Below are positions 1-64,000 of a stretch of 64,000 bases of DNA, piece after piece. Location of the stretch: assembly GCF_009939295.1 (NCBI RefSeq), contig NZ_WVIC01000003.1, positions 1 to 64,000 on the forward strand, written 5' to 3'. The notes beneath the pieces are model-generated. The model was not told where the DNA came from. It made no database searches and saw only the letters and a list, made by a program, of their open reading frames with translations. Every line of letters begins with the position of its first letter. Position 1 is the first letter of the stretch. The position numbers and the translations under genes are program-made. This DNA is from Petrachloros mirabilis ULC683 (GTDB lineage: Bacteria > Cyanobacteriota > Cyanobacteriia > Thermosynechococcales > Thermosynechococcaceae).

Positions 1-463
1 TCTCTCGGCTTCTTCTTCTAGCCTCAGCTCGTTCTTGAGCCACTCTTCGTGACTCTTCCTCGCTTCTTCTTCCAGCCTCAGCTCGTTCTTGAGCCACTCT
101 TCGTGACTCATCTCGGCTGCGACGTTCTGCCTCAGCTCGTTCTTGAGCCACTCTTCGTGACTCATCTCGGCTGCGACGTTCTGCCTCAGCTCGTTCTTGA
201 GCCACTCTTCGTGCCGCTTCCTCGCTTCTTCGTTGAGCTTCCTCATTGCGGCGTTGTATTTCTTCAAGTCGGACAAGCCCCCGTAAGACTTGATCCACTG
301 CCACCAAGAAAAACGTGACGGCGGCGACGCTGAGGCTGACCCACTGGGGAATGGAGAGGGTGTATTGTCGCAGTTGGATTTGGTCATAGCGCAGAAAGAT
401 GCCGGTGGCAAAAACCAGTAACGCCGTGAGGATGGCAATGAGAATTTGCAGATCAAATGCCAT
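1..463 (-). CDS. Membrane-anchored coiled-coil protein, copy A (C-terminus beyond window edge)
   Basis: The reading frame starts at the ATG whose complement lies at 461-463 and stays open to the left edge, so the C-terminus is missing. The N-terminus is nearly identical to the neighbouring gene at 620-1117: two hydrophobic segments (about residues 5-24 and 42-60) followed by a long Arg/Glu/Ala-rich helix. Copy A differs by extra copies of an 18-residue repeat (core ESRRVAQERAEA) encoded by 54-bp tandem units. It lies downstream of a pseudopilin cluster on the same strand. I do not recognise the family; function unknown. The topology suggests a membrane anchor with a rigid cytoplasmic or periplasmic helical rod. 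Confidence 0.6.
   Translation of the reverse strand, partial: MAFDLQILIAILTALLVFATGIFLRYDQIQLRQYTLSIPQWVSLSVAAVTFFLVAVDQVLRGLVRLEEIQRRNEEAQRRSEEAARRVAQERAEAERRSRDESRRVAQERAEAERRSRDESRRVAQERAEAGRRSEEESRRVAQERAEARRRSRE
25..240 (-). repeat. 54-bp in-frame tandem repeats (four units)
   Basis: The motif CAGCTCGTTCTTGAGCCACT recurs at 25, 79, 133 and 187, exactly 54 bp apart, so each unit encodes 18 residues of the coiled-coil region in phase. The units at 79 and 133 are nearly identical and the one at 25 is a variant. The paralogous gene at 620-1117 keeps fewer units, showing that repeat number has changed since duplication. Confidence 0.85.
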
Positions 464-475
464 AGTAGGCTAATT

Positions 476-600
476 TTAGCGCAGTCCTTGGCTCTCCATA
501 GTGCCCAGGCTCAGCCGCACCGCTTTGGCCAGACCTCGGTCGTCACCACAATGCCAGGGGAACGCGATTCAGCCCTGGATGCTGGGCTTGCTAGGCAGCA
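476..600 (-). pseudogene. Duplicated 3' tail of the PilX-like gene
   Basis: Read on the minus strand in phase with a TAA at 476-478, this stretch encodes a degraded version of the last ~40 codons of the PilX-like gene that ends at 1130 (both end in the residues QGLR). The offset between the copies is 654 bp, the same as between the two coiled-coil genes. The region is therefore a by-product of a tandem duplication covering the tail of the pilin gene plus the next gene. It has no start of its own and is not expected to be functional. Confidence 0.7.
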
Positions 601-619
601 GAGAGTATTCTCAACTGTC

Positions 620-1117
620 TTAAAGGGTTTCCCCGTACTCTTCCAAAAAGGCCAGCACCGCTTCTAATTCTTGTCGATGGGTCGGGATGGGGTCTAGCTG
701 GTACCGGATCTGGGCAATACGGTATCGAGCTTCAACTCTAGCTCGGCGAGCCGTGCGTTCTGCCTCTTCAGCTCGTCGATTTGCTTCTGATTGTTCTTGA
801 GCCACTCTTCGTGCTGTCTCTCGGCTTCTTCTTCTAGCCTCAGCTCGTTCTTGAGCCACTCTTCGTGCCGCTTCCTCGCTTCTTCGTTGAGCTTCCTCAT
901 TGCGGCGTTGTATTTCTTCAAGTCGGACAAGCCCCCGTAAGACTTGATCCACTGCCACCAAGAAAAACGTGACGGCGGCGACGCTGAGGCTGACCCACTG
1001 GGGAATGGAGAGGGTGTATTGTCGCAGTTGGATTTGGTCATAGCGCAGAAAGATGCCGGTGGCAAAAACCAGTAACGCCGTGAGGATGGCAATCAGGATT
1101 TGCAGATCAAATGCCAT
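620..1117 (-). CDS. Membrane-anchored coiled-coil protein, copy B
   Basis: 165 residues. Two hydrophobic segments near residues 5-24 and 42-60 are followed by a highly charged Arg/Glu/Ala helix (about 65-130) and a short non-repetitive tail. Its start codon lies only 12 bp after the stop of the PilX-like gene (1130), so it probably ends the pseudopilin operon. It is the intact partner of the truncated-by-edge copy A. Family unrecognised. The position suggests a role connected with the pilus-like apparatus, but that rests on context only. Overlapping open frames on the same strand are by-products of the Arg/Glu-rich codons. Confidence 0.7.
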   Translation of the reverse strand: MAFDLQILIAILTALLVFATGIFLRYDQIQLRQYTLSIPQWVSLSVAAVTFFLVAVDQVLRGLVRLEEIQRRNEEAQRRSEEAARRVAQERAEARRRSRETARRVAQEQSEANRRAEEAERTARRARVEARYRIAQIRYQLDPIPTHRQELEAVLAFLEEYGETL

Positions 1118-1129
1118 ATCAAATCCAGT

Positions 1130-3466
1130 TTAACGTAGCCCCTGGTTGCCAATGGTGGTCAAACCCAGCAGCGCAGTTCTGGCAGATCTCGGTCGCCACC
1201 CCAATGCCACCGGAGCAAGGTTCAGGCCTGGATGCTGGGCTTGATCGACTTGCCGTGAAAATCGCTCTTGCTTCAGGTAGACCACCCGAGGTGTTAAGGG
1301 CGGCAGCTTGGCGGCATTCTTAAAATCGGTATCAAAGCTCCAGTTACGGATGGGGGGATTATAAATATTGCAGTTTGGCTCGGTTGAGCCGCTCCCACAA
1401 AAGGGGCCATTAACCCGGCGGGCTGCTCCCAAGGTCACCATTGACCCCACATAAGTGAAGGTCTGACCTTGCCAATCTTCGTGAAATCTTGGGTAATTAT
1501 TTAGCCCTCCCCCTGGCTTATCTTTATCTTGAAAGGCTGAGCCATTGTTGCCCCCGGTGATGTCAATGCCAGCCAGAAAAGCCGCTTGAATAGTGGTGTT
1601 TGTGGCGGGTCGTCCGGGAGGCGTATAGTCACCATCTTTATGTGTATTTTCAATAAAGGTTAGTAGGGTGGGTAAATGGTTGGCGTTGTAGCCCCGGCTG
1701 TAGGCATCATCCAGATTCCAGGCATTGGATAGCACATTTAATGAGTCGGCCAGAATCGCCGCCGGAATTTTGTTCACTGCATTATAGTCTCCCCGCACAT
1801 AGACCGCCTGATCGCTAACTATGGTTAGCCCCTGAATCGCTGGGGCACCCGACGTTGTGGCAGCTAAGCGTTCGCCATTGTAAAGACGCACCCCGTAGTT
1901 GTTGGCAGTTCCCCCCGCCGTGACATCCGTGTTGCTGTTGGGGCCATCTACTGTAAAAAACCATACCAGCCCCCCATCAGTTTGATCGGCTAGGGTTTTC
2001 CCCCCCATCAAATTGCCCGCACAGTTGATTAAAGCCTGCATGTCGATGTTTAACATGCGAATAAAGCGCCCGTCCTCACGGGTCGGAGGGCTGGCAGTTT
2101 TCTCGCGATAGTTATAAAACGTGTCTGAGGTGGAAACCGGAACCCGCCTGACTCGATCTCCGGTTGAGGCCACTACGGTTCCCTGGTAGCTGTGCCCCAA
2201 TTGCCGCCGAATGGTAATGGTATTTTGGGTCGTATCTACTGCGGCAACCACATTGCTGTCGCGGTCATTGCCCACCTGAACCACGTCACCCTGGGAAAAC
2301 CCAGCGGCATTGGCTACCCAGAGCTGGGTTTCAGTGCGGGTGTAGTCAGATTCACCAATGGGTTTGTCCACCAGCTCGGTTCCGCCATGGGGGGCACAGG
2401 TATCGCCCAGCAGTCGGTCGGTGGCTAGGGCATCGACTGAATTATTAGGACGACGAATTTCAAGGGCTTCAGGATTATTGTTGCTGTCGAGTTTCAACAC
2501 AATTCGTAAATCAGCGCGATCCCAGTAAAGCTGCCCTGGTGTGGGGTCAAAGCTCTCTAAGGGGGGTAAGGTCAGGGGGTTTAGACCGGTGCGGATCATG
2601 CCATTCCAGTCTGCTAGTTGCACTTGGCTGTAAGGGGTTCGACCCCCTGAGCAGTTGATGGCTTGCAGACTCTTGAGATTGTCAACCTGAACCGTTCCTC
2701 TGCAATCATTTTTTTCTTTTGCACCCCGGTACAGGGTGCCAGCACTCGTAACTTGCCCTGTGATGCTGAGGGTATTGCCGTTGGCAGCATTCAGGTAGAG
2801 GTCATGATTGCTGTGAACAGGGCCGTTGACCGTCATGTTGGGCGGAATCATCACATCTAGGTCTTGGGCATAGAAGGCGGCAAACTGAAATAACGGAATC
2901 AGACGGCTCTTGAAGCGCATCCCCAAGATGGCGTTGGGCAGGTTTTCGGTGTCTGTTGCCACCGAAAGTACGTCGTAGCGATACTCTTGGGCATTGAGTC
3001 CAGCAAATTCTTCTTCGGGGGGAATGGTGATGAAAGATGGATTGTTCTGATCTTCTTCTACGAAGGTGAAGACGGTTTGATTTTGGTAGGCGTTGCGAAA
3101 GGTTTGGGTTTCACAGGCAAAGTCAGCGGTGCCCGTATTTGTTTCTTCAAGACAGGCTTGCCAGTTTGCTGGGGCTAGACCAGTGGGCCGATTGAAGCCC
3201 AAAAACCGATCGCGGATGGCCTGCACCCGCAAGTTCAACCCAGCTTCGGCGGCGAAGAAGCCGCCCTGTCCCCTAACTTGGGTGCTGCGACTGGCTGAGT
3301 CAATGCGGTTCATGAAGATGTAAAGGGTCACTAGGCCGCCTAAGATCAGCAGCATGGCCAGGGTTACGACTAGCACATAGCCCGAGTCGGTATGGCTGCG
3401 GCTCCAACAGGATAGCCAAAATTTGGCTATACAGGGGGATTGGGGGCGAGAGAGGCGGGAGGCCAT
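1130..3466 (-). CDS. PilX-like large minor pseudopilin
   Basis: 778 residues. A type III (prepilin) leader ends in SDSG, followed by Y-V-L-V-V and a hydrophobic helix of about 20 residues. Position +5 is Val instead of Glu, as in PilX/GspK-type tip pseudopilins. The motif FFAAEAGLN shortly after the helix is typical of PilX N-terminal domains. The remaining ~700 residues form a large extracellular region rich in Asn, Gly and Thr with several Cys. It is the fourth gene of a tight cluster of pseudopilins (13-bp gap to the PilW-like gene). By analogy it would cap or initiate a type IV pilus or a related secretion pseudopilus; cyanobacterial Hps polysaccharide-secretion clusters have a similar organisation. 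The exact assignment is uncertain. Confidence 0.75.
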   Translation of the reverse strand: MASRLSRPQSPCIAKFWLSCWSRSHTDSGYVLVVTLAMLLILGGLVTLYIFMNRIDSASRSTQVRGQGGFFAAEAGLNLRVQAIRDRFLGFNRPTGLAPANWQACLEETNTGTADFACETQTFRNAYQNQTVFTFVEEDQNNPSFITIPPEEEFAGLNAQEYRYDVLSVATDTENLPNAILGMRFKSRLIPLFQFAAFYAQDLDVMIPPNMTVNGPVHSNHDLYLNAANGNTLSITGQVTSAGTLYRGAKEKNDCRGTVQVDNLKSLQAINCSGGRTPYSQVQLADWNGMIRTGLNPLTLPPLESFDPTPGQLYWDRADLRIVLKLDSNNNPEALEIRRPNNSVDALATDRLLGDTCAPHGGTELVDKPIGESDYTRTETQLWVANAAGFSQGDVVQVGNDRDSNVVAAVDTTQNTITIRRQLGHSYQGTVVASTGDRVRRVPVSTSDTFYNYREKTASPPTREDGRFIRMLNIDMQALINCAGNLMGGKTLADQTDGGLVWFFTVDGPNSNTDVTAGGTANNYGVRLYNGERLAATTSGAPAIQGLTIVSDQAVYVRGDYNAVNKIPAAILADSLNVLSNAWNLDDAYSRGYNANHLPTLLTFIENTHKDGDYTPPGRPATNTTIQAAFLAGIDITGGNNGSAFQDKDKPGGGLNNYPRFHEDWQGQTFTYVGSMVTLGAARRVNGPFCGSGSTEPNCNIYNPPIRNWSFDTDFKNAAKLPPLTPRVVYLKQERFSRQVDQAQHPGLNLAPVALGWRPRSARTALLGLTTIGNQGLR

Positions 3467-3478
3467 GGTTACTTTTGG

Positions 3479-4618
3479 TTAGTTGTTGGGACGGGAGAGG
3501 ACGTTGCGCGGCAAAAAGCGGGAGGAGAGCTGGCGACGATCTTCAGGGACTTGAATGACTTCGGCTTTGTCGGGGTCGCGCGATCGCAGCGTCACCATCA
3601 CCCCCTGGAGGCTCTGCCAATCATGGGTAAAGACTGATTGCTTGAGGGTACGGTCGTAGTTAAAGTCCCCATTGTCTTCCATAAGGCTAGAGGGTTCTAC
3701 TTCCACTTGCAGGCTGGCCAACTCATCTACCAAAGGCAGTGGGGTCTGACGATTCACTTGTACCTGGAGGGTGGCATTGTTAGGCTCATCTGCTGGCACA
3801 ACGCTAAAGATCTGCTCCTCTAGAAGTAAGATGCGGGGCTGGAGCGCTGCGGGGCCACTTGCATCATAGGTGTAGGTATATTGCCAGGTGTGGGGGGCGG
3901 CGTAAATGTGGTTGCGGGTGGGGTTAGGAAATTTATCAAAGTCTTCGTGGATGTAGCGGAAAAATTCCCCTCGCTGCTCTACTGGATCGTAGAGATAGGC
4001 CCAGACCCATTCGGCGTCGGTGTTGGGATTGAAAGGGCTGGGCAGGGTGGTGCGATCGCACCCCTCGGTGTCGTCCTGAGCGCAGCGGTAGGCGCGAAAA
4101 ATATCCAGATTATCTGTAAGGCCGTTGGGATTGGGGTTATCGGGGTTGCCATCTGTGTCTGGACCTAGGTCAGATAGATCGCAGTTGCTGCTGTCTTCTA
4201 GGGCCACGACTAAGGTGGTGGTCGTAGCACCCGCGCTCAAGGTTTGGCACAGCGGCAATACCTCCGAAACCAGCCGCCGCCGCAGAATCAGTTGATCTGA
4301 GTTGACTGCGTCTCCGCCGATAATGCTGATTGCCGATAGTTGTTGATCTGCTTCCATGCGCTCTCCCGCGATCTGAATTTCGCGCCCGATAAACTCCATG
4401 GCTGTTTGCAGGTTTTGATGCGACTCTGAGCGGGCGCGATCGCGCAAAAGCTGACTGCGCTGTTGCACAATCAGTGAGAGCGACAGACCCACCACAATCA
4501 CCGCCATCAACGTAGCCACCAGCAGTTCCACTGCCGACAGCCCCCCCTCAGAACTCCGAGGTAGAACGTTACTGTAAATCGGTGTAAACCGTTTCCACTT
4601 CGTAAACTCGTTGGCCAT
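3479..4618 (-). CDS. PilW-like minor pseudopilin
   Basis: About 379 residues from the ATG at 4616-4618, which has an AGG about 10 nt upstream; the frame is open further upstream but would overlap the previous gene even more. The leader ends in EGG, followed by L-S-A-V-E with Glu at +5 and a long hydrophobic helix (LLVATLMAVIVVGLSLSLIV). This is the prepilin peptidase signature of PilW/GspJ-type minor pilins. The start lies inside the preceding PilV-like gene (50-bp overlap), indicating translational coupling. Resembles the HpsC-type pseudopilin of hormogonium polysaccharide clusters by size and gene order, but that name is not certain. Confidence 0.75.
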   Translation of the reverse strand: MANEFTKWKRFTPIYSNVLPRSSEGGLSAVELLVATLMAVIVVGLSLSLIVQQRSQLLRDRARSESHQNLQTAMEFIGREIQIAGERMEADQQLSAISIIGGDAVNSDQLILRRRLVSEVLPLCQTLSAGATTTTLVVALEDSSNCDLSDLGPDTDGNPDNPNPNGLTDNLDIFRAYRCAQDDTEGCDRTTLPSPFNPNTDAEWVWAYLYDPVEQRGEFFRYIHEDFDKFPNPTRNHIYAAPHTWQYTYTYDASGPAALQPRILLLEEQIFSVVPADEPNNATLQVQVNRQTPLPLVDELASLQVEVEPSSLMEDNGDFNYDRTLKQSVFTHDWQSLQGVMVTLRSRDPDKAEVIQVPEDRRQLSSRFLPRNVLSRPNN

Positions 4619-5027
4619 CGTGAAAAACCTGGACTTTGAGGTGTCGAGTAAAGTCATTACAGAAATTTTGCTGGGTGTCAGGGGGCATATCCGCAGGCAA
4701 GTCACAGTAGGTAATCGTGGCCTGGTACTGCCGTCCCTGACGCTCTAGGTCGGTTAAAGACTCCCCCGTAGGAAGCTGGTCAAAGGTACCCGTCTTGGGC
4801 AAGCTGTTACCAGGATTGCTTGGATCTTGAACCCGCTGCCGCCGCACCGTATCCAGAATCTCCTGAGCCAACGTCATGGCTTCCCCCTGAATCTCATTGC
4901 GCAGGATCCGAACTTGATACCCCGTAAAAATAGGCACCAAACTCAGCAACACCGTCACAAAGACTAAGGTGGCGACCAGGGTTTCAATCAACGTTAGTCC
5001 CTGATTGTCCCGGCTAGTTGGCTCCAA
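4569..5027 (-). CDS. PilV/GspI-like minor pseudopilin
   Basis: 152 residues with a short leader ending in NQG, followed by L-T-L-I-E (Glu +5) and a hydrophobic helix. This is a clear prepilin peptidase site and PilV/GspI-type N-terminus. The C-terminal domain has two Cys (YCDLP, NFCND) that may pair. The gene overlaps its upstream neighbour by 14 bp and its downstream neighbour by about 50 bp, so the four pseudopilins must be translated from one mRNA. Likely a minor subunit of a type IV pilus or Hps-type secretion pseudopilus. Confidence 0.78.
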   Translation of the reverse strand: MEPTSRDNQGLTLIETLVATLVFVTVLLSLVPIFTGYQVRILRNEIQGEAMTLAQEILDTVRRQRVQDPSNPGNSLPKTGTFDQLPTGESLTDLERQGRQYQATITYCDLPADMPPDTQQNFCNDFTRHLKVQVFHDGQRVYEVETVYTDLQ

Positions 5028-5538
5028 GGCGAACTGCCCCCCCTAATAAAACCTGTACCTGTTGTTGCCTATCTGAGCCGCCCAGAGAAAGCTGGATATG
5101 TTGAAACGCCAACCCCCGACTGTTGAAGCACACCGCCCAAGGCTGCTTTGGATCCACAGGTGGGAGAGCATTGCCATTCACAGAGACCCCCACCAACTCC
5201 ACGCCTTGGGGTAAGGCCAACTCAGCATCTGTGAACCCCGGATCTCGCCGCCATTGGGCATCATTGGCACAGGTGGTGGCTTGTTCAATGCGAAACTGAG
5301 TCGGAGACACTGCCCGTAACCGATAGGCCGAGGTCTGAGCCATGGCTTTGCTGCGGCTCAACTTCAACAGATTTGCTACCCCATGACTGGCATCAGGCGT
5401 GGGGCGCAGCCCAAATTGAATCGAGGGGACAGCAATGGCCGACAAAATTCCCACCATTAGAAATGTAAATAACACTTCAGGTAGAGCAATACCCTGCACC
5501 GCAAGGTTGCTGACCCTCAACTGCTTTGGCATTTTCAT
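5014..5538 (-). CDS. FimT/GspH-like pseudopilin
   Basis: 174 residues. Leader MKMPKQLRVSNLAVQG is followed by I-A-L-P-E (Glu +5) and a hydrophobic helix ending in AIAVPSI, as in FimT/GspH pseudopilins. Two Cys in the globular domain could form a disulphide. It is the promoter-proximal gene of the pseudopilin cluster; the 145 bp between it and ppk (5539-5683) hold no gene and probably carry the promoter or an internal start. Exact family name (FimT versus HpsB/D-like) cannot be settled from sequence alone. Confidence 0.75.
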   Translation of the reverse strand: MKMPKQLRVSNLAVQGIALPEVLFTFLMVGILSAIAVPSIQFGLRPTPDASHGVANLLKLSRSKAMAQTSAYRLRAVSPTQFRIEQATTCANDAQWRRDPGFTDAELALPQGVELVGVSVNGNALPPVDPKQPWAVCFNSRGLAFQHIQLSLGGSDRQQQVQVLLGGAVRLGAN

Positions 5539-5683
5539 GAATTAACTATCCACACGTCAGGATCATTCGTAGATCAGTGACGCCATACCCCCTAAACCCT
5601 GGGCGGAACCCTTCATGTAAGTTTATGATTGTGACCGCACCAAGAATGCACATATAACAGCACAGTTTAGCCTATCTTGCCCT

Positions 5684-8098
5684 TTAACGAGTGGCTCCCT
5701 GGGATCGCTCCAAAGCCTGCTTCACAAACAAAATATGGGTGGCCTGTTCGGGTTCATCGGGCTGAGGGTGCCGCTGGACATAGGTGCCATCTGGCTGTAA
5801 ATCCCACGCTTGACGGTTATCTTGCAACATCGTTTCCAATACACCCCGTAGATAGGCGGCCAGTTGCGGATCTTCAATGGGCGTTACTGCCTCAACCCGT
5901 CGATCTAAATTGCGGGTGCGCCAGTCGGCACTGCCAATAAAAACCTTGGGTACGCCCTGGTTGTGAAAATAAAAAATGCGATCGTGCTCTAGAAATCGGC
6001 CAATGATGCTGATCACGCGGATATGCTCACTAATGTCGGGAATCCCTGGCTTGAGGCTGCAAATGCCTCGCACAATCAAGTCAATTTCTACCCCAGCCCG
6101 GGAGGCTTTGTAGAGTGCCATAATAATTTGCTTGTCAATGAGCGAGTTCATTTTGGCAATGATCCGCCCTTGCCCCCCTGACTTTTGATGCTCAATTTCT
6201 CGCTCAATCAGAGCCAACATGCGATCGCGCAGGTTCACAGGAGCCACCAGCAGCTTGCGATAGTCCTGATGGCGCGAGTATCCGGTCAAAAAATTAAATA
6301 AATTGGTCAGATCAGCTCCGATCTCATCCTGGCAGGTGAGCAGTCCCAGATCCGTGTACAGCCGTGCGGTTTTCGGATTGTAGTTGCCGGTGCCCAGATG
6401 CACATAGCGGCGGATCGTCTTGCCCTCGCGGCGCACCACCAGAGCCGTCTTGGTATGGGTCTTGAGTCCCACTAGGCCATAGACCACATGGACCCCCACT
6501 TTTTCTAGCTTCCGCGCCCAGAGGATATTATTCTCTTCATCAAAGCGCGCCTTCAGCTCTACCAACACCACCACCTGCTTGCCATTTTCGGCAGCAGCAA
6601 TCAAACTCCCCACAATGGGCGAATCGACAAAGGCTGAATCCCCGGCGGTGCGATAGAGGGTCATCTTGATGGTCAAGACATTGGGGTCGTAGGCCGCCTG
6701 AGTAATAAACTGCTGCACGGTGGCCGCAAAGGAATCATAGGGATGATGCACCAGCAAGTCCCCAGCCCGAATCACTGAAAAAATATCGGCCTGGTCGTCG
6801 TCTAAAAGCCCCGCCATGGTCGGGTCAATTAACCGACCCGCCTCCAGGGTGGAAATATCCAATGGATCGAGCTTCCGCACCCGGGGGGGCACCACCGGAG
6901 TCCAGTCTTGTTCTTTGTGCTGGGGAAATGGTAGAGCTGCGATCGCAAACAAATCCTTGAGACATAGCAAGCCATCTACGGTATAAACATCCTGGGCAAC
7001 CAGACCCATCTCCTGCATGAGGGTGTGCTGAATAAATTCTGGAGTGCCCGTCATCACCTCCATGCGCACCACCGAGCCAAAGCGCCGCTTGCGCAGCTCT
7101 TGCTCAATGGCCAACAGCAAGTCATCCGCTTCATCCTCTTCCAGCTCAATATCAGCATTGCGGGTAATCCGGAACGGATAGGACGCCTGCACCACCATCC
7201 CCGGAAACAAAAATTCTAAATTGCGGGCAATGACCTGTTCAATTGGCACCCCAACCCAATGAGTTGGAGCCTTGACATCGCCAACTTCAGCGGGCAGTTT
7301 CACAAAGCGCGGTAACATACTAGGCACTTTTACCCGAGCAAAGTGAGGCACCTTGGTGTGACTATCTTCGACCACCACCGCCAAATTTAGACTCAAATTG
7401 GAAATGTAGGGAAAAGGGTGTCCCGGATCCACCGCCAAGGGCGTCAACACCGGAAAAATCTGCTCCAGAAAATATTGATGCAGATAGTCCATTTGAATTT
7501 CATTCAAGGTAGAGTAATCCACCAAATGAATGCCAATTTCAGTCAACTGGGGACGCAGATCTTGCTCAAAGTATCGATGTTGCTCAATTACCTCAGGTCT
7601 GAGCATGGCATCAATGGCATCTAACTGTGCCTGGGGTGTTAAACCATCTAGAGATAATTGGGTGACATGGGCGGCCACCTGTTGCTTTAACCCCGACACA
7701 CGCACCATAAAGTATTCATCTAGGTTGGCGCTGTAGATAGCCAAAAACTTGAGTTTTTCCAGCAATAAAGTCCGAGAGTCAAAAGCTTCATGGAGAACCC
7801 GCTGGTTAAACCTCAGCCAGCTTAACTCCCGATTAAAATAGAGCTGTGGCTCTGAAACTAAAGAATCCTCTGCAAAGCAAGAATCTGGGGTTGGGGGTTG
7901 CGAAGCAGTGATAACCATTGAAGGTGTCCCTTGAAAAGCCTCTAAATACTGCTGAACTTGCTCGGCCTCGGCAGCCGATACAGAGCTACTGGCTGTCGTG
8001 ACCTCAAGGCGGAGCACTTGGCAACATTCCAACACTGTCCGCGAAGGCAGATCCAGCTTCTGTGCCAGTTGATAAATCCGAATGCTGCCCTGCTTCAT
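5684..8098 (-). CDS. ppk1: Polyphosphate kinase PPK1 with N-terminal IF2_N-like domain
   Basis: 804 residues; makes inorganic polyphosphate from ATP. The PPK core begins near residue 86 (YFNRELSWLRFNQR), and the two catalytic His are in KTHTK (H548) and LEHDRIF (H705). The ~85-residue N-terminal extension is unusual: residues 5-52 (IRIYQLAQKLDLPSR and the SVSAAEAEQVQQYL segment) match the small IF2_N fold of bacterial translation initiation factor 2, followed by a Ser/Pro/Thr linker. The frame has no internal start that would exclude it (the next Met is at residue 61), and the start at 8098 fits the IF2_N alignment. Same strand as, and 145 bp upstream of, the pseudopilin cluster. Confidence 0.93.
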   Translation of the reverse strand: MKQGSIRIYQLAQKLDLPSRTVLECCQVLRLEVTTASSSVSAAEAEQVQQYLEAFQGTPSMVITASQPPTPDSCFAEDSLVSEPQLYFNRELSWLRFNQRVLHEAFDSRTLLLEKLKFLAIYSANLDEYFMVRVSGLKQQVAAHVTQLSLDGLTPQAQLDAIDAMLRPEVIEQHRYFEQDLRPQLTEIGIHLVDYSTLNEIQMDYLHQYFLEQIFPVLTPLAVDPGHPFPYISNLSLNLAVVVEDSHTKVPHFARVKVPSMLPRFVKLPAEVGDVKAPTHWVGVPIEQVIARNLEFLFPGMVVQASYPFRITRNADIELEEDEADDLLLAIEQELRKRRFGSVVRMEVMTGTPEFIQHTLMQEMGLVAQDVYTVDGLLCLKDLFAIAALPFPQHKEQDWTPVVPPRVRKLDPLDISTLEAGRLIDPTMAGLLDDDQADIFSVIRAGDLLVHHPYDSFAATVQQFITQAAYDPNVLTIKMTLYRTAGDSAFVDSPIVGSLIAAAENGKQVVVLVELKARFDEENNILWARKLEKVGVHVVYGLVGLKTHTKTALVVRREGKTIRRYVHLGTGNYNPKTARLYTDLGLLTCQDEIGADLTNLFNFLTGYSRHQDYRKLLVAPVNLRDRMLALIEREIEHQKSGGQGRIIAKMNSLIDKQIIMALYKASRAGVEIDLIVRGICSLKPGIPDISEHIRVISIIGRFLEHDRIFYFHNQGVPKVFIGSADWRTRNLDRRVEAVTPIEDPQLAAYLRGVLETMLQDNRQAWDLQPDGTYVQRHPQPDEPEQATHILFVKQALERSQGATR

Positions 8099-8473
8099 GC
8101 AGTTAAAACTCCTAGAAGGATGCGCTATGGCCTAAACTCTCTCATTGTAAGGAGTCAATGCCCTGAAGTGTGGGTAGCGCAGAACACAATTGACGCCTCG
8201 CCCAGGTTAGCTAGAATGGGTCTAATCAAAAAAAATTAAAGCAGCGGCTATTGGCTATCACCCATTATTTAAGGGACTCAACCCAGCGATTTTGGTGGTG
8301 CAAGTGGTTCATTTGATATCCGCCACTCATCTCAAAAATGAGTCTTTGCATCCAGGCAAGTGGCAAAGGATAATTGTCTGTAGGGGGGAACTGGCAGCGA
8401 CCAGTCATCAAACACTAGCTCGTCATCTGACAACGGGCTAGTCAAGCAAGTGCAAGTTCAAAGGCCAAGCGTG
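8099..8473. other. Intergenic region between divergent ppk1 and 8474 gene
   Basis: About 375 bp with no credible gene. It must contain the promoters of both divergent genes. A weak inverted repeat (CTAGCTCG ... CGGGCTAG, about 8415-8441) lies in the putative leader of the rightward gene. An A-rich run is at 8227-8237. Nothing else recognised. Confidence 0.4.
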
Positions 8474-9172
8474 ATGTTCTCCATGACCTACCCCAAACCC
8501 GATTCCAGTCCCGACCAACCCCGTACATCCCATCAGGTGTCTACTCCTAGTGACATCAGTCTAATTCGCACCTTTGTGGGTGGCTTTGTGCAGGGACAGG
8601 TCGTGCTACTGGCCAATCCTCATCTGCGCACTGAACCCTTGTTCAACAATAGTATGCAGTTGCTCAGCAAAAAAGAGGGTCTGATTGCCACTGCCAACTT
8701 GGATGCGGCTCCCATTTCAATGCTGGTGCGTGAAACCACAACTCTGGCACCGCTGCTCCATGAAACTCTAGCCACCCATCAGTTTTATCCCCTTGCCAAA
8801 GCAGAAGCCGATAGCTGTTATCTGTACCGCTACTGCTGCGCCCCCGAAGGCTATAATCTCCGCTGTACCACCGCTAAAGAGCTTTGGCGCATCAGTTGGG
8901 GTCGGGGGTTTGGCAACCGCGGTGGCATTCCCCTTGATTTAATTGTGTGGTATCAGACGCCCAATGGAGCCCGTGCCTCCTGGCAACCCTTGCGGGGAAT
9001 GGACTGCGAGCAAGGACTTTTGCAAATTAAAATTTTGGGGGGTGCCCTCTGGGTCAACAGTTCAGATTGGGTGGTATGGGCACGCAAAGAAACCCCGATC
9101 CCAACTGCACAGGATCTAGATCCTGATCGCAGCCGTCTCTATTCTCGGGGACGACTGCCGTTGAATAATTAG
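8474..9172 (+). CDS. Conserved hypothetical protein
   Basis: 232 residues from the ATG at 8474; an in-frame GTG at 8450 would add 8 residues and is not excluded. No signal peptide or membrane segment. The conserved-looking part starts near ISLIRTFVGGFVQGQ and contains several Cys and aromatic residues (SCYLYRYCCAPEGY) and a Trp-rich C-terminal half. It looks like a single globular soluble domain. I do not recognise a characterised family, though it has the feel of a cyanobacteria-specific protein. It stands alone, divergent from ppk1. Confidence 0.65.
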   Translation: MFSMTYPKPDSSPDQPRTSHQVSTPSDISLIRTFVGGFVQGQVVLLANPHLRTEPLFNNSMQLLSKKEGLIATANLDAAPISMLVRETTTLAPLLHETLATHQFYPLAKAEADSCYLYRYCCAPEGYNLRCTTAKELWRISWGRGFGNRGGIPLDLIVWYQTPNGARASWQPLRGMDCEQGLLQIKILGGALWVNSSDWVVWARKETPIPTAQDLDPDRSRLYSRGRLPLNN

Positions 9173-9362
9173 GGCAACGGTTTCTTCTGGCCACCCCTTT
9201 GGTCTACAATGCCTGCCAGATTCCGATGGCTGCTCAATCTCGAACCATCGGGCACTCTAGGGAGAGAAGTCTCGTCTCAAATCCATCGCGTCCTGACCGC
9301 AAGGAGGGTGCATCCCACTTTTGTAGCCCTCACCCTAAATCCCTCTCCCAGGGCGGGCTACG

Positions 9363-9528
9363 GTGTACACACATCTCTAGGTAAACCCATTCCACCCTGC
9401 ATTAGCCCCCCCGACCCCCCAAGTTTGGGGGGAGATCAACAAAAATTGGGACTATATTCCCCCCAAACTTGGGGGGCTAGGGGGGCGAGCGCAAAGATTT
9501 TGAATCTTTTCAAGACTTGTGTGTACAC
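9363..9528. mobile_element. Small inverted-repeat element with GTGTACACACA ends
   Basis: An 11-bp perfect terminal inverted repeat (GTGTACACACA at 9363-9373, complement at 9518-9528) encloses 166 bp with an inner palindrome built from CCCCCCAAGTTTGGGGGG-type arms (about 9414-9431 and 9461-9477). No coding capacity. The inner core resembles the family A repeats elsewhere in the window (24249, 35277, 36934, 39610), but the ends are different. Likely a MITE. No clear target duplication was seen. Confidence 0.6.
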
Positions 9529-9646
9529 GGTTGCCCAGGGCTGAGGGATGAGGGCAAATTTGCCAAACTGGGATGCACCCCGCAAGGGCGCGATGTTGAG
9601 AGTCTGAACAGTTTGGTGCAAAGGTATTTGTGCAAAGGTAAAAGGA

Positions 9647-10816
9647 ATGACCTTGACGTTGACCCGATGGCTAAGCGCTCTACAGCCCATGCGCCTGGGG
9701 GGGCTCTCCCTGTTAATCTGGCTGTGTTGGATGGTTCCGGCTCTTGCCTTAGAACTGAAAATTGCGCTCAAAGAAGGCGTCAGCCAAATTGCTGTGGGTA
9801 GCTCTACCTCGGCAACGATCACCAATGGCATGGGTCAGCCTGTGGGGCAACTCCCTCCCCTACAAGGGTACTTTGCCAAAGCGGCCTCGGGTGCTGTGGC
9901 TCTAAATCAACACCAAGCCTGGCAACTGGTGGTGCAGCCTTCTGACAACGGCCTGGTCTACATTGGCGATCGCTGGTATCGCGGTAGCGTGCGCTTGGTT
10001 CGCACCTCTCAAGGGTTTGCGGTGATTAATCAAGTTGATCTAGAAGACTACCTAGCCAGTGTCGTGGGCAAGGAAATGTACCCCTCCTGGCCCCAGGAAG
10101 CTCTCAAGGCTCAAGCGGTGGCAGCTCGCTCCTATGCGCTATTTCGCCGTCAACGTCAGCAAAGTCAGCTCTATGATCTGGGAAATACCACGACCTATCA
10201 GGTCTACGATGGCATCAATAGTGAGACCGAAAGCACTCGCTCTGCTGTGCAAGCCACTGCTGGCCAAATTCTCACTTATCAGGGTAAAGTCATTGAGGCC
10301 GTTTTTCACTCTGCTTCGGGGGGGCACACCGAAAACTCTGAGAATGTCTGGAGTGCTGCTGTGCCGTATCTTCGGGGTGTGCCAGATTTTGATCAATCGG
10401 CACCGGTCTATCAATGGACTTTGGAATTGACGGCGAGCCAAATGCGTCAGCGGATTCCTGGTATTGGCAATATTGTCGCTTTTGAACCTTTGCAAACCAC
10501 TCCCACGGGGCGGATTCGCAGCCTCCGCGTTCGAGGGGATGCTGGGTCACGCACCCTGACGGGTGCCCAGGCTCGTCAAGCCCTAGGGCTCCGCAGTACC
10601 CTGTTCTCGGTTCAACCCCAGCTTGGCCCTCTGGCCAGTCAACCTGGGGGTTCTGCTGCCAAATCCAGTGGGTTTAAGATCCAGGGACGGGGCTACGGCC
10701 ACGGTCTGGGTATGAGCCAGTGGGGAGCCTATAGTCTGGCGACTCAGGGTAAAACCTATGCCGATATTTTGCGGCATTATTATCAGGGGACAACCGTTTC
10801 AAACCTGGGCAGTTAG
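9647..10816 (+). CDS. SpoIID/LytB domain protein
   Basis: 389 residues. An N-terminal hydrophobic segment (about 18-36) ending in ALALE looks like a signal peptide or anchor. The SpoIID/LytB domain covers about 125-385: VDLEDYLASVVGKEM, ALKAQAVAARSYAL, SASGGHTENSENVW and the C-terminal GRGYGHGLGMSQWGA motif are all present. SpoIID proteins are lytic transglycosylases acting on denuded peptidoglycan, or enhancers of amidases (LytB); in cyanobacteria the role is probably in cell-wall remodelling. The gene converges on and overlaps by 4 bp the glycosyltransferase gene. Confidence 0.9.
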   Translation: MTLTLTRWLSALQPMRLGGLSLLIWLCWMVPALALELKIALKEGVSQIAVGSSTSATITNGMGQPVGQLPPLQGYFAKAASGAVALNQHQAWQLVVQPSDNGLVYIGDRWYRGSVRLVRTSQGFAVINQVDLEDYLASVVGKEMYPSWPQEALKAQAVAARSYALFRRQRQQSQLYDLGNTTTYQVYDGINSETESTRSAVQATAGQILTYQGKVIEAVFHSASGGHTENSENVWSAAVPYLRGVPDFDQSAPVYQWTLELTASQMRQRIPGIGNIVAFEPLQTTPTGRIRSLRVRGDAGSRTLTGAQARQALGLRSTLFSVQPQLGPLASQPGGSAAKSSGFKIQGRGYGHGLGMSQWGAYSLATQGKTYADILRHYYQGTTVSNLGS

Positions 10817-11772
10817 TGACCCCAAACTTTTTCTAGGACTTGAATTGGAGGAATGTCTGCCAGATTGCCATTGGGGGAATAGATGGCTACTAGCCGTTCA
10901 CTGTCGAGGTGGCTGCGCCATTGTTCTTGTCGGTTCAATAGTGCCACCAAATAGGTTTGCACCGCTAGGCCAAGATACAGGGTAGCGCCCCCTGTACAGA
11001 TCAGGACGTTTGCACCCGCGATGATGGCGGCCTGTTTGCCTAAGTCTCCAGGGTAGATTACCTTCAAGTTGGGGTTGGCGTTGGTCATGGCGCTGACCCA
11101 AGCCCCGTTGTCTGATGTTTGTAGAGCCAGGAGCGGCAGGTCAGGTTGACGCTCTATAGAGCCTTTCACAATGGACTGCCAATGGGTCACAGGATAGGTG
11201 GAAGGAGCTGCTGTGGTGGTTGCCCCCCCATCACAGAGCAGGATATAGCCTTGCTCTGGGGGTAGACTTATCCGAGTTTGCTCAGATTCTGCCCACTCTA
11301 TATCAGCGGCAGGGAGGTTGATTTGCAGCTCTGAGCGGGGGCTAGCGAGGCCAAACCCCTGAAGCAAGTCATGATACTGCGTCGCCAAATCTTGTTGAGA
11401 TTTTAGGGGAATGGCATCTGTCAGCAGGACGCTGCCCCAGCCGCTCGCATAGCCCACCCGCTTCGGCACCCCGGTTAACCACAGGAGTAGATTAATCCAT
11501 CGACTCTGGCCAAAATAGAGGCAAGCGTCATACTCGCGATCGCGCACTTGACCAATCAGGTTACCCCAATCAGCAGGGCCATTGCGCCCTGCAAAATTGA
11601 AGGTCAGGACATCATTCACAGCCCGCGAAACTCGATACACACCTTTGGCACGCGGTTCAACCATCACATCAATTTGAGCCTGGGGATAGTGACACTTAAG
11701 GTCATCCAGGGTCGGAAAGCACAGGAGTTGATCTCCAATGCTGCCTGGAATAAAAGCCAAGAATCGAGTCAT
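10813..11772 (-). CDS. Family 9 glycosyltransferase (heptosyltransferase-like)
   Basis: About 319 residues from ATG 11770-11772 (MTRFLAFIPGSIGDQ). The open frame continues 16 codons upstream, but the conserved N-terminus starts here. The IPGSIGDQLLCFPTL motif and the C-terminal ICTGGATLYLGLA segment are typical of ADP-heptose:LPS heptosyltransferase-like GT9 proteins. Cyanobacteria often lack heptose, so the true sugar donor is unknown. Probably acts in cell-envelope glycan synthesis at the inner face of the cytoplasmic membrane. Confidence 0.85.
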   Translation of the reverse strand: MTRFLAFIPGSIGDQLLCFPTLDDLKCHYPQAQIDVMVEPRAKGVYRVSRAVNDVLTFNFAGRNGPADWGNLIGQVRDREYDACLYFGQSRWINLLLWLTGVPKRVGYASGWGSVLLTDAIPLKSQQDLATQYHDLLQGFGLASPRSELQINLPAADIEWAESEQTRISLPPEQGYILLCDGGATTTAAPSTYPVTHWQSIVKGSIERQPDLPLLALQTSDNGAWVSAMTNANPNLKVIYPGDLGKQAAIIAGANVLICTGGATLYLGLAVQTYLVALLNRQEQWRSHLDSERLVAIYSPNGNLADIPPIQVLEKVWGH

Positions 11773-11902
11773 GGGTTTAGAAAAAAAAGATCGAATCTGA
11801 CGAGATGCACCGCTCCCCATTGTACTGGAACATCAGAAATCCCATGCCCAGAATGTTGTGCCCTATCTCCCGTAGCATGGAAAAAAGATTCTCAAGGGAG
11901 AC

Positions 11903-12610
11903 GTGACGACAATGCATTTACTCATCCCTGCCGCTGGGGTCGGCAAGCGCATGGGGGCTGAGGGCAATAAACTCCGCCTATCGCTCTTGGGTAAGCCTTT
12001 ATTGGCTTGGACGCTGATGGCTGCGGCTGCGGCAAAAACTGTGGAGTGGATTGGTCTGATTGGGCAACCTGTAGATTGGCCAATCTGGGAAGAGTGGCTC
12101 CAAGTCTTGCAGTTGCAAACCCCGGTAACTTTAATTGAAGGGGGAAGCACAAGGCAGGAGTCTGTCTACTGTGGCCTACAGGCACTCCCGCCCGAGGCAA
12201 CGCGGGTCTTGATTCACGATGGGGCACGATGTTTGGCAACACCGGCTCTTTTCAATCGCTGCGCTGAGGCGTTGATGAAGCACGAGGGCTTGATTGCTGC
12301 CATTCCGGTCAAGGACACCATTAAGGTGGTCAACGAGCAGGGAGAGATTACCGCTACCCCCAACCGGGAGCAGCTCTGGGCTGCCCAGACCCCTCAAGGC
12401 TTCCAGGTGGCGAAGCTCAAGAACTGTCACGAAATGGGTCGTCAGCAAGGGTGGTCTGTTACCGATGATGCGGCCTTGTTTGAGAGGTTTGACCTGCCCG
12501 TCCAGATCGTGATGGGGGAAGAAACCAACCTTAAGATCACAACCCCCGCTGACCTGACACTCGCTACGCTGATTTTGGAGCAGCGCCAAGTGACATACTC
12601 CCGACCCTGA
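11903..12610 (+). CDS. ispD: 2-C-methyl-D-erythritol 4-phosphate cytidylyltransferase
   Basis: 235 residues, the usual length. Second-to-third step of the MEP isoprenoid pathway: CTP + methylerythritol phosphate to CDP-ME. N-terminal nucleotide-binding loop PAAGVGKRMG (9-18), the GGSTRQESVYCGL segment, the VLIHDGARC motif and TPQGF near residue 165 are all diagnostic. An ATG at 11903 is preceded by GGGAGACG. It stands between the GT9 gene (divergent) and the toxin-antitoxin pair (convergent). Confidence 0.95.
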   Translation: MTTMHLLIPAAGVGKRMGAEGNKLRLSLLGKPLLAWTLMAAAAAKTVEWIGLIGQPVDWPIWEEWLQVLQLQTPVTLIEGGSTRQESVYCGLQALPPEATRVLIHDGARCLATPALFNRCAEALMKHEGLIAAIPVKDTIKVVNEQGEITATPNREQLWAAQTPQGFQVAKLKNCHEMGRQQGWSVTDDAALFERFDLPVQIVMGEETNLKITTPADLTLATLILEQRQVTYSRP

Positions 12611-12637
12611 TGCTAGCGCGTGGACTGTTCTATGACT

Positions 12638-13048
12638 TTAACGAATCAGTCGAACCGAAACACCTACGTCAACATTGCGCCAAACCTTATCCGATGTTAG
12701 CGCTGGCAGGTTGAGTTTCAATGCCAAGGCTAGACAAGCGCGATCGCCCAGCGACAAGCCCATCGCTCTAGTCTTAGGAAGTAGTTCAGCAATCGTCAAT
12801 GCTAATGCTTCTTCAACGGGATAAATCTGAATGGCCTGACTCAGTAGACCTAAATCCCGAAGCTGCGCCACAACATCTTGGGGCTGCTTACCTCGTTCTA
12901 ACAGCTTAGAAAGAACCTCAGCCCAGTTCACAGCGCTAAGTGCTGTACCTTGCGTTAGAGCAGTCGCAACCAAGTCCGATCCCGCTTCTCCCTGTAAATA
13001 CGCCAATAAAGCCGAAGCATCAAGAACAAATGTTGGAGATAGACTCAA
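12638..13048 (-). CDS. PIN-domain toxin of a VapBC-type pair
   Basis: 136 residues. PIN-domain layout: FVLDASALLAYLQGE with Asp at 10, Glu in NWAEVLSKL, Asp in SLGDRACLALAL, and Asp in ALTSDKVW. These are the four acidic residues that bind metal in PIN RNases. The start codon overlaps the stop of the AbrB-like antitoxin by 4 bp (ATGA type), as is common in toxin-antitoxin operons. Expected to cleave RNA when released from the antitoxin. Confidence 0.9.
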   Translation of the reverse strand: MSLSPTFVLDASALLAYLQGEAGSDLVATALTQGTALSAVNWAEVLSKLLERGKQPQDVVAQLRDLGLLSQAIQIYPVEEALALTIAELLPKTRAMGLSLGDRACLALALKLNLPALTSDKVWRNVDVGVSVRLIR

Positions 13049-13326
13049 GAGTCTTGCTCCTGTCTTGCCTCTAATCTACGCTCCTGAATCAATTCATTCG
13101 CTAGGCTAACACCAGGTGCAATATCCTTAAACAACCCTTGGGCTTTTTGAACCTGCTGGGACAAACTGACAAGCCGCAAGCTATTATCCACTTCAACCGT
13201 AATAACCAGTTGATCCCCTTCCTGAAGACCAATCCGTTTTCGTAAGGAGGCAGGGAGAACTAAACGCCCACGCTCTCCGGCTCGAATTGTATACTGCTCA
13301 GGTAATTCGGTAGTTTTGTTTGCCAT
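13045..13326 (-). CDS. AbrB/MazE-like antitoxin (VapB type)
   Basis: About 93 residues from ATG 13324-13326 (MANKTTELPEQ); an upstream start would add 8 residues. Residues about 10-55 form a SpoVT/AbrB swapped-hairpin DNA-binding domain (GRLVLPASLRKRIGLQEGDQL). The C-terminal third is helical and charged, suitable for binding the toxin. It is first in the operon with the PIN gene, and is expected to repress its own promoter in the 120 bp before the family B repeat. Confidence 0.88.
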   Translation of the reverse strand: MANKTTELPEQYTIRAGERGRLVLPASLRKRIGLQEGDQLVITVEVDNSLRLVSLSQQVQKAQGLFKDIAPGVSLANELIQERRLEARQEQDS

Positions 13327-13448
13327 TATCGTTAAATGTGGGCCATGCAAAAATCATACCGCTTTTTCTGAATAGGCCACTCTTTTGTCCCAAGCAGAGT
13401 AGGGCTTTTGGGGTCTTAAACTCCCATACTCCGGCCGAAAGAGCCTTA

Positions 13449-13556
13449 TATAGTGGTTCTCACCTGAGTGAGATACGGGGTGTGGGGGTGGAACCCCCAC
13501 GCAGGGGGCACTGCCCCCTGCACCCCATGTACTCCATTGATCTGTAAACCGCTATA
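13449..13556. mobile_element. Family B repeat (TATAGCGG ends), copy 1
   Basis: 108 bp. Imperfect terminal inverted repeats TATAGTGGTTCTC / TATAGCGGTTTAC, plus internal hairpins GGGGGTGGAACCCCC and GGGGGCACTGCCCCC. The same sequence recurs at 32881, 40456 and 50005, with diverged relatives at 42169 and 44494. No coding capacity. Ends of TA suggest insertion at TA targets, as in IS630/Tc1-type MITEs. Confidence 0.75.
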
Positions 13557-13599
13557 GTTTTGCTAGAGAGGGCAAATCATAACCACACTTTTTACATTG

Positions 13600-13633
13600 A
13601 AATAAAAGCCCTCGAACTGACGGATTCGAGGGC
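13600..13633 (-). terminator. rpsD rho-independent terminator
   Basis: Perfect inverted repeat GCCCTCGAA / TTCGAGGGC (13608-13616 and 13625-13633) with an 8-nt loop, about 70 bp after the rpsD stop on the minus strand. It is followed on that strand by TTTTATTTC. A textbook intrinsic terminator for rpsD. Confidence 0.85.
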
Positions 13634-13703
13634 CAATACTGACGTGAAATATCAAATGTGAAGAAGGGTGCCGCGGTTGGTCACGCTTGCAGTAAGCGCC
13701 AAC

Positions 13704-14312
13704 TTAACCCTTACGAGAATAGTACTCAACCACGAGTAGCTCATTGATTTCCAGGGCAATCCACTCGCGTTCGATGACGCTGTTGACTTTGCCGGTGAGC
13801 TTACTTTTGTCAAATTCGAGATGGCTGGGCACATTGGCTAGCCCAGGGAATTGCAAGTTGTTTTCGACTAGGTTGCGTGATCGGTCGCGATCGCGCACCG
13901 CAACTTCTTCACCAGGCCGACACTGATAGCTGGGAATCGAAACCACGCGACCATTGACCGTGACATGGCCGTGGTTCACGAGCTGCCGCGCTGCCGGAAT
14001 GGTCGGAGCCATACCCATACGAAACACCGTATTGTCAAGGCGCATCTCTAGCATTTGCAGCAGTGCTTGACCTGTGGAACCTCCGGTGCGACGCGCTTTA
14101 CGCACATAACGCAGCAATTGGCGCTCCGTGATGCCGTAATTGAAACGAAGCTTTTGCTTTTCTTCTAACCGCGTGGCGTATTCAGAGCGCTTTTTGCGGG
14201 CTTGGCCATGCTGTCCGGGTGGATAGTCACGGCGAGGGGATTTGCGGGTTAGGCCAGGTAGGTTGCCAAGACGACGAACCACCCTGAGGCGAGGGCCTCG
14301 ATATCGCGACAT
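13704..14312 (-). CDS. rpsD: 30S ribosomal protein S4
   Basis: 202 residues, full length for the cyanobacterial/chloroplast S4 type. N-terminus [16 protein letters not shown] and the S4 RNA-binding domain (about 90-155, [28 protein letters not shown]) are unmistakable. S4 nucleates 30S assembly on 16S rRNA. Here it is a single-gene unit with its own terminator, as is usual in cyanobacteria where rpsD is outside the main ribosomal operon. Confidence 0.98.
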
Positions 14313-14579
14313 GAAACTTCCTCTTGATTGATATGCACAAAGTCAACCTTTCTAGTCTAATCCCAAATTGATATAGTTTTCAACTTCTCAAATCAGCACA
14401 TCTGCGCCCACAAGTCTACTGTTACTTTAACAATTGCTAACGGGGAGTTAACCTCAAGCCGCTACGATCCGGCAGGATGTCCAGGGGTTCTTCAGCATTT
14501 TTAACCCCCTAGGAGAACTGTATCGGCCTTGGGCCAGCATCCGTGGATTCAGGGTCAGGTTCAAGGAGTTCGTTATTGC

Positions 14580-16496
14580 ATGTCCATAATTCAACTTTGG
14601 TGTCGATGCTGGGGAGCACTGCGGCTCTTGAGATTTCTGGCCATGGCCAGCTTGGCCGCTTTCCTCGGAGCTTCAACGGCTGAAGCCTTTATGCTCACCT
14701 TGCTCCATAACAATGATGGGGAGTCCAGCTTGATCAATGCGGGGGCTGGACTCGAAAATTTTGGCGGTGTAGCGAGGTTTTCATCCCAGGTGCAGGCTCT
14801 GCGGCAAGAAGCAGCGACTCGCAATAGCAGTTCATTGCTGATTTCCTCTGGCGATAATTTCCTGGCTGGGGCTCAATTTAATGCTAGTCTGGCGCTACCC
14901 CAAGGACAGCGCTTCTATGACAGCATTGCTCTAGATTTAATTGGCTACGATGCGATCACCATTGGCAACCATGAATTTGACTTTGGCCCCGATGTATTGG
15001 CTCGCTTTATCGCTGACTTTGAAAATCCGGTGCCCTTTTTGAGTGCCAACCTCTCCTTTAATGGTGAACCTCAACTTCAGGTGCTCGTTGAGCAGGGACG
15101 AATTGCCCGCAGCACTATCGTAGAACGCGATGGCGAACGCATCGGCATCGTGGGGGCAACCACGCCCCAGCTTCCTTTTATCTCTAGCCCCCGCAATGTC
15201 GAAATTAATCCAGATGTGGCCGGTTCGGTGCAAGCTGAAGTCGATGCCCTTGCGGCTCAAGGAATTAACAAGATTATTCTCTCGACGCATTTGCAAAGCA
15301 TTCAGGAAGAGCTGGATTTGGTCGCCCAGATTCGGGGGGTGGATATTGTGATTGCCGGTGGAGGCGAAGAAGTGTTGGGTAGCCCTACTGATAATCTTAT
15401 TCCGGGAGATGAAGCGGAGATCTTTGGCTCGTACCCACTGCTCAGTGCCACCGATGCCACTGGGAAGCCGATTCCAGTCGTGACGACGCCAGGAAACTAT
15501 CGCTATGTGGGGCGATTGGTGGTGGAGTTTGATGGGGCTGGGGATATTGTTGACATTGATTCAGATCGCAGTGGCCTAGTTCGGATCGCAGGTGAAGGTT
15601 TGCCGGATGCGATCGCACCCGATCCGATGGTGCAAACCCGCGTCGTTACCCCTGTCGAAACCTTTGTAGAAGACTTAGTAACCAACGTCATTGCCCAAAC
15701 AGAAGTGCCCCTGGATGGTCGTCGCGATTCAGTTCGCACTCAGGAAGCCAACCTGGGCAATTTGCTAGCCGACTCCATCCTATTCCAGGGACAGCAGTTG
15801 GCTGCCGAGTTTGGGGTGCCGCAACCCTTGATTGCCCTTCAAAACGGAGGGGGCATTCGCAACGACTCCATCATTGGGCCAGGGGATCTCACAGAGTTCG
15901 ATACCTTTTCCGTGGCTGCTTTTTCTAACTTTGTCAGCATCATTCCCGACCTAGATCCGCAGATTCTAAAAGCGGTTTTAGAAAATGCCTACTCGGCGGT
16001 GGAGATCCGTGGGGGTCGCTTTGGACAGGTGGCAGGATTGCGCATTGGCATTGACCTCAATGAAACGGCACAACAAACCGATGTAGATGGCAACATCATT
16101 ACCCCCGGTAGCCGAGTTAGAGAAGTCATCCTAGACGATGGCACCGTTTTGATTCGAAATGGGCAGGTGCTACCTGACGCACCTACGGTGTCGGTGGCCA
16201 CCATTGACTTTCTAGCTCGGGGTGGCGATCAATACTTTGCGCCTGGCACCTCCTTTACCAGTTTGGGGGTGACTTACCAGCAGGCATTGTCCAACTATAT
16301 CCAGCAAGCCCTGGGTGGGGTTATCCAAGCAGAGCAATATCCCTTTAATACAGTCACCCGCATTTCCTTTGATGGCAGCGCTCCCATTGGCCTGGGTGGG
16401 GACGTTGAACCCATTCCTGAGCCAGGAACAGCGGCAGGTCTTCTGGCATTGGGGGCTATTGTCGCCACAGTGCGCAAGCGAAAACGGGCAGCTTGA
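14580..16496 (+). CDS. 5'-nucleotidase/phosphatase with PEP-CTERM anchor
   Basis: About 638 residues from ATG 14580, which has AAGGAG about 11 nt upstream; an in-frame TTG at 14529 is less likely. A signal peptide (to about STAEA) is followed by a calcineurin-like metallophosphatase domain (LLHNNDGES, GDNFLAG, GNHEFDFG, STHLQ) and a C-terminal 5'-nucleotidase domain (NGGGIRNDSI). The last ~28 residues are a PEP-CTERM sorting signal: PEPG, a hydrophobic stretch, then RKRKR. That predicts processing by an exosortase and surface localisation. Likely releases phosphate from extracellular nucleotides; expression may respond to phosphate starvation, but no Pho box was identified. Confidence 0.92.
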   Translation: MSIIQLWCRCWGALRLLRFLAMASLAAFLGASTAEAFMLTLLHNNDGESSLINAGAGLENFGGVARFSSQVQALRQEAATRNSSSLLISSGDNFLAGAQFNASLALPQGQRFYDSIALDLIGYDAITIGNHEFDFGPDVLARFIADFENPVPFLSANLSFNGEPQLQVLVEQGRIARSTIVERDGERIGIVGATTPQLPFISSPRNVEINPDVAGSVQAEVDALAAQGINKIILSTHLQSIQEELDLVAQIRGVDIVIAGGGEEVLGSPTDNLIPGDEAEIFGSYPLLSATDATGKPIPVVTTPGNYRYVGRLVVEFDGAGDIVDIDSDRSGLVRIAGEGLPDAIAPDPMVQTRVVTPVETFVEDLVTNVIAQTEVPLDGRRDSVRTQEANLGNLLADSILFQGQQLAAEFGVPQPLIALQNGGGIRNDSIIGPGDLTEFDTFSVAAFSNFVSIIPDLDPQILKAVLENAYSAVEIRGGRFGQVAGLRIGIDLNETAQQTDVDGNIITPGSRVREVILDDGTVLIRNGQVLPDAPTVSVATIDFLARGGDQYFAPGTSFTSLGVTYQQALSNYIQQALGGVIQAEQYPFNTVTRISFDGSAPIGLGGDVEPIPEPGTAAGLLALGAIVATVRKRKRAA

Positions 16497-16534
16497 AAAT
16501 TATAATCAACGGTTCGCTTGAGGCTATGTTGACT

Positions 16535-17107
16535 TTAGCGGATGCGCTTCAATTGCTGGTTCGCTTCTTCGAGACTAAACTCCTCAGGGTCAAAACTGCC
16601 TCCAATCCATTCCAACATACTGGAATGCTCAGGATTCTCAGGATCCTGGATGGCCTCTAGAAACTCAGCATAGCCCCAAACCCCGCCACAGTCTTCGGGA
16701 GGGCAGGCGCGCTTGCCCTTAATACAGCAGGGATAGCGCACCTCCGGATCAACCGGGAGCACTTTTTCAACTAAAATCTCGTGTTCCCAGCAATCGCCCA
16801 TATCGTAGACATAGGAAAACTTAAACTTTTCCCTGGTCACAAAGCGCTCTAGGCGCACATTGCGCTCACTCAGCATATCCTCAAAGCCGAAGTCTGGATC
16901 CGGCTGGCCATAGGACTGGCCATGGATTTCAAACTCATGTAAATGGCAGTCGTACCAACCCATCACTAACTGGATGATTTTGTGGAGCTTGCCAAGGGTC
17001 ATCGTACTAGGCACCTGCACCCTGCGCCAAATCGGAGGGCGTAACCTTTTCAGGCTCACCTTAAGTTGATAAATTAAGGGCTGAGATTCTGAAGTTTTTT
17101 TAGGCAT
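16535..17107 (-). CDS. pRiA4b ORF-3-like family protein
   Basis: About 190 residues from ATG 17105-17107; a GTG three codons upstream is possible. The pattern IYQLKVSLKRLRPPIWRRVQV near the N-terminus, then HLHEFEIHGQSYG, YVYDMGDCWEHEI and CPPEDCGGVWGYAEFLEA, is characteristic of the plasmid pRiA4b ORF-3 family. Members are often carried by plasmids and mobile DNA, and their biochemical role is not established. No mobile genes are directly adjacent here. Confidence 0.88.
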   Translation of the reverse strand: MPKKTSESQPLIYQLKVSLKRLRPPIWRRVQVPSTMTLGKLHKIIQLVMGWYDCHLHEFEIHGQSYGQPDPDFGFEDMLSERNVRLERFVTREKFKFSYVYDMGDCWEHEILVEKVLPVDPEVRYPCCIKGKRACPPEDCGGVWGYAEFLEAIQDPENPEHSSMLEWIGGSFDPEEFSLEEANQQLKRIR

Positions 17108-17186
17108 TGAAGTCACGAAAGTCTCAACAACTTAACTGTATGAAATATCGTCAACCCTATCTTGCTCTGAATCACCAGAACAGCAT

Positions 17187-18077
17187 TCAAATACTGAGAT
17201 AGCGCTTCAGAAAATGCTCTAGGGACTCCAACGGAATATCATACAAGCTTTGGATCTGCTCTGTTTCTTCAGGGGTGCAGAAAAACTCATGGGCCAGTAG
17301 GGTTCTGAATGTTCCCAGGGTAGACTGAGCTGGCGGATTCACCCAGCCTAAGATGTTGCGGACACCGTCTACGGCCAGCAGGGGTAGATTCAGCACCCAA
17401 GGCTCTCGGTCGAAGAGTTGCCCCATCAGTTTGGGAATATCGCCGCGATGGAGAATTTCGGGGCCGCCCACGGCCAAAACTTGCTGGTGCGCCCCAGGGT
17501 TGGCATGAGACGTAGCCGCAATCTGCGCTAAATCATCGGTACTGACAATGGAAGTACGATTTTGGGGGTCGCCAATCAACCAGTAAATACCGGTGCGGCG
17601 AAACTGCTCTGCCACAGACAGTAGATTGGAGGCCAACCCAGCCGGACGCAGAATGGTAAATGATACACCACTGGCTTGCAGATAATGTTCAACGGCGGCT
17701 TTAGCCTTAAAGATCGGGGCATCTTCGTAGCGCCGGTCTGCCCCGAGGACAGAAATAAAGGTGAAATGCTCAATGCCCAGGACTTGGGCTTGGTCGATCA
17801 AGGCCATATTGGCGCGATAGTCAACGGCTTCAATTTCATCTAGGCTTTGAGCCCGTGAGGCGCTGTGGGTGCTGATGATGGCCGTCACCCCTTGGCATGC
17901 TTTGCGAATATCGGCTCCATGGCGCAAGTCACCGATGAAAATTTGAGCCCCCCGTGCCTCTAGCTCTGTGTAGCGAGCGCTGAGCCTGACAAAAGCTCGC
18001 ACAGGCAGGTTTTGCTCTCGCAATTTGCGGACAATTCTACATCCCAGTTGTCCGGTAGCTCCTGTGACTAAATACAT
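17187..18077 (-). CDS. NAD(P)-binding NmrA-like/SDR-a5 reductase
   Basis: 297 residues starting at MYLVTGATGQLG (ATG 18075-18077, with AAGGAA about 9 nt upstream); the longer open frame upstream is Pro-rich and not conserved-looking. Rossmann GATGQLG loop at 5-11, followed by the NmrA pattern (FVRLSARY, IFIGDLRH, ISVLGADRR). The lack of an obvious YxxxK catalytic pair suggests an atypical SDR that senses or uses NAD(P)H, similar to QOR2-type quinone reductases or NmrA regulators. Same strand as the transglutaminase-like gene 68 bp upstream, so probably co-transcribed. Confidence 0.85.
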   Translation of the reverse strand: MYLVTGATGQLGCRIVRKLREQNLPVRAFVRLSARYTELEARGAQIFIGDLRHGADIRKACQGVTAIISTHSASRAQSLDEIEAVDYRANMALIDQAQVLGIEHFTFISVLGADRRYEDAPIFKAKAAVEHYLQASGVSFTILRPAGLASNLLSVAEQFRRTGIYWLIGDPQNRTSIVSTDDLAQIAATSHANPGAHQQVLAVGGPEILHRGDIPKLMGQLFDREPWVLNLPLLAVDGVRNILGWVNPPAQSTLGTFRTLLAHEFFCTPEETEQIQSLYDIPLESLEHFLKRYLSI

Positions 18078-18145
18078 ATTGAACGGTTCCTTGGCCCCAA
18101 TTCTCTTCCTTAGTGTAGCGAACCCCTCAGGGGCGGGGCCGACGC

Positions 18146-20476
18146 CTATCTTCGCCGTTGTTGGAGTCGGCGCAGCAGTTGGCGTAGATGGGGGAGGTTG
18201 GCAGGCTGGCCACCATAGCGCCAAGCTACATAGGCTTGGGAAATTTCATCTACGGCAGTGGCGGTGGCACTGGGGGTGGTGCGCACAACTTGTCCTAGAT
18301 ACTCTAAGGGGGTTTGCTGAGGCTGCTTCAGGAGTCCTCGCTCTGCGAGTCGATCGAGCATTTGCTGATAAAGTCGCTCCATAGGCGGTAGGCTGGCTAG
18401 CCAGCGCTGACGTCGCCAACTGCGCCATCCTTGCCAGAGCAGCCACAGCAGCAGAACGAACCCCATCAGCAGCATCAGACCGCTGACGATGCCGTCCCAA
18501 CCCCCCGAAAATAACTGTAAGAGTCGGGCGATCAGCAGCGCGATCGCACCAAAAATGCCCGCAAAAAAGCTGGTGACGGGGGATGGCAACCAGCCCGCCA
18601 CCCAATGCCAAAACTGGCGCAGCACTGAGAAGGTTTGATCGACTTCAATGGAAGGGGGAATCAAATCGTGGCCGGGGATGGGGTCAAAGCCGAACCAGCC
18701 ATGGCCTGGAAAGTAAACCTCAGTGATGGCATGGGCGTCAGTATTTTTGACCACATACATGCCCGTAAAGGGATTAAACTGTCCTGAGCTAAAGCCTGTC
18801 ACTAACCGAGCTGGAATACCGATGGAGCGGAGCATTACGGTCAAAACCGTGGCAAAGTGATCGCCGTAACCTCCCCGAGATTGGAACAGAAAAGACTCTA
18901 CCAAGTCGGCATCTGCTGCTAAGGGTGGTAGATCGCCTTGGAGGCTGTAGTTTTGTTTGAGGGCTTGGGTGAGAAATAGGGCTTGTTCGTAGGGTGCGGT
19001 GATGGGGTTGTCTGATTGTGCTAAAAGGGTTTGGGCTTGCTGGCGGATGCTGGTAGCAATATCGGGTGGTAGTTGCAAATAGACCTGGCGAATGTCGGTG
19101 GGGTATTCAGTGGGCGTTTGCCCTAGGCGGGTGCGATCGCGGTACGGCACATCGGACACCACCGTATAGGTCAGTCCCTCATCTAAAGACACCGGAGCGC
19201 GGAGGGTGCCTTCGGGGTCTTGGGCAATTTCCCGAGTGGGAAAGTAAACATGGCGGGGTTGATTTAGGGCTGGAATTAGATTGGGAAAGTCGGTGACGAT
19301 GGAATAAGTTTGCACCACTTCTCGGCTCGGCCCTAAGGGGGTGAGGCTGGGAACCCGAAACCGATAGTTCCAGGCTGAGCGCTGGATTTTCTCGGCCTGT
19401 TCGTTGCGGGAGAGCCGCCAACCGCGTCCGGTGTACTCGTCAAAGGCCATGACTCGCCAGAAGCCCTCGGCTTGCGATCGCACCCGCATCACCACTTCCG
19501 GCTCTAGAGTTCCCCGCAGATTTTGGTCAATTTCCTGGTTAAAGCCGTAGTAAAATCGTGAGTTAAAAGTAGTTTGTTCCCCGCCCTCCCCAAACGTTGC
19601 CTCAGCGGAGCCACTGCCCTGACCATTCCCCGAGGTCTCCTCGGAACGGTTATAGCCTGGATTGACAATGGCCTGTGGGTCAAACTCCCCCTCCATTTCA
19701 ATGGGGGCACTTACCGGAAACGTGCGCAACTGGTAACCCGGTAGTCTCGGAATCAGCGCAAAAATAACCAGCCCCAAGGCCACCACCGTGATCAGAATCA
19801 ATCCAAAGCGACGGGGGGCTAAATCCAACTGGCGCAACCGCACTGCCACAAACCCGAGACGAGCGCGATAATCCAGCACCAGTACCGGCAGGGCAATCCC
19901 CAAAAACAGCAACAGCAACCCGCCAAAAGCCGTGGTTTCACTCACCGTGGCTGCTACCCCCAGCAAGATCACCCCAATCACTGCCGAATAGCCCAAATCC
20001 TTGCGCCGGGGCAAATCAAACGTATGTAACACCTGCAACTGAATCAACAGCTCCGCCAACATAATGCGGGTGTCGCCCAATTGCCCCACCAAGCGTCCTA
20101 GAAACAGAAACAGCACCACCAACATCCCGGCGGCAATGCCCACCTTGGCCACCGTATTGCGCCGCCGTCGCTGACGCCAGCTCCAGGTTGCCCCGATCGC
20201 GCTCAGTGGTACAGCCCACACCGCATTTTGAGTGGAAGCCGCCAAATCTGTGGCCGCAATTCCCACGGTGACCAAAAGCTGCACAAACACCCGCAACCAA
20301 ACCGAGTCTTCTACAGGTAGACTCTCTCGGACAGTAGGCAATACAGGGCGGTTGAGCTGTCGGCGCAGCGATGGCCAAAAGTTAGTAGCAGTGTCGGGCA
20401 GCGGCATTTTGCGCTCAGAGGAAGGGGGCATGGCGTCCAGCTCAGCAGTGACGGGATGTGCTCCCGCCGAAGACAT
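18146..20476 (-). CDS. TgpA-like transglutaminase-fold membrane protein lacking catalytic Cys
   Basis: 776 residues; earlier or later Met (M16, M24) are possible starts. Domains: N-terminal membrane region with about six helices (about 65-260, DUF3488/TgpA N-terminal type), periplasmic transglutaminase-like domain (about 480-620), then a transmembrane helix and a DUF4129-like C-terminus. In the transglutaminase core, His (DAHAITEVYF) and Asp (FGFDPIPG) are present, but the Cys position reads RGGYGDHFA instead of the usual RGxCEHYA. So the nucleophile appears to be Gly. This predicts a non-catalytic or altered domain, perhaps a peptide-binding module at the cell wall. Confidence 0.88.
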   Translation of the reverse strand: MSSAGAHPVTAELDAMPPSSERKMPLPDTATNFWPSLRRQLNRPVLPTVRESLPVEDSVWLRVFVQLLVTVGIAATDLAASTQNAVWAVPLSAIGATWSWRQRRRRNTVAKVGIAAGMLVVLFLFLGRLVGQLGDTRIMLAELLIQLQVLHTFDLPRRKDLGYSAVIGVILLGVAATVSETTAFGGLLLLFLGIALPVLVLDYRARLGFVAVRLRQLDLAPRRFGLILITVVALGLVIFALIPRLPGYQLRTFPVSAPIEMEGEFDPQAIVNPGYNRSEETSGNGQGSGSAEATFGEGGEQTTFNSRFYYGFNQEIDQNLRGTLEPEVVMRVRSQAEGFWRVMAFDEYTGRGWRLSRNEQAEKIQRSAWNYRFRVPSLTPLGPSREVVQTYSIVTDFPNLIPALNQPRHVYFPTREIAQDPEGTLRAPVSLDEGLTYTVVSDVPYRDRTRLGQTPTEYPTDIRQVYLQLPPDIATSIRQQAQTLLAQSDNPITAPYEQALFLTQALKQNYSLQGDLPPLAADADLVESFLFQSRGGYGDHFATVLTVMLRSIGIPARLVTGFSSGQFNPFTGMYVVKNTDAHAITEVYFPGHGWFGFDPIPGHDLIPPSIEVDQTFSVLRQFWHWVAGWLPSPVTSFFAGIFGAIALLIARLLQLFSGGWDGIVSGLMLLMGFVLLLWLLWQGWRSWRRQRWLASLPPMERLYQQMLDRLAERGLLKQPQQTPLEYLGQVVRTTPSATATAVDEISQAYVAWRYGGQPANLPHLRQLLRRLQQRRR

Positions 20477-20721
20477 CTATGCCCTAGTCTACCCAGACGC
20501 CCCCTGTCCCCTGGCACTTCAACACCCTCTGATCCTGCTTGGCAACAAAGCTAAGGTTGCCTTCGTCATGGAAGATTCCGAGGGGGCTACCCCAACTTTG
20601 ATCAGCCTTGACCCTACCAGAACAGGCTCCTGCTCCTGTTTCCGTGGGTATGTTATAACTCAACATATTGGGCTTGTCGTAACCAAGCATCGTTTTACTC
20701 TTTGTTGTTCATCTGCTGCCC

Positions 20722-21342
20722 ATGTCGCCTCAAAAAGTGCCTCCTCCTGAACAGTCCAAGTCTCCAGCCACAGAAGAATCTTGGTGGCTAGAAGCAGTTA
20801 AAACCGTTGGCCTGAGTCTTTTCCTTGCGTTTGGGATTCGCACCTTTGTTGCTGAAGCTCGATTTATTCCCTCGGGCTCCATGGAACCCACCCTTCAGAT
20901 TGACGACCGGTTGATTGTGGATAAAGTCTCCTATCGATTTCGAGATCCAGTACGGGGTGATATTGTCGTCTTCAACCCCACTCCGGTTTTGCAAGACCAA
21001 GGCTTTCAGGACGCTTTTATTAAGCGAGTGATTGGGCTGCCAGGCGATCAAGTCAGTCTGGAAAACGGCGAAGTGTATGTCAACGAACAGCCCCTACAAG
21101 AAAGCTATGTCGCCAATGGAGACGATACCTCAGTTCAGGCTTGCGGGGAGGAACAAACCAATATTCGCCCCTACTTGAAAGATGCAGTGATCATTCCCGA
21201 AGATCAATATCTGGTTCTCGGTGATAACCGCCACAATAGCTACGATGGTCGCTGTTGGGGGCTGGTCTCCCGAGATAAGTTAGTGGGGCGAGCGGTGTTT
21301 CGGTTTTGGCCATTCAGTCGCGTCGGCGTGATTTCAGATTAA
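20722..21342 (+). CDS. lepB: Type I signal peptidase
   Basis: 206 residues. One N-terminal transmembrane helix (about 25-43) precedes the catalytic Ser in PSGSMEPT (S53). The general base Lys is in IKRVIGLPGD (K101). Conserved boxes GDIVVF and VLGDNRHNSYDGR follow. Cleaves Sec and Tat signal peptides at the periplasmic or lumenal face of the membrane. Its 3' end overlaps by 9 bp with the convergent phytase-like gene. Confidence 0.96.
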   Translation: MSPQKVPPPEQSKSPATEESWWLEAVKTVGLSLFLAFGIRTFVAEARFIPSGSMEPTLQIDDRLIVDKVSYRFRDPVRGDIVVFNPTPVLQDQGFQDAFIKRVIGLPGDQVSLENGEVYVNEQPLQESYVANGDDTSVQACGEEQTNIRPYLKDAVIIPEDQYLVLGDNRHNSYDGRCWGLVSRDKLVGRAVFRFWPFSRVGVISD

Positions 21343-22440
21343 CGATTTAGACGACTGGGAGAACAAGCGCAGGAGCAAAAGTTGGGTGATGTTCGCTGTT
21401 GTGCTGGGGTGAGCACTAATCAAAAGACTGCGGCTGCCATCTGGCAAGTAAGGGCCAAGGGTCATGCCCAGCTCAGAGCTGACTGGGATTTCAGGAGCGG
21501 ATAGCTCGATTAGGGGTTGCTTGCGAATGGGCACAACGGCACTGAAAGGAACCGGATCGTAGGCGCTCACATCGGTGGCATCGCCGGTTGCCAACTGAAA
21601 AATTTGAGCATGATCCATGCCCTGAGCATCTCGATATTGCTCCAGGCTGAGAAAGTGGCCCCCACTATCCAGGGTGGTCAGAGCCACCAGTCGAGACATC
21701 TGGGAGCTAGGAACCCCTAGTGGATAAAGATGCTCAGCCAATAGATAGGGTTCGGGCTCACCAATCCAGTAGTGAAAAAAGTGGCTATAGGGCTCAGCCG
21801 CCATGGGTGGCTCCGAAGCTGAGGTGAGTAGGGGCTGCTCAGTGGCCGTAAACAAGCGCTGACCTTCTGGATCTAGGGTCACGGCCTTGAGGCCGGTGCT
21901 CAGATCAGAAACCGCTTCGGGGTCGGCATCCTCTGGGGGACGGAGGCGTTTGGGCAGGGGTAGGCTTTGCTGAAACTCTCCCTGGGGCAAGTTAAAGGCC
22001 GAGATCGGAGTTGCAGCCAAGGGGCTTTGGCGGGTGACCCAAAGGGTTTGACTTCCCAGAGCTAGTCCTGCCGCTGTCTGGCGAGTGTTTGAGGGGGAGT
22101 CTAGGGAAGTGACTGATTCTGGGGTAATGGCTTGGATTGGGGTGGGCGATTCTAGGTTTGGGTCTAGGGCCAGTTTTAGGGAGACCACCCTTGGGGAGGG
22201 GGAATCGCCCAGGGTGGCATAGATGCGATCGCGCCCTCGGTCATAGACCACATCGGTAATCTGTCCCAAGGAGATGCCCGCCCCATCAGACTTAGGGAGC
22301 GTCTGAGCTCCCAAATATTCTAAAGACAGCGGCAAAAAAATCCGAGACTCTGCCGAGACTGAAGGGATGCTACAGCCACTAAAGAAGACCAGAGCCGCGA
22401 TTGCGAAGGCAATCCATCCCCCCTTACCAAGCATCGGCAT
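21334..22440 (-). CDS. Phytase-like esterase lipoprotein
   Basis: About 368 residues from ATG 22438-22440. The frame is open 58 codons upstream, but this start places a lipoprotein signal (hydrophobic stretch then FFSGC, lipidated Cys near residue 23) at the N-terminus. The body fits the esterase-like phytase beta-propeller family: ISLGQITDVVYDRGRDRIYATLGD, LDPEGQRLFTATEQ and the C-terminal ...TQLLLLRL. Expected to be a periplasmic lipoprotein acting on phosphate esters or a non-enzymatic propeller. Convergent with lepB. Confidence 0.82.
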   Translation of the reverse strand: MPMLGKGGWIAFAIAALVFFSGCSIPSVSAESRIFLPLSLEYLGAQTLPKSDGAGISLGQITDVVYDRGRDRIYATLGDSPSPRVVSLKLALDPNLESPTPIQAITPESVTSLDSPSNTRQTAAGLALGSQTLWVTRQSPLAATPISAFNLPQGEFQQSLPLPKRLRPPEDADPEAVSDLSTGLKAVTLDPEGQRLFTATEQPLLTSASEPPMAAEPYSHFFHYWIGEPEPYLLAEHLYPLGVPSSQMSRLVALTTLDSGGHFLSLEQYRDAQGMDHAQIFQLATGDATDVSAYDPVPFSAVVPIRKQPLIELSAPEIPVSSELGMTLGPYLPDGSRSLLISAHPSTTANITQLLLLRLFSQSSKSLI

Positions 22441-22695
22441 CAACGAAAATTTCAACACATCCGCCTCATGAATGCAGTCCGGACAATTTCTTAGCTCAGA
22501 GCGCTGCCTATGATCCGGTTTGACCAATCCAGGGGAAAAACTGAAAGTAAAAACGAATGCAGCTTCCCATGGCGCTGTCCCCAGCGTAAACCTGGATAGG
22601 ACATGCGCTAACATATCCTAGCGAATAGGCTGAACATTGATTGAGATTTCATGCTGCCTCAAGCAGCAAGAGATCAAAGCCCAGAAGGAGATGGC

Positions 22696-23652
22696 ATGGG
22701 ACTTTTACTTGAAGGCATCTGGCACGACCAGTGGTATGACACCAGTCATTCCGGGGGTCGCTTTGTCCGCCAGGACTCCCAATTTCGCAACTGGGTGACA
22801 TCAGATGGAAGTCCAGGCCCGTCAGGCACAGGGGGATTTCAAGCTGAATCGGGTCGCTACCACCTCTATGTTTCCTATGCCTGTCCTTGGGCACATCGCA
22901 CCCTCCTCTTTCGGGCGCTCAAGGGGCTCGAATCGATGATAGATGTGTCTGTCGTGCATTGGTTTATGGGTGAACAGGGCTGGACTTTCGCATCTGGAGC
23001 AGGTGTTATTCCAGACCCCCTCTTTGATGCTCAGTACCTCCATGAGATTTATACGCGAGCAGATCCCACCTATACCGGGCGGGTGACTGTGCCCGTTCTA
23101 TGGGACAAGCAAACCAAAACCATTGTCAGCAATGAATCCTCAGAGATTATTCGCATGTTTAACCAGGCGTTTGACTCTCTGGGTGCTACATCTGGAGACT
23201 ATTACCCAGAGCCGTATCGAGCGGACATTGATGCGCTCAATGAACGCATTTACCACACCGTCAATAATGGGGTTTATAAGTGTGGATTTGCCACAACCCA
23301 AGTAGCTTACGAAGAAGCCATAACTCCCCTCTTTGAGAGCTTAAGTTGGCTAGATGAGCGCCTCTCACATCAGCGCTATCTAATTGCCGATCATCTCACA
23401 GAAGCTGATTGGCGCTTATTCACAACCCTGGTAAGATTTGACCCTGTTTATGTGGGGCATTTCAAGTGTAATATTCGTCGCATCGTTGACTATGTGCACC
23501 TCTGGCCCTACGTTCGGCATCTGTATCAGATGCCAGGTATTGCTGATACAGTGAACTTTGATCACATTAAAGGACATTACTACCAAAGCCATAAAACAAT
23601 TAACCCAACTGGAATCGTTCCAGTTGGGCCAGACATCAACTTTGGGTTCTAA
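22696..23652 (+). CDS. Glutathionyl-hydroquinone reductase (Xi-class GST)
   Basis: 318 residues from ATG 22696, chosen because AGAAGGAG ends 5 nt upstream; earlier in-frame starts lack such a site. The motif SYACPWAHR carries the catalytic Cys (about C63) of Xi-class glutathione transferases, which reduce glutathionyl-hydroquinones. Further diagnostic segments are RVTVPVLWDK, NESSEIIRMFN, and the all-alpha C-terminal domain with LTEADWRLFTTLVRFDPVYVGHFKCN. Full length. A perfect 11-bp inverted repeat (23604-23614/23618-23628) is embedded just before the stop. Confidence 0.95.
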   Translation: MGLLLEGIWHDQWYDTSHSGGRFVRQDSQFRNWVTSDGSPGPSGTGGFQAESGRYHLYVSYACPWAHRTLLFRALKGLESMIDVSVVHWFMGEQGWTFASGAGVIPDPLFDAQYLHEIYTRADPTYTGRVTVPVLWDKQTKTIVSNESSEIIRMFNQAFDSLGATSGDYYPEPYRADIDALNERIYHTVNNGVYKCGFATTQVAYEEAITPLFESLSWLDERLSHQRYLIADHLTEADWRLFTTLVRFDPVYVGHFKCNIRRIVDYVHLWPYVRHLYQMPGIADTVNFDHIKGHYYQSHKTINPTGIVPVGPDINFGF

Positions 23653-23671
23653 GGCGACAAATCAACTCAGG

Positions 23672-23893
23672 TTAAATTCCAAGAGACTTCCGAGAGCGCT
23701 TCAACTGCTTCCACAGGGCTTTGATTTCACGGTAGCTCTCGGCGGGGGTGAGTTTACCATTAGACTCCAAGCTCGAAATGTAGCTCACCCGTTGCGAAAA
23801 CTCTTGAAGATTGGCGTTAAATACCAAGTTTTTTGGCTTTACTTCTCCTCGATAGGCGCTGTAAGGAAATAAAAAATTGGATTGAAAAGACAT
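23672..23893 (-). CDS. Small conserved cyanobacterial protein (DUF7219-like)
   Basis: About 73 residues from ATG 23891-23893; seven upstream codons are also open. The pattern FLFPYSAYRGEVKPKNLVFNANLQEFSQRV followed by a helical Lys-rich tail (KALWKQLKRSRKSLGI) is conserved-looking and matches what I recall as the DUF7219 family, widespread in cyanobacteria. No signal peptide or catalytic motif. Function unknown. Convergent with the glutathionyl-hydroquinone reductase, 20 bp apart. Confidence 0.75.
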   Translation of the reverse strand: MSFQSNFLFPYSAYRGEVKPKNLVFNANLQEFSQRVSYISSLESNGKLTPAESYREIKALWKQLKRSRKSLGI

Positions 23894-24248
23894 GTGCTGA
23901 TACCTCGCACCCAAACTAAATAAGCTTTATTCTGATTTTCCTAGGGCATTTCCACCAATTGGCCTGCCCAGACTCGCCAGCCAGGTTTTGGCTAGAAACC
24001 GGGTTAGCCATAATGCTCTGCTACGGATCAAGTTTTCCTAGGTGTCTTAACCCATTCTTAACTATACCCTAGCAAAAACAGTTGTCGATCATTGTGATTT
24101 GGACAACAAGTCTATTGAGGCTTGGCATTAAAGCTGTGGCTGCTATGCACTGATCAGAACGCCTTTGAAGGAAGCGATGAAGTACAGTAGCATTGAAGTC
24201 AGTCGATTTTCCTAGATCTGGAGGACAGCTTGTCAGCGTGATTGCTCA
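23894..24248. other. Intergenic region without recognised feature
   Basis: About 355 bp between the small DUF7219-like gene and a family A repeat. No plausible gene on either strand. It should hold the promoter of the leftward small gene. Nothing else could be recognised. Confidence 0.4.
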
Positions 24249-24425
24249 GAGCTTGTTTGAGAAGTCGCTTAGACCTTGCACTTGCCCCCCTAGCCCCCCC
24301 TCGCGCAGCGTGCCCGCAGGGCGTAATTCTGGGGGGAAATGATCAGAGTTTTTGGCTTTCTCCCCCCAAAATTGGGGGGTCGGGGGGGCTAATGCAGGGA
24401 TGAATGAGGCTTTTCAGACGGCCTC
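24249..24425 (+). mobile_element. Family A MITE, copy 1 (TSD TCA)
   Basis: 177 bp. Ends GAGCTTGTTTGAGAAG and, on the complement, GAGGCCGTCTGAAAAG form an imperfect terminal inverted repeat. Flanked by TCA on both sides (24246-24248 and 24426-24428), a 3-bp TNA target duplication typical of IS5/IS1031-group elements. The core contains CCCCCC/GGGGGG arms and a GC-rich insert (GCGCAGCGTGCCCGCAGGGCG-like) shared with the copy at 36934. Confidence 0.8.
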
Positions 24426-24491
24426 TCAATGATGTGGCTGTTCGCGGCGAGTGTTTGGGTTCCGTCCATTGATGAGTATTAAAGACTGCCG

Positions 24492-25418
24492 ATGCTGATT
24501 TGCCCTTATTGCCTTCAGGAAAATGCCGATGATGCCCCCCACTGTTTGAGGTGCAACGCTTCTCTGAGTGCCATTGACCGATGTGGAACTTGTGGTGCGT
24601 CAGTGCTGGCGTTTGCAAATTTCTGCTATCAATGCGGACAAGCCCTGCCCCAGTCTGTGGCAGCACCGATTACGGCGCGACTCGATGAAACCTGGGGACA
24701 CAAAACGGCAAGCGGCTTCCTAGAAGAGGTAGATGATATTCCTGCCACTACATTTCAGGCTCAGTCTGCCCGATTGTTGCATCTCCAGAGTCATCAGTTC
24801 ATTGAGTTTCCGATGGGCATTTTAGAAGTCACCTTAGGCAAAGCGAGTCGCCAGTTCCTCCCTGATATTGATGTGCACGACCTGCCGGGGGCAAAGGTGG
24901 TTTCCAGAAAACACGCCTGTATTCATATTCAGGGCAAGTCATTTTCAATTGAGGACTTAGGCAGCACCAATGGAACCTTCATTAATGAGGTTGCCTTACC
25001 CCAGGGAAGTCGGCACCCCCTTCAATTTGGAGATCGCATCAGTTTTGGGCAGGGAGATGAATTTACGCTGGTTTTTGTGCGAGATACCCCTGTCAATGTG
25101 AAACACCTACAGGATGTGTCGGGGGCAGATCCTGCCTTTGAACAGGAGCTCTTGCAGTCTTTTGTGACCTATGCACCTGAATGCATTGCGGCGATTAAGG
25201 CGGCGGCGAGTCAACAGAATTTTTTGGATGTTAGCAATCAAGCTGAGCAGTTGCGAATTGCTAGTTATAACGTAGGGGTACAGGTGATTCAATTGCTTTC
25301 AGAGCAACTCAATGTTGCGGTTAAGCAATCAAACTACACCCACATCAATCCCCTGATTCAGAATATGGAGCAGGAAATTCAGAAAGTAAACTTATTCTTG
25401 AAGGTCTATTACGGCTGA
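24492..25418 (+). CDS. Zinc-ribbon FHA protein with degenerate HPt domain
   Basis: 308 residues. Two zinc ribbons with eight Cys (C4, C7, C18, C21, C31, C34, C45, C48). FHA domain about 105-197 with the phosphothreonine-binding residues VVSRKHA (138-142) and GSTNGT (157-162). The C-terminal 212-305 resembles a histidine phosphotransfer domain (DPAFEQELLQSF, then AEQLRIASYNVG), but the phospho-accepting His expected in AHxLKGSS is Glu (E252). So it should bind phosphothreonine partners but not relay phosphate. May connect Ser/Thr kinase signalling with two-component proteins. Single gene preceded by a family A repeat. Confidence 0.85.
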   Translation: MLICPYCLQENADDAPHCLRCNASLSAIDRCGTCGASVLAFANFCYQCGQALPQSVAAPITARLDETWGHKTASGFLEEVDDIPATTFQAQSARLLHLQSHQFIEFPMGILEVTLGKASRQFLPDIDVHDLPGAKVVSRKHACIHIQGKSFSIEDLGSTNGTFINEVALPQGSRHPLQFGDRISFGQGDEFTLVFVRDTPVNVKHLQDVSGADPAFEQELLQSFVTYAPECIAAIKAAASQQNFLDVSNQAEQLRIASYNVGVQVIQLLSEQLNVAVKQSNYTHINPLIQNMEQEIQKVNLFLKVYYG

Positions 25419-25485
25419 GCGGGTGACAGGGGCGCTAAGAGGCATCTTGGGTGAATGGGGCGTGAGGATTCAAGGTTGAGTTTAG

Positions 25486-25962
25486 TTGAGTTCAAGGTTG
25501 ATATTGCTTACACAGTCTGCTGCTTTTCGGATTACGTTTGCACCTTTGTCGTGGGCGCAGGTGTATGCGATCGCAGATCACTCCCATAACGGCGCAGTCG
25601 TGGTCATGAGCGGTACCGTGCGCGACCATACCGATGGTCGGCTCGTCAAGTTTCTAGAATATCAGGCTTACGAACCAATGGCACTGAAAGTCTTTGCCCA
25701 GATTGCCCAGGAAGCTCAACAGCGATGGCCTAGCATTAATCAGGTGGTGATTCACCATCGCGTCGGGTCTCTCTCTATTGGTGAAATCAGCGTCTTAATT
25801 GCCGTGGGGTGTCCTCATCGCGGAGAAGCCTTTGCGGCCTGTCAGCATGTCATTGATACCCTGAAACACACCGCTCCCATCTGGAAAAAAGAGCACTGGC
25901 AAGATGGCTCTAGCAGTTGGGTTAGCATTGGAGCCTGTGAACAGTCTGGCGATCGTTGTTAG
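25486..25962 (+). CDS. moaE: Molybdopterin synthase catalytic subunit
   Basis: Up to 158 residues. Transfers sulphur from MoaD thiocarboxylate to precursor Z to make molybdopterin. Diagnostic segments: GAVVVMSGTVRDHTDG, LEYQAYEPMALK, HHRVGSLSIGEISVLIAVG, HRGEAFAACQ and the catalytic-Lys region PIWKKEHWQDG. No ATG precedes the conserved part; TTG codons at 25486, 25498 and 25504 are candidates, the last with AAGG about 7 nt upstream. The true start is unresolved. No moaD is next to it. Confidence 0.92.
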   Translation: MSSRLILLTQSAAFRITFAPLSWAQVYAIADHSHNGAVVVMSGTVRDHTDGRLVKFLEYQAYEPMALKVFAQIAQEAQQRWPSINQVVIHHRVGSLSIGEISVLIAVGCPHRGEAFAACQHVIDTLKHTAPIWKKEHWQDGSSSWVSIGACEQSGDRC

Positions 25963-25982
25963 AGCATTCTGGGGCTGTGAAC

Positions 25983-26105
25983 GAAGTATTTACCATTGAG
26001 CTTGGGGTGAATAGCTATATTGTTAAACCCATTGCCTTTCAAGATTTTCTGGATGTTGCCCAGCAAATTGGTCAATACTGGATGGTGCTCAATAATATTC
26101 TCTAG
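25983..26105 (+). pseudogene. Relic of a response-regulator receiver domain
   Basis: A 40-codon open stretch ending at TAG 26103-26105 encodes the C-terminal end of a receiver domain: ELGVNSYIVKPIAFQDFL, with the conserved Lys-Pro pair, then QIGQYWMVLNN as in Rcp1-like single-domain regulators. No phosphorylation-site Asp or start codon remains upstream. The fragment lies 20 bp after moaE and is not expected to function. Confidence 0.75.
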
Positions 26106-26330
26106 CTGCATACAACCTGTCTGAAACAAAGATGATTTTGCATCTTCGGTTTATTGTGCAGGGCGGTTTTCCGAATTTTTGTATGAGTACAACCGAATCA
26201 AAATCAATACTTTTTTTGTTGGTTTTTGTTAGAATTAGTCCATGTTTTCATGTAGCCAGTGAGTCTTAACTTAGTTTGAATTGATGTCCTTTTGGGTGTA
26301 AATAGGCTTGCAAAATAGGAGGAAATACAA

Positions 26331-27065
26331 ATGCTGGTTATTCGCCGTGCCCAGGATCGTGGTCAAGTCGATCTAGGTTGGTTGCAAAGTCATCATACTT
26401 TTTCCTTTGGCCATTACTACGATCCACACCAAATGGGATTTGGAAGCCTACGGGTGATCAATGATGATGTAATTCAACCTGGAGGTGGGTTTGATACTCA
26501 TGGCCACCGAAATATGGAAATTCTTACCTATGTGCTTTCCGGTGCCCTAGCCCATAAAGATAGCATTGGCAATGGCTCAGTGATTCGCCCTGGAGAGGTA
26601 CAGCGCATGTCCGCAGGTACTGGAATTTATCATAGCGAGTTTAATGGCTCTCAAAGTGATCCCGTTCATTTATTACAAATTTGGATTTTGCCTGATCAAG
26701 TTGGCTTGCCTCCAAGCTATGAGGAGCGTATTTTCTCAGCGGCAGAAAAGCAGGGAAAACTTCGACTGATAGCTGCTGCCGATGCTCGGGAAAATTCCGT
26801 AAAAATTCATCAAGATGCCAGTGTCTATGCTGCCATATTAGCCCCCGGTGAGGCGGTAATACACCCGCTGGCGGCTGGCCGTCAGGCTTGGATTCAAGTG
26901 GCTCAAGGTAGCGTGGATATCAATGGTCACCGATTGGAGGCAGGGGATGGCCTTGGGGCTACAGAAGTAGATTCTCTGCACCTACGCGGGATCAACGAGG
27001 CTGAAATTCTCTTATTCGATCTACGGTCTACCTTGGACGGTGCGTACTCTGAGTCAGAGGCTTAA
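26331..27065 (+). CDS. Pirin family protein (quercetinase-like)
   Basis: 244 residues with an excellent ribosome site (AGGAGG 7 nt before ATG). Bicupin: LGWLQSHHTFSFGHYYDP, FDTHGHRNMEILTYVLSG (metal-binding His-x-His and Glu), RMSAGTGIYHSEFN and LLQIWILPD are the pirin/YhhW signature. YhhW-type proteins are dioxygenases that can degrade quercetin; the physiological substrate is unknown. Single gene, preceded by an AT-rich region (26106-26330) that probably holds its promoter. Confidence 0.93.
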   Translation: MLVIRRAQDRGQVDLGWLQSHHTFSFGHYYDPHQMGFGSLRVINDDVIQPGGGFDTHGHRNMEILTYVLSGALAHKDSIGNGSVIRPGEVQRMSAGTGIYHSEFNGSQSDPVHLLQIWILPDQVGLPPSYEERIFSAAEKQGKLRLIAAADARENSVKIHQDASVYAAILAPGEAVIHPLAAGRQAWIQVAQGSVDINGHRLEAGDGLGATEVDSLHLRGINEAEILLFDLRSTLDGAYSESEA

Positions 27066-27128
27066 CTTTCTCGGTTGTCAACGGGGGCGGCCTCAACCTG
27101 ATATACCTGAGAAGACTTGCCCGCTTCC

Positions 27129-27279
27129 TTACTTGCTGGTCATTTTGGTATACATCTCAAACAGCTTTTCCAGGCGTTTTCCCGCAGGGAACGCTTCGCC
27201 AACGGTGTCGTTCTTGAAGCGGCGATCGCGGAGCAACTCCTTTGGAGTATCGCTATCAATGCGCTTTAGCACTTCGTCG
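27129..27279 (-). pseudogene. C-terminal gene fragment, family uncertain
   Basis: Minus-strand open stretch with no start, ending at TAA 27129-27131. It encodes DEVLKRIDSDTPKELLRDRR, then FKNDTVGEAFPAGKRLEKLF and EMYTKM. The pattern recalls the C-termini of restriction or helicase-type proteins, but this is weak. It overlaps in another frame with the decayed DUF3368 gene and contains two palindromic repeats that appear to have been accommodated in the sequence. Not functional as it stands. Confidence 0.35.
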
Positions 27280-27312
27280 TTGCGATCGCGCAGCGACTCC
27301 GAAAGAGTATTG
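27221..27312. repeat. Two REP-like palindromes with HIP1 cores
   Basis: Two related units, GCGATCGCGGAGCAACTCC...GGAGTATCGC (about 27221-27252) and GCGATCGCGCAGCGACTCC...GAGTATTGCG (about 27280-27312), each fold back on themselves. They share the HIP1 octamer followed by AGC-N2-CTCC. A shorter related palindrome (CCCGCAGGGAACGCTTCGCC) is just to the left at about 27180. They coincide with the frame-disrupted part of the DUF3368 remnant. Confidence 0.6.
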
Positions 27313-27430
27313 CGTAGGCAACACCTTGAGGAATGACCACTTCGTCACAGAGTTCGCCGAGTAGATGAATGCGGTCAATCTTCGTCAGGCTAATGATGGG
27401 CGAGGCGTTCACGACCCAGCGTCTAACCAC
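27266..27430 (-). pseudogene. Truncated DUF3368 (PIN-like) toxin gene
   Basis: Starting at a GTG (27428-27430) that overlaps the UPF0175 stop, the frame encodes WVVNASPIISLTKIDRIHLL and GELCDEVVIPQGVA. This is the N-terminus of DUF3368 PIN-like proteins, which pair with UPF0175 antitoxins. It stops after 54 codons at 27266, where family members continue to about 160 residues. The break coincides with the REP-like palindromes. The toxin is therefore probably lost. Confidence 0.75.
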
Positions 27431-27674
27431 GACTGACTTCCTCGGCGAGTTCTTCTGGGCTCGTCTGAAAGGGGGAAGCCTCGAAGCGATCTAGTGCTTG
27501 CAGAAAGGCTTGACGGCTGATGCCCGCAATTTCGGCAGCTTTAGATTGGGAAATCATGCCGACTTCGTACCACTTGACGACGGCGGCAATGAGCAATTCT
27601 TGGGCAAATTCGTCGGGGCTACTGCGCAGGGCAGAGAAGGCGCTTTCGGGTAGGTTCAGTTGAATTTGAATCAT
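27423..27674 (-). CDS. UPF0175 family protein (antitoxin-like)
   Basis: 83 residues. The sequence EFAQELLIAAVVKWYEVGMI plus SQSKAAEIAGISRQAFLQAL is the UPF0175 helix-turn-helix signature. These proteins are usually encoded directly before a DUF3368 PIN-like protein and are taken to be its antitoxin and repressor. Here the partner is truncated, so the gene is an orphan antitoxin. It is intact. Confidence 0.9.
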   Translation of the reverse strand: MIQIQLNLPESAFSALRSSPDEFAQELLIAAVVKWYEVGMISQSKAAEIAGISRQAFLQALDRFEASPFQTSPEELAEEVSRG

Positions 27675-27823
27675 AGGATTTCACAGGGTTATGGTTAAGT
27701 TGGCATTTCTAGAGCGACTTCCGAGGAAAGACTCGGCAAAATTCTGGAGAAGATTGCCGGAAACTCGTCACAATGGTTAAGAATGAGACAAGAGTGAAAC
27801 TGTGCTGTGACAAGAGGCTCCCG

Positions 27824-28801
27824 ATGGATATCAAAAACGGATTCCTTGGTGCGGTTGGCAACACACCACTGATCCGCCTCAATAGCTTTAGTGATCAAAC
27901 CGGATGTGAGATTCTCGGTAAAGCTGAATTTATGAATCCTGGGGGGTCTGTCAAGGATCGGGCTGCCCTGTACATTATCGAAGATGCCGAGTCTAGGGGG
28001 CTATTAAGACCTGGAGGCACGATTGTGGAGGGAACCGCAGGCAATACTGGGATTGGATTGGCTCACATTTGTAATGCCAAGGGGTATCGTTGCGTGATTG
28101 TGATTCCAGATACCCAGTCCCAGGAAAAAATGGATGCTCTCCGTGTGCTAGGCGCAGAGATCCGTGCCGTGCCAGCCGTGCCCTATCGAGATCCCAACAA
28201 CTATGTCAAGCTCTCTGGTCGCATTGCCGAGGAACTTGATAACGCCATTTGGGCTAATCAATTTGATAATCTGGCCAATCGTCTGGCGCACTATGAAACC
28301 ACGGGGCCTGAAATTTGGGCACAAGCAGCGGGGCGAGTAGATGCCTGGGTTGCAGCGACAGGGACAGGGGGAACCTATGCAGGGGTTGCGCTCTATCTGA
28401 AGGAGAAAAATTCTAATCTGAAGGCAGTTGTGGCTGATCCGATGGGCAGTGGTCTCTATAGCTTCGTGAAAACGGGGCAAATTCAGATGGAAGGGAGCTC
28501 GGTGACGGAAGGGATTGGCAACAGTCGGGTGACGGCTAATTTGGCTGGTGCCCCTATTGATGATGCCATTCAGATTGACGATCTTGAATGTATAAGGGTC
28601 TTGTACCAGCTTCTAGAGAAAGACGGTCTTTTTATGGGTGGATCGGTGGGCATTAATGTGGGAGCCGCCGTCGCCCTGGCGCGTCAGCTCGGCCCTGGAC
28701 ACACGATTGTGACGGTGTTGTGTGATAGCGGTACGCGCTATCAGTCTAAACTCTATAACCCCACTTGGTTAAAAGAGAAGGGGTTAATGCCCCATGCCTA
28801 A
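27824..28801 (+). CDS. Cysteine synthase family PLP enzyme
   Basis: About 325 residues from ATG 27824 (MDIKNGFLGAVGNTPLIRL); the frame opens 17 codons earlier. PLP-binding Lys in NPGGSVKDR (about K44), the GTAGNTGIGLAHI substrate loop, and GTGGTYAGVALYLKE phosphate loop are present. Makes cysteine from O-acetylserine and sulphide, or a related beta-replacement. The divergence GIGNSRVTANL and C-terminal YQSKLYNPTWLKEKGL suggest the CysK2/'cysteine synthase A' subgroup. Overlaps by 8 bp with the next gene, so co-transcribed. Confidence 0.92.
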   Translation: MDIKNGFLGAVGNTPLIRLNSFSDQTGCEILGKAEFMNPGGSVKDRAALYIIEDAESRGLLRPGGTIVEGTAGNTGIGLAHICNAKGYRCVIVIPDTQSQEKMDALRVLGAEIRAVPAVPYRDPNNYVKLSGRIAEELDNAIWANQFDNLANRLAHYETTGPEIWAQAAGRVDAWVAATGTGGTYAGVALYLKEKNSNLKAVVADPMGSGLYSFVKTGQIQMEGSSVTEGIGNSRVTANLAGAPIDDAIQIDDLECIRVLYQLLEKDGLFMGGSVGINVGAAVALARQLGPGHTIVTVLCDSGTRYQSKLYNPTWLKEKGLMPHA

Positions 28802-29819
28802 GCGCCCTGCTGTCTTGGGTCTGAGGCGCTCAGTTCGACAGGGATGGCTAGCCAGCAAATTTTATATCTATCTGGCGCTGCTCGGGGCGATTCTGGCTTT
28901 TTTTGGCCATGCGCTGTACGACCACTGGCAAGAGGTGAGCGCAATTCCTATGTCCTGGGCTAGTTGGGCGTGCTTGGTCTCGGCAACGGGTGTCACCTTG
29001 CTGGCCCATATCTGGACGGGTTGGGTCTGGGGCTGGATTCTTAGAGATCTGAATCAGCCTGTCAGTTCGGCCTGGGCGGCTCAAGCCTATCTGATCACGA
29101 ATCTGGCTAAGTATTTACCGAGCAATCTCGTGCATCTCTATGGCCGCATTCTGGCGGCGACTCGGATTGGTGTCCCATTTGGGGCTGCTTCGCTTAGCGT
29201 TCTGCTGGATACGATGTTGATGGCCGCAGGAGGGTTGGTGCTGGGACTTTTGAGTGTTCCCGCAGGAGGGCTGCTGGCTGCCGGTTCGAGCCTATTGGCA
29301 ATATTGGTGCTGATTCATCCCTCGATCTTGGGGGGCATTTTGCAGCGGCTGCCCCAACAGTCCAGCCCACAGGGGCAGGTGGATTCTCGTGTTTATTTAG
29401 TGCGCTATCCACTGCTCCCTTTGCTAGGAGAAATTGGGTTTGTGGGGCTGAAAGGACTGGGATTTGTGATGATTGTAGCGGCACTGGCTCCGGTTCCCTG
29501 GAGTTTGGTGCCCGAGCTGATCAGTATTTTTAGTATTGGCTGGCTGCTGGGTTTTATTACTCCAGGACTGCCGGGGGGCTTGGGGATATTTGAGGTCACA
29601 GTCACTACCTTGCTCAGTCAACAGCTCTTACTCTCCGGGAATGAGAATTTTTCCATTGGGGTGGCGATTAGTGCGGTGGCGCTTCATCGCCTGAGTACCA
29701 TTTTGGCTGAAGCCCTGGGCGCTGCCCTGGCCTGGTTGGATCAGCAGGTGGCAGGTTTACCCCCGGTGCCTTCTCTGAAGACGGCTCAAGCGCCGCCCTC
29801 TCGCCCAATATCTAGATGA
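28794..29819 (+). CDS. UPF0104/LPG synthase-like integral membrane protein
   Basis: 341 residues with about eight hydrophobic segments. The motif TNLAKYLPSNLVHLYGR and the C-terminal GFITPGLPGGLGIFEVT are the hallmarks of the UPF0104 family (the membrane part of lysyl-phosphatidylglycerol synthase-like flippases). No catalytic synthase domain is attached. Possibly a lipid flippase or transporter. Translationally coupled to the cysteine synthase gene by an 8-bp overlap, but no functional link is obvious. Confidence 0.85.
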   Translation: MPKRPAVLGLRRSVRQGWLASKFYIYLALLGAILAFFGHALYDHWQEVSAIPMSWASWACLVSATGVTLLAHIWTGWVWGWILRDLNQPVSSAWAAQAYLITNLAKYLPSNLVHLYGRILAATRIGVPFGAASLSVLLDTMLMAAGGLVLGLLSVPAGGLLAAGSSLLAILVLIHPSILGGILQRLPQQSSPQGQVDSRVYLVRYPLLPLLGEIGFVGLKGLGFVMIVAALAPVPWSLVPELISIFSIGWLLGFITPGLPGGLGIFEVTVTTLLSQQLLLSGNENFSIGVAISAVALHRLSTILAEALGAALAWLDQQVAGLPPVPSLKTAQAPPSRPISR

Positions 29820-30049
29820 GTTTGAGGGTGGGGCTGAAGTCATGGGTCAACATTGCGTGATGGCAATCCGCTCAAGAGAAACTGAGAAATTCTGAGGTTA
29901 TTGGTATCGACAGCTCTGGGTGCGATCGCAGACCCTAATTCCATTGAGCCTTGATTCAGAGCGCAAACTCCCCGAACGGATGACCGACATCGCTCAGCAG
30001 TCATCATGACTTCAACGATTCTTCAACGCCAAGAACAGAGGAATTCACC

Positions 30050-31444
30050 ATGACCAGACATGGCCAGCTTTACTTAAGGGATATGGTTCCGCCCCGTTCC
30101 CAATATTATGCCCAGGGACGATTCGGCCGGATGTTCTCAACCTTACCGCCCTTTCTATCTGACACGCCGCAAGTTCGTCAGGCACTCATCGAGCTGGGAA
30201 AACCAGGTGGCATCATGGATCCCCAGGACTCTCCTGCGAATCCCAGCAACCCCAACAACCCCGATAACCCCAAGATTCCCTCTGGATTTACCTTTTTAGG
30301 TCAGTTTATTGACCACGACCTCACCTTTGACCCTACCTCTAGCCTAGAGCGCCAGAACGATCCAGAGTCCATCGAAAACTTTCGCACGCCGATGTTTGAG
30401 CTGGACAGCCTCTATGGCTCGGGTCTGGCAGCCAGTCCTCACCTCTACGATAAAAACCAAAGGGGCAAATTTCTGATTGATGCCAATGCAGATACAGATG
30501 TTCCTCGCAATAGTCAAAATATTGCCCTGATTGGCGACCCCAGAAACGATGAGAACTTAATTGTTTCTCAACTCCATTTTGCCTTTCTCAAATTTCACAA
30601 CGCCATTATGGATCGCCTCAGTGCCGTGGGGATGAGCGATCCGGGAATGCGCTTTGTTGAAGCCCAGCGCCAGGTGCGATGGCATTATCAGTGGATCGTA
30701 CTCCACGAATTTCTGCCTCGTACCGTCGGTCAAGGGGTCGTCCACGACATTTTGCAAAAGGGTCGTCAGTTTTATCACTGGCAGCATGAACCGTTTATCC
30801 CCGTTGAGTTTTCGGTAGCCGCCTATCGCTTTGGTCACAGCCAAGTGCGACCGGGCTATCGGGTCAATAGCGCTTTCGCAGCCTCTATCTTTGGGGCTCC
30901 TGGCACCAATGATCTCTCTGGCGATCGCCGCATTCCCCTAGAAAAGAAGGCAGACTGGAAGCTGTTTTTTGAGTTCCCCAATGAACCTGCTCCAGCCCTC
31001 AGCAAAAAAATTGATGTCAAGCTCTCCACGCCGCTGTTTCAACTGCCATTTTTGCCCCCCAACATGCCCACCAATCCCAATTCACTGGCTCAACGCAACC
31101 TGCTGCGTCACCTGACGTTCAGTTTGCCCTCGGGTCAGGCTGTTGCCCAGGCAATGGAGGTGGAACCCCTGACGGCTGAAGAATTAGCGGAGGCCGGCAA
31201 CATCGACCCGATGCTGGCCACCCATACCCCCCTGTGGTTTTACATTCTGCAAGAAGCGGACAAACGGGCAGAGGGTCACATCCTTGGCCCGGTTGGGGGT
31301 CGGATCGTGGCTGAAGTCTTTATCGGTCTGTTGCAGGGCGATCGCATGTCTTTCTTAAATCAATGCCCCAAATGGCAGCCCACCCTGGGGGCTACGCCGG
31401 GCAGTTTTTCCATGGCTGACCTTTTCAAAATTGCTGGTGTGTAA
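30050..31444 (+). CDS. Animal-type haem peroxidase (peroxidase-cyclooxygenase superfamily)
   Basis: 464 residues; ATG 30050 is preceded by AGAGGAATTC. Active-site residues fit mammalian peroxidases: FIDHD with the haem-linking Asp (D88) and distal His (H89), GDPRNDEN with catalytic Arg (R165) and Glu (E168), and proximal His in FGHSQVRPGY (H263). An Asn/Pro-rich linker is at about 63-76. No signal peptide is visible. Expected to oxidise halides or organic substrates with H2O2. It heads a set with a subtilase 92 bp downstream and an I9-like inhibitor. Confidence 0.93.
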   Translation: MTRHGQLYLRDMVPPRSQYYAQGRFGRMFSTLPPFLSDTPQVRQALIELGKPGGIMDPQDSPANPSNPNNPDNPKIPSGFTFLGQFIDHDLTFDPTSSLERQNDPESIENFRTPMFELDSLYGSGLAASPHLYDKNQRGKFLIDANADTDVPRNSQNIALIGDPRNDENLIVSQLHFAFLKFHNAIMDRLSAVGMSDPGMRFVEAQRQVRWHYQWIVLHEFLPRTVGQGVVHDILQKGRQFYHWQHEPFIPVEFSVAAYRFGHSQVRPGYRVNSAFAASIFGAPGTNDLSGDRRIPLEKKADWKLFFEFPNEPAPALSKKIDVKLSTPLFQLPFLPPNMPTNPNSLAQRNLLRHLTFSLPSGQAVAQAMEVEPLTAEELAEAGNIDPMLATHTPLWFYILQEADKRAEGHILGPVGGRIVAEVFIGLLQGDRMSFLNQCPKWQPTLGATPGSFSMADLFKIAGV

Positions 31445-31536
31445 ACAGGAGGATTAATCACCGTCTATCCCGCAACGAAAACTGATTTTGAAACCCCAAA
31501 ATATGGATTGCAACCCTGAACAAGGAGAAACCTCAC

Positions 31537-32841
31537 ATGTCAATAGAAACGACAGGCCGTTATTTGGTTCTCTTATCAGACAACACGGCTGAATCAGAAA
31601 ATACCTTGAGCGATGTCACCGGTATTCAACACATTGCCCATGCGGCTGATTTTGCAAACCACGCTTTCAGCGCTGACCAACTGGATCAGGGAAATGCGGC
31701 GATCTTTGATCGCCTTGGCGTTGCAGTTGTCTCCCTAGATCCTGATCAGCTTCAGTCCCTCCGAGTGGCCACCGCCACCCGTCGCTCACTCTTAAATGTC
31801 TATCCAGAGCGCATTGTACGAGCCATTGATCAGCCCGCCACCGTGGGGCTGCCGGGAGATTATCTGAAAGGCTATCGGGATGCCGTTTCCCATCTGTACG
31901 AGCAAACAGTGCCTCAGGAACTGGTGGCTACATTGGCAAGGCAACATCAGCCAGTGAACTTTACAGATAACGGTTCAACCTGGGGACTTCAAGCCACCAG
32001 CGTCATCCACTCACCCTATAGTGGGCTAGGGATTAGGGTGGCAGTTTTAGACACCGGCATGGATCTGACCCATCCCGATTTTGCGGGTCGAACCCTCCAC
32101 TCAGAATCTTTTATTCCGGGGGAAACAGCTCAGGATAAAAATGGTCACGGCACCCATTGCATTGGGACATCCTGTGGCCCCAAAGATCCAGAAGACTTGC
32201 CCCGCTATGGCATTGCCTACAATGCCGAGATTTTTGCAGGCAAAGTTCTGAGTGATGAAGGCTCTGGATCTGATGGTGGGATTCTGGCTGGAATTGAGTG
32301 GGCGATCACCCATGGCTGCGCCGTCATTTCCATGTCGTTAGGGGCACCAACTCGCCCAGGCGACACCTACTCCCCCATTTATGAGCAGGTGGGGCAGCGT
32401 GCCCTTCAAAACGGTGCCCTGATCATTGCCGCAGCCGGGAACGAAAGCCAGCAAGATCCATGGACGCCACTCAGAAAAATCCCTCCCAGTCCAGTGGCCT
32501 ATCCGGCCAATGCCCCCTCTTTAATGGCAGTGGCCGCCATTGATCACCAGTTCCGCATTGCTACTTTTTCCAATGGCTCGATTAACCCTCAGGGGGGACA
32601 GGTGGATATTGCTGGCCCGGGTGTGGAGGTCTACTCTGCCTGGCCCATGCCCAGTCGGTATCGCACCATCAGTGGCACCAGCATGGCAACCCCTCATGTG
32701 GCAGGGATTGCAGCACTCTACGCAGAAGCCACTGAAGCCCGAGGCATGGTGCTCTGGGGACTCCTGATGCGGGAAGCGCAGCGATTGGCCTTGTCAACCA
32801 CGGATGTGGGCATCGGCTTAGTAGGAGCACCCATCAGTTAA
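31537..32841 (+). CDS. Subtilisin-like serine protease (S8)
   Basis: 434 residues with AAGGAG before ATG 31537. An N-terminal ~100-residue region (RYLVLLSD, GVAVVSLDPDQLQSL, NVYPERIVRAI) looks like an I9-type propeptide. The protease domain begins near 150: catalytic Asp in AVLDTGMD (D172), His in NGHGTH (H204), oxyanion Asn in AAAGNES (N302), Ser in GTSMATPHVAG (S382). No signal peptide is visible, so it may act inside the cell or leave by a non-Sec route. Lies between the haem peroxidase and a separate inhibitor-like gene, all on one strand. Confidence 0.95.
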   Translation: MSIETTGRYLVLLSDNTAESENTLSDVTGIQHIAHAADFANHAFSADQLDQGNAAIFDRLGVAVVSLDPDQLQSLRVATATRRSLLNVYPERIVRAIDQPATVGLPGDYLKGYRDAVSHLYEQTVPQELVATLARQHQPVNFTDNGSTWGLQATSVIHSPYSGLGIRVAVLDTGMDLTHPDFAGRTLHSESFIPGETAQDKNGHGTHCIGTSCGPKDPEDLPRYGIAYNAEIFAGKVLSDEGSGSDGGILAGIEWAITHGCAVISMSLGAPTRPGDTYSPIYEQVGQRALQNGALIIAAAGNESQQDPWTPLRKIPPSPVAYPANAPSLMAVAAIDHQFRIATFSNGSINPQGGQVDIAGPGVEVYSAWPMPSRYRTISGTSMATPHVAGIAALYAEATEARGMVLWGLLMREAQRLALSTTDVGIGLVGAPIS

Positions 32842-32865
32842 GTCTGTCTGGCCTCCCGATACCTG

Positions 32866-32985
32866 AAACGTCAGCGGTTTTATAGCGGTTTACAGATCAA
32901 TGGAGTACATGGGGTGCAGGGGGCAGTGCCCCCTGCCCCGTATCTCACTCAGGTGAGAACCGCTATAACGAGACCGCTGACGTTT
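32866..32985 (+). terminator. Long hairpin after the subtilase gene, interrupted by a family B repeat
   Basis: AACGTCAGCGGT (32867-32878) pairs with ACCGCTGACGTT (32973-32984), followed by TTTGAAA. Without the family B repeat inserted in its loop this would be a compact stem-loop of the intrinsic-terminator type. The repeat's own ends extend the pairing. It may end or attenuate transcription between the protease and the inhibitor gene. Confidence 0.6.
32881..32967. mobile_element. Family B repeat, copy 2 (short form)
   Basis: 87 bp from TATAGCGGTTTAC to GGTGAGAACCGCTATA. It lacks the GGGGGTGGAACCCCC hairpin present in copies at 13449 and 40456, and has only the GGGGGCAGTGCCCCC stem. Inverted relative to the copies at 13449, 40456 and 50005. 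Inserted in the loop of a pre-existing hairpin. Confidence 0.75.
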
Positions 32986-33031
32986 TGAAAGTGGATAATG
33001 CCAGAGGCCACACATCCCAACAGGAGAGAAC

Positions 33032-33271
33032 ATGGAGCGGATTAAAGTGACTGTAACGGTTCGTGATGCCCATTTAGGGCAAATTGAGACCGTCGCCCAA
33101 AAATTGGCAGATCTGGGTTTGGCGATTGAGCAGACCTTACCCACGATTGGGGTGATTACAGGCACAGTGCGCTCCGAGCAAGTCCAGGCACTCCGTCAGG
33201 TCAGCGAAGTAGAGTTGGTTGCCGCCGAGCAAAGCTATCGGTTGCCCCCCCCAAGTTCAAACATTCAGTAA
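33032..33271 (+). CDS. I9-like protease inhibitor/propeptide-like small protein
   Basis: 79 residues with AGGAGAG before ATG 33032. The predicted beta-alpha-beta-beta-alpha-beta order (RIKVTVTVRDAHLGQIETVA, GVITGTVRSEQVQAL, EVELVAAEQSYRLPPP) matches stand-alone inhibitor I9 proteins, which resemble the propeptides of subtilases. The C-terminal tail after EQSYRL is where I9 proteins enter the protease active site. Similar proteins are sometimes misnamed ketohydroxyglutarate aldolase. Probably inhibits or helps fold the subtilase encoded 190 bp upstream. Confidence 0.75.
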   Translation: MERIKVTVTVRDAHLGQIETVAQKLADLGLAIEQTLPTIGVITGTVRSEQVQALRQVSEVELVAAEQSYRLPPPSSNIQ

Positions 33272-33322
33272 TGCTGCCAACCGCCTTAGAGAGGGTTAAG
33301 GGCGTTTTAAGTAGCAGCGCCC

Positions 33323-34120
33323 CTATCGCAGCGGCCACCAAGACACCTTATCGCGAGTGCTGCTGTAAACTTCTTTGAGTCCTTCTGGGCTTAAAATTTG
33401 GATCAAATCTCCCGAGCTGTCATCCGCTGGGGGTGCGGCAATCAATCTTTCTTGCTTGAGCCCCTTCAACACTTGCTCAACGGTGCGATGGTTGAGTTGG
33501 CTGACCCTGGCAATGATGTCTACTGGCAAGTCAAAGTGATAAATGCCTTGGTCATTGGGTTGATTGCCCAGGGCGCGTTCTTGATAGATGAGCGCCCGGA
33601 GGATGGTGGCTACGGCTTGAGGCGGATAGGTACTGCAATTTAGCAAATGATACTGAAATTTTTCTCGTAACTCGAAAAATAAGTTGTAGCGATCGCGGAA
33701 CATGGGGCTTTCGGTGTATAGACGCTGGATCGTCTCGACCGGGACTTTGATCACATCTGTTGTCTTGTAGGCTTCCACTAGGCTGGGGAATGCCCGACTA
33801 ATGGGCGCAAAACTAATGGGCAAATTGCCCATGCCAAAACAGCCACCGGGATAGTGAAGGGCAATGATGCGATCGAGGGGACTGCTGCGCACCACCACAG
33901 GCCCACCACTAACAATCAGATATAGAAATTCTAAGGACAACCCTGGCCGAAAGGAGGTAAATACTGGGCGGTTGGAATAGAGTTTTTCGCTGGCAAGGGG
34001 CAGATCAGCCAAGATGTCGTCAATCTCTCGGGCGTCTAGTCCTCGCAGGATATAGTTTTGCTTGGCGAGAGGCACCAACGAGTCAGTGGCCTGCTGTTCG
34101 CTTGATTTCACCTTTGCCAT
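33323..34120 (-). CDS. Crp/Fnr-like transcriptional regulator
   Basis: About 265 residues from ATG 34118-34120 (MAKVKSSEQQ); the frame extends 40 codons further but that part is low-complexity. The N-terminal half is a cNMP-binding-type beta barrel (LEFLYLIVSGGPVVVRSS, ALHYPGGCFGMGNL), without the full cAMP-binding Arg/Ser signature. The C-terminal winged helix has PVDIIARVSQLNHRTVEQVLKGL as recognition helix. Target genes and ligand unknown. Convergent with the I9-like inhibitor, 50 bp apart; could regulate the neighbouring peroxidase set, but nothing shows it. Confidence 0.82.
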   Translation of the reverse strand: MAKVKSSEQQATDSLVPLAKQNYILRGLDAREIDDILADLPLASEKLYSNRPVFTSFRPGLSLEFLYLIVSGGPVVVRSSPLDRIIALHYPGGCFGMGNLPISFAPISRAFPSLVEAYKTTDVIKVPVETIQRLYTESPMFRDRYNLFFELREKFQYHLLNCSTYPPQAVATILRALIYQERALGNQPNDQGIYHFDLPVDIIARVSQLNHRTVEQVLKGLKQERLIAAPPADDSSGDLIQILSPEGLKEVYSSTRDKVSWWPLR

Positions 34121-34408
34121 CGTAGATTGCCTTGTACGGTGCGGCTGAGGTGGAAAACTAGTCCAACTTGAACTGATGTTTCCACCCCTGCTGGATATTG
34201 GGTGTTGGTAATGAGTGAGATCAGGTGTCCTGAAACTCATATCACAGCGAGTCTGCTTGGGGCTTTAGCGCTGCATTCAAATACCCAATACGTCCATTCT
34301 GACATGAAACCCCAACCGTTCTGGCAGTAAAACATCAGGGTGCAGATCAGAACTTGTTTCAAGATGGTTTACAAGATATTTAAGATTCAATAGGAATGGG
34401 GCTTTTTT

Positions 34409-34436
34409 ATCTAAACTCTGCGATCTAAACTCTATG
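34409..34436. promoter_or_regulatory. 14-bp tandem repeat upstream of hisA
   Basis: ATCTAAACTCT occurs at 34409-34419 and 34423-34433, 14 bp apart, ending about 35 bp before the hisA start. Could be an operator or simply a small duplication. The rest of the 350-bp interval 34121-34470 shows no gene. Confidence 0.35.
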
Positions 34437-34470
34437 ATCTTTTGTATGTGCTGACCTTTTGATGACCCTC

Positions 34471-35244
34471 ATGGATGTTATTCCTGCTATTGACCTGCTT
34501 GGAGGATGCTGCGTGCGCCTCTATCAGGGAGACTACAACCAATCTGAAGTGTTTGCCGAAGACCCGGTCGTCATGGCTCAAACTTGGGCAGACGAGGGTG
34601 CTTCCTGGCTACACCTTGTGGATCTCGATGGGGCTAAAACGGGGCAGCCTGTCAACCTAGAGTCTATTGAGCGCATCGTTAAGGCTGTTGAGATCTCCAT
34701 TCAGGTGGGTGGTGGACTTCGAGATCGCCAGCGCGTCCAGCAACTCTTAGACCTAGGGGTGCAGCGGGTTATCTTAGGAACCGTTGCCATTGAACAACCC
34801 TCCCTGGTGGCGGAACTCTGCCAAGACTTCCCGGGGCAGGTGGTGGTTGGCATTGATGCCCGGGGTGGAAAGGTCGCCACCCGAGGCTGGCTAGAAACCT
34901 CAGAAATCAATGCGATCGATCTAGCCCAGCAAATGGAAACAGCCGGAGCGGCTGCGATTATTTATACTGACATCCAACGAGATGGGACTCTTCAAGGGCC
35001 GAACCTTGAGGCGTTGAAAGAGATGGCCGAGGTCATTTCTCTGCCTGTGATTGCTTCGGGGGGGGTCAGCTCTGTGGCTGATCTGCTCAATCTGTCGGGC
35101 TTAGCGTCTCATGGGGTAACTGGGGTGATTATTGGTCGAGCCCTATACACTGGCGATATTATGCTCAGAGAAGCGTTGCGAGCTGCCGGAATCAACCGTT
35201 GGCTAGATGTTCCCCCTGATTTAGACACCTCTACCTATGCTTGA
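34471..35244 (+). CDS. hisA: Phosphoribosylformimino-AICAR ribotide isomerase
   Basis: 257 residues from ATG 34471 ([12 protein letters not shown]); ATG 34462 and TTG 34459 are alternatives. Histidine biosynthesis, ProFAR to PRFAR. Catalytic Asp pair in [10 protein letters not shown] and near [16 protein letters not shown]; phosphate-binding loops GGGLRD and [20 protein letters not shown] is typical. A (beta/alpha)8 barrel of normal length. Stands alone, not in a his operon, as is usual in cyanobacteria. Confidence 0.96.
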
Positions 35245-35276
35245 CCTTTTACTGGGGAAAATGCATCTTTACCACA

Positions 35277-35426
35277 GAGCTTGTTTGAGAAGTTGCTTAG
35301 ACCTTGCACTTGCCCCCCTAGCCCCCCAAAATTGGGGGGAAATGAGCAGAGTTTTTGGCTTTCTCCCCATTTGGGGGGGTCGAGGGGGGCTAATGCAGGG
35401 ATGAAAGAGGCTTTTCAGACGGCCTC
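35277..35426 (+). mobile_element. Family A MITE, copy 2
   Basis: 150 bp from GAGCTTGTTTGAGAAG to CTTTTCAGACGGCCTC. Flanks are ACA on the left (35274-35276) and TCA on the right (35427-35429), so the 3-bp target site is imperfect here. Lacks the GC-rich internal insert of copies 1 and 3. It lies just upstream of the YccF gene and adds a misleading open frame in front of it. Confidence 0.75.
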
Positions 35427-35484
35427 TCAGGGAGTCAGAATCGGCAAAAGCTTCACCCCACAACCAACAGAGGGCAGTCCTGAC

Positions 35485-35853
35485 ATGAGTTTACTCGGAA
35501 ACATTATCTGGTTGATTTTTGGAGGCTTGTTAACCGGTTTAGGTTACATTCTGGGGGGTCTACTTCTCTGCCTCACGATCATTGGGATTCCCTTTGGCTT
35601 GCAAGCCATGAAGCTGGGAATTGCGACGTTTACGCCCTTTGGCAAACGGGTGGTGTCTGATGCCAATGCCGATGGCCCATTGACCCTCGTCTTTAATATT
35701 ATTTGGATTGTGCTCTTTGGTTGGGAAATTGCGATCGCACATCTAATCTCGGCTCTGATTCTGGCAATTACCATCATCGGCCTTCCCTTTGCCATGCAAC
35801 ATCTGAAGCTACTGACCATTGCCTTTTTGCCTTTTGGGCATGATTTGCGTTAG
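35485..35853 (+). CDS. YccF domain membrane protein
   Basis: 122 residues from ATG 35485 (MSLLGNIIWLIFGG). The longer open frame to 35281 is translated family A repeat and was rejected. Two YccF repeats: GYILGGLLLCLTIIGIPFGL followed by FTPFG, and ALILAITIIGLPFAMQHLKL followed by FLPFG. About four membrane segments. YccF proteins are inner-membrane proteins of unknown function. Convergent with murI, 14 bp apart. Confidence 0.93.
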   Translation: MSLLGNIIWLIFGGLLTGLGYILGGLLLCLTIIGIPFGLQAMKLGIATFTPFGKRVVSDANADGPLTLVFNIIWIVLFGWEIAIAHLISALILAITIIGLPFAMQHLKLLTIAFLPFGHDLR

Positions 35854-35867
35854 CTGGCCCTCCCTCA

Positions 35868-36812
35868 CTACATCAAGACATTTTCTACAGACTCTTCCGG
35901 CACCTCCACCTCCACCGAGGGCAGCACCAGTGGGGCAACAGTGGGCAGAAAGCCCAGCCATCGCTGGGATAAGTGTGCAAAGTAAGCCGGATCGCCACTG
36001 ACATAAAACTGATTGGTGGGTCTGTGGAGATGGGTTTTTAAGTTCAAGAGTTCAAGTTCTTGGGCGGCTGCCCGGGCAATGTGAATCGCTGGGTTCACAT
36101 GATGAACAGAAGCGGGCAGCAAGGGGTGAATCACAGATTCTAGGTGGGGATAGTGGGTGCAGCCGTAGATTAAGGTGTCAATCTCATCTTCAATTAAGGG
36201 GGCAAGGCGCGATCGCACCGTCTCAAAGGTCTGGGGCTGCTCTATTTGGTTGGCCTCGATCAAGGGCACAAATTCTGGGCAGCCCACTTGATGCACATGC
36301 ACGGTGGGATTAATCTCTAGAATCGCCTGTTCATAGCTACCACTGGCGACCGTAGCTGGCGTAGCGATCACCCCAATACGCTGCCCCTGGCGCACAGCAG
36401 CCCGAGCCCCCGGTAAAATCACCCCCAAAATAGGTAGATCAAACTCAGAGCGCACAATATCCAGAGCCAGAGCCGAACTGGTATTACAGGCCATGATGGC
36501 CATCTTGACTGGGTAATGGGCCATCCAGGTGAGAATTTCGCGGGCAAAGGTGAGAATTTCAGCCTGCGATCGCGTCCCATAGGGCACCCGCGCCGTATCC
36601 CCAAAATACACAAAAGACTCTTGGGGCAACTGACGCTGTAGCGCTTTCAGCACCGTCAGCCCCCCCACACCACTGTCAAAGACCCCAATGGGCAAGTCTT
36701 GAGCAGAAAAAGAAGTTGTAATGGCCTGCCGACTGACCGCTAATCGAGATGGGAAATTGGCTGGCTCAGAGACTTTGGCAATTAAAGCTTTACCCATATG
36801 ACCTAACTGCAT
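35868..36812 (-). CDS. murI: Glutamate racemase
   Basis: 314 residues with a ~40-residue N-terminal extension of doubtful conservation (a start nearer LPIGVFDSGVGG is possible, but no good ATG is there). Provides D-glutamate for peptidoglycan. The two catalytic Cys are in MACNTSSA (about C109) and YGCTHYPHL (about C218). DSGVGGLTVL and YFGDTARVPYG are family signatures. Standard length apart from the N-terminus. Confidence 0.95.
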   Translation of the reverse strand: MQLGHMGKALIAKVSEPANFPSRLAVSRQAITTSFSAQDLPIGVFDSGVGGLTVLKALQRQLPQESFVYFGDTARVPYGTRSQAEILTFAREILTWMAHYPVKMAIMACNTSSALALDIVRSEFDLPILGVILPGARAAVRQGQRIGVIATPATVASGSYEQAILEINPTVHVHQVGCPEFVPLIEANQIEQPQTFETVRSRLAPLIEDEIDTLIYGCTHYPHLESVIHPLLPASVHHVNPAIHIARAAAQELELLNLKTHLHRPTNQFYVSGDPAYFAHLSQRWLGFLPTVAPLVLPSVEVEVPEESVENVLM

Positions 36813-36933
36813 CCGTTCACCTTACTCACACACTCTGAAAACGTATTATTGCCTATTTATTTGAAAAATTCTCCTGATTTTTCCATAAATTTTCAGTGAT
36901 CGAGATCATCAGTCCATAGACCCATGCCAGTGA

Positions 36934-37110
36934 GAGCTTGTTTGAGAAGTTGCTTAGACCTTGCACTTGCCCCCCTAGCCCCCCCTCGCGCAGCGTGCCC
37001 GAAGGGCGTAATTCTGGGGGGAAATGATCAGAGTTTTTGGCTTTCTCCCCCCAAAATTGGGGGGTTGGGGGGGCTAATGCAGGGATGAATGAGGCTTTTC
37101 AGACGGCCTC
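36934..37110 (+). mobile_element. Family A MITE, copy 3 (TSD TGA)
   Basis: 177 bp, nearly identical to copy 1 at 24249, including the GC-rich internal insert. Flanked by TGA on both sides (36931-36933 and 37111-37113), a clean 3-bp TNA duplication. It occupies most of the murI-EF-G intergenic region (36813-37207); the remaining AT-rich 120 bp should hold the murI promoter. Confidence 0.82.
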
Positions 37111-37207
37111 TGACGTTGTTATACCAAGTCCAGCTCAGGCGCTGTCGTTTTCCCACCGGTAGAACTCCACTTCTGACCTTGGATGAGGTTTGGCAATGAT
37201 CAATGGG

Positions 37208-39238
37208 TTAGGCTGTCTGCTCCAGTTGAGTTTGGGCTAGAACCCGCTCCGCAACTTTATCAGGAACTTCGCTCAGGTGAGCCTCTTCCCAATGAAAGAA
37301 GCCAACGCCCTGGGTTAAAGAGCGCAGTTCAATAATTAAATCCTGCATCTCTGCCATGGGTAAATAGGCGCTCACTTGATCCCAGCCCGGCCACTGGGCT
37401 TTGGGCTCATAGCCCAACACCTGCCCCCGACGATTGTTAATCAACCGCAACATATTGGCTGTAAATTCGGCAGGGGCAGAAAGGGTCACCCGCGCAATGG
37501 GTTCCAACAAAATCGGGTCACAATTGGGCAATCCCGACTGCATTGCGATGCGGGCAGCTTGCTTAAAGGCTTGTTCCGAGCTATCGACGTTGTGATAGGA
37601 CCCATTGGTGAGGGTCACCGCAATATCCACCACTGGAAAGCCCCACATGCCCTGATCTAGAAACTCCCGCACTCCAGTTTCTACACCAGGAATGTATTGC
37701 TTGGGGACAACTCCCCCCACAATGGTTTCCTTGAACTGAAATCCCTGGCCACGGGACTGGGGCTGAATGTCTAGGTAAACATCCCCAAATTGGCCATGCC
37801 CACCAGTTTGGTGCTTATATCGTCCGTGGCTGGTCGTAGATTTACGAATCGTTTCGCGGTAGGGAATGTGGGGGGTATGGGTTTTGATCGGCAGGTGATA
37901 CTTGCGCTCCAGACGATCGCAGGCCAGTTGCAGGTGAATATCTCCTTGTCCCCAAAGGATCATCTCATGGGTGCTGTCTCGATGTTCCCAGCGCAGACCC
38001 GGATCTTCGTCAAGGAGCTTTGCGATCGCACCACTGAGCTTCACCTCATCCTTGCGATCTCTAGCAGTAATCGCCTGAGCATAGACCGGCTCCACTTGCA
38101 ACGGACGGGGTAGAGTAGGGACTTGCTGGCCGTTGATCACAGCCAGAGTGTCTCCAGTTTGAATGCCCTCCAGTCGCCCCAGTGCCACAATCTGACCCGC
38201 ACGAGCTTCAGCCAAAGCCTCTTGCTGTTGACCCAACAGTTGATAAATGCCGCCGACCCGCACCTGATTAAGGCTGATCCCATCCGTGACAACCCCCTGC
38301 CAAACCCGCACCAAAGACAAGCGACCCCCTTGGGGCAGCAAATAGGTTTTCAACACCTGAGCCACCGGGGTCTCATTTTCAGAATCGAGTCCGCGCAGTT
38401 CAGCCGTGTGACTTGCATCAGGAGCCTCCTGAACCAGGGCATCCAGGAGCGGGCGAATCCCAAAACCCTGGTCAGCCACCCCTAAAAATACCGGCACAAT
38501 CAGATCAGCCCCCAAATCCTGCTTAAAATCTTGCAGCACCTCATCCTGAGGTGGATCAATGTCCTCCAGTAACTCTTCAAGCAAGTGATCATCAAACTCC
38601 GCCAAAATTTCGAGCATCGCCTCCCGGGCAGTCTGCTCCTGTTCTTGCAGCGACTCAGGGAGCGGAATGGGATCAGCAGGTGCCCCAGGATGATATTGAT
38701 AGGCGCGCTCCGAAATCAAGTCAATAAACCCTGTAAGCTGCTCCTGTTGCCGGATCGGGTATTGCTGCATCACCAGGGGACGACTTGACACCTGTTGCAG
38801 CGCACTTAGCACATCATTGAAGTCAGAACTGGCTCGATCCATTTTGTTCATAAAGACCAAGTGGGGAATTTCCCACTCATCTAGTATTTGGAACATCGGA
38901 GCCAGAGTCAAAACCTTTTGGGGTTCTGGCTCACAGACCACCACAGCCGCATCTACCCCCACTAAGGCATTCAAGGTTTCTTGAATCAACTCCACAGAAC
39001 CGGGGCAATCTAAAAAGGTAAAAGAAAGGCCGCCATATTCAGTTCTGGCAGCCGTGACTTCGGTACTCATCTGGCGATCGCGAGCTTCTGCTGTAGCATC
39101 CCCTACAGTATTGCGGTCTTTCACCGCACCCTTTCGGGTAGTCGCACCCGTTACGTAGAGTAAACTTTCTAGGAGTGTCGTTTTACCACTGGAGTAAGGC
39201 CCCACGATAGCAATATTCCGAAACTGGCTCATAGTCAC
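37208..39238 (-). CDS. Elongation factor G-like GTPase (EF-G paralogue)
   Basis: 676 residues. G1 is GPYSSGKTTLLE (not the AHIDAGKTT of true EF-G), G3 DCPG, G4 NKMD. All five EF-G domains seem present: domain II about 290-380, domain IV with RETIRKSTTSHGRYKHQTGGHGQ, and C-terminal AEFTANMLRLINNRRGQVLGYE. The altered G1 loop and divergent length mark it as an EF-G-like paralogue, not the main translocase. Its first 78 bp are duplicated at 40562-40639. Divergent from a TPR gene remnant. Confidence 0.9.
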   Translation of the reverse strand: MTMSQFRNIAIVGPYSSGKTTLLESLLYVTGATTRKGAVKDRNTVGDATAEARDRQMSTEVTAARTEYGGLSFTFLDCPGSVELIQETLNALVGVDAAVVVCEPEPQKVLTLAPMFQILDEWEIPHLVFMNKMDRASSDFNDVLSALQQVSSRPLVMQQYPIRQQEQLTGFIDLISERAYQYHPGAPADPIPLPESLQEQEQTAREAMLEILAEFDDHLLEELLEDIDPPQDEVLQDFKQDLGADLIVPVFLGVADQGFGIRPLLDALVQEAPDASHTAELRGLDSENETPVAQVLKTYLLPQGGRLSLVRVWQGVVTDGISLNQVRVGGIYQLLGQQQEALAEARAGQIVALGRLEGIQTGDTLAVINGQQVPTLPRPLQVEPVYAQAITARDRKDEVKLSGAIAKLLDEDPGLRWEHRDSTHEMILWGQGDIHLQLACDRLERKYHLPIKTHTPHIPYRETIRKSTTSHGRYKHQTGGHGQFGDVYLDIQPQSRGQGFQFKETIVGGVVPKQYIPGVETGVREFLDQGMWGFPVVDIAVTLTNGSYHNVDSSEQAFKQAARIAMQSGLPNCDPILLEPIARVTLSAPAEFTANMLRLINNRRGQVLGYEPKAQWPGWDQVSAYLPMAEMQDLIIELRSLTQGVGFFHWEEAHLSEVPDKVAERVLAQTQLEQTA

Positions 39239-39609
39239 GTCTCCAATACAATCGATGTTATGCCAACATCAAGGCGCTCGGAACTTCAACCACTCCCTGG
39301 GCGTCACAAAAGCCTTGACTCTGTGTGGGCTACTCTCTGTTTAGCCCATCTCTCGATTGAATCGAGCAAAATTGCCACTTCTCTTAAGGCAAACGTTAAC
39401 AAGCGTCAAGGAAGTTAACTTTTTCTGAACAGGAGTTTTTCGTGCGTAATGTTGATTGGCTTCGTCCCCGTTTATTTTTACTGAGCCTGGCTCTGTTGAT
39501 TCCGCTGGCAACGCTGGGGCTGCCTCACCCATCTGTAGCGGAAGACAACTGGCAGTTGTATGAATTGTTCCAAGAGGGGAAGCAACGGGTAGATGCCAAA
39601 GACTTCTCA
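39161..39609. repeat. 449-bp direct duplication, left copy
   Basis: Matches 40562-41010 at a constant offset of 1401 bp, with about two mismatches (both near the left end, inside the EF-G gene). It covers the first 78 bp of the EF-G gene, the shared promoter region, and the first 168 bp of the TPR gene. Its right edge is exactly the left edge of family A copy 4. Confidence 0.93.
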
Positions 39610-39621
39610 AAGGCCGTCTGA
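39442..39621 (+). pseudogene. Truncated 5' copy of the TPR protein gene
   Basis: Begins at a GTG with AGGAG 6 nt upstream, identical to the intact gene at 40843, and encodes the signal peptide and start of the mature protein. At 39610 it runs into family A repeat copy 4 and stops within 4 codons (59 codons in all). It retains promoter and ribosome site, so a short exported peptide could still be made. Confidence 0.88.
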
Positions 39622-39781
39622 AAAGCCTCATTCATTCCTGCAGTCCCCCCACCCCCCTCGCCCTGCGGGCACGCTGGGCGTAATTTTGGGGGGAGAAAGC
39701 CAAAAATTCTGATCATTTCCCCCCAGAATTGGGGGGTTAGGGGGGCAAGTGCAAGGTCTAAGCAACTTCTCAAACAAGCTC
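39610..39781 (-). mobile_element. Family A MITE, copy 4 (inverted)
   Basis: About 172 bp in the opposite orientation to copies 1-3: AAGGCCGTCTGAAAAG at the left, CAACTTCTCAAACAAGCTC at the right. Left flank TCA, right flank TAA, so no clean target duplication. The sequence to its right is not the continuation of the TPR gene it interrupts. It therefore marks a rearrangement junction, not a simple insertion. Confidence 0.78.
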
Positions 39782-39936
39782 TAAGCAGGCTCATTATGGC
39801 TTGATTTATAACCTAACGATAGGCTGCTTCAGATCCTCTTGGTGGTGCAGAAAACCCCTAAAACCCTTGTAATGGAAAGATTACCAAAAAACATCGTTTA
39901 TTGAGAACCAGGCTGATACTCAACGTAGATTGCAAA

Positions 39937-40269
39937 TTAAAGCTTGTCAACGGGAAAGAAAACGACTTTACCCAAAATGCCAAGGAGCGCAGTTGCCAGT
40001 ATTGCCACTAAACCCCAAAAACGAGTCTCTTGGCCGTTGCTTCGTTGCTCAAAGGAGTCAACCCGTTTATTCAAGGATTTGTCTAGGCCACTGATTTGTT
40101 GGGTAAGGCCATTGAAACGCTGGTCGATGCTATTGAAGCGCTCATCTGTTTTAGCTTGAAAAGTTCGTGTTTCAAGCTTTAGTTCTTGAACGCTGCCATC
40201 TAGATGCTCTACCATGCTGGTGATCTTATCTAGCCGTTGAAGAATTTCAGTGTCTGTGACTTGAGCCAT
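39937..40269 (-). CDS. Small coiled-coil protein with C-terminal membrane anchor
   Basis: About 110 residues from the ATG at 40267-40269, 6 nt after an AGGAGG; a second ATG directly upstream is too close to it. Long heptad-like helix (ILQRLDKITSMVEHLDG, RFNSIDQRFNGLTQQI) and a C-terminal hydrophobic segment (VAILATALLGILGKVVFF). Such small proteins are common near mobile DNA in cyanobacteria; function unknown. It lies in the ~950-bp cassette between a family A and a family B repeat. Confidence 0.75.
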   Translation of the reverse strand: MAQVTDTEILQRLDKITSMVEHLDGSVQELKLETRTFQAKTDERFNSIDQRFNGLTQQISGLDKSLNKRVDSFEQRSNGQETRFWGLVAILATALLGILGKVVFFPVDKL

Positions 40270-40455
40270 CATTTGCCTCCTTTTCTCTATGTTAGGAAGC
40301 AAGATGAATTCACGCAATCGTTATCCACCCAATTATCAGCGGATTGGGCAGGGCGATCGCCCTGCCCAAAGCGGTACTTTAGCTGCTGCGTGTCTATGCG
40401 AATGCTGAAATGCCCAGTTGAGTGTTCCCACAATTCAGTTAAATAGAAAACTCAA

Positions 40456-40563
40456 TATAGCGGTTCTCGCCTAAGTGAGGTACGGCGTGTGGGGGTTCCA
40501 CCCCCACGCAGGGGGCACTGCCCCCTGCACCCCATGTACTCCATTGATCTGTAAACCGCTATA
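40456..40563. mobile_element. Family B repeat, copy 3
   Basis: 108 bp, TATAGCGGTTCTCGCC to GTAAACCGCTATA, almost identical to copy 1 at 13449. Its right-hand TA (40562-40563) coincides exactly with the start of the right copy of the 449-bp duplication. Confidence 0.85.
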
Positions 40564-41010
40564 AACTTTCTAGGAGTGTGGTTTTGCCACTGGAGTAAGG
40601 CCCCACGATAGCAATATTCCGAAACTGGCTCATAGTCACGTCTCCAATACAATCGATGTTATGCCAACATCAAGGCGCTCGGAACTTCAACCACTCCCTG
40701 GGCGTCACAAAAGCCTTGACTCTGTGTGGGCTACTCTCTGTTTAGCCCATCTCTCGATTGAATCGAGCAAAATTGCCACTTCTCTTAAGGCAAACGTTAA
40801 CAAGCGTCAAGGAAGTTAACTTTTTCTGAACAGGAGTTTTTCGTGCGTAATGTTGATTGGCTTCGTCCCCGTTTATTTTTACTGAGCCTGGCTCTGTTGA
40901 TTCCGCTGGCAACGCTGGGGCTGCCTCACCCATCTGTAGCGGAAGACAACTGGCAGTTGTATGAATTGTTCCAAGAGGGGAAGCAACGGGTAGATGCCAA
41001 AGACTTCTCA
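40562..41010. repeat. 449-bp direct duplication, right copy
   Basis: Right copy of 39161-39609. Contains the first 78 bp of the EF-G gene (no gene attached here), the divergent promoter region and the start of the intact TPR gene. Begins at the end of family B copy 3. Confidence 0.93.
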
Positions 41011-41937
41011 GGAGCATTAGAAATCTATCGCCGTGCGGCGACTGTGGATAGCCGCAATCCTCGAATTTATTCAGCGATTGGCTATATCAAAGCGCAGCAG
41101 GGAGAGCACGAAGAAGCTGTGCAAGCCTATCGTCAGGCCATTAGCCTAGACAACCGCAATGCCAATTTCTACTACGCCTTAGGCTACAGCCTAGGAAACC
41201 TTGGCAATTTCAATGGGGCGGTAGCCGCCTACCAAGAGGCTGTGCGGATTGATCCGCGAAATTTGATGGCCTATCAAGGCTTGGGAGTCTCTCTCATGCG
41301 GATGAGAAACTACCCAGAAGCTCTGCGAGCCTATCGTCGCATTATCGAGTTAGATCCTAAAAATGGGGGAGCATATGAGTCTATTGGCCTGATGCTGCTA
41401 GAGCAGCGCCAGGTTAGAGAAGCCATTGAAGCCCTAAAGCAAGCTGCCGAACTGGCTCCGCGTAATGCCTCCATTCAAGCCAGTCTGGGTGCGGCCTACT
41501 TAAGCCAAGGAGACGTACCTGGGGCGCAAGCTGCCCTCAATGAAGCCATTCGTCTAGATCCGCGCAATCCTAAAATCAACATCCAAGTGGGCGAGATGCT
41601 CAAAAGCCAAGGAGACAATGAAGGAGCCTTGGTCTCGTTTCGGCGTGCCGCCTCCATTGACTCCAAAATGGCTGATGCCCATGTCGGAGTTGGCTCGGTG
41701 CTCTTAGCCCAAGGTAAAAGCTTAGAAGCTCTAGTGGCCTATCGGCAGGCCACCCAAGCCGACGCTCGCAATCCAGATGGGTACTTTGGCCTGGGTCAGG
41801 CGCTCAAAGCCAGAGGGCGAATGGAAGAAGCCATTGCTGAGTTTACAACTGCAATTCGCCTTTATCAGGGACAAGGCCGCATGGATGAAGCTCGCCAGGT
41901 TAATCTGGCGCTTCAAGAGTTAAGACAGAACTTGTAG
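40843..41937 (+). CDS. Exported tetratricopeptide-repeat protein
   Basis: 364 residues from GTG 40843, with AGGAG 6 nt upstream. A signal peptide (LFLLSLALLIPLATLG, cleavage near SVAED) is followed by about nine TPR units (e.g. AIGYIKAQQGEHEEAVQAYR, ALGYSLGNLGNFNGAVAAYQ) filling nearly the whole protein. Likely a periplasmic or lumenal scaffold for protein-protein contacts. The promoter and first 56 codons are duplicated upstream. Apparently paired divergently with the EF-G paralogue before the rearrangement. Confidence 0.92.
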   Translation: MRNVDWLRPRLFLLSLALLIPLATLGLPHPSVAEDNWQLYELFQEGKQRVDAKDFSGALEIYRRAATVDSRNPRIYSAIGYIKAQQGEHEEAVQAYRQAISLDNRNANFYYALGYSLGNLGNFNGAVAAYQEAVRIDPRNLMAYQGLGVSLMRMRNYPEALRAYRRIIELDPKNGGAYESIGLMLLEQRQVREAIEALKQAAELAPRNASIQASLGAAYLSQGDVPGAQAALNEAIRLDPRNPKINIQVGEMLKSQGDNEGALVSFRRAASIDSKMADAHVGVGSVLLAQGKSLEALVAYRQATQADARNPDGYFGLGQALKARGRMEEAIAEFTTAIRLYQGQGRMDEARQVNLALQELRQNL

Positions 41938-42017
41938 CAGTTGAGCTGCTCCTTGATGTTGACCCCAGTGCCTCGGAGTTCAATGAGTGTACGAAAAAAA
42001 GTGCGGGATCTTGATTA

Positions 42018-42160
42018 TTTAAAAGGCTGTCTTTAAAGCCTTCCCATGCTCTACATTTGCCCCCCAAACTCCCCATTCTGGGGGGCTTTAATCACTCTTA
42101 AGTCCCCCAGAATGGGGGATTAGGGGGCGGGTGCAAAGTCTATGAGTTTAAAAATCATTT
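42018..42160. repeat. Diverged inverted-repeat element related to family A
   Basis: About 140 bp with AAAAGGCTGTCTTTAAA near the left end and AGTTTAAAAATCATTT near the right. Two inner palindromic arms CCCCATTCTGGGGGG and CCCCCAGAATGGGGGA (about 42071-42117). The layout (terminal repeats plus C-rich/G-rich core) is that of family A, but the ends have diverged. Together with the next element it fills the 41938-42285 gap. Confidence 0.5.
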
Positions 42161-42168
42161 AGGATCGC

Positions 42169-42266
42169 TATACAGCGGCTCTCGCTGGCATGAGGTACTT
42201 AGGGAAGCCTGTAACGCTTATATAGTAAGAGCTTTGCTTTACTTCATCCGATCAGGAACCGCTATA
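42169..42266. repeat. Diverged family B element
   Basis: About 98 bp between TATACAGCGGCTCTCG and GGAACCGCTATA, the same terminal motifs as family B, but with a different interior (an internal TATAGTAAGAGCTTTGC segment). Directly precedes the ribosome site of the Uma2 gene, so it may form part of its leader. Confidence 0.55.
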
Positions 42267-42285
42267 AATACCCAGGAGGTCGCCC

Positions 42286-43065
42286 ATGGTAGCAATTGCT
42301 CCTCACATTCAAGCCACCCCATTGATTTTGGAGGGAGTAACCTGGCCAACCTTTCAAGCTCTGATTGCCGAATTGACAGTAGATCCGCCCTATCAGATTA
42401 CCTATGGTCTGGGGCAACTCCAAATCGAGGACAGGCAACCTCAGGGTGCAACTGAAAACAGCTCCCTCACGCTGCATGGCCTGAGTTGGTCAACGTTTAA
42501 GCGCCTCATAGAAGAGGTGGGCGATCATCGTACTTGGAGAATAACTTATGTTCCAGGAGCCCTCGAAGTTCGGATGCCGCTAGAGGAACATGAAGAGCCT
42601 AAACGCTTACTTGAAGACTTTGTTACCACCATGGTGGATGAATTGGGCATCGAATTAAGAAGTTTAGGGTCGCTCACTTTAGAACGAGCTGAGTTATCCC
42701 GTGCAGTTGAGCCTGACTCTTGCTTTTATATCCAAAATGAATTGCGCGTCAGGGGGCGCAAAATCCATTTGCCAGAGGATCCTCCCCCAGACCTGGTGAT
42801 TGAGTCAGACTACACCCATTCTTCGCTCAACAGACTTGGTATTTATGCCATGTTGGGGGTTCCTGAGCTGTGGCGCTACTCTCAAAAAACGTTTCAGGTG
42901 TACCTACTGGTGGAAGGCCAATATCAATTGAGTGATCAAAGCTTGGCTTTTCCCTGCTTACCTGTGGCCTCGATTCCTGAGTTGATTGAGCAGAGTAAGG
43001 TGATTGGCCAGCGGGCAACCGTTCGCCTATTTCAAGACCGCATTCGAGCCTGGATCACTCGCTAA
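42286..43065 (+). CDS. Uma2 family endonuclease-like protein
   Basis: 259 residues with AGGAGG before ATG 42286. The Uma2 (DUF820) domain, a PD-(D/E)XK fold, covers about 65-235: TWRITYVPGALEVRMP, PDSCFYIQNE, PPDLVIESDYTHSSLNRLGIYAMLGVPELWRY. An additional N-terminal stretch (residues 13-50, LEGVTWPTFQALIAEL) resembles part of the same fold, suggesting internal partial duplication. These proteins are abundant in cyanobacteria and are presumed nucleases of unknown role. Confidence 0.9.
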   Translation: MVAIAPHIQATPLILEGVTWPTFQALIAELTVDPPYQITYGLGQLQIEDRQPQGATENSSLTLHGLSWSTFKRLIEEVGDHRTWRITYVPGALEVRMPLEEHEEPKRLLEDFVTTMVDELGIELRSLGSLTLERAELSRAVEPDSCFYIQNELRVRGRKIHLPEDPPPDLVIESDYTHSSLNRLGIYAMLGVPELWRYSQKTFQVYLLVEGQYQLSDQSLAFPCLPVASIPELIEQSKVIGQRATVRLFQDRIRAWITR

Positions 43066-43364
43066 ATCCGGCTGCGAATGGTAAACGAATAGTCGCCACC
43101 CGGCTCAAGCTGATAGTCTCGCTGCTCTAAGAAGCGCCCCAAAGGTTCCTGAATCAAGGCTCGACCTTGGGAGGGGAAGACCTGAAGCAACCCCTGCTTG
43201 AAAAACCATTGAAACTGCCATGTATAGGTACTGGCGGCGACTTCGCCCTCAATATGGCCTTGATACCAACATTGGCGGGTAATTCGCACATGGGCAGTAG
43301 TATGGGGCAGAGATCGAGAACTCACAACACCAGGCTGACTCGGTGGATTTGCAATTATGCCCAT
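43062..43364 (-). CDS. DUF3146 family protein
   Basis: 100 residues at most; a GTG at 43323-43325 could be the real start (about 87 residues). The stretch TTAHVRITRQCWYQGHIEGE followed by WQFQWFFKQGLL, SQGRALIQEPLGRFLEQRDY and LEPGGDYSFTIRSRI matches what I recall of the cyanobacterial DUF3146 family. No known function. Convergent with the Uma2 gene (4-bp overlap). Confidence 0.85.
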   Translation of the reverse strand: MGIIANPPSQPGVVSSRSLPHTTAHVRITRQCWYQGHIEGEVAASTYTWQFQWFFKQGLLQVFPSQGRALIQEPLGRFLEQRDYQLEPGGDYSFTIRSRI

Positions 43365-43401
43365 TATGAACAGGTCAATGGGCGTTGTCTACCAAAGCAA
43401 C

Positions 43402-44199
43402 TTAAGAAATTTCGGGTTGCATGGGCACAGGCTGTTGCAGGAGGTTCACCAGTTCTTCGATGCCTTTTTTAATGCGGCGGGTGACGGTGACGGGGCTGAC
43501 GCCAATGCGCTGGGCGACTTCCTGACGAGAAAGCTGATGGAAGAACACTGACTCAATCATTTCGCGGGTTTTGTCTTCAAGTTGATTGAGGGCTTGTTGC
43601 AACTCAATGCGATCTTCTTGGTTGTCTTGGAAGAGCTGGCAACGGGCATCCATGAGGGTGTCGCCTAGGGTCATGGCGTCAGATTGGCTTTGATTGCCGG
43701 AGGAAACACGGGCGTTGAGGCTGAGGGGCACGCGATTGCTGGTGGCCAATTTGACGGCGCGCCATTCGACCATGGAGAGCTCTAGTTGATCGGCAATTTC
43801 TTGATCTGAGGGTTGGCGACCGAACTCGATGGTGAGGGCTTGACGAACTTTTTCGCCATCGCGGCTGAGTTGCTGCCAGCGGCGGGGGATGCGGACTGGG
43901 TTGGCGCGATCGCGCAAGAAATGCAGAATCTCACCGCGAATGTAGGGAACGGCAAAGGAGCTGAAGGCATAGCCTTGGGCTGGGTCAAACCGTTCAATGG
44001 CTGTAATTAATCCGAGGTAGCCGCACTGTTCTAGGTCCTCAAAGGGTTCAGCGCACTGATGGGCCAAGCGATGGGCTACCTTTCTGACTAAACCCATATT
44101 GAGCTTCACCAGCCGGTTGCGCAGATGAACAGAGGGGCGCTGGCGGTAAGCCACCAGAAGTTCCATGGTCTGAGACTGAAGGGAAGTTTGATAAGCCAT
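43402..44199 (-). CDS. sigF: RNA polymerase sigma factor, group 3 SigF type
   Basis: 265 residues. Region 2 (NRLVKLNMGLVRKVAHRL, FEDLEQCGYLGLITAIERFD, FSSFAVPYIRGEILHFLRD), region 3 (QPSDQEIADQLELS) and region 4 (DKTREMIESVFFHQLSRQEV, then AQRIGVSPVTVTRRIKKGI) are complete. In Synechocystis SigF controls type IV pilus genes and motility; the same role is likely but inferred. A short inverted/direct repeat (TTACGGAG) lies upstream. Confidence 0.93.
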   Translation of the reverse strand: MAYQTSLQSQTMELLVAYRQRPSVHLRNRLVKLNMGLVRKVAHRLAHQCAEPFEDLEQCGYLGLITAIERFDPAQGYAFSSFAVPYIRGEILHFLRDRANPVRIPRRWQQLSRDGEKVRQALTIEFGRQPSDQEIADQLELSMVEWRAVKLATSNRVPLSLNARVSSGNQSQSDAMTLGDTLMDARCQLFQDNQEDRIELQQALNQLEDKTREMIESVFFHQLSRQEVAQRIGVSPVTVTRRIKKGIEELVNLLQQPVPMQPEIS

Positions 44200-44275
44200 A
44201 GGACAAGTTCGGTGTCGTGATTAACCTGTTTCTGGACTCATTATCGAAAACCTACCCAGAAGGCACCATCGTTAA

Positions 44276-44349
44276 TTTACGGGTTTTACGCGATGCTTCA
44301 AGAGACTGCCTCCGTACATTTACGGAGATCCCTACGAGGAATTACGGAG
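44276..44349. promoter_or_regulatory. TTACGG repeat cluster upstream of sigF
   Basis: TTTACGG at 44276, a perfect 7-bp inverted repeat CTCCGTA/TACGGAG (44310-44316, 44321-44327) and a second TTACGGAG at 44342. The two TTACGGAG copies are 22 bp apart, about two helical turns, roughly 120-150 bp before the sigF start. May be an operator. The remaining gap on both sides (44200-44520 and 44585-44861) shows no gene. Confidence 0.35.
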
Positions 44350-44493
44350 AGGGGGCAATGTCCGAACGTTATAATTAGCAATCCTGCCTAAAAGCGATCT
44401 TGTAACTCCATATCTCTAAAGCTCATTTCTCAAGCGTTTCAGGCATCTTACCCACCAAGAGCAACTGTCAAGCCAAATCCGTACCTGGCTTGA

Positions 44494-44584
44494 TATAGCG
44501 TTTCTCACTTTCATTCCGTACACCCCCACACCCCACACCCCCACACCCCACACCCCCACACCCCACACCCCCACACCCCACACC
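44494..44584. repeat. 15-bp C-rich tandem array beside a family B end
   Basis: A family B-like end (TATAGCGTTTCTCACTTT, 44494) is followed by four perfect 15-bp units CACCCCCACACCCCA (44521-44580) and a partial fifth. The G-rich strand has regularly spaced G4 and G5 runs that could fold into a quadruplex. The second family B end was not found. Confidence 0.8.
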
Positions 44585-44861
44585 AAGCTGTACTGCACTC
44601 ACCCGAGAATTCCTATAGTCCCAGAGAATAATTTGTTGACGGATTTCCCCACTCTTGAGTGTGATTCGCTGCGGGGGAAACTTGCGGCAAAATGAGAGTG
44701 AGATGCTGTGAATAAAGCCGCTTGATCTGACTTCTGTGCCATGGCAACTTTTTGGGGCTGGCCTAGCACCTATGCTGAAGATGCCCTGGGGTGGCTTGAA
44801 TCCAACAGCGTCTGACACCGTTGATGCCTTGACATCTGCGTAAATCGCAAAGAGGAACATC

Positions 44862-45590
44862 GTGAGTAACACTAGTAATTTTCGTGCGGCTATTCAAAAA
44901 GCGCGAACGAGCGCGCTGGTTGGGCCAAATGTGATCCGAAATGCCCTTCCTTTTCTGGGCGGGGGCTTGATTTTGACGGCTGTGGGCACTTGGGGTGGGC
45001 TTGGCGTCCTCAGCACAGCCCCAGGCATCTTTATGGCGACATTTTGGGTTGCCATGATTGCATCACTGGTGCTGTTTTTTGTGGCCAGGGGTGTGGCTGA
45101 AAGCGAAAACCGAGGAATTGCGCTGCCGCTGTTGGCCACCTACAGTTTGTTGACGGGGTATACCCTGGCGGGCTTGGTGAGTTTGGCGTTAAGTACACCT
45201 GGGGTTGGAATTACGGGCATTGGCATCGCCGCCCTCAGTTGCGGTGTTACCTTTATTGCTGCCCGTCCCATCGGGAGCAATCTGTCTGAAGAAGATGGGT
45301 TTGCCTTGACCAAAACCTTACAGCTAGGACTGATTGCCCTGCTGGTGGTAATTGTGGCGCAAGTGCTGTTTGGGGTGTTTGGAGTCTTTACTCCCACTTG
45401 GCTGGAAATCGGCATTTCGGGCATTGGTGTGGTTTTGTTTGTCGGTGCTGCGGTGGTGGACTTTTTTGTGTTGCCCCGCACCTACAAGGATGAGCAATAC
45501 CTGCCCGCAGCGCTATCGATGTATTTGACCTATGTCAATCTGTTTGTGTTTATTCTGCGGTTACTGATTGCCCTGAATGGTCGTGACTAG
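44862..45590 (+). CDS. Bax inhibitor-1-like membrane protein
   Basis: 242 residues from a GTG at 44862 (AGAGGAAC about 6 nt upstream). Seven hydrophobic segments fill the protein from about residue 28 onward, e.g. FMATFWVAMIASLVLFFVARG, LPLLATYSLLTGYTLAGLV, and the C-terminal MYLTYVNLFVFILRLL followed by short polar tail. This arrangement fits the BI-1/YccA (TMBIM) family. Members form pH-dependent Ca2+ leak channels or modulate membrane proteases. Confidence 0.8.
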   Translation: MSNTSNFRAAIQKARTSALVGPNVIRNALPFLGGGLILTAVGTWGGLGVLSTAPGIFMATFWVAMIASLVLFFVARGVAESENRGIALPLLATYSLLTGYTLAGLVSLALSTPGVGITGIGIAALSCGVTFIAARPIGSNLSEEDGFALTKTLQLGLIALLVVIVAQVLFGVFGVFTPTWLEIGISGIGVVLFVGAAVVDFFVLPRTYKDEQYLPAALSMYLTYVNLFVFILRLLIALNGRD

Positions 45591-45625
45591 TGCGGCTTGA
45601 GTGGATACTAGGCTAAGAGCGGGCA

Positions 45626-45943
45626 GTGAAGATGACTGTCCGCTTTTTGCCATTTTTAGGCGGAGGAGACGGTATTGTGATGCAACCCACATCTTTAATG
45701 ATGCTAAAGCGTTGGCAGTGGCTGGTGCTGACAACACCTATCCTGTTGCTATTTGCCTTTTTAGGGGTGGCGGCAGGACTGCAAATCCATGCCTGGGGGC
45801 TGAACTGGATTTGGGGGGGAGTTGTGCTGGTGTTTGTGGGGTGGCGGCTGTTACTGAGTCGCTGGCTGAAACCTGCTGAGCGGCCTGAGTGGGGGGGGGG
45901 GGGATCTCAGCTCAGAGACCGGTGCGCCAGAACGGGCGATTAA
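45626..45943 (+). CDS. N-terminal part of a GTPase gene split at a poly-G tract
   Basis: 105 codons as read; one or two membrane helices (WLVLTTPILLLFAFLGVAAG, WIWGGVVLVFVGWRLLL) followed by a basic stretch. The last 16 residues follow a 13-G run at 45891-45903 and look frame-shifted. In the frame of the next gene the sequence stays open across the run, so with 12 G (or 9 or 15) these two frames would give one ~650-residue protein: membrane anchor plus cytoplasmic GTPase. Start uncertain (ATG 45626 or a later one). Confidence 0.65.
   Translation: MKMTVRFLPFLGGGDGIVMQPTSLMMLKRWQWLVLTTPILLLFAFLGVAAGLQIHAWGLNWIWGGVVLVFVGWRLLLSRWLKPAERPEWGGGGSQLRDRCARTGD
45891..45903 (+). repeat. 13-G homopolymer at the frame break
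   Basis: Thirteen consecutive G. With the length seen here the upstream frame ends 37 bp later; removal of one G or addition of two joins it to the downstream GTPase frame. Such runs are prone to slippage in replication and to sequencing error. Confidence 0.85.
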
Positions 45944-45977
45944 TTCATCTGAAACGCTCCAGACTCAGGCTGCTGCT

Positions 45978-47591
45978 GTGATTGAGCAGACGCTGCGGGC
46001 GGCTCGGGAGGATGTGCCCCCTTGGGATAATTGGGGATTGTTTTTTCAGCGCTGTCAGTCTTTGGTGGCTGCGATCGCACGCATCTATTACCCCCAAGCT
46101 AAGCGCCCCCTGCTGACGATCTATGTACCCCAAGCCTATCGCCTCATGCGCGATACCGTGGATGATGTGGATCGCTGGATGCAAACCCTGACCCCTGCCT
46201 TGGGGAAAGTCACCATTGGCCAAGTCTACGAAGCCTATGAAACCTATCAGCGACTCGAACCCGCTGCTCGCATCGCCCTACGGGTGTGGAACTGGTCGCA
46301 GTGGATTTTGAACCCGGCTGCGGCAGTGGCTCGCACGGCCACCCAGACTTACAGTAATCAGGCCAATCAGCAGTTGGTGGTGAATCTGGGGCAAATCCTG
46401 CGAGAGACAACCCTCAAGGCACTCGGAGAACGTGCGATCGCCCTATACAGTGGCGGTGCGCCTACCCCCCTTTCCCTGCCCGAAACACCACTCCCAGACA
46501 CCCAAACCCAGTCTCTGCGCCAGATCTTTGACCAGATAGCCACCCCCGAAGCTGTTGCCCAAGCGCCCCTAAACGTGCTGCTGCTCGGACGCACCGGCGC
46601 TGGCAAAAGCAGCTTGATCAATACCCTATTTCGGCAACTCACTGCCGCCGTCGATGTGCTCCCCAGTACCGACATCTGCCAGCGCTACACCTTTGCCCTC
46701 GACAGCGGTGAAACCCTCTACCTTTGGGACACCCCCGGCTATGAACAAGCCGACCGCCAGGATTTTCGCCAGCAGGTGTTAGAGCAAGCCCTCACCGCTG
46801 AGTTGGCACTGTTGGTCACTCCTGCCCTCGATCCAGCCCTGCAAGCCGATCGAGATATGCTAGCCGACCTCAAGGCCGTCGCTGCCGACTTGCCCATTGT
46901 CGTCATCGTCACCCAAGTGGATCGGCTGCGCCCCCTGCGGGAGTGGTCACCGCCCTACGACTGGCAGCAGGGAATGCGCCCCAAAGAGCAGTCTATTCGT
47001 GAAGCGGTCGCCTACCGTCAGGAACAGTTTGTCACCTGGTGCCAGGCGGTCGTCCCCTTGGTCACCGCCAATACCGCTGAGAACCGTCAGTCCTGGAATC
47101 TCACCCAACTGTCTGAAGCCCTGCTGGCCTCCCTGGATCCCGCTGAGCAGTTTCGCATGGCTCGATTTTTGCGCGATCGCGAGTCTCGGATTCAGACCGC
47201 TGCCAAAATCATCGACCGCTACAGCTTCCAAATGAGCACCACCCAGGGCCTTGCGGCTCTTCTGAAGAGTCCTATTCTCAGCTTTATTGCCACCCTCACC
47301 ACCGGATCTCCGGCTCTAGCCGCTCTACTAGCGACCAAGCTCCCCATTGAACAATCCCCCGTCGTCCTGGGCAAACTGCAAATGGCCTATGAGCTGTTTA
47401 TTTTGCTCACCGATGGGGATCTGCTCCAATTTGACCTGCCCGCCCTCTGGCCACTGCTGTTAGAGTCTGAGCCACCCCTCGATCAAGATGCCTGGGCTTT
47501 TGGCCAAACCCTAGTCGAATACTGGCTGGGCACCCTGACGGAAGATCATCTGCGGGAGCGCTACTACGCCTACCGACGAGGCCAAGCTTAG
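45978..47591 (+). CDS. GTP-binding protein (Era/YcjX-like), C-terminal part of split gene
   Basis: 537 residues if begun at the GTG at 45978, but the frame is open back to the poly-G run. GTPase motifs: G1 LLGRTGAGKSSLIN (about 200), G3 WDTPGYEQ, G4 VTQVD. A helical region precedes (about 1-185), and a hydrophobic stretch near 415-440 (SFIATLTTGSPALAALLATKL) follows. Looks like a cyanobacterial membrane-associated GTPase, originally fused to the two-helix anchor at 45626-45943. Function unknown. Confidence 0.85.
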   Translation: MIEQTLRAAREDVPPWDNWGLFFQRCQSLVAAIARIYYPQAKRPLLTIYVPQAYRLMRDTVDDVDRWMQTLTPALGKVTIGQVYEAYETYQRLEPAARIALRVWNWSQWILNPAAAVARTATQTYSNQANQQLVVNLGQILRETTLKALGERAIALYSGGAPTPLSLPETPLPDTQTQSLRQIFDQIATPEAVAQAPLNVLLLGRTGAGKSSLINTLFRQLTAAVDVLPSTDICQRYTFALDSGETLYLWDTPGYEQADRQDFRQQVLEQALTAELALLVTPALDPALQADRDMLADLKAVAADLPIVVIVTQVDRLRPLREWSPPYDWQQGMRPKEQSIREAVAYRQEQFVTWCQAVVPLVTANTAENRQSWNLTQLSEALLASLDPAEQFRMARFLRDRESRIQTAAKIIDRYSFQMSTTQGLAALLKSPILSFIATLTTGSPALAALLATKLPIEQSPVVLGKLQMAYELFILLTDGDLLQFDLPALWPLLLESEPPLDQDAWAFGQTLVEYWLGTLTEDHLRERYYAYRRGQA

Positions 47592-47668
47592 GAGTCTGTT
47601 CGTCACCCAGTTGACCCTTCAGACATCGCCTAGAGTGAGAAGTATTAATCTTGGAATAGAAATTCAGT

Positions 47669-48385
47669 ATGTACGTTCTAATTGGTGGAGCTGGCATGAT
47701 GGGGCTAGGACTCGCCCAGCAACTCCTCAAGCTTGGCCATACAGTTGCCATCATTGATATCGACCCACTGGCCTGTCGATTTGCTCGTGAAAAAATTGGA
47801 GTCATGGCATTTGAAGGTAGTGCCGTCAGTACAATTGTTCTTCTAGAAGCTGGTATTCGGCAGGCCAATGCGGTGGTTGCAGCCCTGAGAGATGATGCGC
47901 TCAATTTGGCGCTGATTACCCTCTCCAGAAGCTACGGTATTTCTCATATCGTGGTGCGAATGCGCGATCGCGAATTTCTGGAAGCTTACCGATTGGCTCA
48001 AGCCAGCCACATTATTAGCACCGTTGATTTAGCCGTGGCCACCATGGCAAATGCCATTGAATATCCGCAGGTAGAGTCAATGATGCATTTTGAGCAAGGG
48101 CAAGTAGAAGTCCTGAAATTACCCGTTCCTGGTGATTGCTATGTCGCCAGTCGAACTGTCGCTGAAATTGCCCAAGATTCACGTTTTCCTAGCAGTTCGC
48201 TCATCATTGGCTATCAGCGTCATGCCAGCGCCAGCCTGGAAATCCCTAATGGCAAAACTGTCCTGGAGGCAGGCTCAACCATCTTGGTAGTGACCCGGAC
48301 AGAGCAAGTTCACCAAATGGTTGACTACCTTGGAATTCAGGCTAGTCATCTCCCAACGTTAGAAGTTTCTCATCCAAATCTCTAA
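47669..48385 (+). CDS. TrkA-type NAD-binding (RCK) protein
   Basis: 238 residues. N-terminal Rossmann domain with GGAGMMGLGLAQQL and acidic strand-end IIDIDP, then RCK/TrkA_N features (EGSAVSTIVLLEAGI, VRMRDREFLEAY), followed by a TrkA_C-like domain (VEVLKLPVPGDCYVASRTVA ... GSTILVVTRTEQV). Such proteins gate Trk/Ktr potassium transporters or antiporters in response to nucleotides. Its 3' end overlaps the convergent Na+/H+ antiporter by 44 bp. Confidence 0.9.
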   Translation: MYVLIGGAGMMGLGLAQQLLKLGHTVAIIDIDPLACRFAREKIGVMAFEGSAVSTIVLLEAGIRQANAVVAALRDDALNLALITLSRSYGISHIVVRMRDREFLEAYRLAQASHIISTVDLAVATMANAIEYPQVESMMHFEQGQVEVLKLPVPGDCYVASRTVAEIAQDSRFPSSSLIIGYQRHASASLEIPNGKTVLEAGSTILVVTRTEQVHQMVDYLGIQASHLPTLEVSHPNL

Positions 48386-49955
48386 CATAGCTCTGTACCA
48401 GATCATCGCGAACAATTCGTTTGCGCAGTGCTTCACTGACCGCTCCTTTCTCAGCGAGAAGCAACTGCCGTCGAATTGTGTTTAACCCACTGCGGCCACT
48501 TTCCAATTGACCAGCTCTATACTGATTGTGATAATCCCGTAGCACTCGTTCTGATTCGGCAACACGGACTTGATAGGATGCCCAAAGTTCCTCATACACA
48601 GCCTTTGACAAAATCCCCGACTTCAACAACGCATCTAGTTCATCTTGAGCTGCCTTCGCAGCAATCAACTGAATCTGAAGTTTACCTGTTTGCTCCATCC
48701 CTTGTGAAACTTGACTGAGCCGCAATTGTTTAACCAGCCAGGGTAAGCTGAGTCCTTGACCCACCAATGAAAACAACACTGAACCAAAAACCAGCGCAAT
48801 AATTTCATTGCGTCCTGGTAAAGACAGGGGAAGACTTAACGCTAGCGCCATAGATAGAGAACCCTTAATATTCCCAAGGAATAAAACATGATGCCAGCGC
48901 AAGGGAATGGGACGATCAAACCACCTAACCATTGGAAGTAATAAGTAAACAGAAAAAATCCTTCCCAATTGATAGGCAAAAATAACTAATAAAATGGATG
49001 GTAAAATTCTCCACAGCATTATTGGATTAATTTCAATACCAATTAATAGAAAAATAAAAGTATTAACCCCAAATCCAGCATAATCCCAAAAGCTAGATAG
49101 AGTAATTCTATCAGAAGCAGATGGACTTCGAGATAACCCAAGATTGCCAAAAACAAGCCCCGCAATCACAACAGCAACAGCACCAGAAACCCCCAAAGCT
49201 TGCCCAATCTGAAATGTCCCCAACGCCAGAGCAACAGTTAGCAATAGGCTGCTCAGAGGCTCATTGAGTCGCAAAAATAGAGGTAGGCTTAAATAGCCTA
49301 ATACAGCTCCCACCAGTCCTCCTCCCACAGAAACCAGGAAGAATTCTCTGATGCCTTCTGCAACTGTAAGAGATCCGGTTGCATAAACTACTAAAACTAA
49401 GTTGAAGGAAACTAAAGCTGCTGCATCATTAAATAGTGTTTCTCCTTCGACAATGGTTGACAGCCGAGAAGGAACTCGAATTTCCTTAAAAACAGCCAGC
49501 ATTGAAACAGTATCAGTATTTGCCAGAATGATTCCAATTAAAATTGAAGAAATCCAAGAAAGATCAAGTCCAAACTTAACTAGAAGTGCAATAATCCCAG
49601 AGGAAAGAATTGAGCCAGGACCTGCCATCAAAGCAATTGGCTTGAAGGTACTACGTAGGCGACTGATATCAGTATTAATTGCAGCCTCGAAAATAAGAAT
49701 TGGCAAAAAAAGATTTAATACCAAAGAAGGATCTAAGCCAATGCGATGTGATAAAATATCTGTAATCGGTAGGCCAGCTATTACCAATCCAGTAACATAT
49801 GGAATCCGAAGTTTCTGAGTTATAAGTGCAACAACCGTTGCTATCAAAAGCAGAACAATTAGAATGATAACCAGATCGGGAATAATACCTGACGCTTGGT
49901 TGTCTAAATTGAAAGTCTCTCCCAAATTAGCCTGCTGTGCCATAATCCAGTTCAT
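48342..49955 (-). CDS. NhaP-type (CPA1) Na+/H+ antiporter
   Basis: 537 residues. About 12-13 membrane helices in the first ~400 residues. ILANTDTVSMLAVF, EGETLFNDAAALVSF (the ND motif of electroneutral CPA1 exchangers) and FLGNIKGSLSMALAL are typical of NhaP/NhaS1. The C-terminal ~130 residues are a soluble helical tail. Base composition is AT-rich compared with its neighbours (many AAT, ATT and AAA codons). Faces the TrkA-type gene and overlaps its end by 44 bp. Confidence 0.93.
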   Translation of the reverse strand: MNWIMAQQANLGETFNLDNQASGIIPDLVIILIVLLLIATVVALITQKLRIPYVTGLVIAGLPITDILSHRIGLDPSLVLNLFLPILIFEAAINTDISRLRSTFKPIALMAGPGSILSSGIIALLVKFGLDLSWISSILIGIILANTDTVSMLAVFKEIRVPSRLSTIVEGETLFNDAAALVSFNLVLVVYATGSLTVAEGIREFFLVSVGGGLVGAVLGYLSLPLFLRLNEPLSSLLLTVALALGTFQIGQALGVSGAVAVVIAGLVFGNLGLSRSPSASDRITLSSFWDYAGFGVNTFIFLLIGIEINPIMLWRILPSILLVIFAYQLGRIFSVYLLLPMVRWFDRPIPLRWHHVLFLGNIKGSLSMALALSLPLSLPGRNEIIALVFGSVLFSLVGQGLSLPWLVKQLRLSQVSQGMEQTGKLQIQLIAAKAAQDELDALLKSGILSKAVYEELWASYQVRVAESERVLRDYHNQYRAGQLESGRSGLNTIRRQLLLAEKGAVSEALRKRIVRDDLVQSYVRDLDEKLLTLGDD

Positions 49956-50004
49956 TAATTACCCTCAATCTGAAAAAATAGATTTCAAAGCATACAACTT
50001 TTTA

Positions 50005-50093
50005 TATAGCGGTTCTCACCTGAGTGAGATATGGGGTGCAGGGGGCACTGCCCCCTGCACCCCATATACTCCATTGATCTATAAACCGCCATA
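50005..50093. mobile_element. Family B repeat, copy 4
   Basis: 89 bp from TATAGCGGTTCTCACC to ATAAACCGCCATA. Same short core (GGGGGCACTGCCCCC) as copy 2, lacking the second hairpin. Between the antiporter start and the DUF3124 lipoprotein gene, so it may affect both promoters. Confidence 0.78.
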
Positions 50094-50150
50094 AATAAAA
50101 TTCATAATATTTTGATTATTTTCTCTAAAATCCTATTTCCGTAAATCTCC

Positions 50151-50669
50151 ATGAAACTCAAGTATATCTTTATTTTTGGCTGGTTGATTTCTTCCTGCTC
50201 GTCAATGCATTCTACTGTTATTCATGAAGAAACATTGAAAGAGGTTGAATTAAATGCTGAAAGTATCGTAGCAGGTCAAACTTTATATGTCCCTGTTTAC
50301 TCACAGATTTATCACTTTAAAAGCAAAGAATATGCAGTAAATTTATCTGCAACCCTGAGTATTCGCAATACGGACTTATCTAATTCAATTATTATTACAT
50401 CGGTTTTATATTACGATGCTAATGGTCGCTTAATTCGTAGATATATAGAGAAGCCAGTTGAATTGAAATCTCTGGCCTCTACCAGCTTCTTTGTTACTGA
50501 AGAAGATAGAAGTGGCGGCACAGGTGCAAACTTTATTGTCGAATGGGCTGCTGAAACAACTGTTTCTGAGCCTGTTATTGAAGCAGTCATGATTGGTACG
50601 TCATCGGCGCAAGGAATTTCGTTTATAAGTTCTGGCAAAGTTTTGAAACAACGCAATAGTGCAGACTGA
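50151..50669 (+). CDS. DUF3124 lipoprotein
   Basis: 172 residues. Lipoprotein signal: hydrophobic stretch then ISSC with lipidated Cys at 16. The mature part (GQTLYVPVYSQIYHF, NLSATLSIRNTD, YYDANGRLIRRYIEKP, VTEEDRSGGTGANFIVEW) matches the DUF3124 family. Expected to be anchored in the outer or plasma membrane facing the periplasm. AT-rich, like the antiporter gene on its left. Function unknown. Confidence 0.88.
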   Translation: MKLKYIFIFGWLISSCSSMHSTVIHEETLKEVELNAESIVAGQTLYVPVYSQIYHFKSKEYAVNLSATLSIRNTDLSNSIIITSVLYYDANGRLIRRYIEKPVELKSLASTSFFVTEEDRSGGTGANFIVEWAAETTVSEPVIEAVMIGTSSAQGISFISSGKVLKQRNSAD

Positions 50670-50825
50670 GTTGTGCATCTTTCAGGATTTGCCCAATGAA
50701 GTCTATCGCGCAGCAGCGCGAAAGTTCAAAATCTGCAAGGCACTGATGTCTTGTGCTTGCAACTCGGCAGGGTCACACGTGGTCTGAGGGAACTAGGGTT
50801 TCGTAGAACTTAATTCAGAGACGCT

Positions 50826-50900
50826 GTGAAGTCGCGCGCCACTGCCCAGTTTCGTAAGCTGTTTGCTGAATTGCCTAAGCAGGTTAAAGACCTGGTGTAT
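50826..50900 (+). pseudogene. Possible N-terminal relic of a RelE-like toxin
   Basis: About 20 codons (MKSRATAQFRKLFAELPKQV) recall the beginning of RelE/HigB-like toxins of cyanobacteria (a conserved Phe-Leu-LP-x-x-V pattern), then the similarity stops. The frame then runs in phase into the epimerase gene, which makes it look like an N-terminal extension. Weak evidence, based on remembered family shape. Confidence 0.25.
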
Positions 50901-50954
50901 CGCCACCCTGCCTTGACCTCGGCTATGATGCCGCCAGGAACTTTGGGAACTTTC

Positions 50955-51944
50955 ATGAAAACAGTACTCGTGACCGGTGTCGCAGGCTTCGTTGGCTTTC
51001 ATTTGGCTCAGCGGCTCCTCCAGAGCAACAGGCGGGTCTATGGAATTGACAACCTCAATGACTATTACGATGTCAGCCTCAAACAAGCCCGACTGCAACA
51101 ACTCCAGTACTCCCCAGGGTTTACGTTTGAGAAGCTTGATTTTAGCGATCGCACCACCCTGGCGACCCTGTTTCATAACCATCGCTTTGACTGTGTAGTA
51201 CATTTAGGGGCTCAGGCTGGGGTACGTTACTCTCTGACTCATCCCCATGCTTACGTCGATAGCAACTTAGTGGGATTTACCAACATCCTGGAAGGCTGCC
51301 GTCATCAACAGGTGCCGCACCTAGTCTATGCCTCCTCCAGCTCGGTTTATGGAGCCAATACCAAAGTGCCCTTTGCCGTGGGCGATCCAGTAGATCACCC
51401 GGTATCGCTATACGCGGCCACCAAAAAAGCTAATGAACTGATGGCGTTCACCTACAGTCACCTCTACGGCATGCCCACCACTGGTCTCCGCTTTTTTACC
51501 GTCTACGGCCCTTGGGGACGTCCCGACATGGCCTACTACAAATTTGCCCTAGCTATCACCCAGGGCAAGCCCATTGAGGTGTATAACCATGGCCACATGC
51601 AGCGAGACTTCACCTACATTGATGATGTCATTGAGGGAGTGGTGCGGGTCATGGAACGTCCCCCCCAACCAAAGGAGACGACCGATGCCGCAGCGGCAGC
51701 CCCCCACAAGCTCTATAACATTGGCAATCACAGTCCTGTAGAGCTGCTCCGGTTTATTGAGGTGCTAGAAACAGAACTAGGCCAACAGGCTGAGAAGCGA
51801 TTCCTGCCCATGCAACCCGGTGATGTAGTGGCCACCTATGCCGATGTCGCTGCCCTGCAAGCAGATGTTGGGTTCCAGCCCAATACATCTATTCAAGAGG
51901 GGCTACATCGCTTTGTGCAATGGTTCCGTGAATACCATCAATGA
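50955..51944 (+). CDS. UDP-glucuronate 4-epimerase-type NAD-dependent epimerase
   Basis: 330 residues from ATG 50955 (MKTVLVTGVAGFVGFHLA), which begins exactly at the Rossmann strand; 43 upstream codons are likely not part of the protein. NAD loop GVAGFVGFH; catalytic triad Ser-Tyr-Lys in YASSSSVYGANTKVPF and SLYAATKKANE. GLRFFTVYGPWGRPDMA is typical of UDP-glucuronate 4-epimerases (CapI/LpsL group). Supplies UDP-galacturonate or a similar sugar for extracellular polysaccharide. Confidence 0.93.
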   Translation: MKTVLVTGVAGFVGFHLAQRLLQSNRRVYGIDNLNDYYDVSLKQARLQQLQYSPGFTFEKLDFSDRTTLATLFHNHRFDCVVHLGAQAGVRYSLTHPHAYVDSNLVGFTNILEGCRHQQVPHLVYASSSSVYGANTKVPFAVGDPVDHPVSLYAATKKANELMAFTYSHLYGMPTTGLRFFTVYGPWGRPDMAYYKFALAITQGKPIEVYNHGHMQRDFTYIDDVIEGVVRVMERPPQPKETTDAAAAAPHKLYNIGNHSPVELLRFIEVLETELGQQAEKRFLPMQPGDVVATYADVAALQADVGFQPNTSIQEGLHRFVQWFREYHQ

Positions 51945-52131
51945 AGCCCATCAAAGGCTTACATAGCCTGAGTTTGCGATTCCAGAATCGCCTGCCGATG
52001 GCGGTTCGCTTTTGCGGTAAGATGATGGACATTGGCAAAACGACTGTGAATCAACCGATAGACTGCTTCTGACTCCAGTCAGAAGTTGCTATGAAACCGT
52101 TAATTTCTTGCTGCATCGTTGGGAGAACACC

Positions 52132-52320
52132 ATGGTATTTCTGTTTGACCTAGCTCTGGCCGCCCTTGTGATCTTGTCCTTTGTCCTGGTTGTCGGGGTT
52201 CCTGTGGCCTACGCATCTGGCCAAGACTGGGATCGAGCAAAAAGCTTGATTTTTCTGGGGTCTGGCGTTTGGGTGGCTCTAGTTTTAGTGGTCGGTTTAC
52301 TCAACTTTTTGGTGGTTTAG
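52132..52320 (+). CDS. psbZ: Photosystem II protein PsbZ
   Basis: 62 residues from ATG 52132; eight upstream codons are open but the family begins with [13 protein letters not shown]. Two membrane helices separated by the loop [12 protein letters not shown], as in PsbZ (Ycf9). A small subunit at the periphery of photosystem II. The order psbZ-ribH seen here is also known from Synechocystis. Confirms a cyanobacterial origin. Confidence 0.96.
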
Positions 52321-52357
52321 TTGGGTTTGAGTTGACCCGATCTAGCCTGTCCATTAT

Positions 52358-52433
52358 CCCCTTGCTACCTCCTCTGATGCTCAGCTCCAGTTCCTCCTTT
52401 ACAAAGGGGGCTAGAAGAGGATAATGCAAGGGG
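52358..52433 (+). terminator. Inverted-repeat element after psbZ
   Basis: CCCCTTGC (52358-52365) and GCAAGGGG (52426-52433) with further pairing inside (CCTCTTC/TCCTCT-type and CCTCCTTT/AAAGGGGG), followed by TTTGTT. Either an extended intrinsic terminator of psbZ or a small repeat element in the psbZ-ribH spacer. Confidence 0.4.
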
Positions 52434-52484
52434 TTTGTTCATCAATCCAACCGGGTTGTGTCAGTACAGCTCAATGGGAGTGAC

Positions 52485-53078
52485 ATGACTGTTTTTGAAG
52501 GCAAATTTACCCAAGCTGCCGCCTACCATTTCGCCTTTGTGATTGGTCGTTTCAACGATCTGGTCACTGGCAAACTGTTGGCGGGTTGCCAAGACTGTCT
52601 CCAACGTCATGGCATTAACGTGGATCCCCATGGAGAGCAGGTGGACTATGTTTGGGTGCCAGGCAGCTTTGAAGTGCCCATGGTGGCACGTCAGTTGGCT
52701 CTCAGCAATCGCTACCATGCCATTATTTGCCTGGGTGCGGTCATCCGTGGTCAAACACCTCACTTTGACTATGTGGCGGCTGAGGTGTCTAAGGGAATAG
52801 CTGCAACTGCCTTGCAAACAGGGGTTCCCATTATCTTTGGCATTTTGACCGTTGACACCCTGCAACAAGCTCTAGAACGGGCTGGCATTAAGAGCAATAA
52901 AGGCTGGGACTATGCCATGAATGCCCTAGAAATGGCTAGCCTGATGCAGCAATTGCACCCTAGTAGTGATGGGTCAGAATATTCAGGGTCAAGCCCTCAA
53001 GGGGCATTACCTAGCCAGCTAGATCGCGCTGGAGTTTACCCCTCAACCCTTAAAGACTTTGATCCCTCCGCAGGGTAA
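52485..53078 (+). CDS. ribH: 6,7-dimethyl-8-ribityllumazine synthase
   Basis: 197 residues from ATG 52485 (GGGAG 5 nt upstream); an earlier GTG at 52458 is less likely. Penultimate step of riboflavin synthesis. [15 protein letters not shown], the PGSFEVP loop, [16 protein letters not shown] and [17 protein letters not shown] are the lumazine synthase motifs. About 40 extra residues form a Ser/Gly-rich C-terminal tail absent from typical enzymes. Confidence 0.95.
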
Positions 53079-53210
53079 TCGGAGAAACGCTTTCACTAGA
53101 GCAGGTGTTCCGTCAGGAAAAATTTGAGGATCTGTGACCCTTCAAATTTTAACCCCCATAGACTTTTGGCACTCCGGGATCCTTCAAAACAAAGTTGACA
53201 AACTACTTAG

Positions 53211-53364
53211 ACGTGAGTTCGAGGACTTATCCGCCCTCACCCCCTAGCCCCCTCTCCCAACATTGGGAGAGGGGGAACAGAGCACAAATTCAAGGTTTTA
53301 GCCCCTCTCCCAACATTGGGAGAGGGGTTGGGGTGAGGGCAGACGAGAGCTGTCGAACTCACGT
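53211..53364. mobile_element. Family C MITE with 7-bp target duplication TACTTAG
   Basis: 154 bp with a perfect 12-bp terminal inverted repeat ACGTGAGTTCGA. Flanked by TACTTAG on both sides (53204-53210 and 53365-53371). The interior has arms CCTCTCCCAACATTGGGAGA repeated and a Pro/Gly-like C/G-rich core. No coding capacity. Inserted exactly at the stop codon of the convergent dihydroorotase-like gene. Confidence 0.88.
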
Positions 53365-54626
53365 TACTTAGGACACCAGGTTTGTAAGACTCGCCCCATC
53401 AGGGTGTGGTTAAGCCAGGGCGTATTCAAGCCAGGAGACTTGAGGGTTGCCGCTGTGACAGTCCAGGTTTGGTTGGGGTCAAACAACAGCATTTCTGGGG
53501 GGTGCCCCACCCGAACCTGGGGGGGAGGTTGATTTAAGCACAGGGCTGGTTGATGGCTTAAATAGCGCCACAGGTCGAGGGGGTGCCACCGTTGTGTGGC
53601 CACAAAGGTTTGCCACAAAATTGGCAGCGCCAGTTCTAATCCAATGACGCCAGGGGGAGCCTCAGCAAAGGAAACGGCCTTTTCTTCAAAGGTATAAGCC
53701 TGGTGATCGAGGGCAATGGCATCTAGGGTGCCATCTTCTAGTCCGGCCAGCAACGCCTGTTGATCCCTGGGGTTTCCTAGGGGCGGATCGAGACGAAAAT
53801 TGGGGTCATAGGTAGCCAGTTTGGCGCTGTTCCAAATTAGATGCATCCAGGAGACACTAGCGGTAATTTGCAGTCCCCTTGCCTTGGCCTGCCGCACCAA
53901 CTCCACACTTCGAGCGGTGGAGATACGCATGAGATGAACGGGAGTGGGGATATGGGCGAGCAGTTCTAATAATGCTGCTAATGCTGTGGTCTCTGAGAGG
54001 GTTGGATTTTCTGGCAGGCCAGCTTGTAGTGACTGGATTCCCTCACGAGCCACTCCATCTCCAGCGAGATCGATCTGGCACGGCCACAGGGCGATGGGCA
54101 ATTGGAATGGGGCTAGATACTCTAGCAAGCGTCGCAGCAACACCAGTTGGTTCAAGGGGCGACCATCACTAAAGCCCACGATGCTTGTCTTGGCTAATTC
54201 AGCGAGGTCAACGAGTTGCTGGCCGCCTATGCCTTGGGTCAGTGCCCCCCAGGAATAGACTTGCACCGGGCAAGGGGTCGGCAGTCGCTGCTGAATCCCC
54301 GCCACTTGATCTGGACTGTCACAGACGGGGTCGGTGTCGGGCAATAGCCCTAGACGGGTAAACCCGCCTGCCTGCGCACCCAGAACTAAGTCTGCTAGGG
54401 TTTCTCGGGATTCAAACCCAGGCTCCCCGGTATGGCTATAGAGATCAACGAGGCCGGGTGCTAACACTAAGCCTTCTCCGTCTCGAATCTGGGTTGAGTC
54501 GGGGATTGTTTCTAGCTGATTGGCAATTGCCAACACGGCGTCTGCGCCGACCAACACGTCTACGATGCGATCTACGGCTTCATTTGGCTCAATGAGCCGG
54601 ACTTGGCGGAGCAGTTCAGGGGGCAT
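53364..54626 (-). CDS. Dihydroorotase-like protein with degraded active site
   Basis: 420 residues, an amidohydrolase of the type I dihydroorotase shape (LAPGLVDLYSHTGEPGFE, ETLADLVLGAQAGGFT). Key residues are altered: metal-binding HxH reads Y63-S-H65, the substrate Arg is Gly (G67), CHxST reads MRIST (R234), and the His of the HCED loop is absent; Asp in GFSDGRP and IALDHQ remain. So catalysis looks unlikely. It may be a structural partner of aspartate carbamoyltransferase, as known for inactive dihydroorotases. The stop codon TAA is formed by the target duplication plus one base of a family C element. Confidence 0.85.
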   Translation of the reverse strand: MPPELLRQVRLIEPNEAVDRIVDVLVGADAVLAIANQLETIPDSTQIRDGEGLVLAPGLVDLYSHTGEPGFESRETLADLVLGAQAGGFTRLGLLPDTDPVCDSPDQVAGIQQRLPTPCPVQVYSWGALTQGIGGQQLVDLAELAKTSIVGFSDGRPLNQLVLLRRLLEYLAPFQLPIALWPCQIDLAGDGVAREGIQSLQAGLPENPTLSETTALAALLELLAHIPTPVHLMRISTARSVELVRQAKARGLQITASVSWMHLIWNSAKLATYDPNFRLDPPLGNPRDQQALLAGLEDGTLDAIALDHQAYTFEEKAVSFAEAPPGVIGLELALPILWQTFVATQRWHPLDLWRYLSHQPALCLNQPPPQVRVGHPPEMLLFDPNQTWTVTAATLKSPGLNTPWLNHTLMGRVLQTWCPK

Positions 54627-54677
54627 GGGCTGGCCTGGGGATCCACTGCGCGGTTATGGCAAAAGTCTCCATCTGCG

Positions 54678-56042
54678 TTAGAGTGCGCCCGCAGCAGTGC
54701 GGTCTAACACACTACCCGATAGGTGATGGGTGAGATTCACCGATTGTAAGATGGGAGCTCCAGTTTCAGGAAAATCAATGACGCTCACGGCTCCGTTACC
54801 CTGTTTGAAGTTCCAAAACTGCTCGGCACCTACCCCAGTCAAGTGGCAAAGAATCACTTTATTGATGGCGTCATGGGCTACGACTAAGCCCGTTTGCCCA
54901 AGTTTTTGGGCTTTGGCTTGCTCAACTAGGCGCTCCCAGGCTGCGATCGCACGCTCCCAAACATCCTGAAGAGTCTCGCCCGCAGGCATCTGCACCGTAG
55001 CCGGTGCGGTGCGCCATCGCTCCAGATCCCCAGGATAGCGAGACTCAATTTCTGACTCAAGCGCCCCTTCCCACTCGCCATGACTAATTTCACGCAGAGC
55101 CTCATCCAAGGTCAGTGGCACCTGGGGATGGTGGGCCAAAATCAGCTCTGCGGTTTCCCGAGGTCGCTGCATGGGGCTACTCACCGCAAAATCGAAGGCG
55201 ACCGCCTTGAGAAAATCAGCCGCCTTTTGGCCTTGGTGACGCCCATTGTCATTGAGCGGAACATCGATTTGGCCTTGAAAGCGACCGTCTCGATTCCAGT
55301 CTGTCTCCCCATGGCGCACCAAAAGCAAACGTAACGCCTGATACCCCGACCGTGGCTGTGGGATCGCGGTGCCCAAATGATCGGTTTGGTTGAGTGACTC
55401 CAACTGTACGTTCTGCAAATCATTAGAAGGGAGGTTCAACACCGTAATATTGCAGTTGGCTTGCTGAAGCCCATGGTATCGCTCAGGCGACAAGCCCAAA
55501 GCCGTCGCAATCAAAGCCCGATTAATACCGCTATGCCCAACCAACAAAAGAGTTTGGTCATGGTGTTTGGGTAATACTGATTGCCAAAACTGCCGCGCCT
55601 GCTCAAAAAGCGCTTGAATCGGGAAAAAGGGAGTTGTGCCGCCATCAGGATTGGGCAAATCCATTCGCAGCCGGTGAGGCTGTTGGTGCCAGTCCGCGTA
55701 GGCATCTGGAAAGCGTTCTTTAACCTCTGAAAACAGCAGCCCTTCCCACAGGGGCAGCCCAACCTCAATCAGCTGGTCATGAACGGCTGGGGTGACGGCC
55801 AAGGTCTCAGACAAGTTGGGGTGAATGACTTGAGCAGTTTGACGGGCGCGCTGGAGCGGACTGGTATAGATTGCATCGAAGGCAATTCCCTGGAGTGCTG
55901 CCCCTACCCGCTGAGCATCGGCCAGTCCCTTGTCAGTGAGGGTAGACTGATCGATGTGCCCTTGGACACGACCTTCAACATTAAAACTGCTCTCGCCGTG
56001 GCGAACAAGAATGACACGAATAGCCAGGGACTTATCCTCCAT
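54678..56042 (-). CDS. Double-domain histidine phosphatase (phosphoglycerate mutase family)
   Basis: 454 residues with two histidine-phosphatase domains: residues about 8-200 with LVRHGESSFN, TSPLQRARQTA and LLVGHSGIN; and about 232-440 with LVRHGETDWN, SSPMQRPRETA and VVAHDAIN. Catalytic His residues look intact in both. Such fused proteins are common in cyanobacteria, often annotated phosphoglycerate mutase or alpha-ribazole phosphatase; the substrate is not known. Single gene, same strand as the dihydroorotase-like gene (51 bp apart). Confidence 0.92.
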   Translation of the reverse strand: MEDKSLAIRVILVRHGESSFNVEGRVQGHIDQSTLTDKGLADAQRVGAALQGIAFDAIYTSPLQRARQTAQVIHPNLSETLAVTPAVHDQLIEVGLPLWEGLLFSEVKERFPDAYADWHQQPHRLRMDLPNPDGGTTPFFPIQALFEQARQFWQSVLPKHHDQTLLLVGHSGINRALIATALGLSPERYHGLQQANCNITVLNLPSNDLQNVQLESLNQTDHLGTAIPQPRSGYQALRLLLVRHGETDWNRDGRFQGQIDVPLNDNGRHQGQKAADFLKAVAFDFAVSSPMQRPRETAELILAHHPQVPLTLDEALREISHGEWEGALESEIESRYPGDLERWRTAPATVQMPAGETLQDVWERAIAAWERLVEQAKAQKLGQTGLVVAHDAINKVILCHLTGVGAEQFWNFKQGNGAVSVIDFPETGAPILQSVNLTHHLSGSVLDRTAAGAL

Positions 56043-56263
56043 TTAACTGGGATTGGGTTTTGACGCTCTCCTGAGTTCTGCCAAAACAGATGCTAGCAAG
56101 TCGAGCGGGTCAGGGTCACGGATGCCCAAGGGCACCTATGCATCAAACCACAGAAATTTTAACCGCTCTGGGCACGATTACAGCAGCTTGAGAGGTAATT
56201 CAGTGCAACTCGGCTCAATTTCCAACATCTGCGAATGTGAGCGTGAATTTCTAATGTGTAGGG

Positions 56264-57406
56264 TCATACTTGCTGAGCAATGGCTCGCCACTGCTGCCGA
56301 TCTTGTAAGAATGGTCTGGCATCGACAACAGCACCCTGCAAATCGTATCGGGCAATCTCGCGATCATCTGCCTTGGCGACCACGGCAAGGGTTTGGGCGG
56401 AGCTATCTTTGATCAACCGGTAGCGATTTCCCTCGGCAATGTTGAGGTTGGATCTGGGCTGAGTGGTACGGTTTCGCTCCTGGGCTAGCTGGAAGGCACG
56501 ATTGATCGTGGGATAGGTAGCCGTGGCCCACTGTTGATCTGCAATCGCCCTCACTCCGGCCTCCAGAGTCACTTGCTCTAAAACGCGGGAGAGGTCAAAC
56601 GCCACAGCCCAATGATGCATATATTCATAGTCCAACTGCTCTTGCTGGGTCTTGAGCACACCCAATACATCCCGCCATTGCTTCTCGGACTGGCTATGTA
56701 ATCTCCACCGCAACTTGCTGACCACAACATCCTCTGGAGCAATCAGGTACACCTCGGTACCATCGGGCCAAGACATCAGACGTCGTCGCTGGAATTTGAG
56801 TCGCTCATATTCGGTATCATCAGCCAGCACCAAGTCAGCCCGAGAGATGGTGTCAAGCTGGGTCACTTGCAGGGTGCGCATGAGTTCTGTCGGGACATCT
56901 GCAACCCCAGGCAGGTAAAATCCTGCGGCTTCGAGTACGCTCACTAATCGCATTAAAGTGCTAGGAGGCACAGAAATCACAACATCTAAGTCTCGGGTAG
57001 TTCGGGGTTCGCCATAGGCAATGGCGGCCACTCCTCCAGTCACGTAATAGGGAACCTCGAGGGTGGCAAAAATGCAATGCAGTTGAGCCGCCAGTTCAGT
57101 GGAATCCTGTATCCAAGTCATCTCAGAGCCAGTTGGAATGTAATCGGGGGGACAGTCTTCTTGTAACCAGGCTTCTGCCAGCTTGCGGGCAAAAGCTTTC
57201 GCAGAAAGGTACGCAAACTGACGACTGAGGCAATGCAAGGAAAGCTGTCGAGCATTTCGCGTCATCGCAGCCGCCATGCTCAACCGTTCAGTGGCAGTGC
57301 GCTGATTAAGGAGATAAAAGCACAGCAAGTCTGTCTCAGAGTTAGTATCATCAGCTTGCGGGCAATATCCTATGGGCACTTTCAGAGATGGAACTTGGGT
57401 TGCCAT
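56264..57406 (-). CDS. Nucleotidyltransferase-like protein with N-terminal helical domain
   Basis: About 380 residues from ATG 57404-57406; a start 7 codons earlier is possible. The nucleotidyltransferase core is about 110-245: YVTGGVAAIAYGEPRTTRDL then DVVI, with the GG-x8-RxTxDxD pattern, and APEDVVVSKLRW. It resembles MNT/AbiEii-type enzymes. The N-terminal ~100 residues are a helical region (TERLSMAAAMTRNARQLSLH) that I do not recognise as part of the usual fold, and the C-terminal ~90 residues form another domain. Not next to an obvious partner gene. Function unknown; toxin-antitoxin or tRNA-modifying roles are possible. Confidence 0.8.
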   Translation of the reverse strand: MATQVPSLKVPIGYCPQADDTNSETDLLCFYLLNQRTATERLSMAAAMTRNARQLSLHCLSRQFAYLSAKAFARKLAEAWLQEDCPPDYIPTGSEMTWIQDSTELAAQLHCIFATLEVPYYVTGGVAAIAYGEPRTTRDLDVVISVPPSTLMRLVSVLEAAGFYLPGVADVPTELMRTLQVTQLDTISRADLVLADDTEYERLKFQRRRLMSWPDGTEVYLIAPEDVVVSKLRWRLHSQSEKQWRDVLGVLKTQQEQLDYEYMHHWAVAFDLSRVLEQVTLEAGVRAIADQQWATATYPTINRAFQLAQERNRTTQPRSNLNIAEGNRYRLIKDSSAQTLAVVAKADDREIARYDLQGAVVDARPFLQDRQQWRAIAQQV

Positions 57407-57475
57407 AGCGAGGGCTGAAACGACCAACTTAATTTTACTGTGCCTCCTCCAGTCTGTTCAGGTGGCTGCCCTGAA

Positions 57476-58888
57476 CTAACGCAAGATCTTTGCCCCTGTC
57501 ATTCGGTGCAGTTGCTCCATTTCTTCGACCACTTCTTCCATGCCTCGTTGAGCAATGTTCTCGACATAGTTGATTTTGATTTCTTCGAGCATATCCACCA
57601 GTAATTCCTGAATTTCTTCGATATTTTGCTGCTTTTGTAACTCTGTCTCTAAAACTTGGCGAAAACTCTGAGTCAGTCGTCCCATCCGCTCTGACCCCTC
57701 CGAGTCTTCAAGCATTCCAGCTAAGCTACTGGAAATTGCCTGGGTCAGCGTCACCGATAAATTTTCGGTCACTTGTTCGGGAAATTGACCGATTCCCGGT
57801 AGCAATTGAAACTGGCGATATAGCGGTGCCTGGTTCAGGGTATTGGTAATGGTATGGTGAATTAAGTCGGCGATTTCGGGCTGCACCTGGGGCAAAACTT
57901 CATAAACGCTAATATTGACTAGCTTGGACGCAATCACCTGAGCTTCATTGCGGCCTTTGATCTGCACATAGGGGCGGCGCGACTCGGGGTGAAACAACCA
58001 CTCTGCCAAACTCCCTTTGGCGACTGTCTGCTGCAACTGATTAATCACCTGGATGCCCACCATTTCGGTTAGCTCTTGGGCAAAGCCGACAGCCACATCG
58101 TGGTTGATTTGAGCCATGATTGGCCTGAGATTCAGCAACTTGGCCTGAGAAAGGCGCAGGGTGGTCGGCAGCACCCGCAACCACCGCCAAATCGGAATAA
58201 ACAAGGGTAAGTCATACCAGCGACGCAGCATGGCCTCTAGCCAATTTAAGTCCGGGCGGCGGCGACTAATGGCATAGGTGCGCGCAATAAAGTCCAGCAG
58301 AAACAGCCAGACAAAAAACGCATCAATACGCCAAAACTCATTCACAAACTCGCCATACTCATTCACCGACCGCGCATAGTTGGCGGCCATCAGCGGGCGA
58401 ATCTCTCGATCAAAAAAGGTGATTTCTCTTGTCCACCCAGCTCCTCTGAGATAATTCTCGCTCCAAAAGCGCAGCACAGCCTCTTGGGCTAGGGGGGTTC
58501 GCGTTCGACCTCGAAATTCTCGCTCAATCCGGCCTCGGGTACGACTTTGACCTGAGGCCGCAAAGGGGTCGTTGGTGAGGAGTTGCACACTCAGCGATCG
58601 CAGCTCTTCCAACCGAGCCGTTACCTCCGGATCCGCCAGTCCCACTTGGGGAACCTGCGCGGCTAGGGCATCCACCTGCTCTAGATAAAATTGTGTCTCG
58701 GGGTGGGGTTCAATCCCTTTAATCGGGTCATACAGTGAGGTCAGTTGTGGGACTTGGCGCAAGTAAAAGCTACGTGCCCGCAGGTACGTGAGATCAAAAA
58801 ATACCAGACCCAGATTCAGGAGCGCCAGCAACGCCACCACCCGGCTCCACCCTAACTGGAGCAGATTGATTTTGCGAGAAGAAGCCAT
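57476..58888 (-). CDS. Conserved membrane protein of unknown function
   Basis: 470 residues. An N-terminal anchor (VVALLALLNLGLVFF, about 14-32), a periplasmic segment (about 35-190), further hydrophobic segments (about 185-205 AFFVWLFLLDFIA, and LFIPIWRWLRVLPTTLRL near 230), and a long helical C-terminal region rich in Gln and Glu (VTENLSVTLTQAI, ELQKQQNIEEIQELLVDMLE). I do not recognise a named family. It is divergent from a voltage-sensor-like channel with a 94-bp shared promoter region, hinting at a functional link to membrane potential or osmoregulation. Confidence 0.75.
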   Translation of the reverse strand: MASSRKINLLQLGWSRVVALLALLNLGLVFFDLTYLRARSFYLRQVPQLTSLYDPIKGIEPHPETQFYLEQVDALAAQVPQVGLADPEVTARLEELRSLSVQLLTNDPFAASGQSRTRGRIEREFRGRTRTPLAQEAVLRFWSENYLRGAGWTREITFFDREIRPLMAANYARSVNEYGEFVNEFWRIDAFFVWLFLLDFIARTYAISRRRPDLNWLEAMLRRWYDLPLFIPIWRWLRVLPTTLRLSQAKLLNLRPIMAQINHDVAVGFAQELTEMVGIQVINQLQQTVAKGSLAEWLFHPESRRPYVQIKGRNEAQVIASKLVNISVYEVLPQVQPEIADLIHHTITNTLNQAPLYRQFQLLPGIGQFPEQVTENLSVTLTQAISSSLAGMLEDSEGSERMGRLTQSFRQVLETELQKQQNIEEIQELLVDMLEEIKINYVENIAQRGMEEVVEEMEQLHRMTGAKILR

Positions 58889-58982
58889 ATCGATGGGACT
58901 TTAACACCTTAGTATGCGTTCTCATTGAGAATATCATTGTCGCTCTGTCTCACCATCTAAGGTTCTCGGCTAATTTGCAGGC

Positions 58983-60455
58983 ATGAATAAGCTAGAGTCT
59001 CAGAGGAGTTTAGAAAGTCGTCAAATTCCCATGCAATCCCAGGTGGATCGGTTCATTCACGCGCCTGCCACTGAAGCGACCTTGATGGTGTTGATTCTCG
59101 CTTCTGTGGGTCTGGTGACCACGGAAGTGGTGCTGGATGCCCATAGCGTCCCCTACCCCCAATTGGTCCGACTGGATGTGTTGCTCACCAGCATTTTTGC
59201 TGTGGAGCTGAGTCTGCGCTACTGGGTCGCCCGTAGCAAAGATCGGTTCTTCCGCCAATACTGGATTGACATCCTGGCCATCATGCCGTTGCTGCCAATC
59301 TTTGGCATCTTTCGGCTGCTGCGGTTGTTGCGACTACTGCGGGTTGGGGTGCTGGCGAACCGCAACTTGGGTCGCATCTCGTCTCCCTTGGCGGTCAGTA
59401 TTGGGGCGCAATTAGGCATTTTTTTGGGGGTGGGGCTCATTGTCCTTGTGGGTGCTTTGGGCATCTTTTTGCTCGAAGGCAAAGAGAATCCAGACTTTGC
59501 CAGCCTTAAAGATGCCCTGTGGTGGAGCTTTTTTACTCTGATTTCCGTCGAGCCAATTAGTGGCGAAGCCCAGACGGATGGGGGACGTTTTCTGACCCTG
59601 CTAATCTTAGTGGGAGGGTTGACCCTCTTTGCTGTGTTTACTGGGGTCGTCTCAGCGGTCATGGTACAACGACTCAAAACGGTCATGGATATTCGCCCCT
59701 TTGAACTTGATGAACTGCGCGACCACATTGCCATCTGTGGCTGGAATCGTAGTGGCCACTTGATTATCCAAGAACTCCAGGCCGACCCTGACCTCAGGCA
59801 TTGCTCTATCGTGGTGGTGGCCGAATTTACCGAGGCCCCTGAACGCGACCTCCGCAATGTCGATCACTCCCGTCTCTACTTCTATGACGGGGATTACACC
59901 ACCATTGATGTTCTAGAAAGCATTGGCATTCACTATGCTTCCCGTGCGATCTTGTTGGCCGATGCCACGCGCCCGCGTAGTGACCAAGATCGAGATGCCC
60001 GAACGGTCTTGGCCGCGCTGACCATTGAAAAACTGAAGCCAGGGATTTATACCTGTGCCCAATTGCTAGATCGCAAGAATAACGTTCAACTCAACTCTGC
60101 TGGGGTTGAAGATATTATCGTGGCTGATGAGGTTGCTAGTCATTTAATTGCCACCTCAACTCGTAATCTCGGTGCTTCTGATGTATTGGCAGAGCTGCTG
60201 ACGGTTCAAATTGGTAACCAAATTTATAAAATTTCCCTTCCTGAAAATTGGGGTAATCTGACGTTCTGGCAGGCCGCAGAGCGGCTGAAGCAGTGTTGCG
60301 ATGCTATGCCTTTAGCCATTGAGCGCAAAACTAATGGCAAATACAAAACTCTGGTCAACCCGGCTCAAGATGAGTCTCTGCTGGAGATGGATCGGTTGAT
60401 TGTCATGGCTCCCAAAGCACCTCGGTTAAATGACAGTGTGAAGTTTCGAGGCTGA
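58983..60455 (+). CDS. Ion channel with voltage-sensor-like region and RCK domain, atypical filter
   Basis: 490 residues. Six hydrophobic segments (about 30-230) with an S4-like stretch FRLLRLLRLLRVG (110-122). A pore helix and filter region ALWWSFFTLISVEPISGE (178-195) where the potassium signature TVGYG would be expected. Then a cytoplasmic TrkA_N/RCK region starting ICGWNRSGHLIIQEL (251-265) and a C-terminal TrkA_C-like part. The GYG motif is absent, so ion selectivity may not be for K+. Divergent from the membrane protein gene. Confidence 0.88.
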   Translation: MNKLESQRSLESRQIPMQSQVDRFIHAPATEATLMVLILASVGLVTTEVVLDAHSVPYPQLVRLDVLLTSIFAVELSLRYWVARSKDRFFRQYWIDILAIMPLLPIFGIFRLLRLLRLLRVGVLANRNLGRISSPLAVSIGAQLGIFLGVGLIVLVGALGIFLLEGKENPDFASLKDALWWSFFTLISVEPISGEAQTDGGRFLTLLILVGGLTLFAVFTGVVSAVMVQRLKTVMDIRPFELDELRDHIAICGWNRSGHLIIQELQADPDLRHCSIVVVAEFTEAPERDLRNVDHSRLYFYDGDYTTIDVLESIGIHYASRAILLADATRPRSDQDRDARTVLAALTIEKLKPGIYTCAQLLDRKNNVQLNSAGVEDIIVADEVASHLIATSTRNLGASDVLAELLTVQIGNQIYKISLPENWGNLTFWQAAERLKQCCDAMPLAIERKTNGKYKTLVNPAQDESLLEMDRLIVMAPKAPRLNDSVKFRG

Positions 60456-60577
60456 ATTTTCAGATCATGGAATCTTCCATTGAAGCAGATCATCATTTCA
60501 TGGAATGTCTGTACAGGTGCTACAACTACCTCCAGGATTTTCCCTGCGAGTTCAAAAAACGCTGCTAGACTCCGAAT

Positions 60578-61225
60578 ATGACAGTTCTCTTAGAAACCGA
60601 CAAAACAGACTATGCTGAGGTGCTGCGACAGGCCATGGCTAGGGTGGGATTGCAGTACTGGTCGGAGTTGGCACGGACGGTGGGTTTGACGCGATCGCAG
60701 CTCCAAAAACTGCGCCAAGGCCAAATTGAGCAGCTTCCCGTAGCCGTAGTTCTGCGCCTGAGTCAAGTCTTGCAGTTATCCCTGAGCGAGTGCTTGACCC
60801 AATTATCTCCCCAGGTCTTCCCGAATGAGACGCAAACCCTCCAACAAGTGCGGCAGGAGTACCAGCGACTCCAGGAACAGATGGTCACCCAACAGCAGCA
60901 GTTCCAGCAGCAGTTCCAGCAGAGCACACTGCAAGCCCTAGAATCCTGGCTGCTGCAATGGCCCAAAGCCGCTCATGCGGCTCGTCAGAATCCCCAGGCA
61001 CCAGCCGTAAAACTTTTGCCGCTGTTGCGCCCCCTAGAACAACTATTGCAGTCCTGGGAGGTTGCCCCCATCGGCGAAGTTGGTGCGCAAGTCGCCTATG
61101 ATCCCCAATCTCACCAGTTAATGCAGGGGAGGGAGGTCGCACCTGGCACACCCGTCCGGGTGGACTATGTGGGCTACCGCCATGGGATGCAGCTTCTCCA
61201 TCGAGCCAAGGTGAGTCTGGAGTGA
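60578..61225 (+). CDS. HTH protein with GrpE-like C-terminal domain
   Basis: 215 residues. N-terminal XRE-like helix-turn-helix (about 27-68, WSELARTVGLTRSQLQKLRQ), a Gln-rich coiled coil (about 90-120, QQQQFQQQFQQ), and a C-terminal beta domain like that of GrpE (EVGAQVAYDPQSHQ, PGTPVRVDYVGYRHGMQLLHRAKV). I recall similar cyanobacterial proteins annotated as GrpE family with a DNA-binding part. Might couple chaperone and DNA functions; role unproven. Start ATG 60578 without a strong ribosome site. Confidence 0.75.
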   Translation: MTVLLETDKTDYAEVLRQAMARVGLQYWSELARTVGLTRSQLQKLRQGQIEQLPVAVVLRLSQVLQLSLSECLTQLSPQVFPNETQTLQQVRQEYQRLQEQMVTQQQQFQQQFQQSTLQALESWLLQWPKAAHAARQNPQAPAVKLLPLLRPLEQLLQSWEVAPIGEVGAQVAYDPQSHQLMQGREVAPGTPVRVDYVGYRHGMQLLHRAKVSLE

Positions 61226-61229
61226 GTTG

Positions 61230-62063
61230 ATGCCTCGATCAAAAGTAAGATGGACAGCAGCACAACTGAAGGCTCTCGGAGCCTTGTTGCTGCTCGTGGT
61301 GTTGTTGCTGGCTTATCTGCTGTGGCAGCAACCCTGGGCTATCCCCTCAGAACACCTAGCCATGGGCAATCCTAGTGGGGCTAGCGTCAGTACTCCGAAT
61401 AACTATCTGATGCAGAAACCTCAGTACGCCCTGTCTTATAACAACAGCACCCGCATTCCCAACTGGGTGAGTTGGCAATTGAATACTGACTGGTTGGGAG
61501 ATGCCCCCCGTCAAAATGATTTTCGACCCGATGAATCACTACCCAGAGGTTGGTATCAGGTCGTTCCCCAGGACTATACGGGCAGTGGCTACGATCGCGG
61601 CCACATGATCCCCTCTGGCGATCGCACCCGCACCGCTGAAGATAACTCCGCCACCTTTTTGATGACCAATATTCTGCCCCAGACCCCCGACAATAACCAG
61701 GGGCCTTGGGCTGTATTAGAATCCGAGTGTCGCACCCTGGCTCGCGAGGGCAAGGAATTGTATATCTTGTCAGGTGGATATGGGCGTCGTCGTACTATTG
61801 CTGAGGGACGGGTGATTCCCCCCCAACACCTTTGGAAAGTGATTGTGGTGATAGATGAGCCAAGCCGAGGCATCCGGGGTGTCACCCCTCAAACGCGAGT
61901 GATAGCAGTGGATATGCCCAACGAACAGGGCATCCGCATGGCGGATTGGCGCACCTTTCGTGTTTCCGTGGATGCCCTTGAAGCTACCACGGGCTATGAT
62001 TTTTTGTCTAACTTACCCCAAGCCTTGCAGCGGACGCTGGAAGCTGCGGTGGACAATCAATAA
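61230..62063 (+). CDS. DNA/RNA non-specific endonuclease (NUC family)
   Basis: 277 residues from ATG 61230, 4 bp after the HTH/GrpE-like gene, so likely co-transcribed. An N-terminal hydrophobic helix (ALGALLLLVVLLLAYLLW) anchors or exports the enzyme. The catalytic motif DRGHMIPSGDRT and MTNILPQTPDNNQGPWAVLE match the Serratia-type beta-beta-alpha metal nuclease (NucA of Anabaena). Probably an exported or membrane-tethered sugar-non-specific nuclease. Confidence 0.95.
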   Translation: MPRSKVRWTAAQLKALGALLLLVVLLLAYLLWQQPWAIPSEHLAMGNPSGASVSTPNNYLMQKPQYALSYNNSTRIPNWVSWQLNTDWLGDAPRQNDFRPDESLPRGWYQVVPQDYTGSGYDRGHMIPSGDRTRTAEDNSATFLMTNILPQTPDNNQGPWAVLESECRTLAREGKELYILSGGYGRRRTIAEGRVIPPQHLWKVIVVIDEPSRGIRGVTPQTRVIAVDMPNEQGIRMADWRTFRVSVDALEATTGYDFLSNLPQALQRTLEAAVDNQ

Positions 62064-62154
62064 GACTTCCCCCATCAAGGGTGAAAGATGCTCCCGGAAC
62101 CCGTTGGCTAAAGTTGCTTCGGTTCACACCGCTGTGATAGATTGATATGCCTGA

Positions 62155-62226
<72 letters not shown>

Positions 62227-62367
62227 TTGGCTGGGGAGCCATATACAGTAAGGCTTTTGGGAATCCTAAACGATTCTTGAAGGCTTATTTTGCTGTCAAT
62301 AAGCAAGTGAGCATAGGCTTTTAAGGGTTGTTTGGGGCTGTGAGTTTACCCCGATATTTACCCCGCC

Positions 62368-62664
62368 ATGAAAACCACGATCGAAAACCACGATGGACGT
62401 TTACGCTTGCGATGGAGATACCACGGCAAGCGGTACACATTAGCCTGTGGCGTTGCTGATAGCGCGATTGGGCGAGGGCTTGCCCGTCAGAAGGCGTCCC
62501 AGATTGAGGTGGACGTTGCCACAGGGCATTTTGACCACACGTTGCTGAAATACAAGCCCAGAATTCTGGGCAAGACTCCTACTGAGCTGAGTGCCCCAGT
62601 GCTATTTGAGCGCTACACCCAAGCCATGGCCAAAGAGAAGGGTCTATCCCTGGGGCTTTGGTAA
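62368..62664 (+). pseudogene. Integrase relic, N-terminal part (frameshifted)
   Basis: 98 codons: NHDGRLRLRWRYHGKRYTLA is the N-terminal arm-binding domain of tyrosine integrases, followed by PVLFERYTQAMAKEKGLS. The frame ends at TAA 62662-62664 after LGLW. One extra base in the G run at 62650-62653 would join it to the next frame, KYRGCLSHLRRSL. The catalytic domain is missing. Confidence 0.82.
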
Positions 62665-62903
62665 AGTATCGCGGTTGCCTGAGTCACTTGCGGCGATCGC
62701 TGAATTGTAACGCTCAGGCCGTGAATCGAGCGGTTGCCGAAAACTTCAAGGCAGCCTGCCTTGAGCGCGTCAGTTCACCCACAGCTCGGGCAATGCCCCA
62801 GGTTGAACCAGGTGAGCGTGTCGCCATTGCCTCAGCCCTGTTTGCGGCAACTGTTGCGGCGGCTGGACTACCGTTTGAGGTGAAACCGGATGTATTTAAT
62901 TGA
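62658..62903 (+). pseudogene. Integrase relic, core-binding part fused to another fragment
   Basis: Continues the integrase in another frame: VKYRGCLSHLRRSLNCNAQA, ENFKAACLERVSSPTARAM (SAM-like core-binding region). At about 62790 the similarity stops and a different tail follows (PGERVAIASALFAATVAAAG ... PDVFN), which looks like the C-terminus of an unrelated small protein. So a deletion has removed the catalytic domain of the integrase. Confidence 0.7.
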
Positions 62904-62922
62904 ACTTTTAGGATTTTGAACC

Positions 62923-63300
62923 ATGCCAAAAACGTCAAAGAGCAAAATCGAGCGAGAGCAACGAAAGGCAAAGGCAATTGCCCTAAGGCTTGAGGGTAAA
63001 ACGGTTAGGGCAATTGCCGATGAGCTGAATGTATCTGTGGGATTAGCTTTCAAGGATATTGACGACAGTCTCGCTCAACTCAGAGAATCCCAACACCACA
63101 GTGCAGAGAAATATCTAGCCATGGAGCTGGCGCGATTGGATGCTGCAATGGCCGCGATCGCACGTCATCGATTCTCGGCTCACCCCTGGCAAAGGTCTAC
63201 TTTGAACCCGACAAAAACCAAGCCAGTGGCGATCGGCGTGGAGCATCGCGGTATCAAGATGCAAAAGCAACCGAACAGGAAGTGGAAAGAGATTAGGTGA
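62923..63300 (+). CDS. HTH protein of mobile-element type, possibly chimeric
   Basis: 125 residues. N-terminal basic helix, then a helix-turn-helix (ALRLEGKTVRAIADELNVSV), then ELARLDAAMAAIA, as in terminase small-subunit-like and other phage HTH proteins. The C-terminal ~45 residues (after HRFSAHPWQ) are basic and not like that family. The same DNA in another frame encodes KVYFEPDKNQASGDRRGASR and further, up to TAG near 63294, which reads like a genuine protein tail. A deletion fusion is suspected. Confidence 0.6.
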   Translation: MPKTSKSKIEREQRKAKAIALRLEGKTVRAIADELNVSVGLAFKDIDDSLAQLRESQHHSAEKYLAMELARLDAAMAAIARHRFSAHPWQRSTLNPTKTKPVAIGVEHRGIKMQKQPNRKWKEIR

Positions 63301-63311
63301 ACTGATACAGA

Positions 63312-63341
63312 AAACCCCGGTTTGTTGGCCGGGGTTTTTGC
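63312..63341 (+). terminator. Rho-independent terminator
   Basis: AAACCCCGG (63312-63320) and CCGGGGTTT (63329-63337) with 8-nt loop, followed by TTG. It ends the transcript of the 62923 gene, 12 bp after its stop. Confidence 0.85.
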
Positions 63342-63396
63342 TTGTGCCAAAGGCTTGACACAGGGATATACTGTAGGTGTTGAGTTACGGTAAGCC

Positions 63397-63624
63397 ATGC
63401 CTAAAGGAAACCCCAACCCTGTCATTACCCCAGAGTTCAAAGCCAACCAGTTCAAGAGAGCTGACAACACCACAGAGCCAATGGCCAAGAGGAATATTCA
63501 ACTGAGGCTCACAGAGTCTATCGACACCCTAGTAAGAGCGTTACCGAATCGGTCAGCCTGGTTGCGGCGAGTCATCACTGAAGCAGCTCTAGCTGAGCTG
63601 ATGGACAAGGATGGTGAGACGTGA
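63397..63624 (+). CDS. Small hypothetical protein of mobile-element type
   Basis: 75 residues: MPKGNPNPVITPEFKANQF, then AKRNIQLRLTESIDTLVRAL and NRSAWLRRVITEAALAEL. The layout (short strand plus two helices) is like ribbon-helix-helix DNA-binding proteins, and similar small proteins occur in cyanobacterial mobile regions. First gene of a tight run of three with ATGA-type overlaps. Probably regulates or accompanies the following phage-like genes. Confidence 0.7.
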   Translation: MPKGNPNPVITPEFKANQFKRADNTTEPMAKRNIQLRLTESIDTLVRALPNRSAWLRRVITEAALAELMDKDGET

Positions 63625-63875
63625 CCCCAGCTACCGATAGTGACTTTCAGCGACTTGTCCTGGAACGACTAGACAAGATTGACCATGATATTGCTGGGCT
63701 AAAGCAAGACACCAGGGACACCAATACCAAATTTGATGCCTACGTTAAGGCATCCGAGAAGATCGAGCGCCTTGCTACCACGATCATCATCACGGCTGGC
63801 ACTGTTACTCTACTGGCTCCAGTGCTTCAGGCCATTGCCCCCACCATCCGGGCTTTCCTAGGAGGTGCAGCATGA
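63621..63875 (+). CDS. Small coiled-coil membrane protein (phage/satellite-like)
   Basis: 84 residues. GTG start at 63621 overlaps the stop of the previous gene by 4 bp. N-terminal coiled coil (RLDKIDHDIAGLKQDTRDTN) and a C-terminal hydrophobic segment (TIIITAGTVTLLAPVLQAIA). The layout resembles holin-like or DUF-type small proteins of prophages, and the coiled-coil gene at 39937. Function unknown. Confidence 0.75.
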   Translation: MTPATDSDFQRLVLERLDKIDHDIAGLKQDTRDTNTKFDAYVKASEKIERLATTIIITAGTVTLLAPVLQAIAPTIRAFLGGAA

Positions 63876-64000
63876 CCGAACGCTGGACAGATGAAACCCT
63901 GGATCGGTTTGCCTCAACTGTGGCAACCGCAACCCAAGCTAACCAGGAGTTGATCACAAAGAATACCGAAGCGATCGCTGAACTCAAGGATGACTTGAAA
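63872..64000 (+). CDS. Hypothetical protein, incomplete at window edge
   Basis: Start ATG 63872 overlaps the stop of the previous gene by 4 bp (ATGA) after GGAGGTGC. 43 codons visible: TERWTDETLDRFASTVATAT, then QANQELITKNTEAIAEL. Helical, likely coiled coil, C-terminus beyond the window. A similar short type of protein is frequent in cyanobacterial mobile regions. Confidence 0.65.
   Translation, partial: MTERWTDETLDRFASTVATATQANQELITKNTEAIAELKDDLK

Follow-up and report, generated by a model that had tools for sequence, protein, structure and literature searches.

A bacterial subtilase gene and its small propeptide-like neighbor: a candidate protease–inhibitor pair found beside a haem peroxidase

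The window, a stretch of 64,000 nucleotides, comes from the cyanobacterial genome of Petrachloros mirabilis ULC683 (G000; 4.12 Mb in 79 contigs). An earlier note on this DNA had described three genes on one strand, and open reading frames were found at exactly the coordinates that it gave. A purine-rich, Shine-Dalgarno-like stretch lies upstream of each of the three, which are called the peroxidase, S8, and I9L below.

30050..31444, plus strand: animal-type haem peroxidase, 464 aa (PF03098, E 3e-21)
31537..32841, plus strand: S8 subtilase, 434 aa (PF00082, E 3e-45; triad D172, H204, S382)
31537..31827, plus strand: N-terminal I9-like prodomain of S8 (about residues 1–97); the model of S8 as a whole aligns with pro-subtilisin zymogens
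32866..32985, no strand assigned: hairpin between the S8 and I9L genes, with a repeat element in its loop (repeat matches, fold z-score)
33032..33271, plus strand: I9L, a 79-aa stand-alone propeptide-like protein and proposed S8 inhibitor (AF2 model, structure matches, family alignment)

The gap between the peroxidase and S8 genes is 92 bp, a terminator scan found no terminator-like site inside it, and the two genes are probably co-transcribed in the window. The gap between S8 and I9L holds the hairpin, whose outer stem, AAACGTCAGCGGT/ACCGCTGACGTTTT, is terminator-like and whose fold z-score is -7.7. Because this hairpin stands between the two genes, expression of I9L may be partly uncoupled from that of S8 in the window. 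The repeat element inserted in its loop (32877-32967), which the earlier note had missed, has 46 other matches in the genome and at least 40 genomic copies.

The peroxidase residues singled out earlier as catalytic (D88/H89, R165, E168, H263) stand at those positions and are kept in homologues. Distal H89/R165, haem-linking D88/E168, and proximal H263 are all present, as the superfamily demands, and the motifs YRFGHS, GQFIDHD, and DPRNDEN are of the peroxidase type and likewise conserved. N169 occupies what we take, from the numbering of myeloperoxidase, to be the position of the sulfonium methionine.

S8 has the hallmarks of its family. Its triad, correctly assigned in the earlier note, lies in DTG, HGTH, and GTSMA motifs, and D172, H204, S382, and the oxyanion asparagine N302 are invariant in an alignment of 25 of 25 relatives. 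A cysteine beside the catalytic histidine (Cys208) is also present in all 25 aligned relatives; proteinase K-like, thiol-sensitive subtilases likewise have a cysteine there, and one may speculate that Cys208 could render the activity of S8 redox sensitive. As to the absence of N-terminal signals, which had been claimed for all three proteins, no hydrophobic N terminus was seen in S8 or its relatives, and the peroxidase frame can be extended upstream by only 22 residues. Since none of the 25 S8 proteins checked has a signal peptide, S8 is most likely a cytoplasmic, intracellular protease in need of restraint.

The propeptide that the earlier note had seen in S8 corresponds to an I9-type domain at the N terminus. 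The S8 model, whose catalytic part is poorly predicted, aligns as a whole, from residue 7 onward, with pro-subtilisin zymogens at Z 18 to 19. From the family alignment, the prodomain is predicted to end at VRAI(97), the likely point of self-cleavage, and V-x-A-[IL] stands at the propeptide P1 column in most members of the subfamily, every one of which retains its own prodomain. A cut-off of 1e-100 and the use of a plasmid collection may have biased which of these relatives were found. Other S8 candidates are plentiful in cyanobacterial genomes (up to 21 per genome in a first look), and I9L is therefore tied to one S8 subfamily rather than to subtilases generally. Assignment of S8 to a known defence system was rejected, the PADLOC matches being to generic subtilases and IetS only, with I9L unmatched; so was a phage origin, the phage matches being generic subtilases with less than 80% of the query covered.

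I9L is present at all 29 examined sites of the S8 subfamily, directly downstream at 27, fused at one, and unlinked at one; a subfamily member without I9L was never found among these sites. The range of the pair takes in Cyanobacteria, Alpha- and Gammaproteobacteria, Actinomycetota, Bacteroidota, Deinococcota, and Planctomycetota. Of the 386 cyanobacterial genomes searched, 12 have I9L and 11 have a member of the S8 subfamily, and each of these 11 is also one of the 12 (hypergeometric p about 2e-20). The two genes are adjacent and in the same order in ten of the 11 S8 genomes; in the remaining one (G011) they lie 2.5 Mb apart. An I9L fragment stands alone in genome G336, and two further genomes (L068 and L069), whose assemblies are possibly incomplete, carry an orphan I9L with no S8 partner. 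The pair also occurs in G396, from the window's family, and in further cyanobacteria.

Plasmid-borne pairs were found in Methylobacterium, Rhizobium (two), Palleronia, Streptomyces (two), Hymenobacter, Deinococcus (four), and Vibrio, and these loci add four phyla. Right downstream of S8, RefSeq labels a "hypothetical protein" of 74-105 aa on every plasmid; that of Rhizobium sullae is unannotated, and its I9L reading frame was located in the present analysis. The coding regions of S8 and I9L overlap at two loci (gap -4). The distances among S8 proteins are correlated with those among I9L proteins (Mantel r 0.81, p 1e-4), a correlated divergence that joint inheritance of the two genes would explain as well. 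S8 with I9L is a conserved unit. A planctomycete MAG (Brocadiaceae, L074) carries a truncated gene in which I9L is fused to the C terminus of S8; it was not accepted as proof of fusion, the catalytic serine being missing and the gene perhaps broken or a product of assembly collapse.

The description of the 79-residue protein as I9-like held for its predicted structure and not for its sequence. Searches of Pfam, NCBIfam, and PDB chain sequences all returned no match; in particular, PF05922 (Inhibitor_I9) is unmatched by the window protein at E up to 1 and by its relatives at E up to 0.05 or 0.01. The AlphaFold (AF2) model, with a pLDDT of 85.7, nevertheless has its best PDB counterparts in subtilisin propeptides: that of 3cnq with Z 9.5 (71 residues aligned, rmsd 3.7), those of 1scj and 1spb with Z 9.3 and 9.1, and Tk-subtilisin propeptides with Z 8.6 to 8.9. 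Foldseek gives TM 0.67 against subtilisin propeptides; its best E-value, 2.8e-3, is modest, so the fold by itself would not decide the identity of I9L. NapD, a Tat chaperone with a ferredoxin-like fold, matches the model at Z 9.3, level with the propeptides. The propeptide-like fold is a ferredoxin-like one, of a kind found in unrelated proteins too. Comparison of the I9L profile with that of the S8 prodomain gave E 0.003, with an hhalign probability of only 10%.

A family model scores I9L proteins at 14-137 bits, except that of Vibrio at 5.8, and 1,451 control small reading frames at most at 7.2; a cyanobacterial profile applied to the plasmid-borne proteins gives 14-89 bits, again except Vibrio (5.8). 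Profile A1 varied too much to be used in scanning for a pattern; the narrower A4 led to nine loci.

In subtilisins, the last residues of the propeptide fill the S4-S1 cleft, and P1 is Tyr77 in BPN'. Residue 72 of I9L aligns structurally with this Tyr77, so that the C-terminal tail of I9L reaches the P1 column. In six short-tailed members (L050, L101, L102, L103, L104, and L123) the chain finishes precisely there, with xA[ILM] as its last residues. The conserved tail of the cyanobacterial lineage is [YFI]-x-[LI]-(x)PPxSx[IVL]Q-COOH; here, in the lineage of the window, the chain runs on past the P1 column as PPxSx[IVL]Q, with prolines at or just after the position of the scissile bond. A proline-adjacent bond is a poor protease substrate, and the proline-bearing tail would therefore be consistent with a stable inhibitor.

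It is probable, in our judgment, that the S8 and I9L genes form a two-gene protease–inhibitor module in which I9L keeps a cytoplasmic S8 latent in trans. Because S8 appears to be intracellular and has an I9-like prodomain of its own, I9L is most likely a dedicated inhibitor acting in trans. We infer the following course for inhibition, latency, and release. S8 would be synthesized in the cytoplasm and folded by its own I9-type prodomain, which is probably cut off after about residue 97. I9L, having the same fold as the prodomain, would then dock on mature S8 in the manner of a propeptide, its C-terminal tail sitting in the S1-S4 substrate cleft, and S8 would stay latent until I9L is lost or outcompeted. 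A short-tailed I9L would end at P1 like a cleaved propeptide; in the lineage of the window, the prolines at P1/P1'/P2' should resist cleavage. The earlier reading of the small protein as a propeptide-like partner or inhibitor of the adjacent subtilase is very likely right, and it holds far more widely than one sequence could have shown.

Subtilisin propeptides are established as both chaperones and inhibitors, and I9L accompanies every S8 examined, as it also would if it were an in-trans folding chaperone of S8 and not an inhibitor. That role seems quite unlikely: each S8 keeps its own prodomain and should need no second chaperone, orphan I9L occurs without S8, and the proline-rich extension in long-tailed members hints at selection for a tail that stays bound.

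The neighbors of the pair are varied. In G042 they are Trypco2, CHAT-SIR2, and STAND genes, whereas G396 has housekeeping genes around the pair. Methylobacterium has TIR and TPR genes there, and Streptomyces a trypsin-like protease. In G030 (Nostocales) the pair lies inside a YcaO/ThcOx-like/radical SAM/P450 cluster, and the gene set in G376 is closely similar. Such variety is consistent with a portable protease switch whose substrates depend on the locus, and the substrate of S8 probably differs from one locus to the next.

The two Nostocales clusters bear on another proposal, in which I9L would act as an adaptor, bringing a peptide substrate to S8 or anchoring it there, and the pair would carry out the proteolytic maturation of peptides, RiPPs for example. 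NapD-like ferredoxin folds do bind peptides, NapD is among the top fold matches of I9L, and scans by fold and by family list the RiPP proteases EpiP and PatA among S8 relatives. RiPP genes are absent from most loci of the pair, however, and the tail column of I9L coincides with the propeptide P1 site, as inhibition predicts; an adaptor role is on these grounds improbable. A broader reading retains inhibition and makes the pair a pan-bacterial conflict module resembling a toxin–antitoxin system, in which loss of I9L would free a cytoplasmic protease to harm the cell or an invader, and which would have been recruited beside peroxidases or into RiPP clusters in some lineages. It derives from the observations that S8 was never seen without I9L, that orphan I9L persists, and that the pair is distributed patchily on plasmids and beside effector genes. 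We regard it as conceivable, though rather unlikely.

The proposed protease–inhibitor module accounts for two members of the three-gene set, and the link of the peroxidase to it is at most occasional. The earlier note had proposed that the pair may control or process the peroxidase. On this reading the three genes would be one functional set, and the pair would process or unleash a peroxidase that acts in stress or as a latent weapon based on oxidants. They do share a strand, with the short terminator-free gap between the first two. The set recurs once: a plasmid of R. sullae (L093) has a peroxidase gene 834 bp from the pair, in divergent orientation. One recurrence exceeds the chance expectation, which for the 27 other loci of the pair is about 0.002-0.015; this is a rough density estimate that overstates significance since accessory genes cluster. 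In addition, the peroxidase locus of Palleronia THAF1 holds an S8 of another subfamily, with no I9L detected beside it, and a C1 peptidase, and that of R. sophoriradicis holds DyP and a C25 peptidase.

Against a conserved three-gene unit stand the loci themselves. A survey covered 26 other peroxidase loci, nine from the cyanobacterial sample, three from the window's family (two of them contig-end fragments), and 14 from plasmids, including that of R. sullae. The pair is absent from 25 of these, and the peroxidase is absent from 26 of the 27 S8/I9L loci outside the window, the R. sullae plasmid being the sole exception in both counts; the three-gene unit was accordingly rejected. The closest peroxidase homologue, at 69% identity, stands alone in a genome without a match to the S8 subfamily or I9L, and rhizobial peroxidases 95% identical to that of R. 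sullae lie in other contexts where the pair is absent. Over the 386 cyanobacterial genomes, co-occurrence of peroxidase and pair is not enriched (overlap one, p 0.21). The window peroxidase scanned directly against the genome contigs yielded no relatives. A single functional set is thus very unlikely, and the evidence does not support the idea that the pair controls the peroxidase. The peroxidase appears to be mostly a chance or occasional neighbor, that is, a separate enzyme that would lie upstream by happenstance in this genome. A sporadic peroxidase–peptidase link is possible but unproven; we keep it weakly open because of the one cross-phylum recurrence and the two loci with other peptidases.

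No description of a bacterial S8–I9L pair was found in openly licensed PMC full text, and the pair is apparently a widespread and undescribed bacterial protease–inhibitor pair. If this is true, a simple protease-switch module exists in at least six phyla with its partner annotated everywhere as a "hypothetical protein", and a small protein family unrecognized by Pfam and NCBIfam would receive a name. Stand-alone propeptide-like subtilase inhibitors have so far been described mainly from eukaryotes.

Comparison with described systems places each component. The window peroxidase belongs with the bacterial peroxicins and peroxidockerins in the peroxidase–cyclooxygenase superfamily, sharing PF03098 and the active-site residues; the available part of the superfamily account lists short cyanobacterial members with no assigned role and mentions no protease link (PMC4420034). 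The described NTP-dependent conflict systems employ peptidases of the trypsin, caspase, or S8 kind, and one of them includes S8 domains (PMC7159879). One locus of the pair (L048) adjoins Trypco2, CHAT-SIR2, and STAND-WD40 genes; most loci have none of the NTPase components of these systems, and the available part of that account does not mention an I9L partner.

In bacterial intracellular subtilisins (ISPs) the N-terminal extension is short; the S8 of the window, by contrast, has a full I9-like prodomain plus an I9-like partner. Propeptide-like inhibitors that stand alone have been characterized in eukaryotes, and one of them, SUB1-ProM, inhibits SUB1 and has its gene next to those of its subtilases (PMC6993865). 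The MEROPS I9 stand-alone inhibitors POIA1, yeast proteinase B inhibitor, Arabidopsis SPI-1, TgMIC5, and Plasmodium SUB1-ProM are all eukaryotic, whereas I9L is bacterial, shows no match by sequence to PF05922 or a PDB chain, and is an inhibitor by prediction. A bacterial parallel is the separate protein inhibitor of Isp1 in B. subtilis (PMC6220982, PMC3901451). There, as is proposed for S8 and I9L, a cytoplasmic S8 protease is regulated without secretion by a separate protein. The Bacillus inhibitor IPI has an immunoglobulin-like fold (PMC3901451), unlike the propeptide-like fold of I9L.

The loop of the terminator-like hairpin between the genes for S8, the subtilisin-like protease, and I9L, its proposed 79-residue I9-like inhibitor, is the insertion site of a MITE-like repeat with ends TATAGCGGTT...AACCGCTATA, of which the Petrachloros mirabilis ULC683 genome holds 40+ copies.

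Window 32877-32967: repeat copy inside the hairpin loop
Same contig, 13449-13556: further copy
Same contig, 40508-40565: further copy
Same contig, 50005-50095: further copy

Among the compared loci from other genomes, the in-frame I9L-S8 fusion of a Brocadiaceae MAG (L074:3161-4483) may be a broken gene or an assembly collapse; its S8 part is without the catalytic Ser region. In Nostoc foliaceum (L068:5979-8240) I9L lies downstream of a DyP-like protein and is followed by an LCAT-like hydrolase; an S8 partner for it was not found in that genome. A 345-residue LCAT-like alpha/beta hydrolase is encoded near I9L at four Nostocales loci.

L045:2947-3984, LCAT-like hydrolase
L046:11154-12191, LCAT-like hydrolase
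L048:17027-18064, LCAT-like hydrolase
L068:8327-9364, LCAT-like hydrolase (Nostoc foliaceum)

Apparent RiPP clusters surround the S8-I9L pair in two Nostocales genomes (L062:2135-13091 and L064:5728-16221). The first contains a cytochrome P450, a methyltransferase, YcaO, a ThcOx-like oxidase and two radical SAM proteins, and gene starts in the second are closely similar; no precursor peptide was identified in either.

Animal-type haem peroxidases lie near other peptidases on two plasmids, each in an unbroken row of four genes. The S8 of the Palleronia locus is divergent, belongs to another subfamily than the I9L-paired enzymes and is without I9L.

L108:3034-9569, Palleronia sp. THAF1, single strand: PAP2 phosphatase, S8 peptidase, haem peroxidase, annotated C1-family peptidase
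L111:5890-12580, Rhizobium sophoriradicis: animal-type peroxidase, unknown protein, DyP-type peroxidase, C25 cysteine peptidase

At L048 (10209-15507) the S8-I9L pair is followed directly downstream by genes for Trypco2, for CHAT-SIR2 and for a STAND-like NTPase that carries WD40 repeats; they resemble described NTP-dependent conflict systems.
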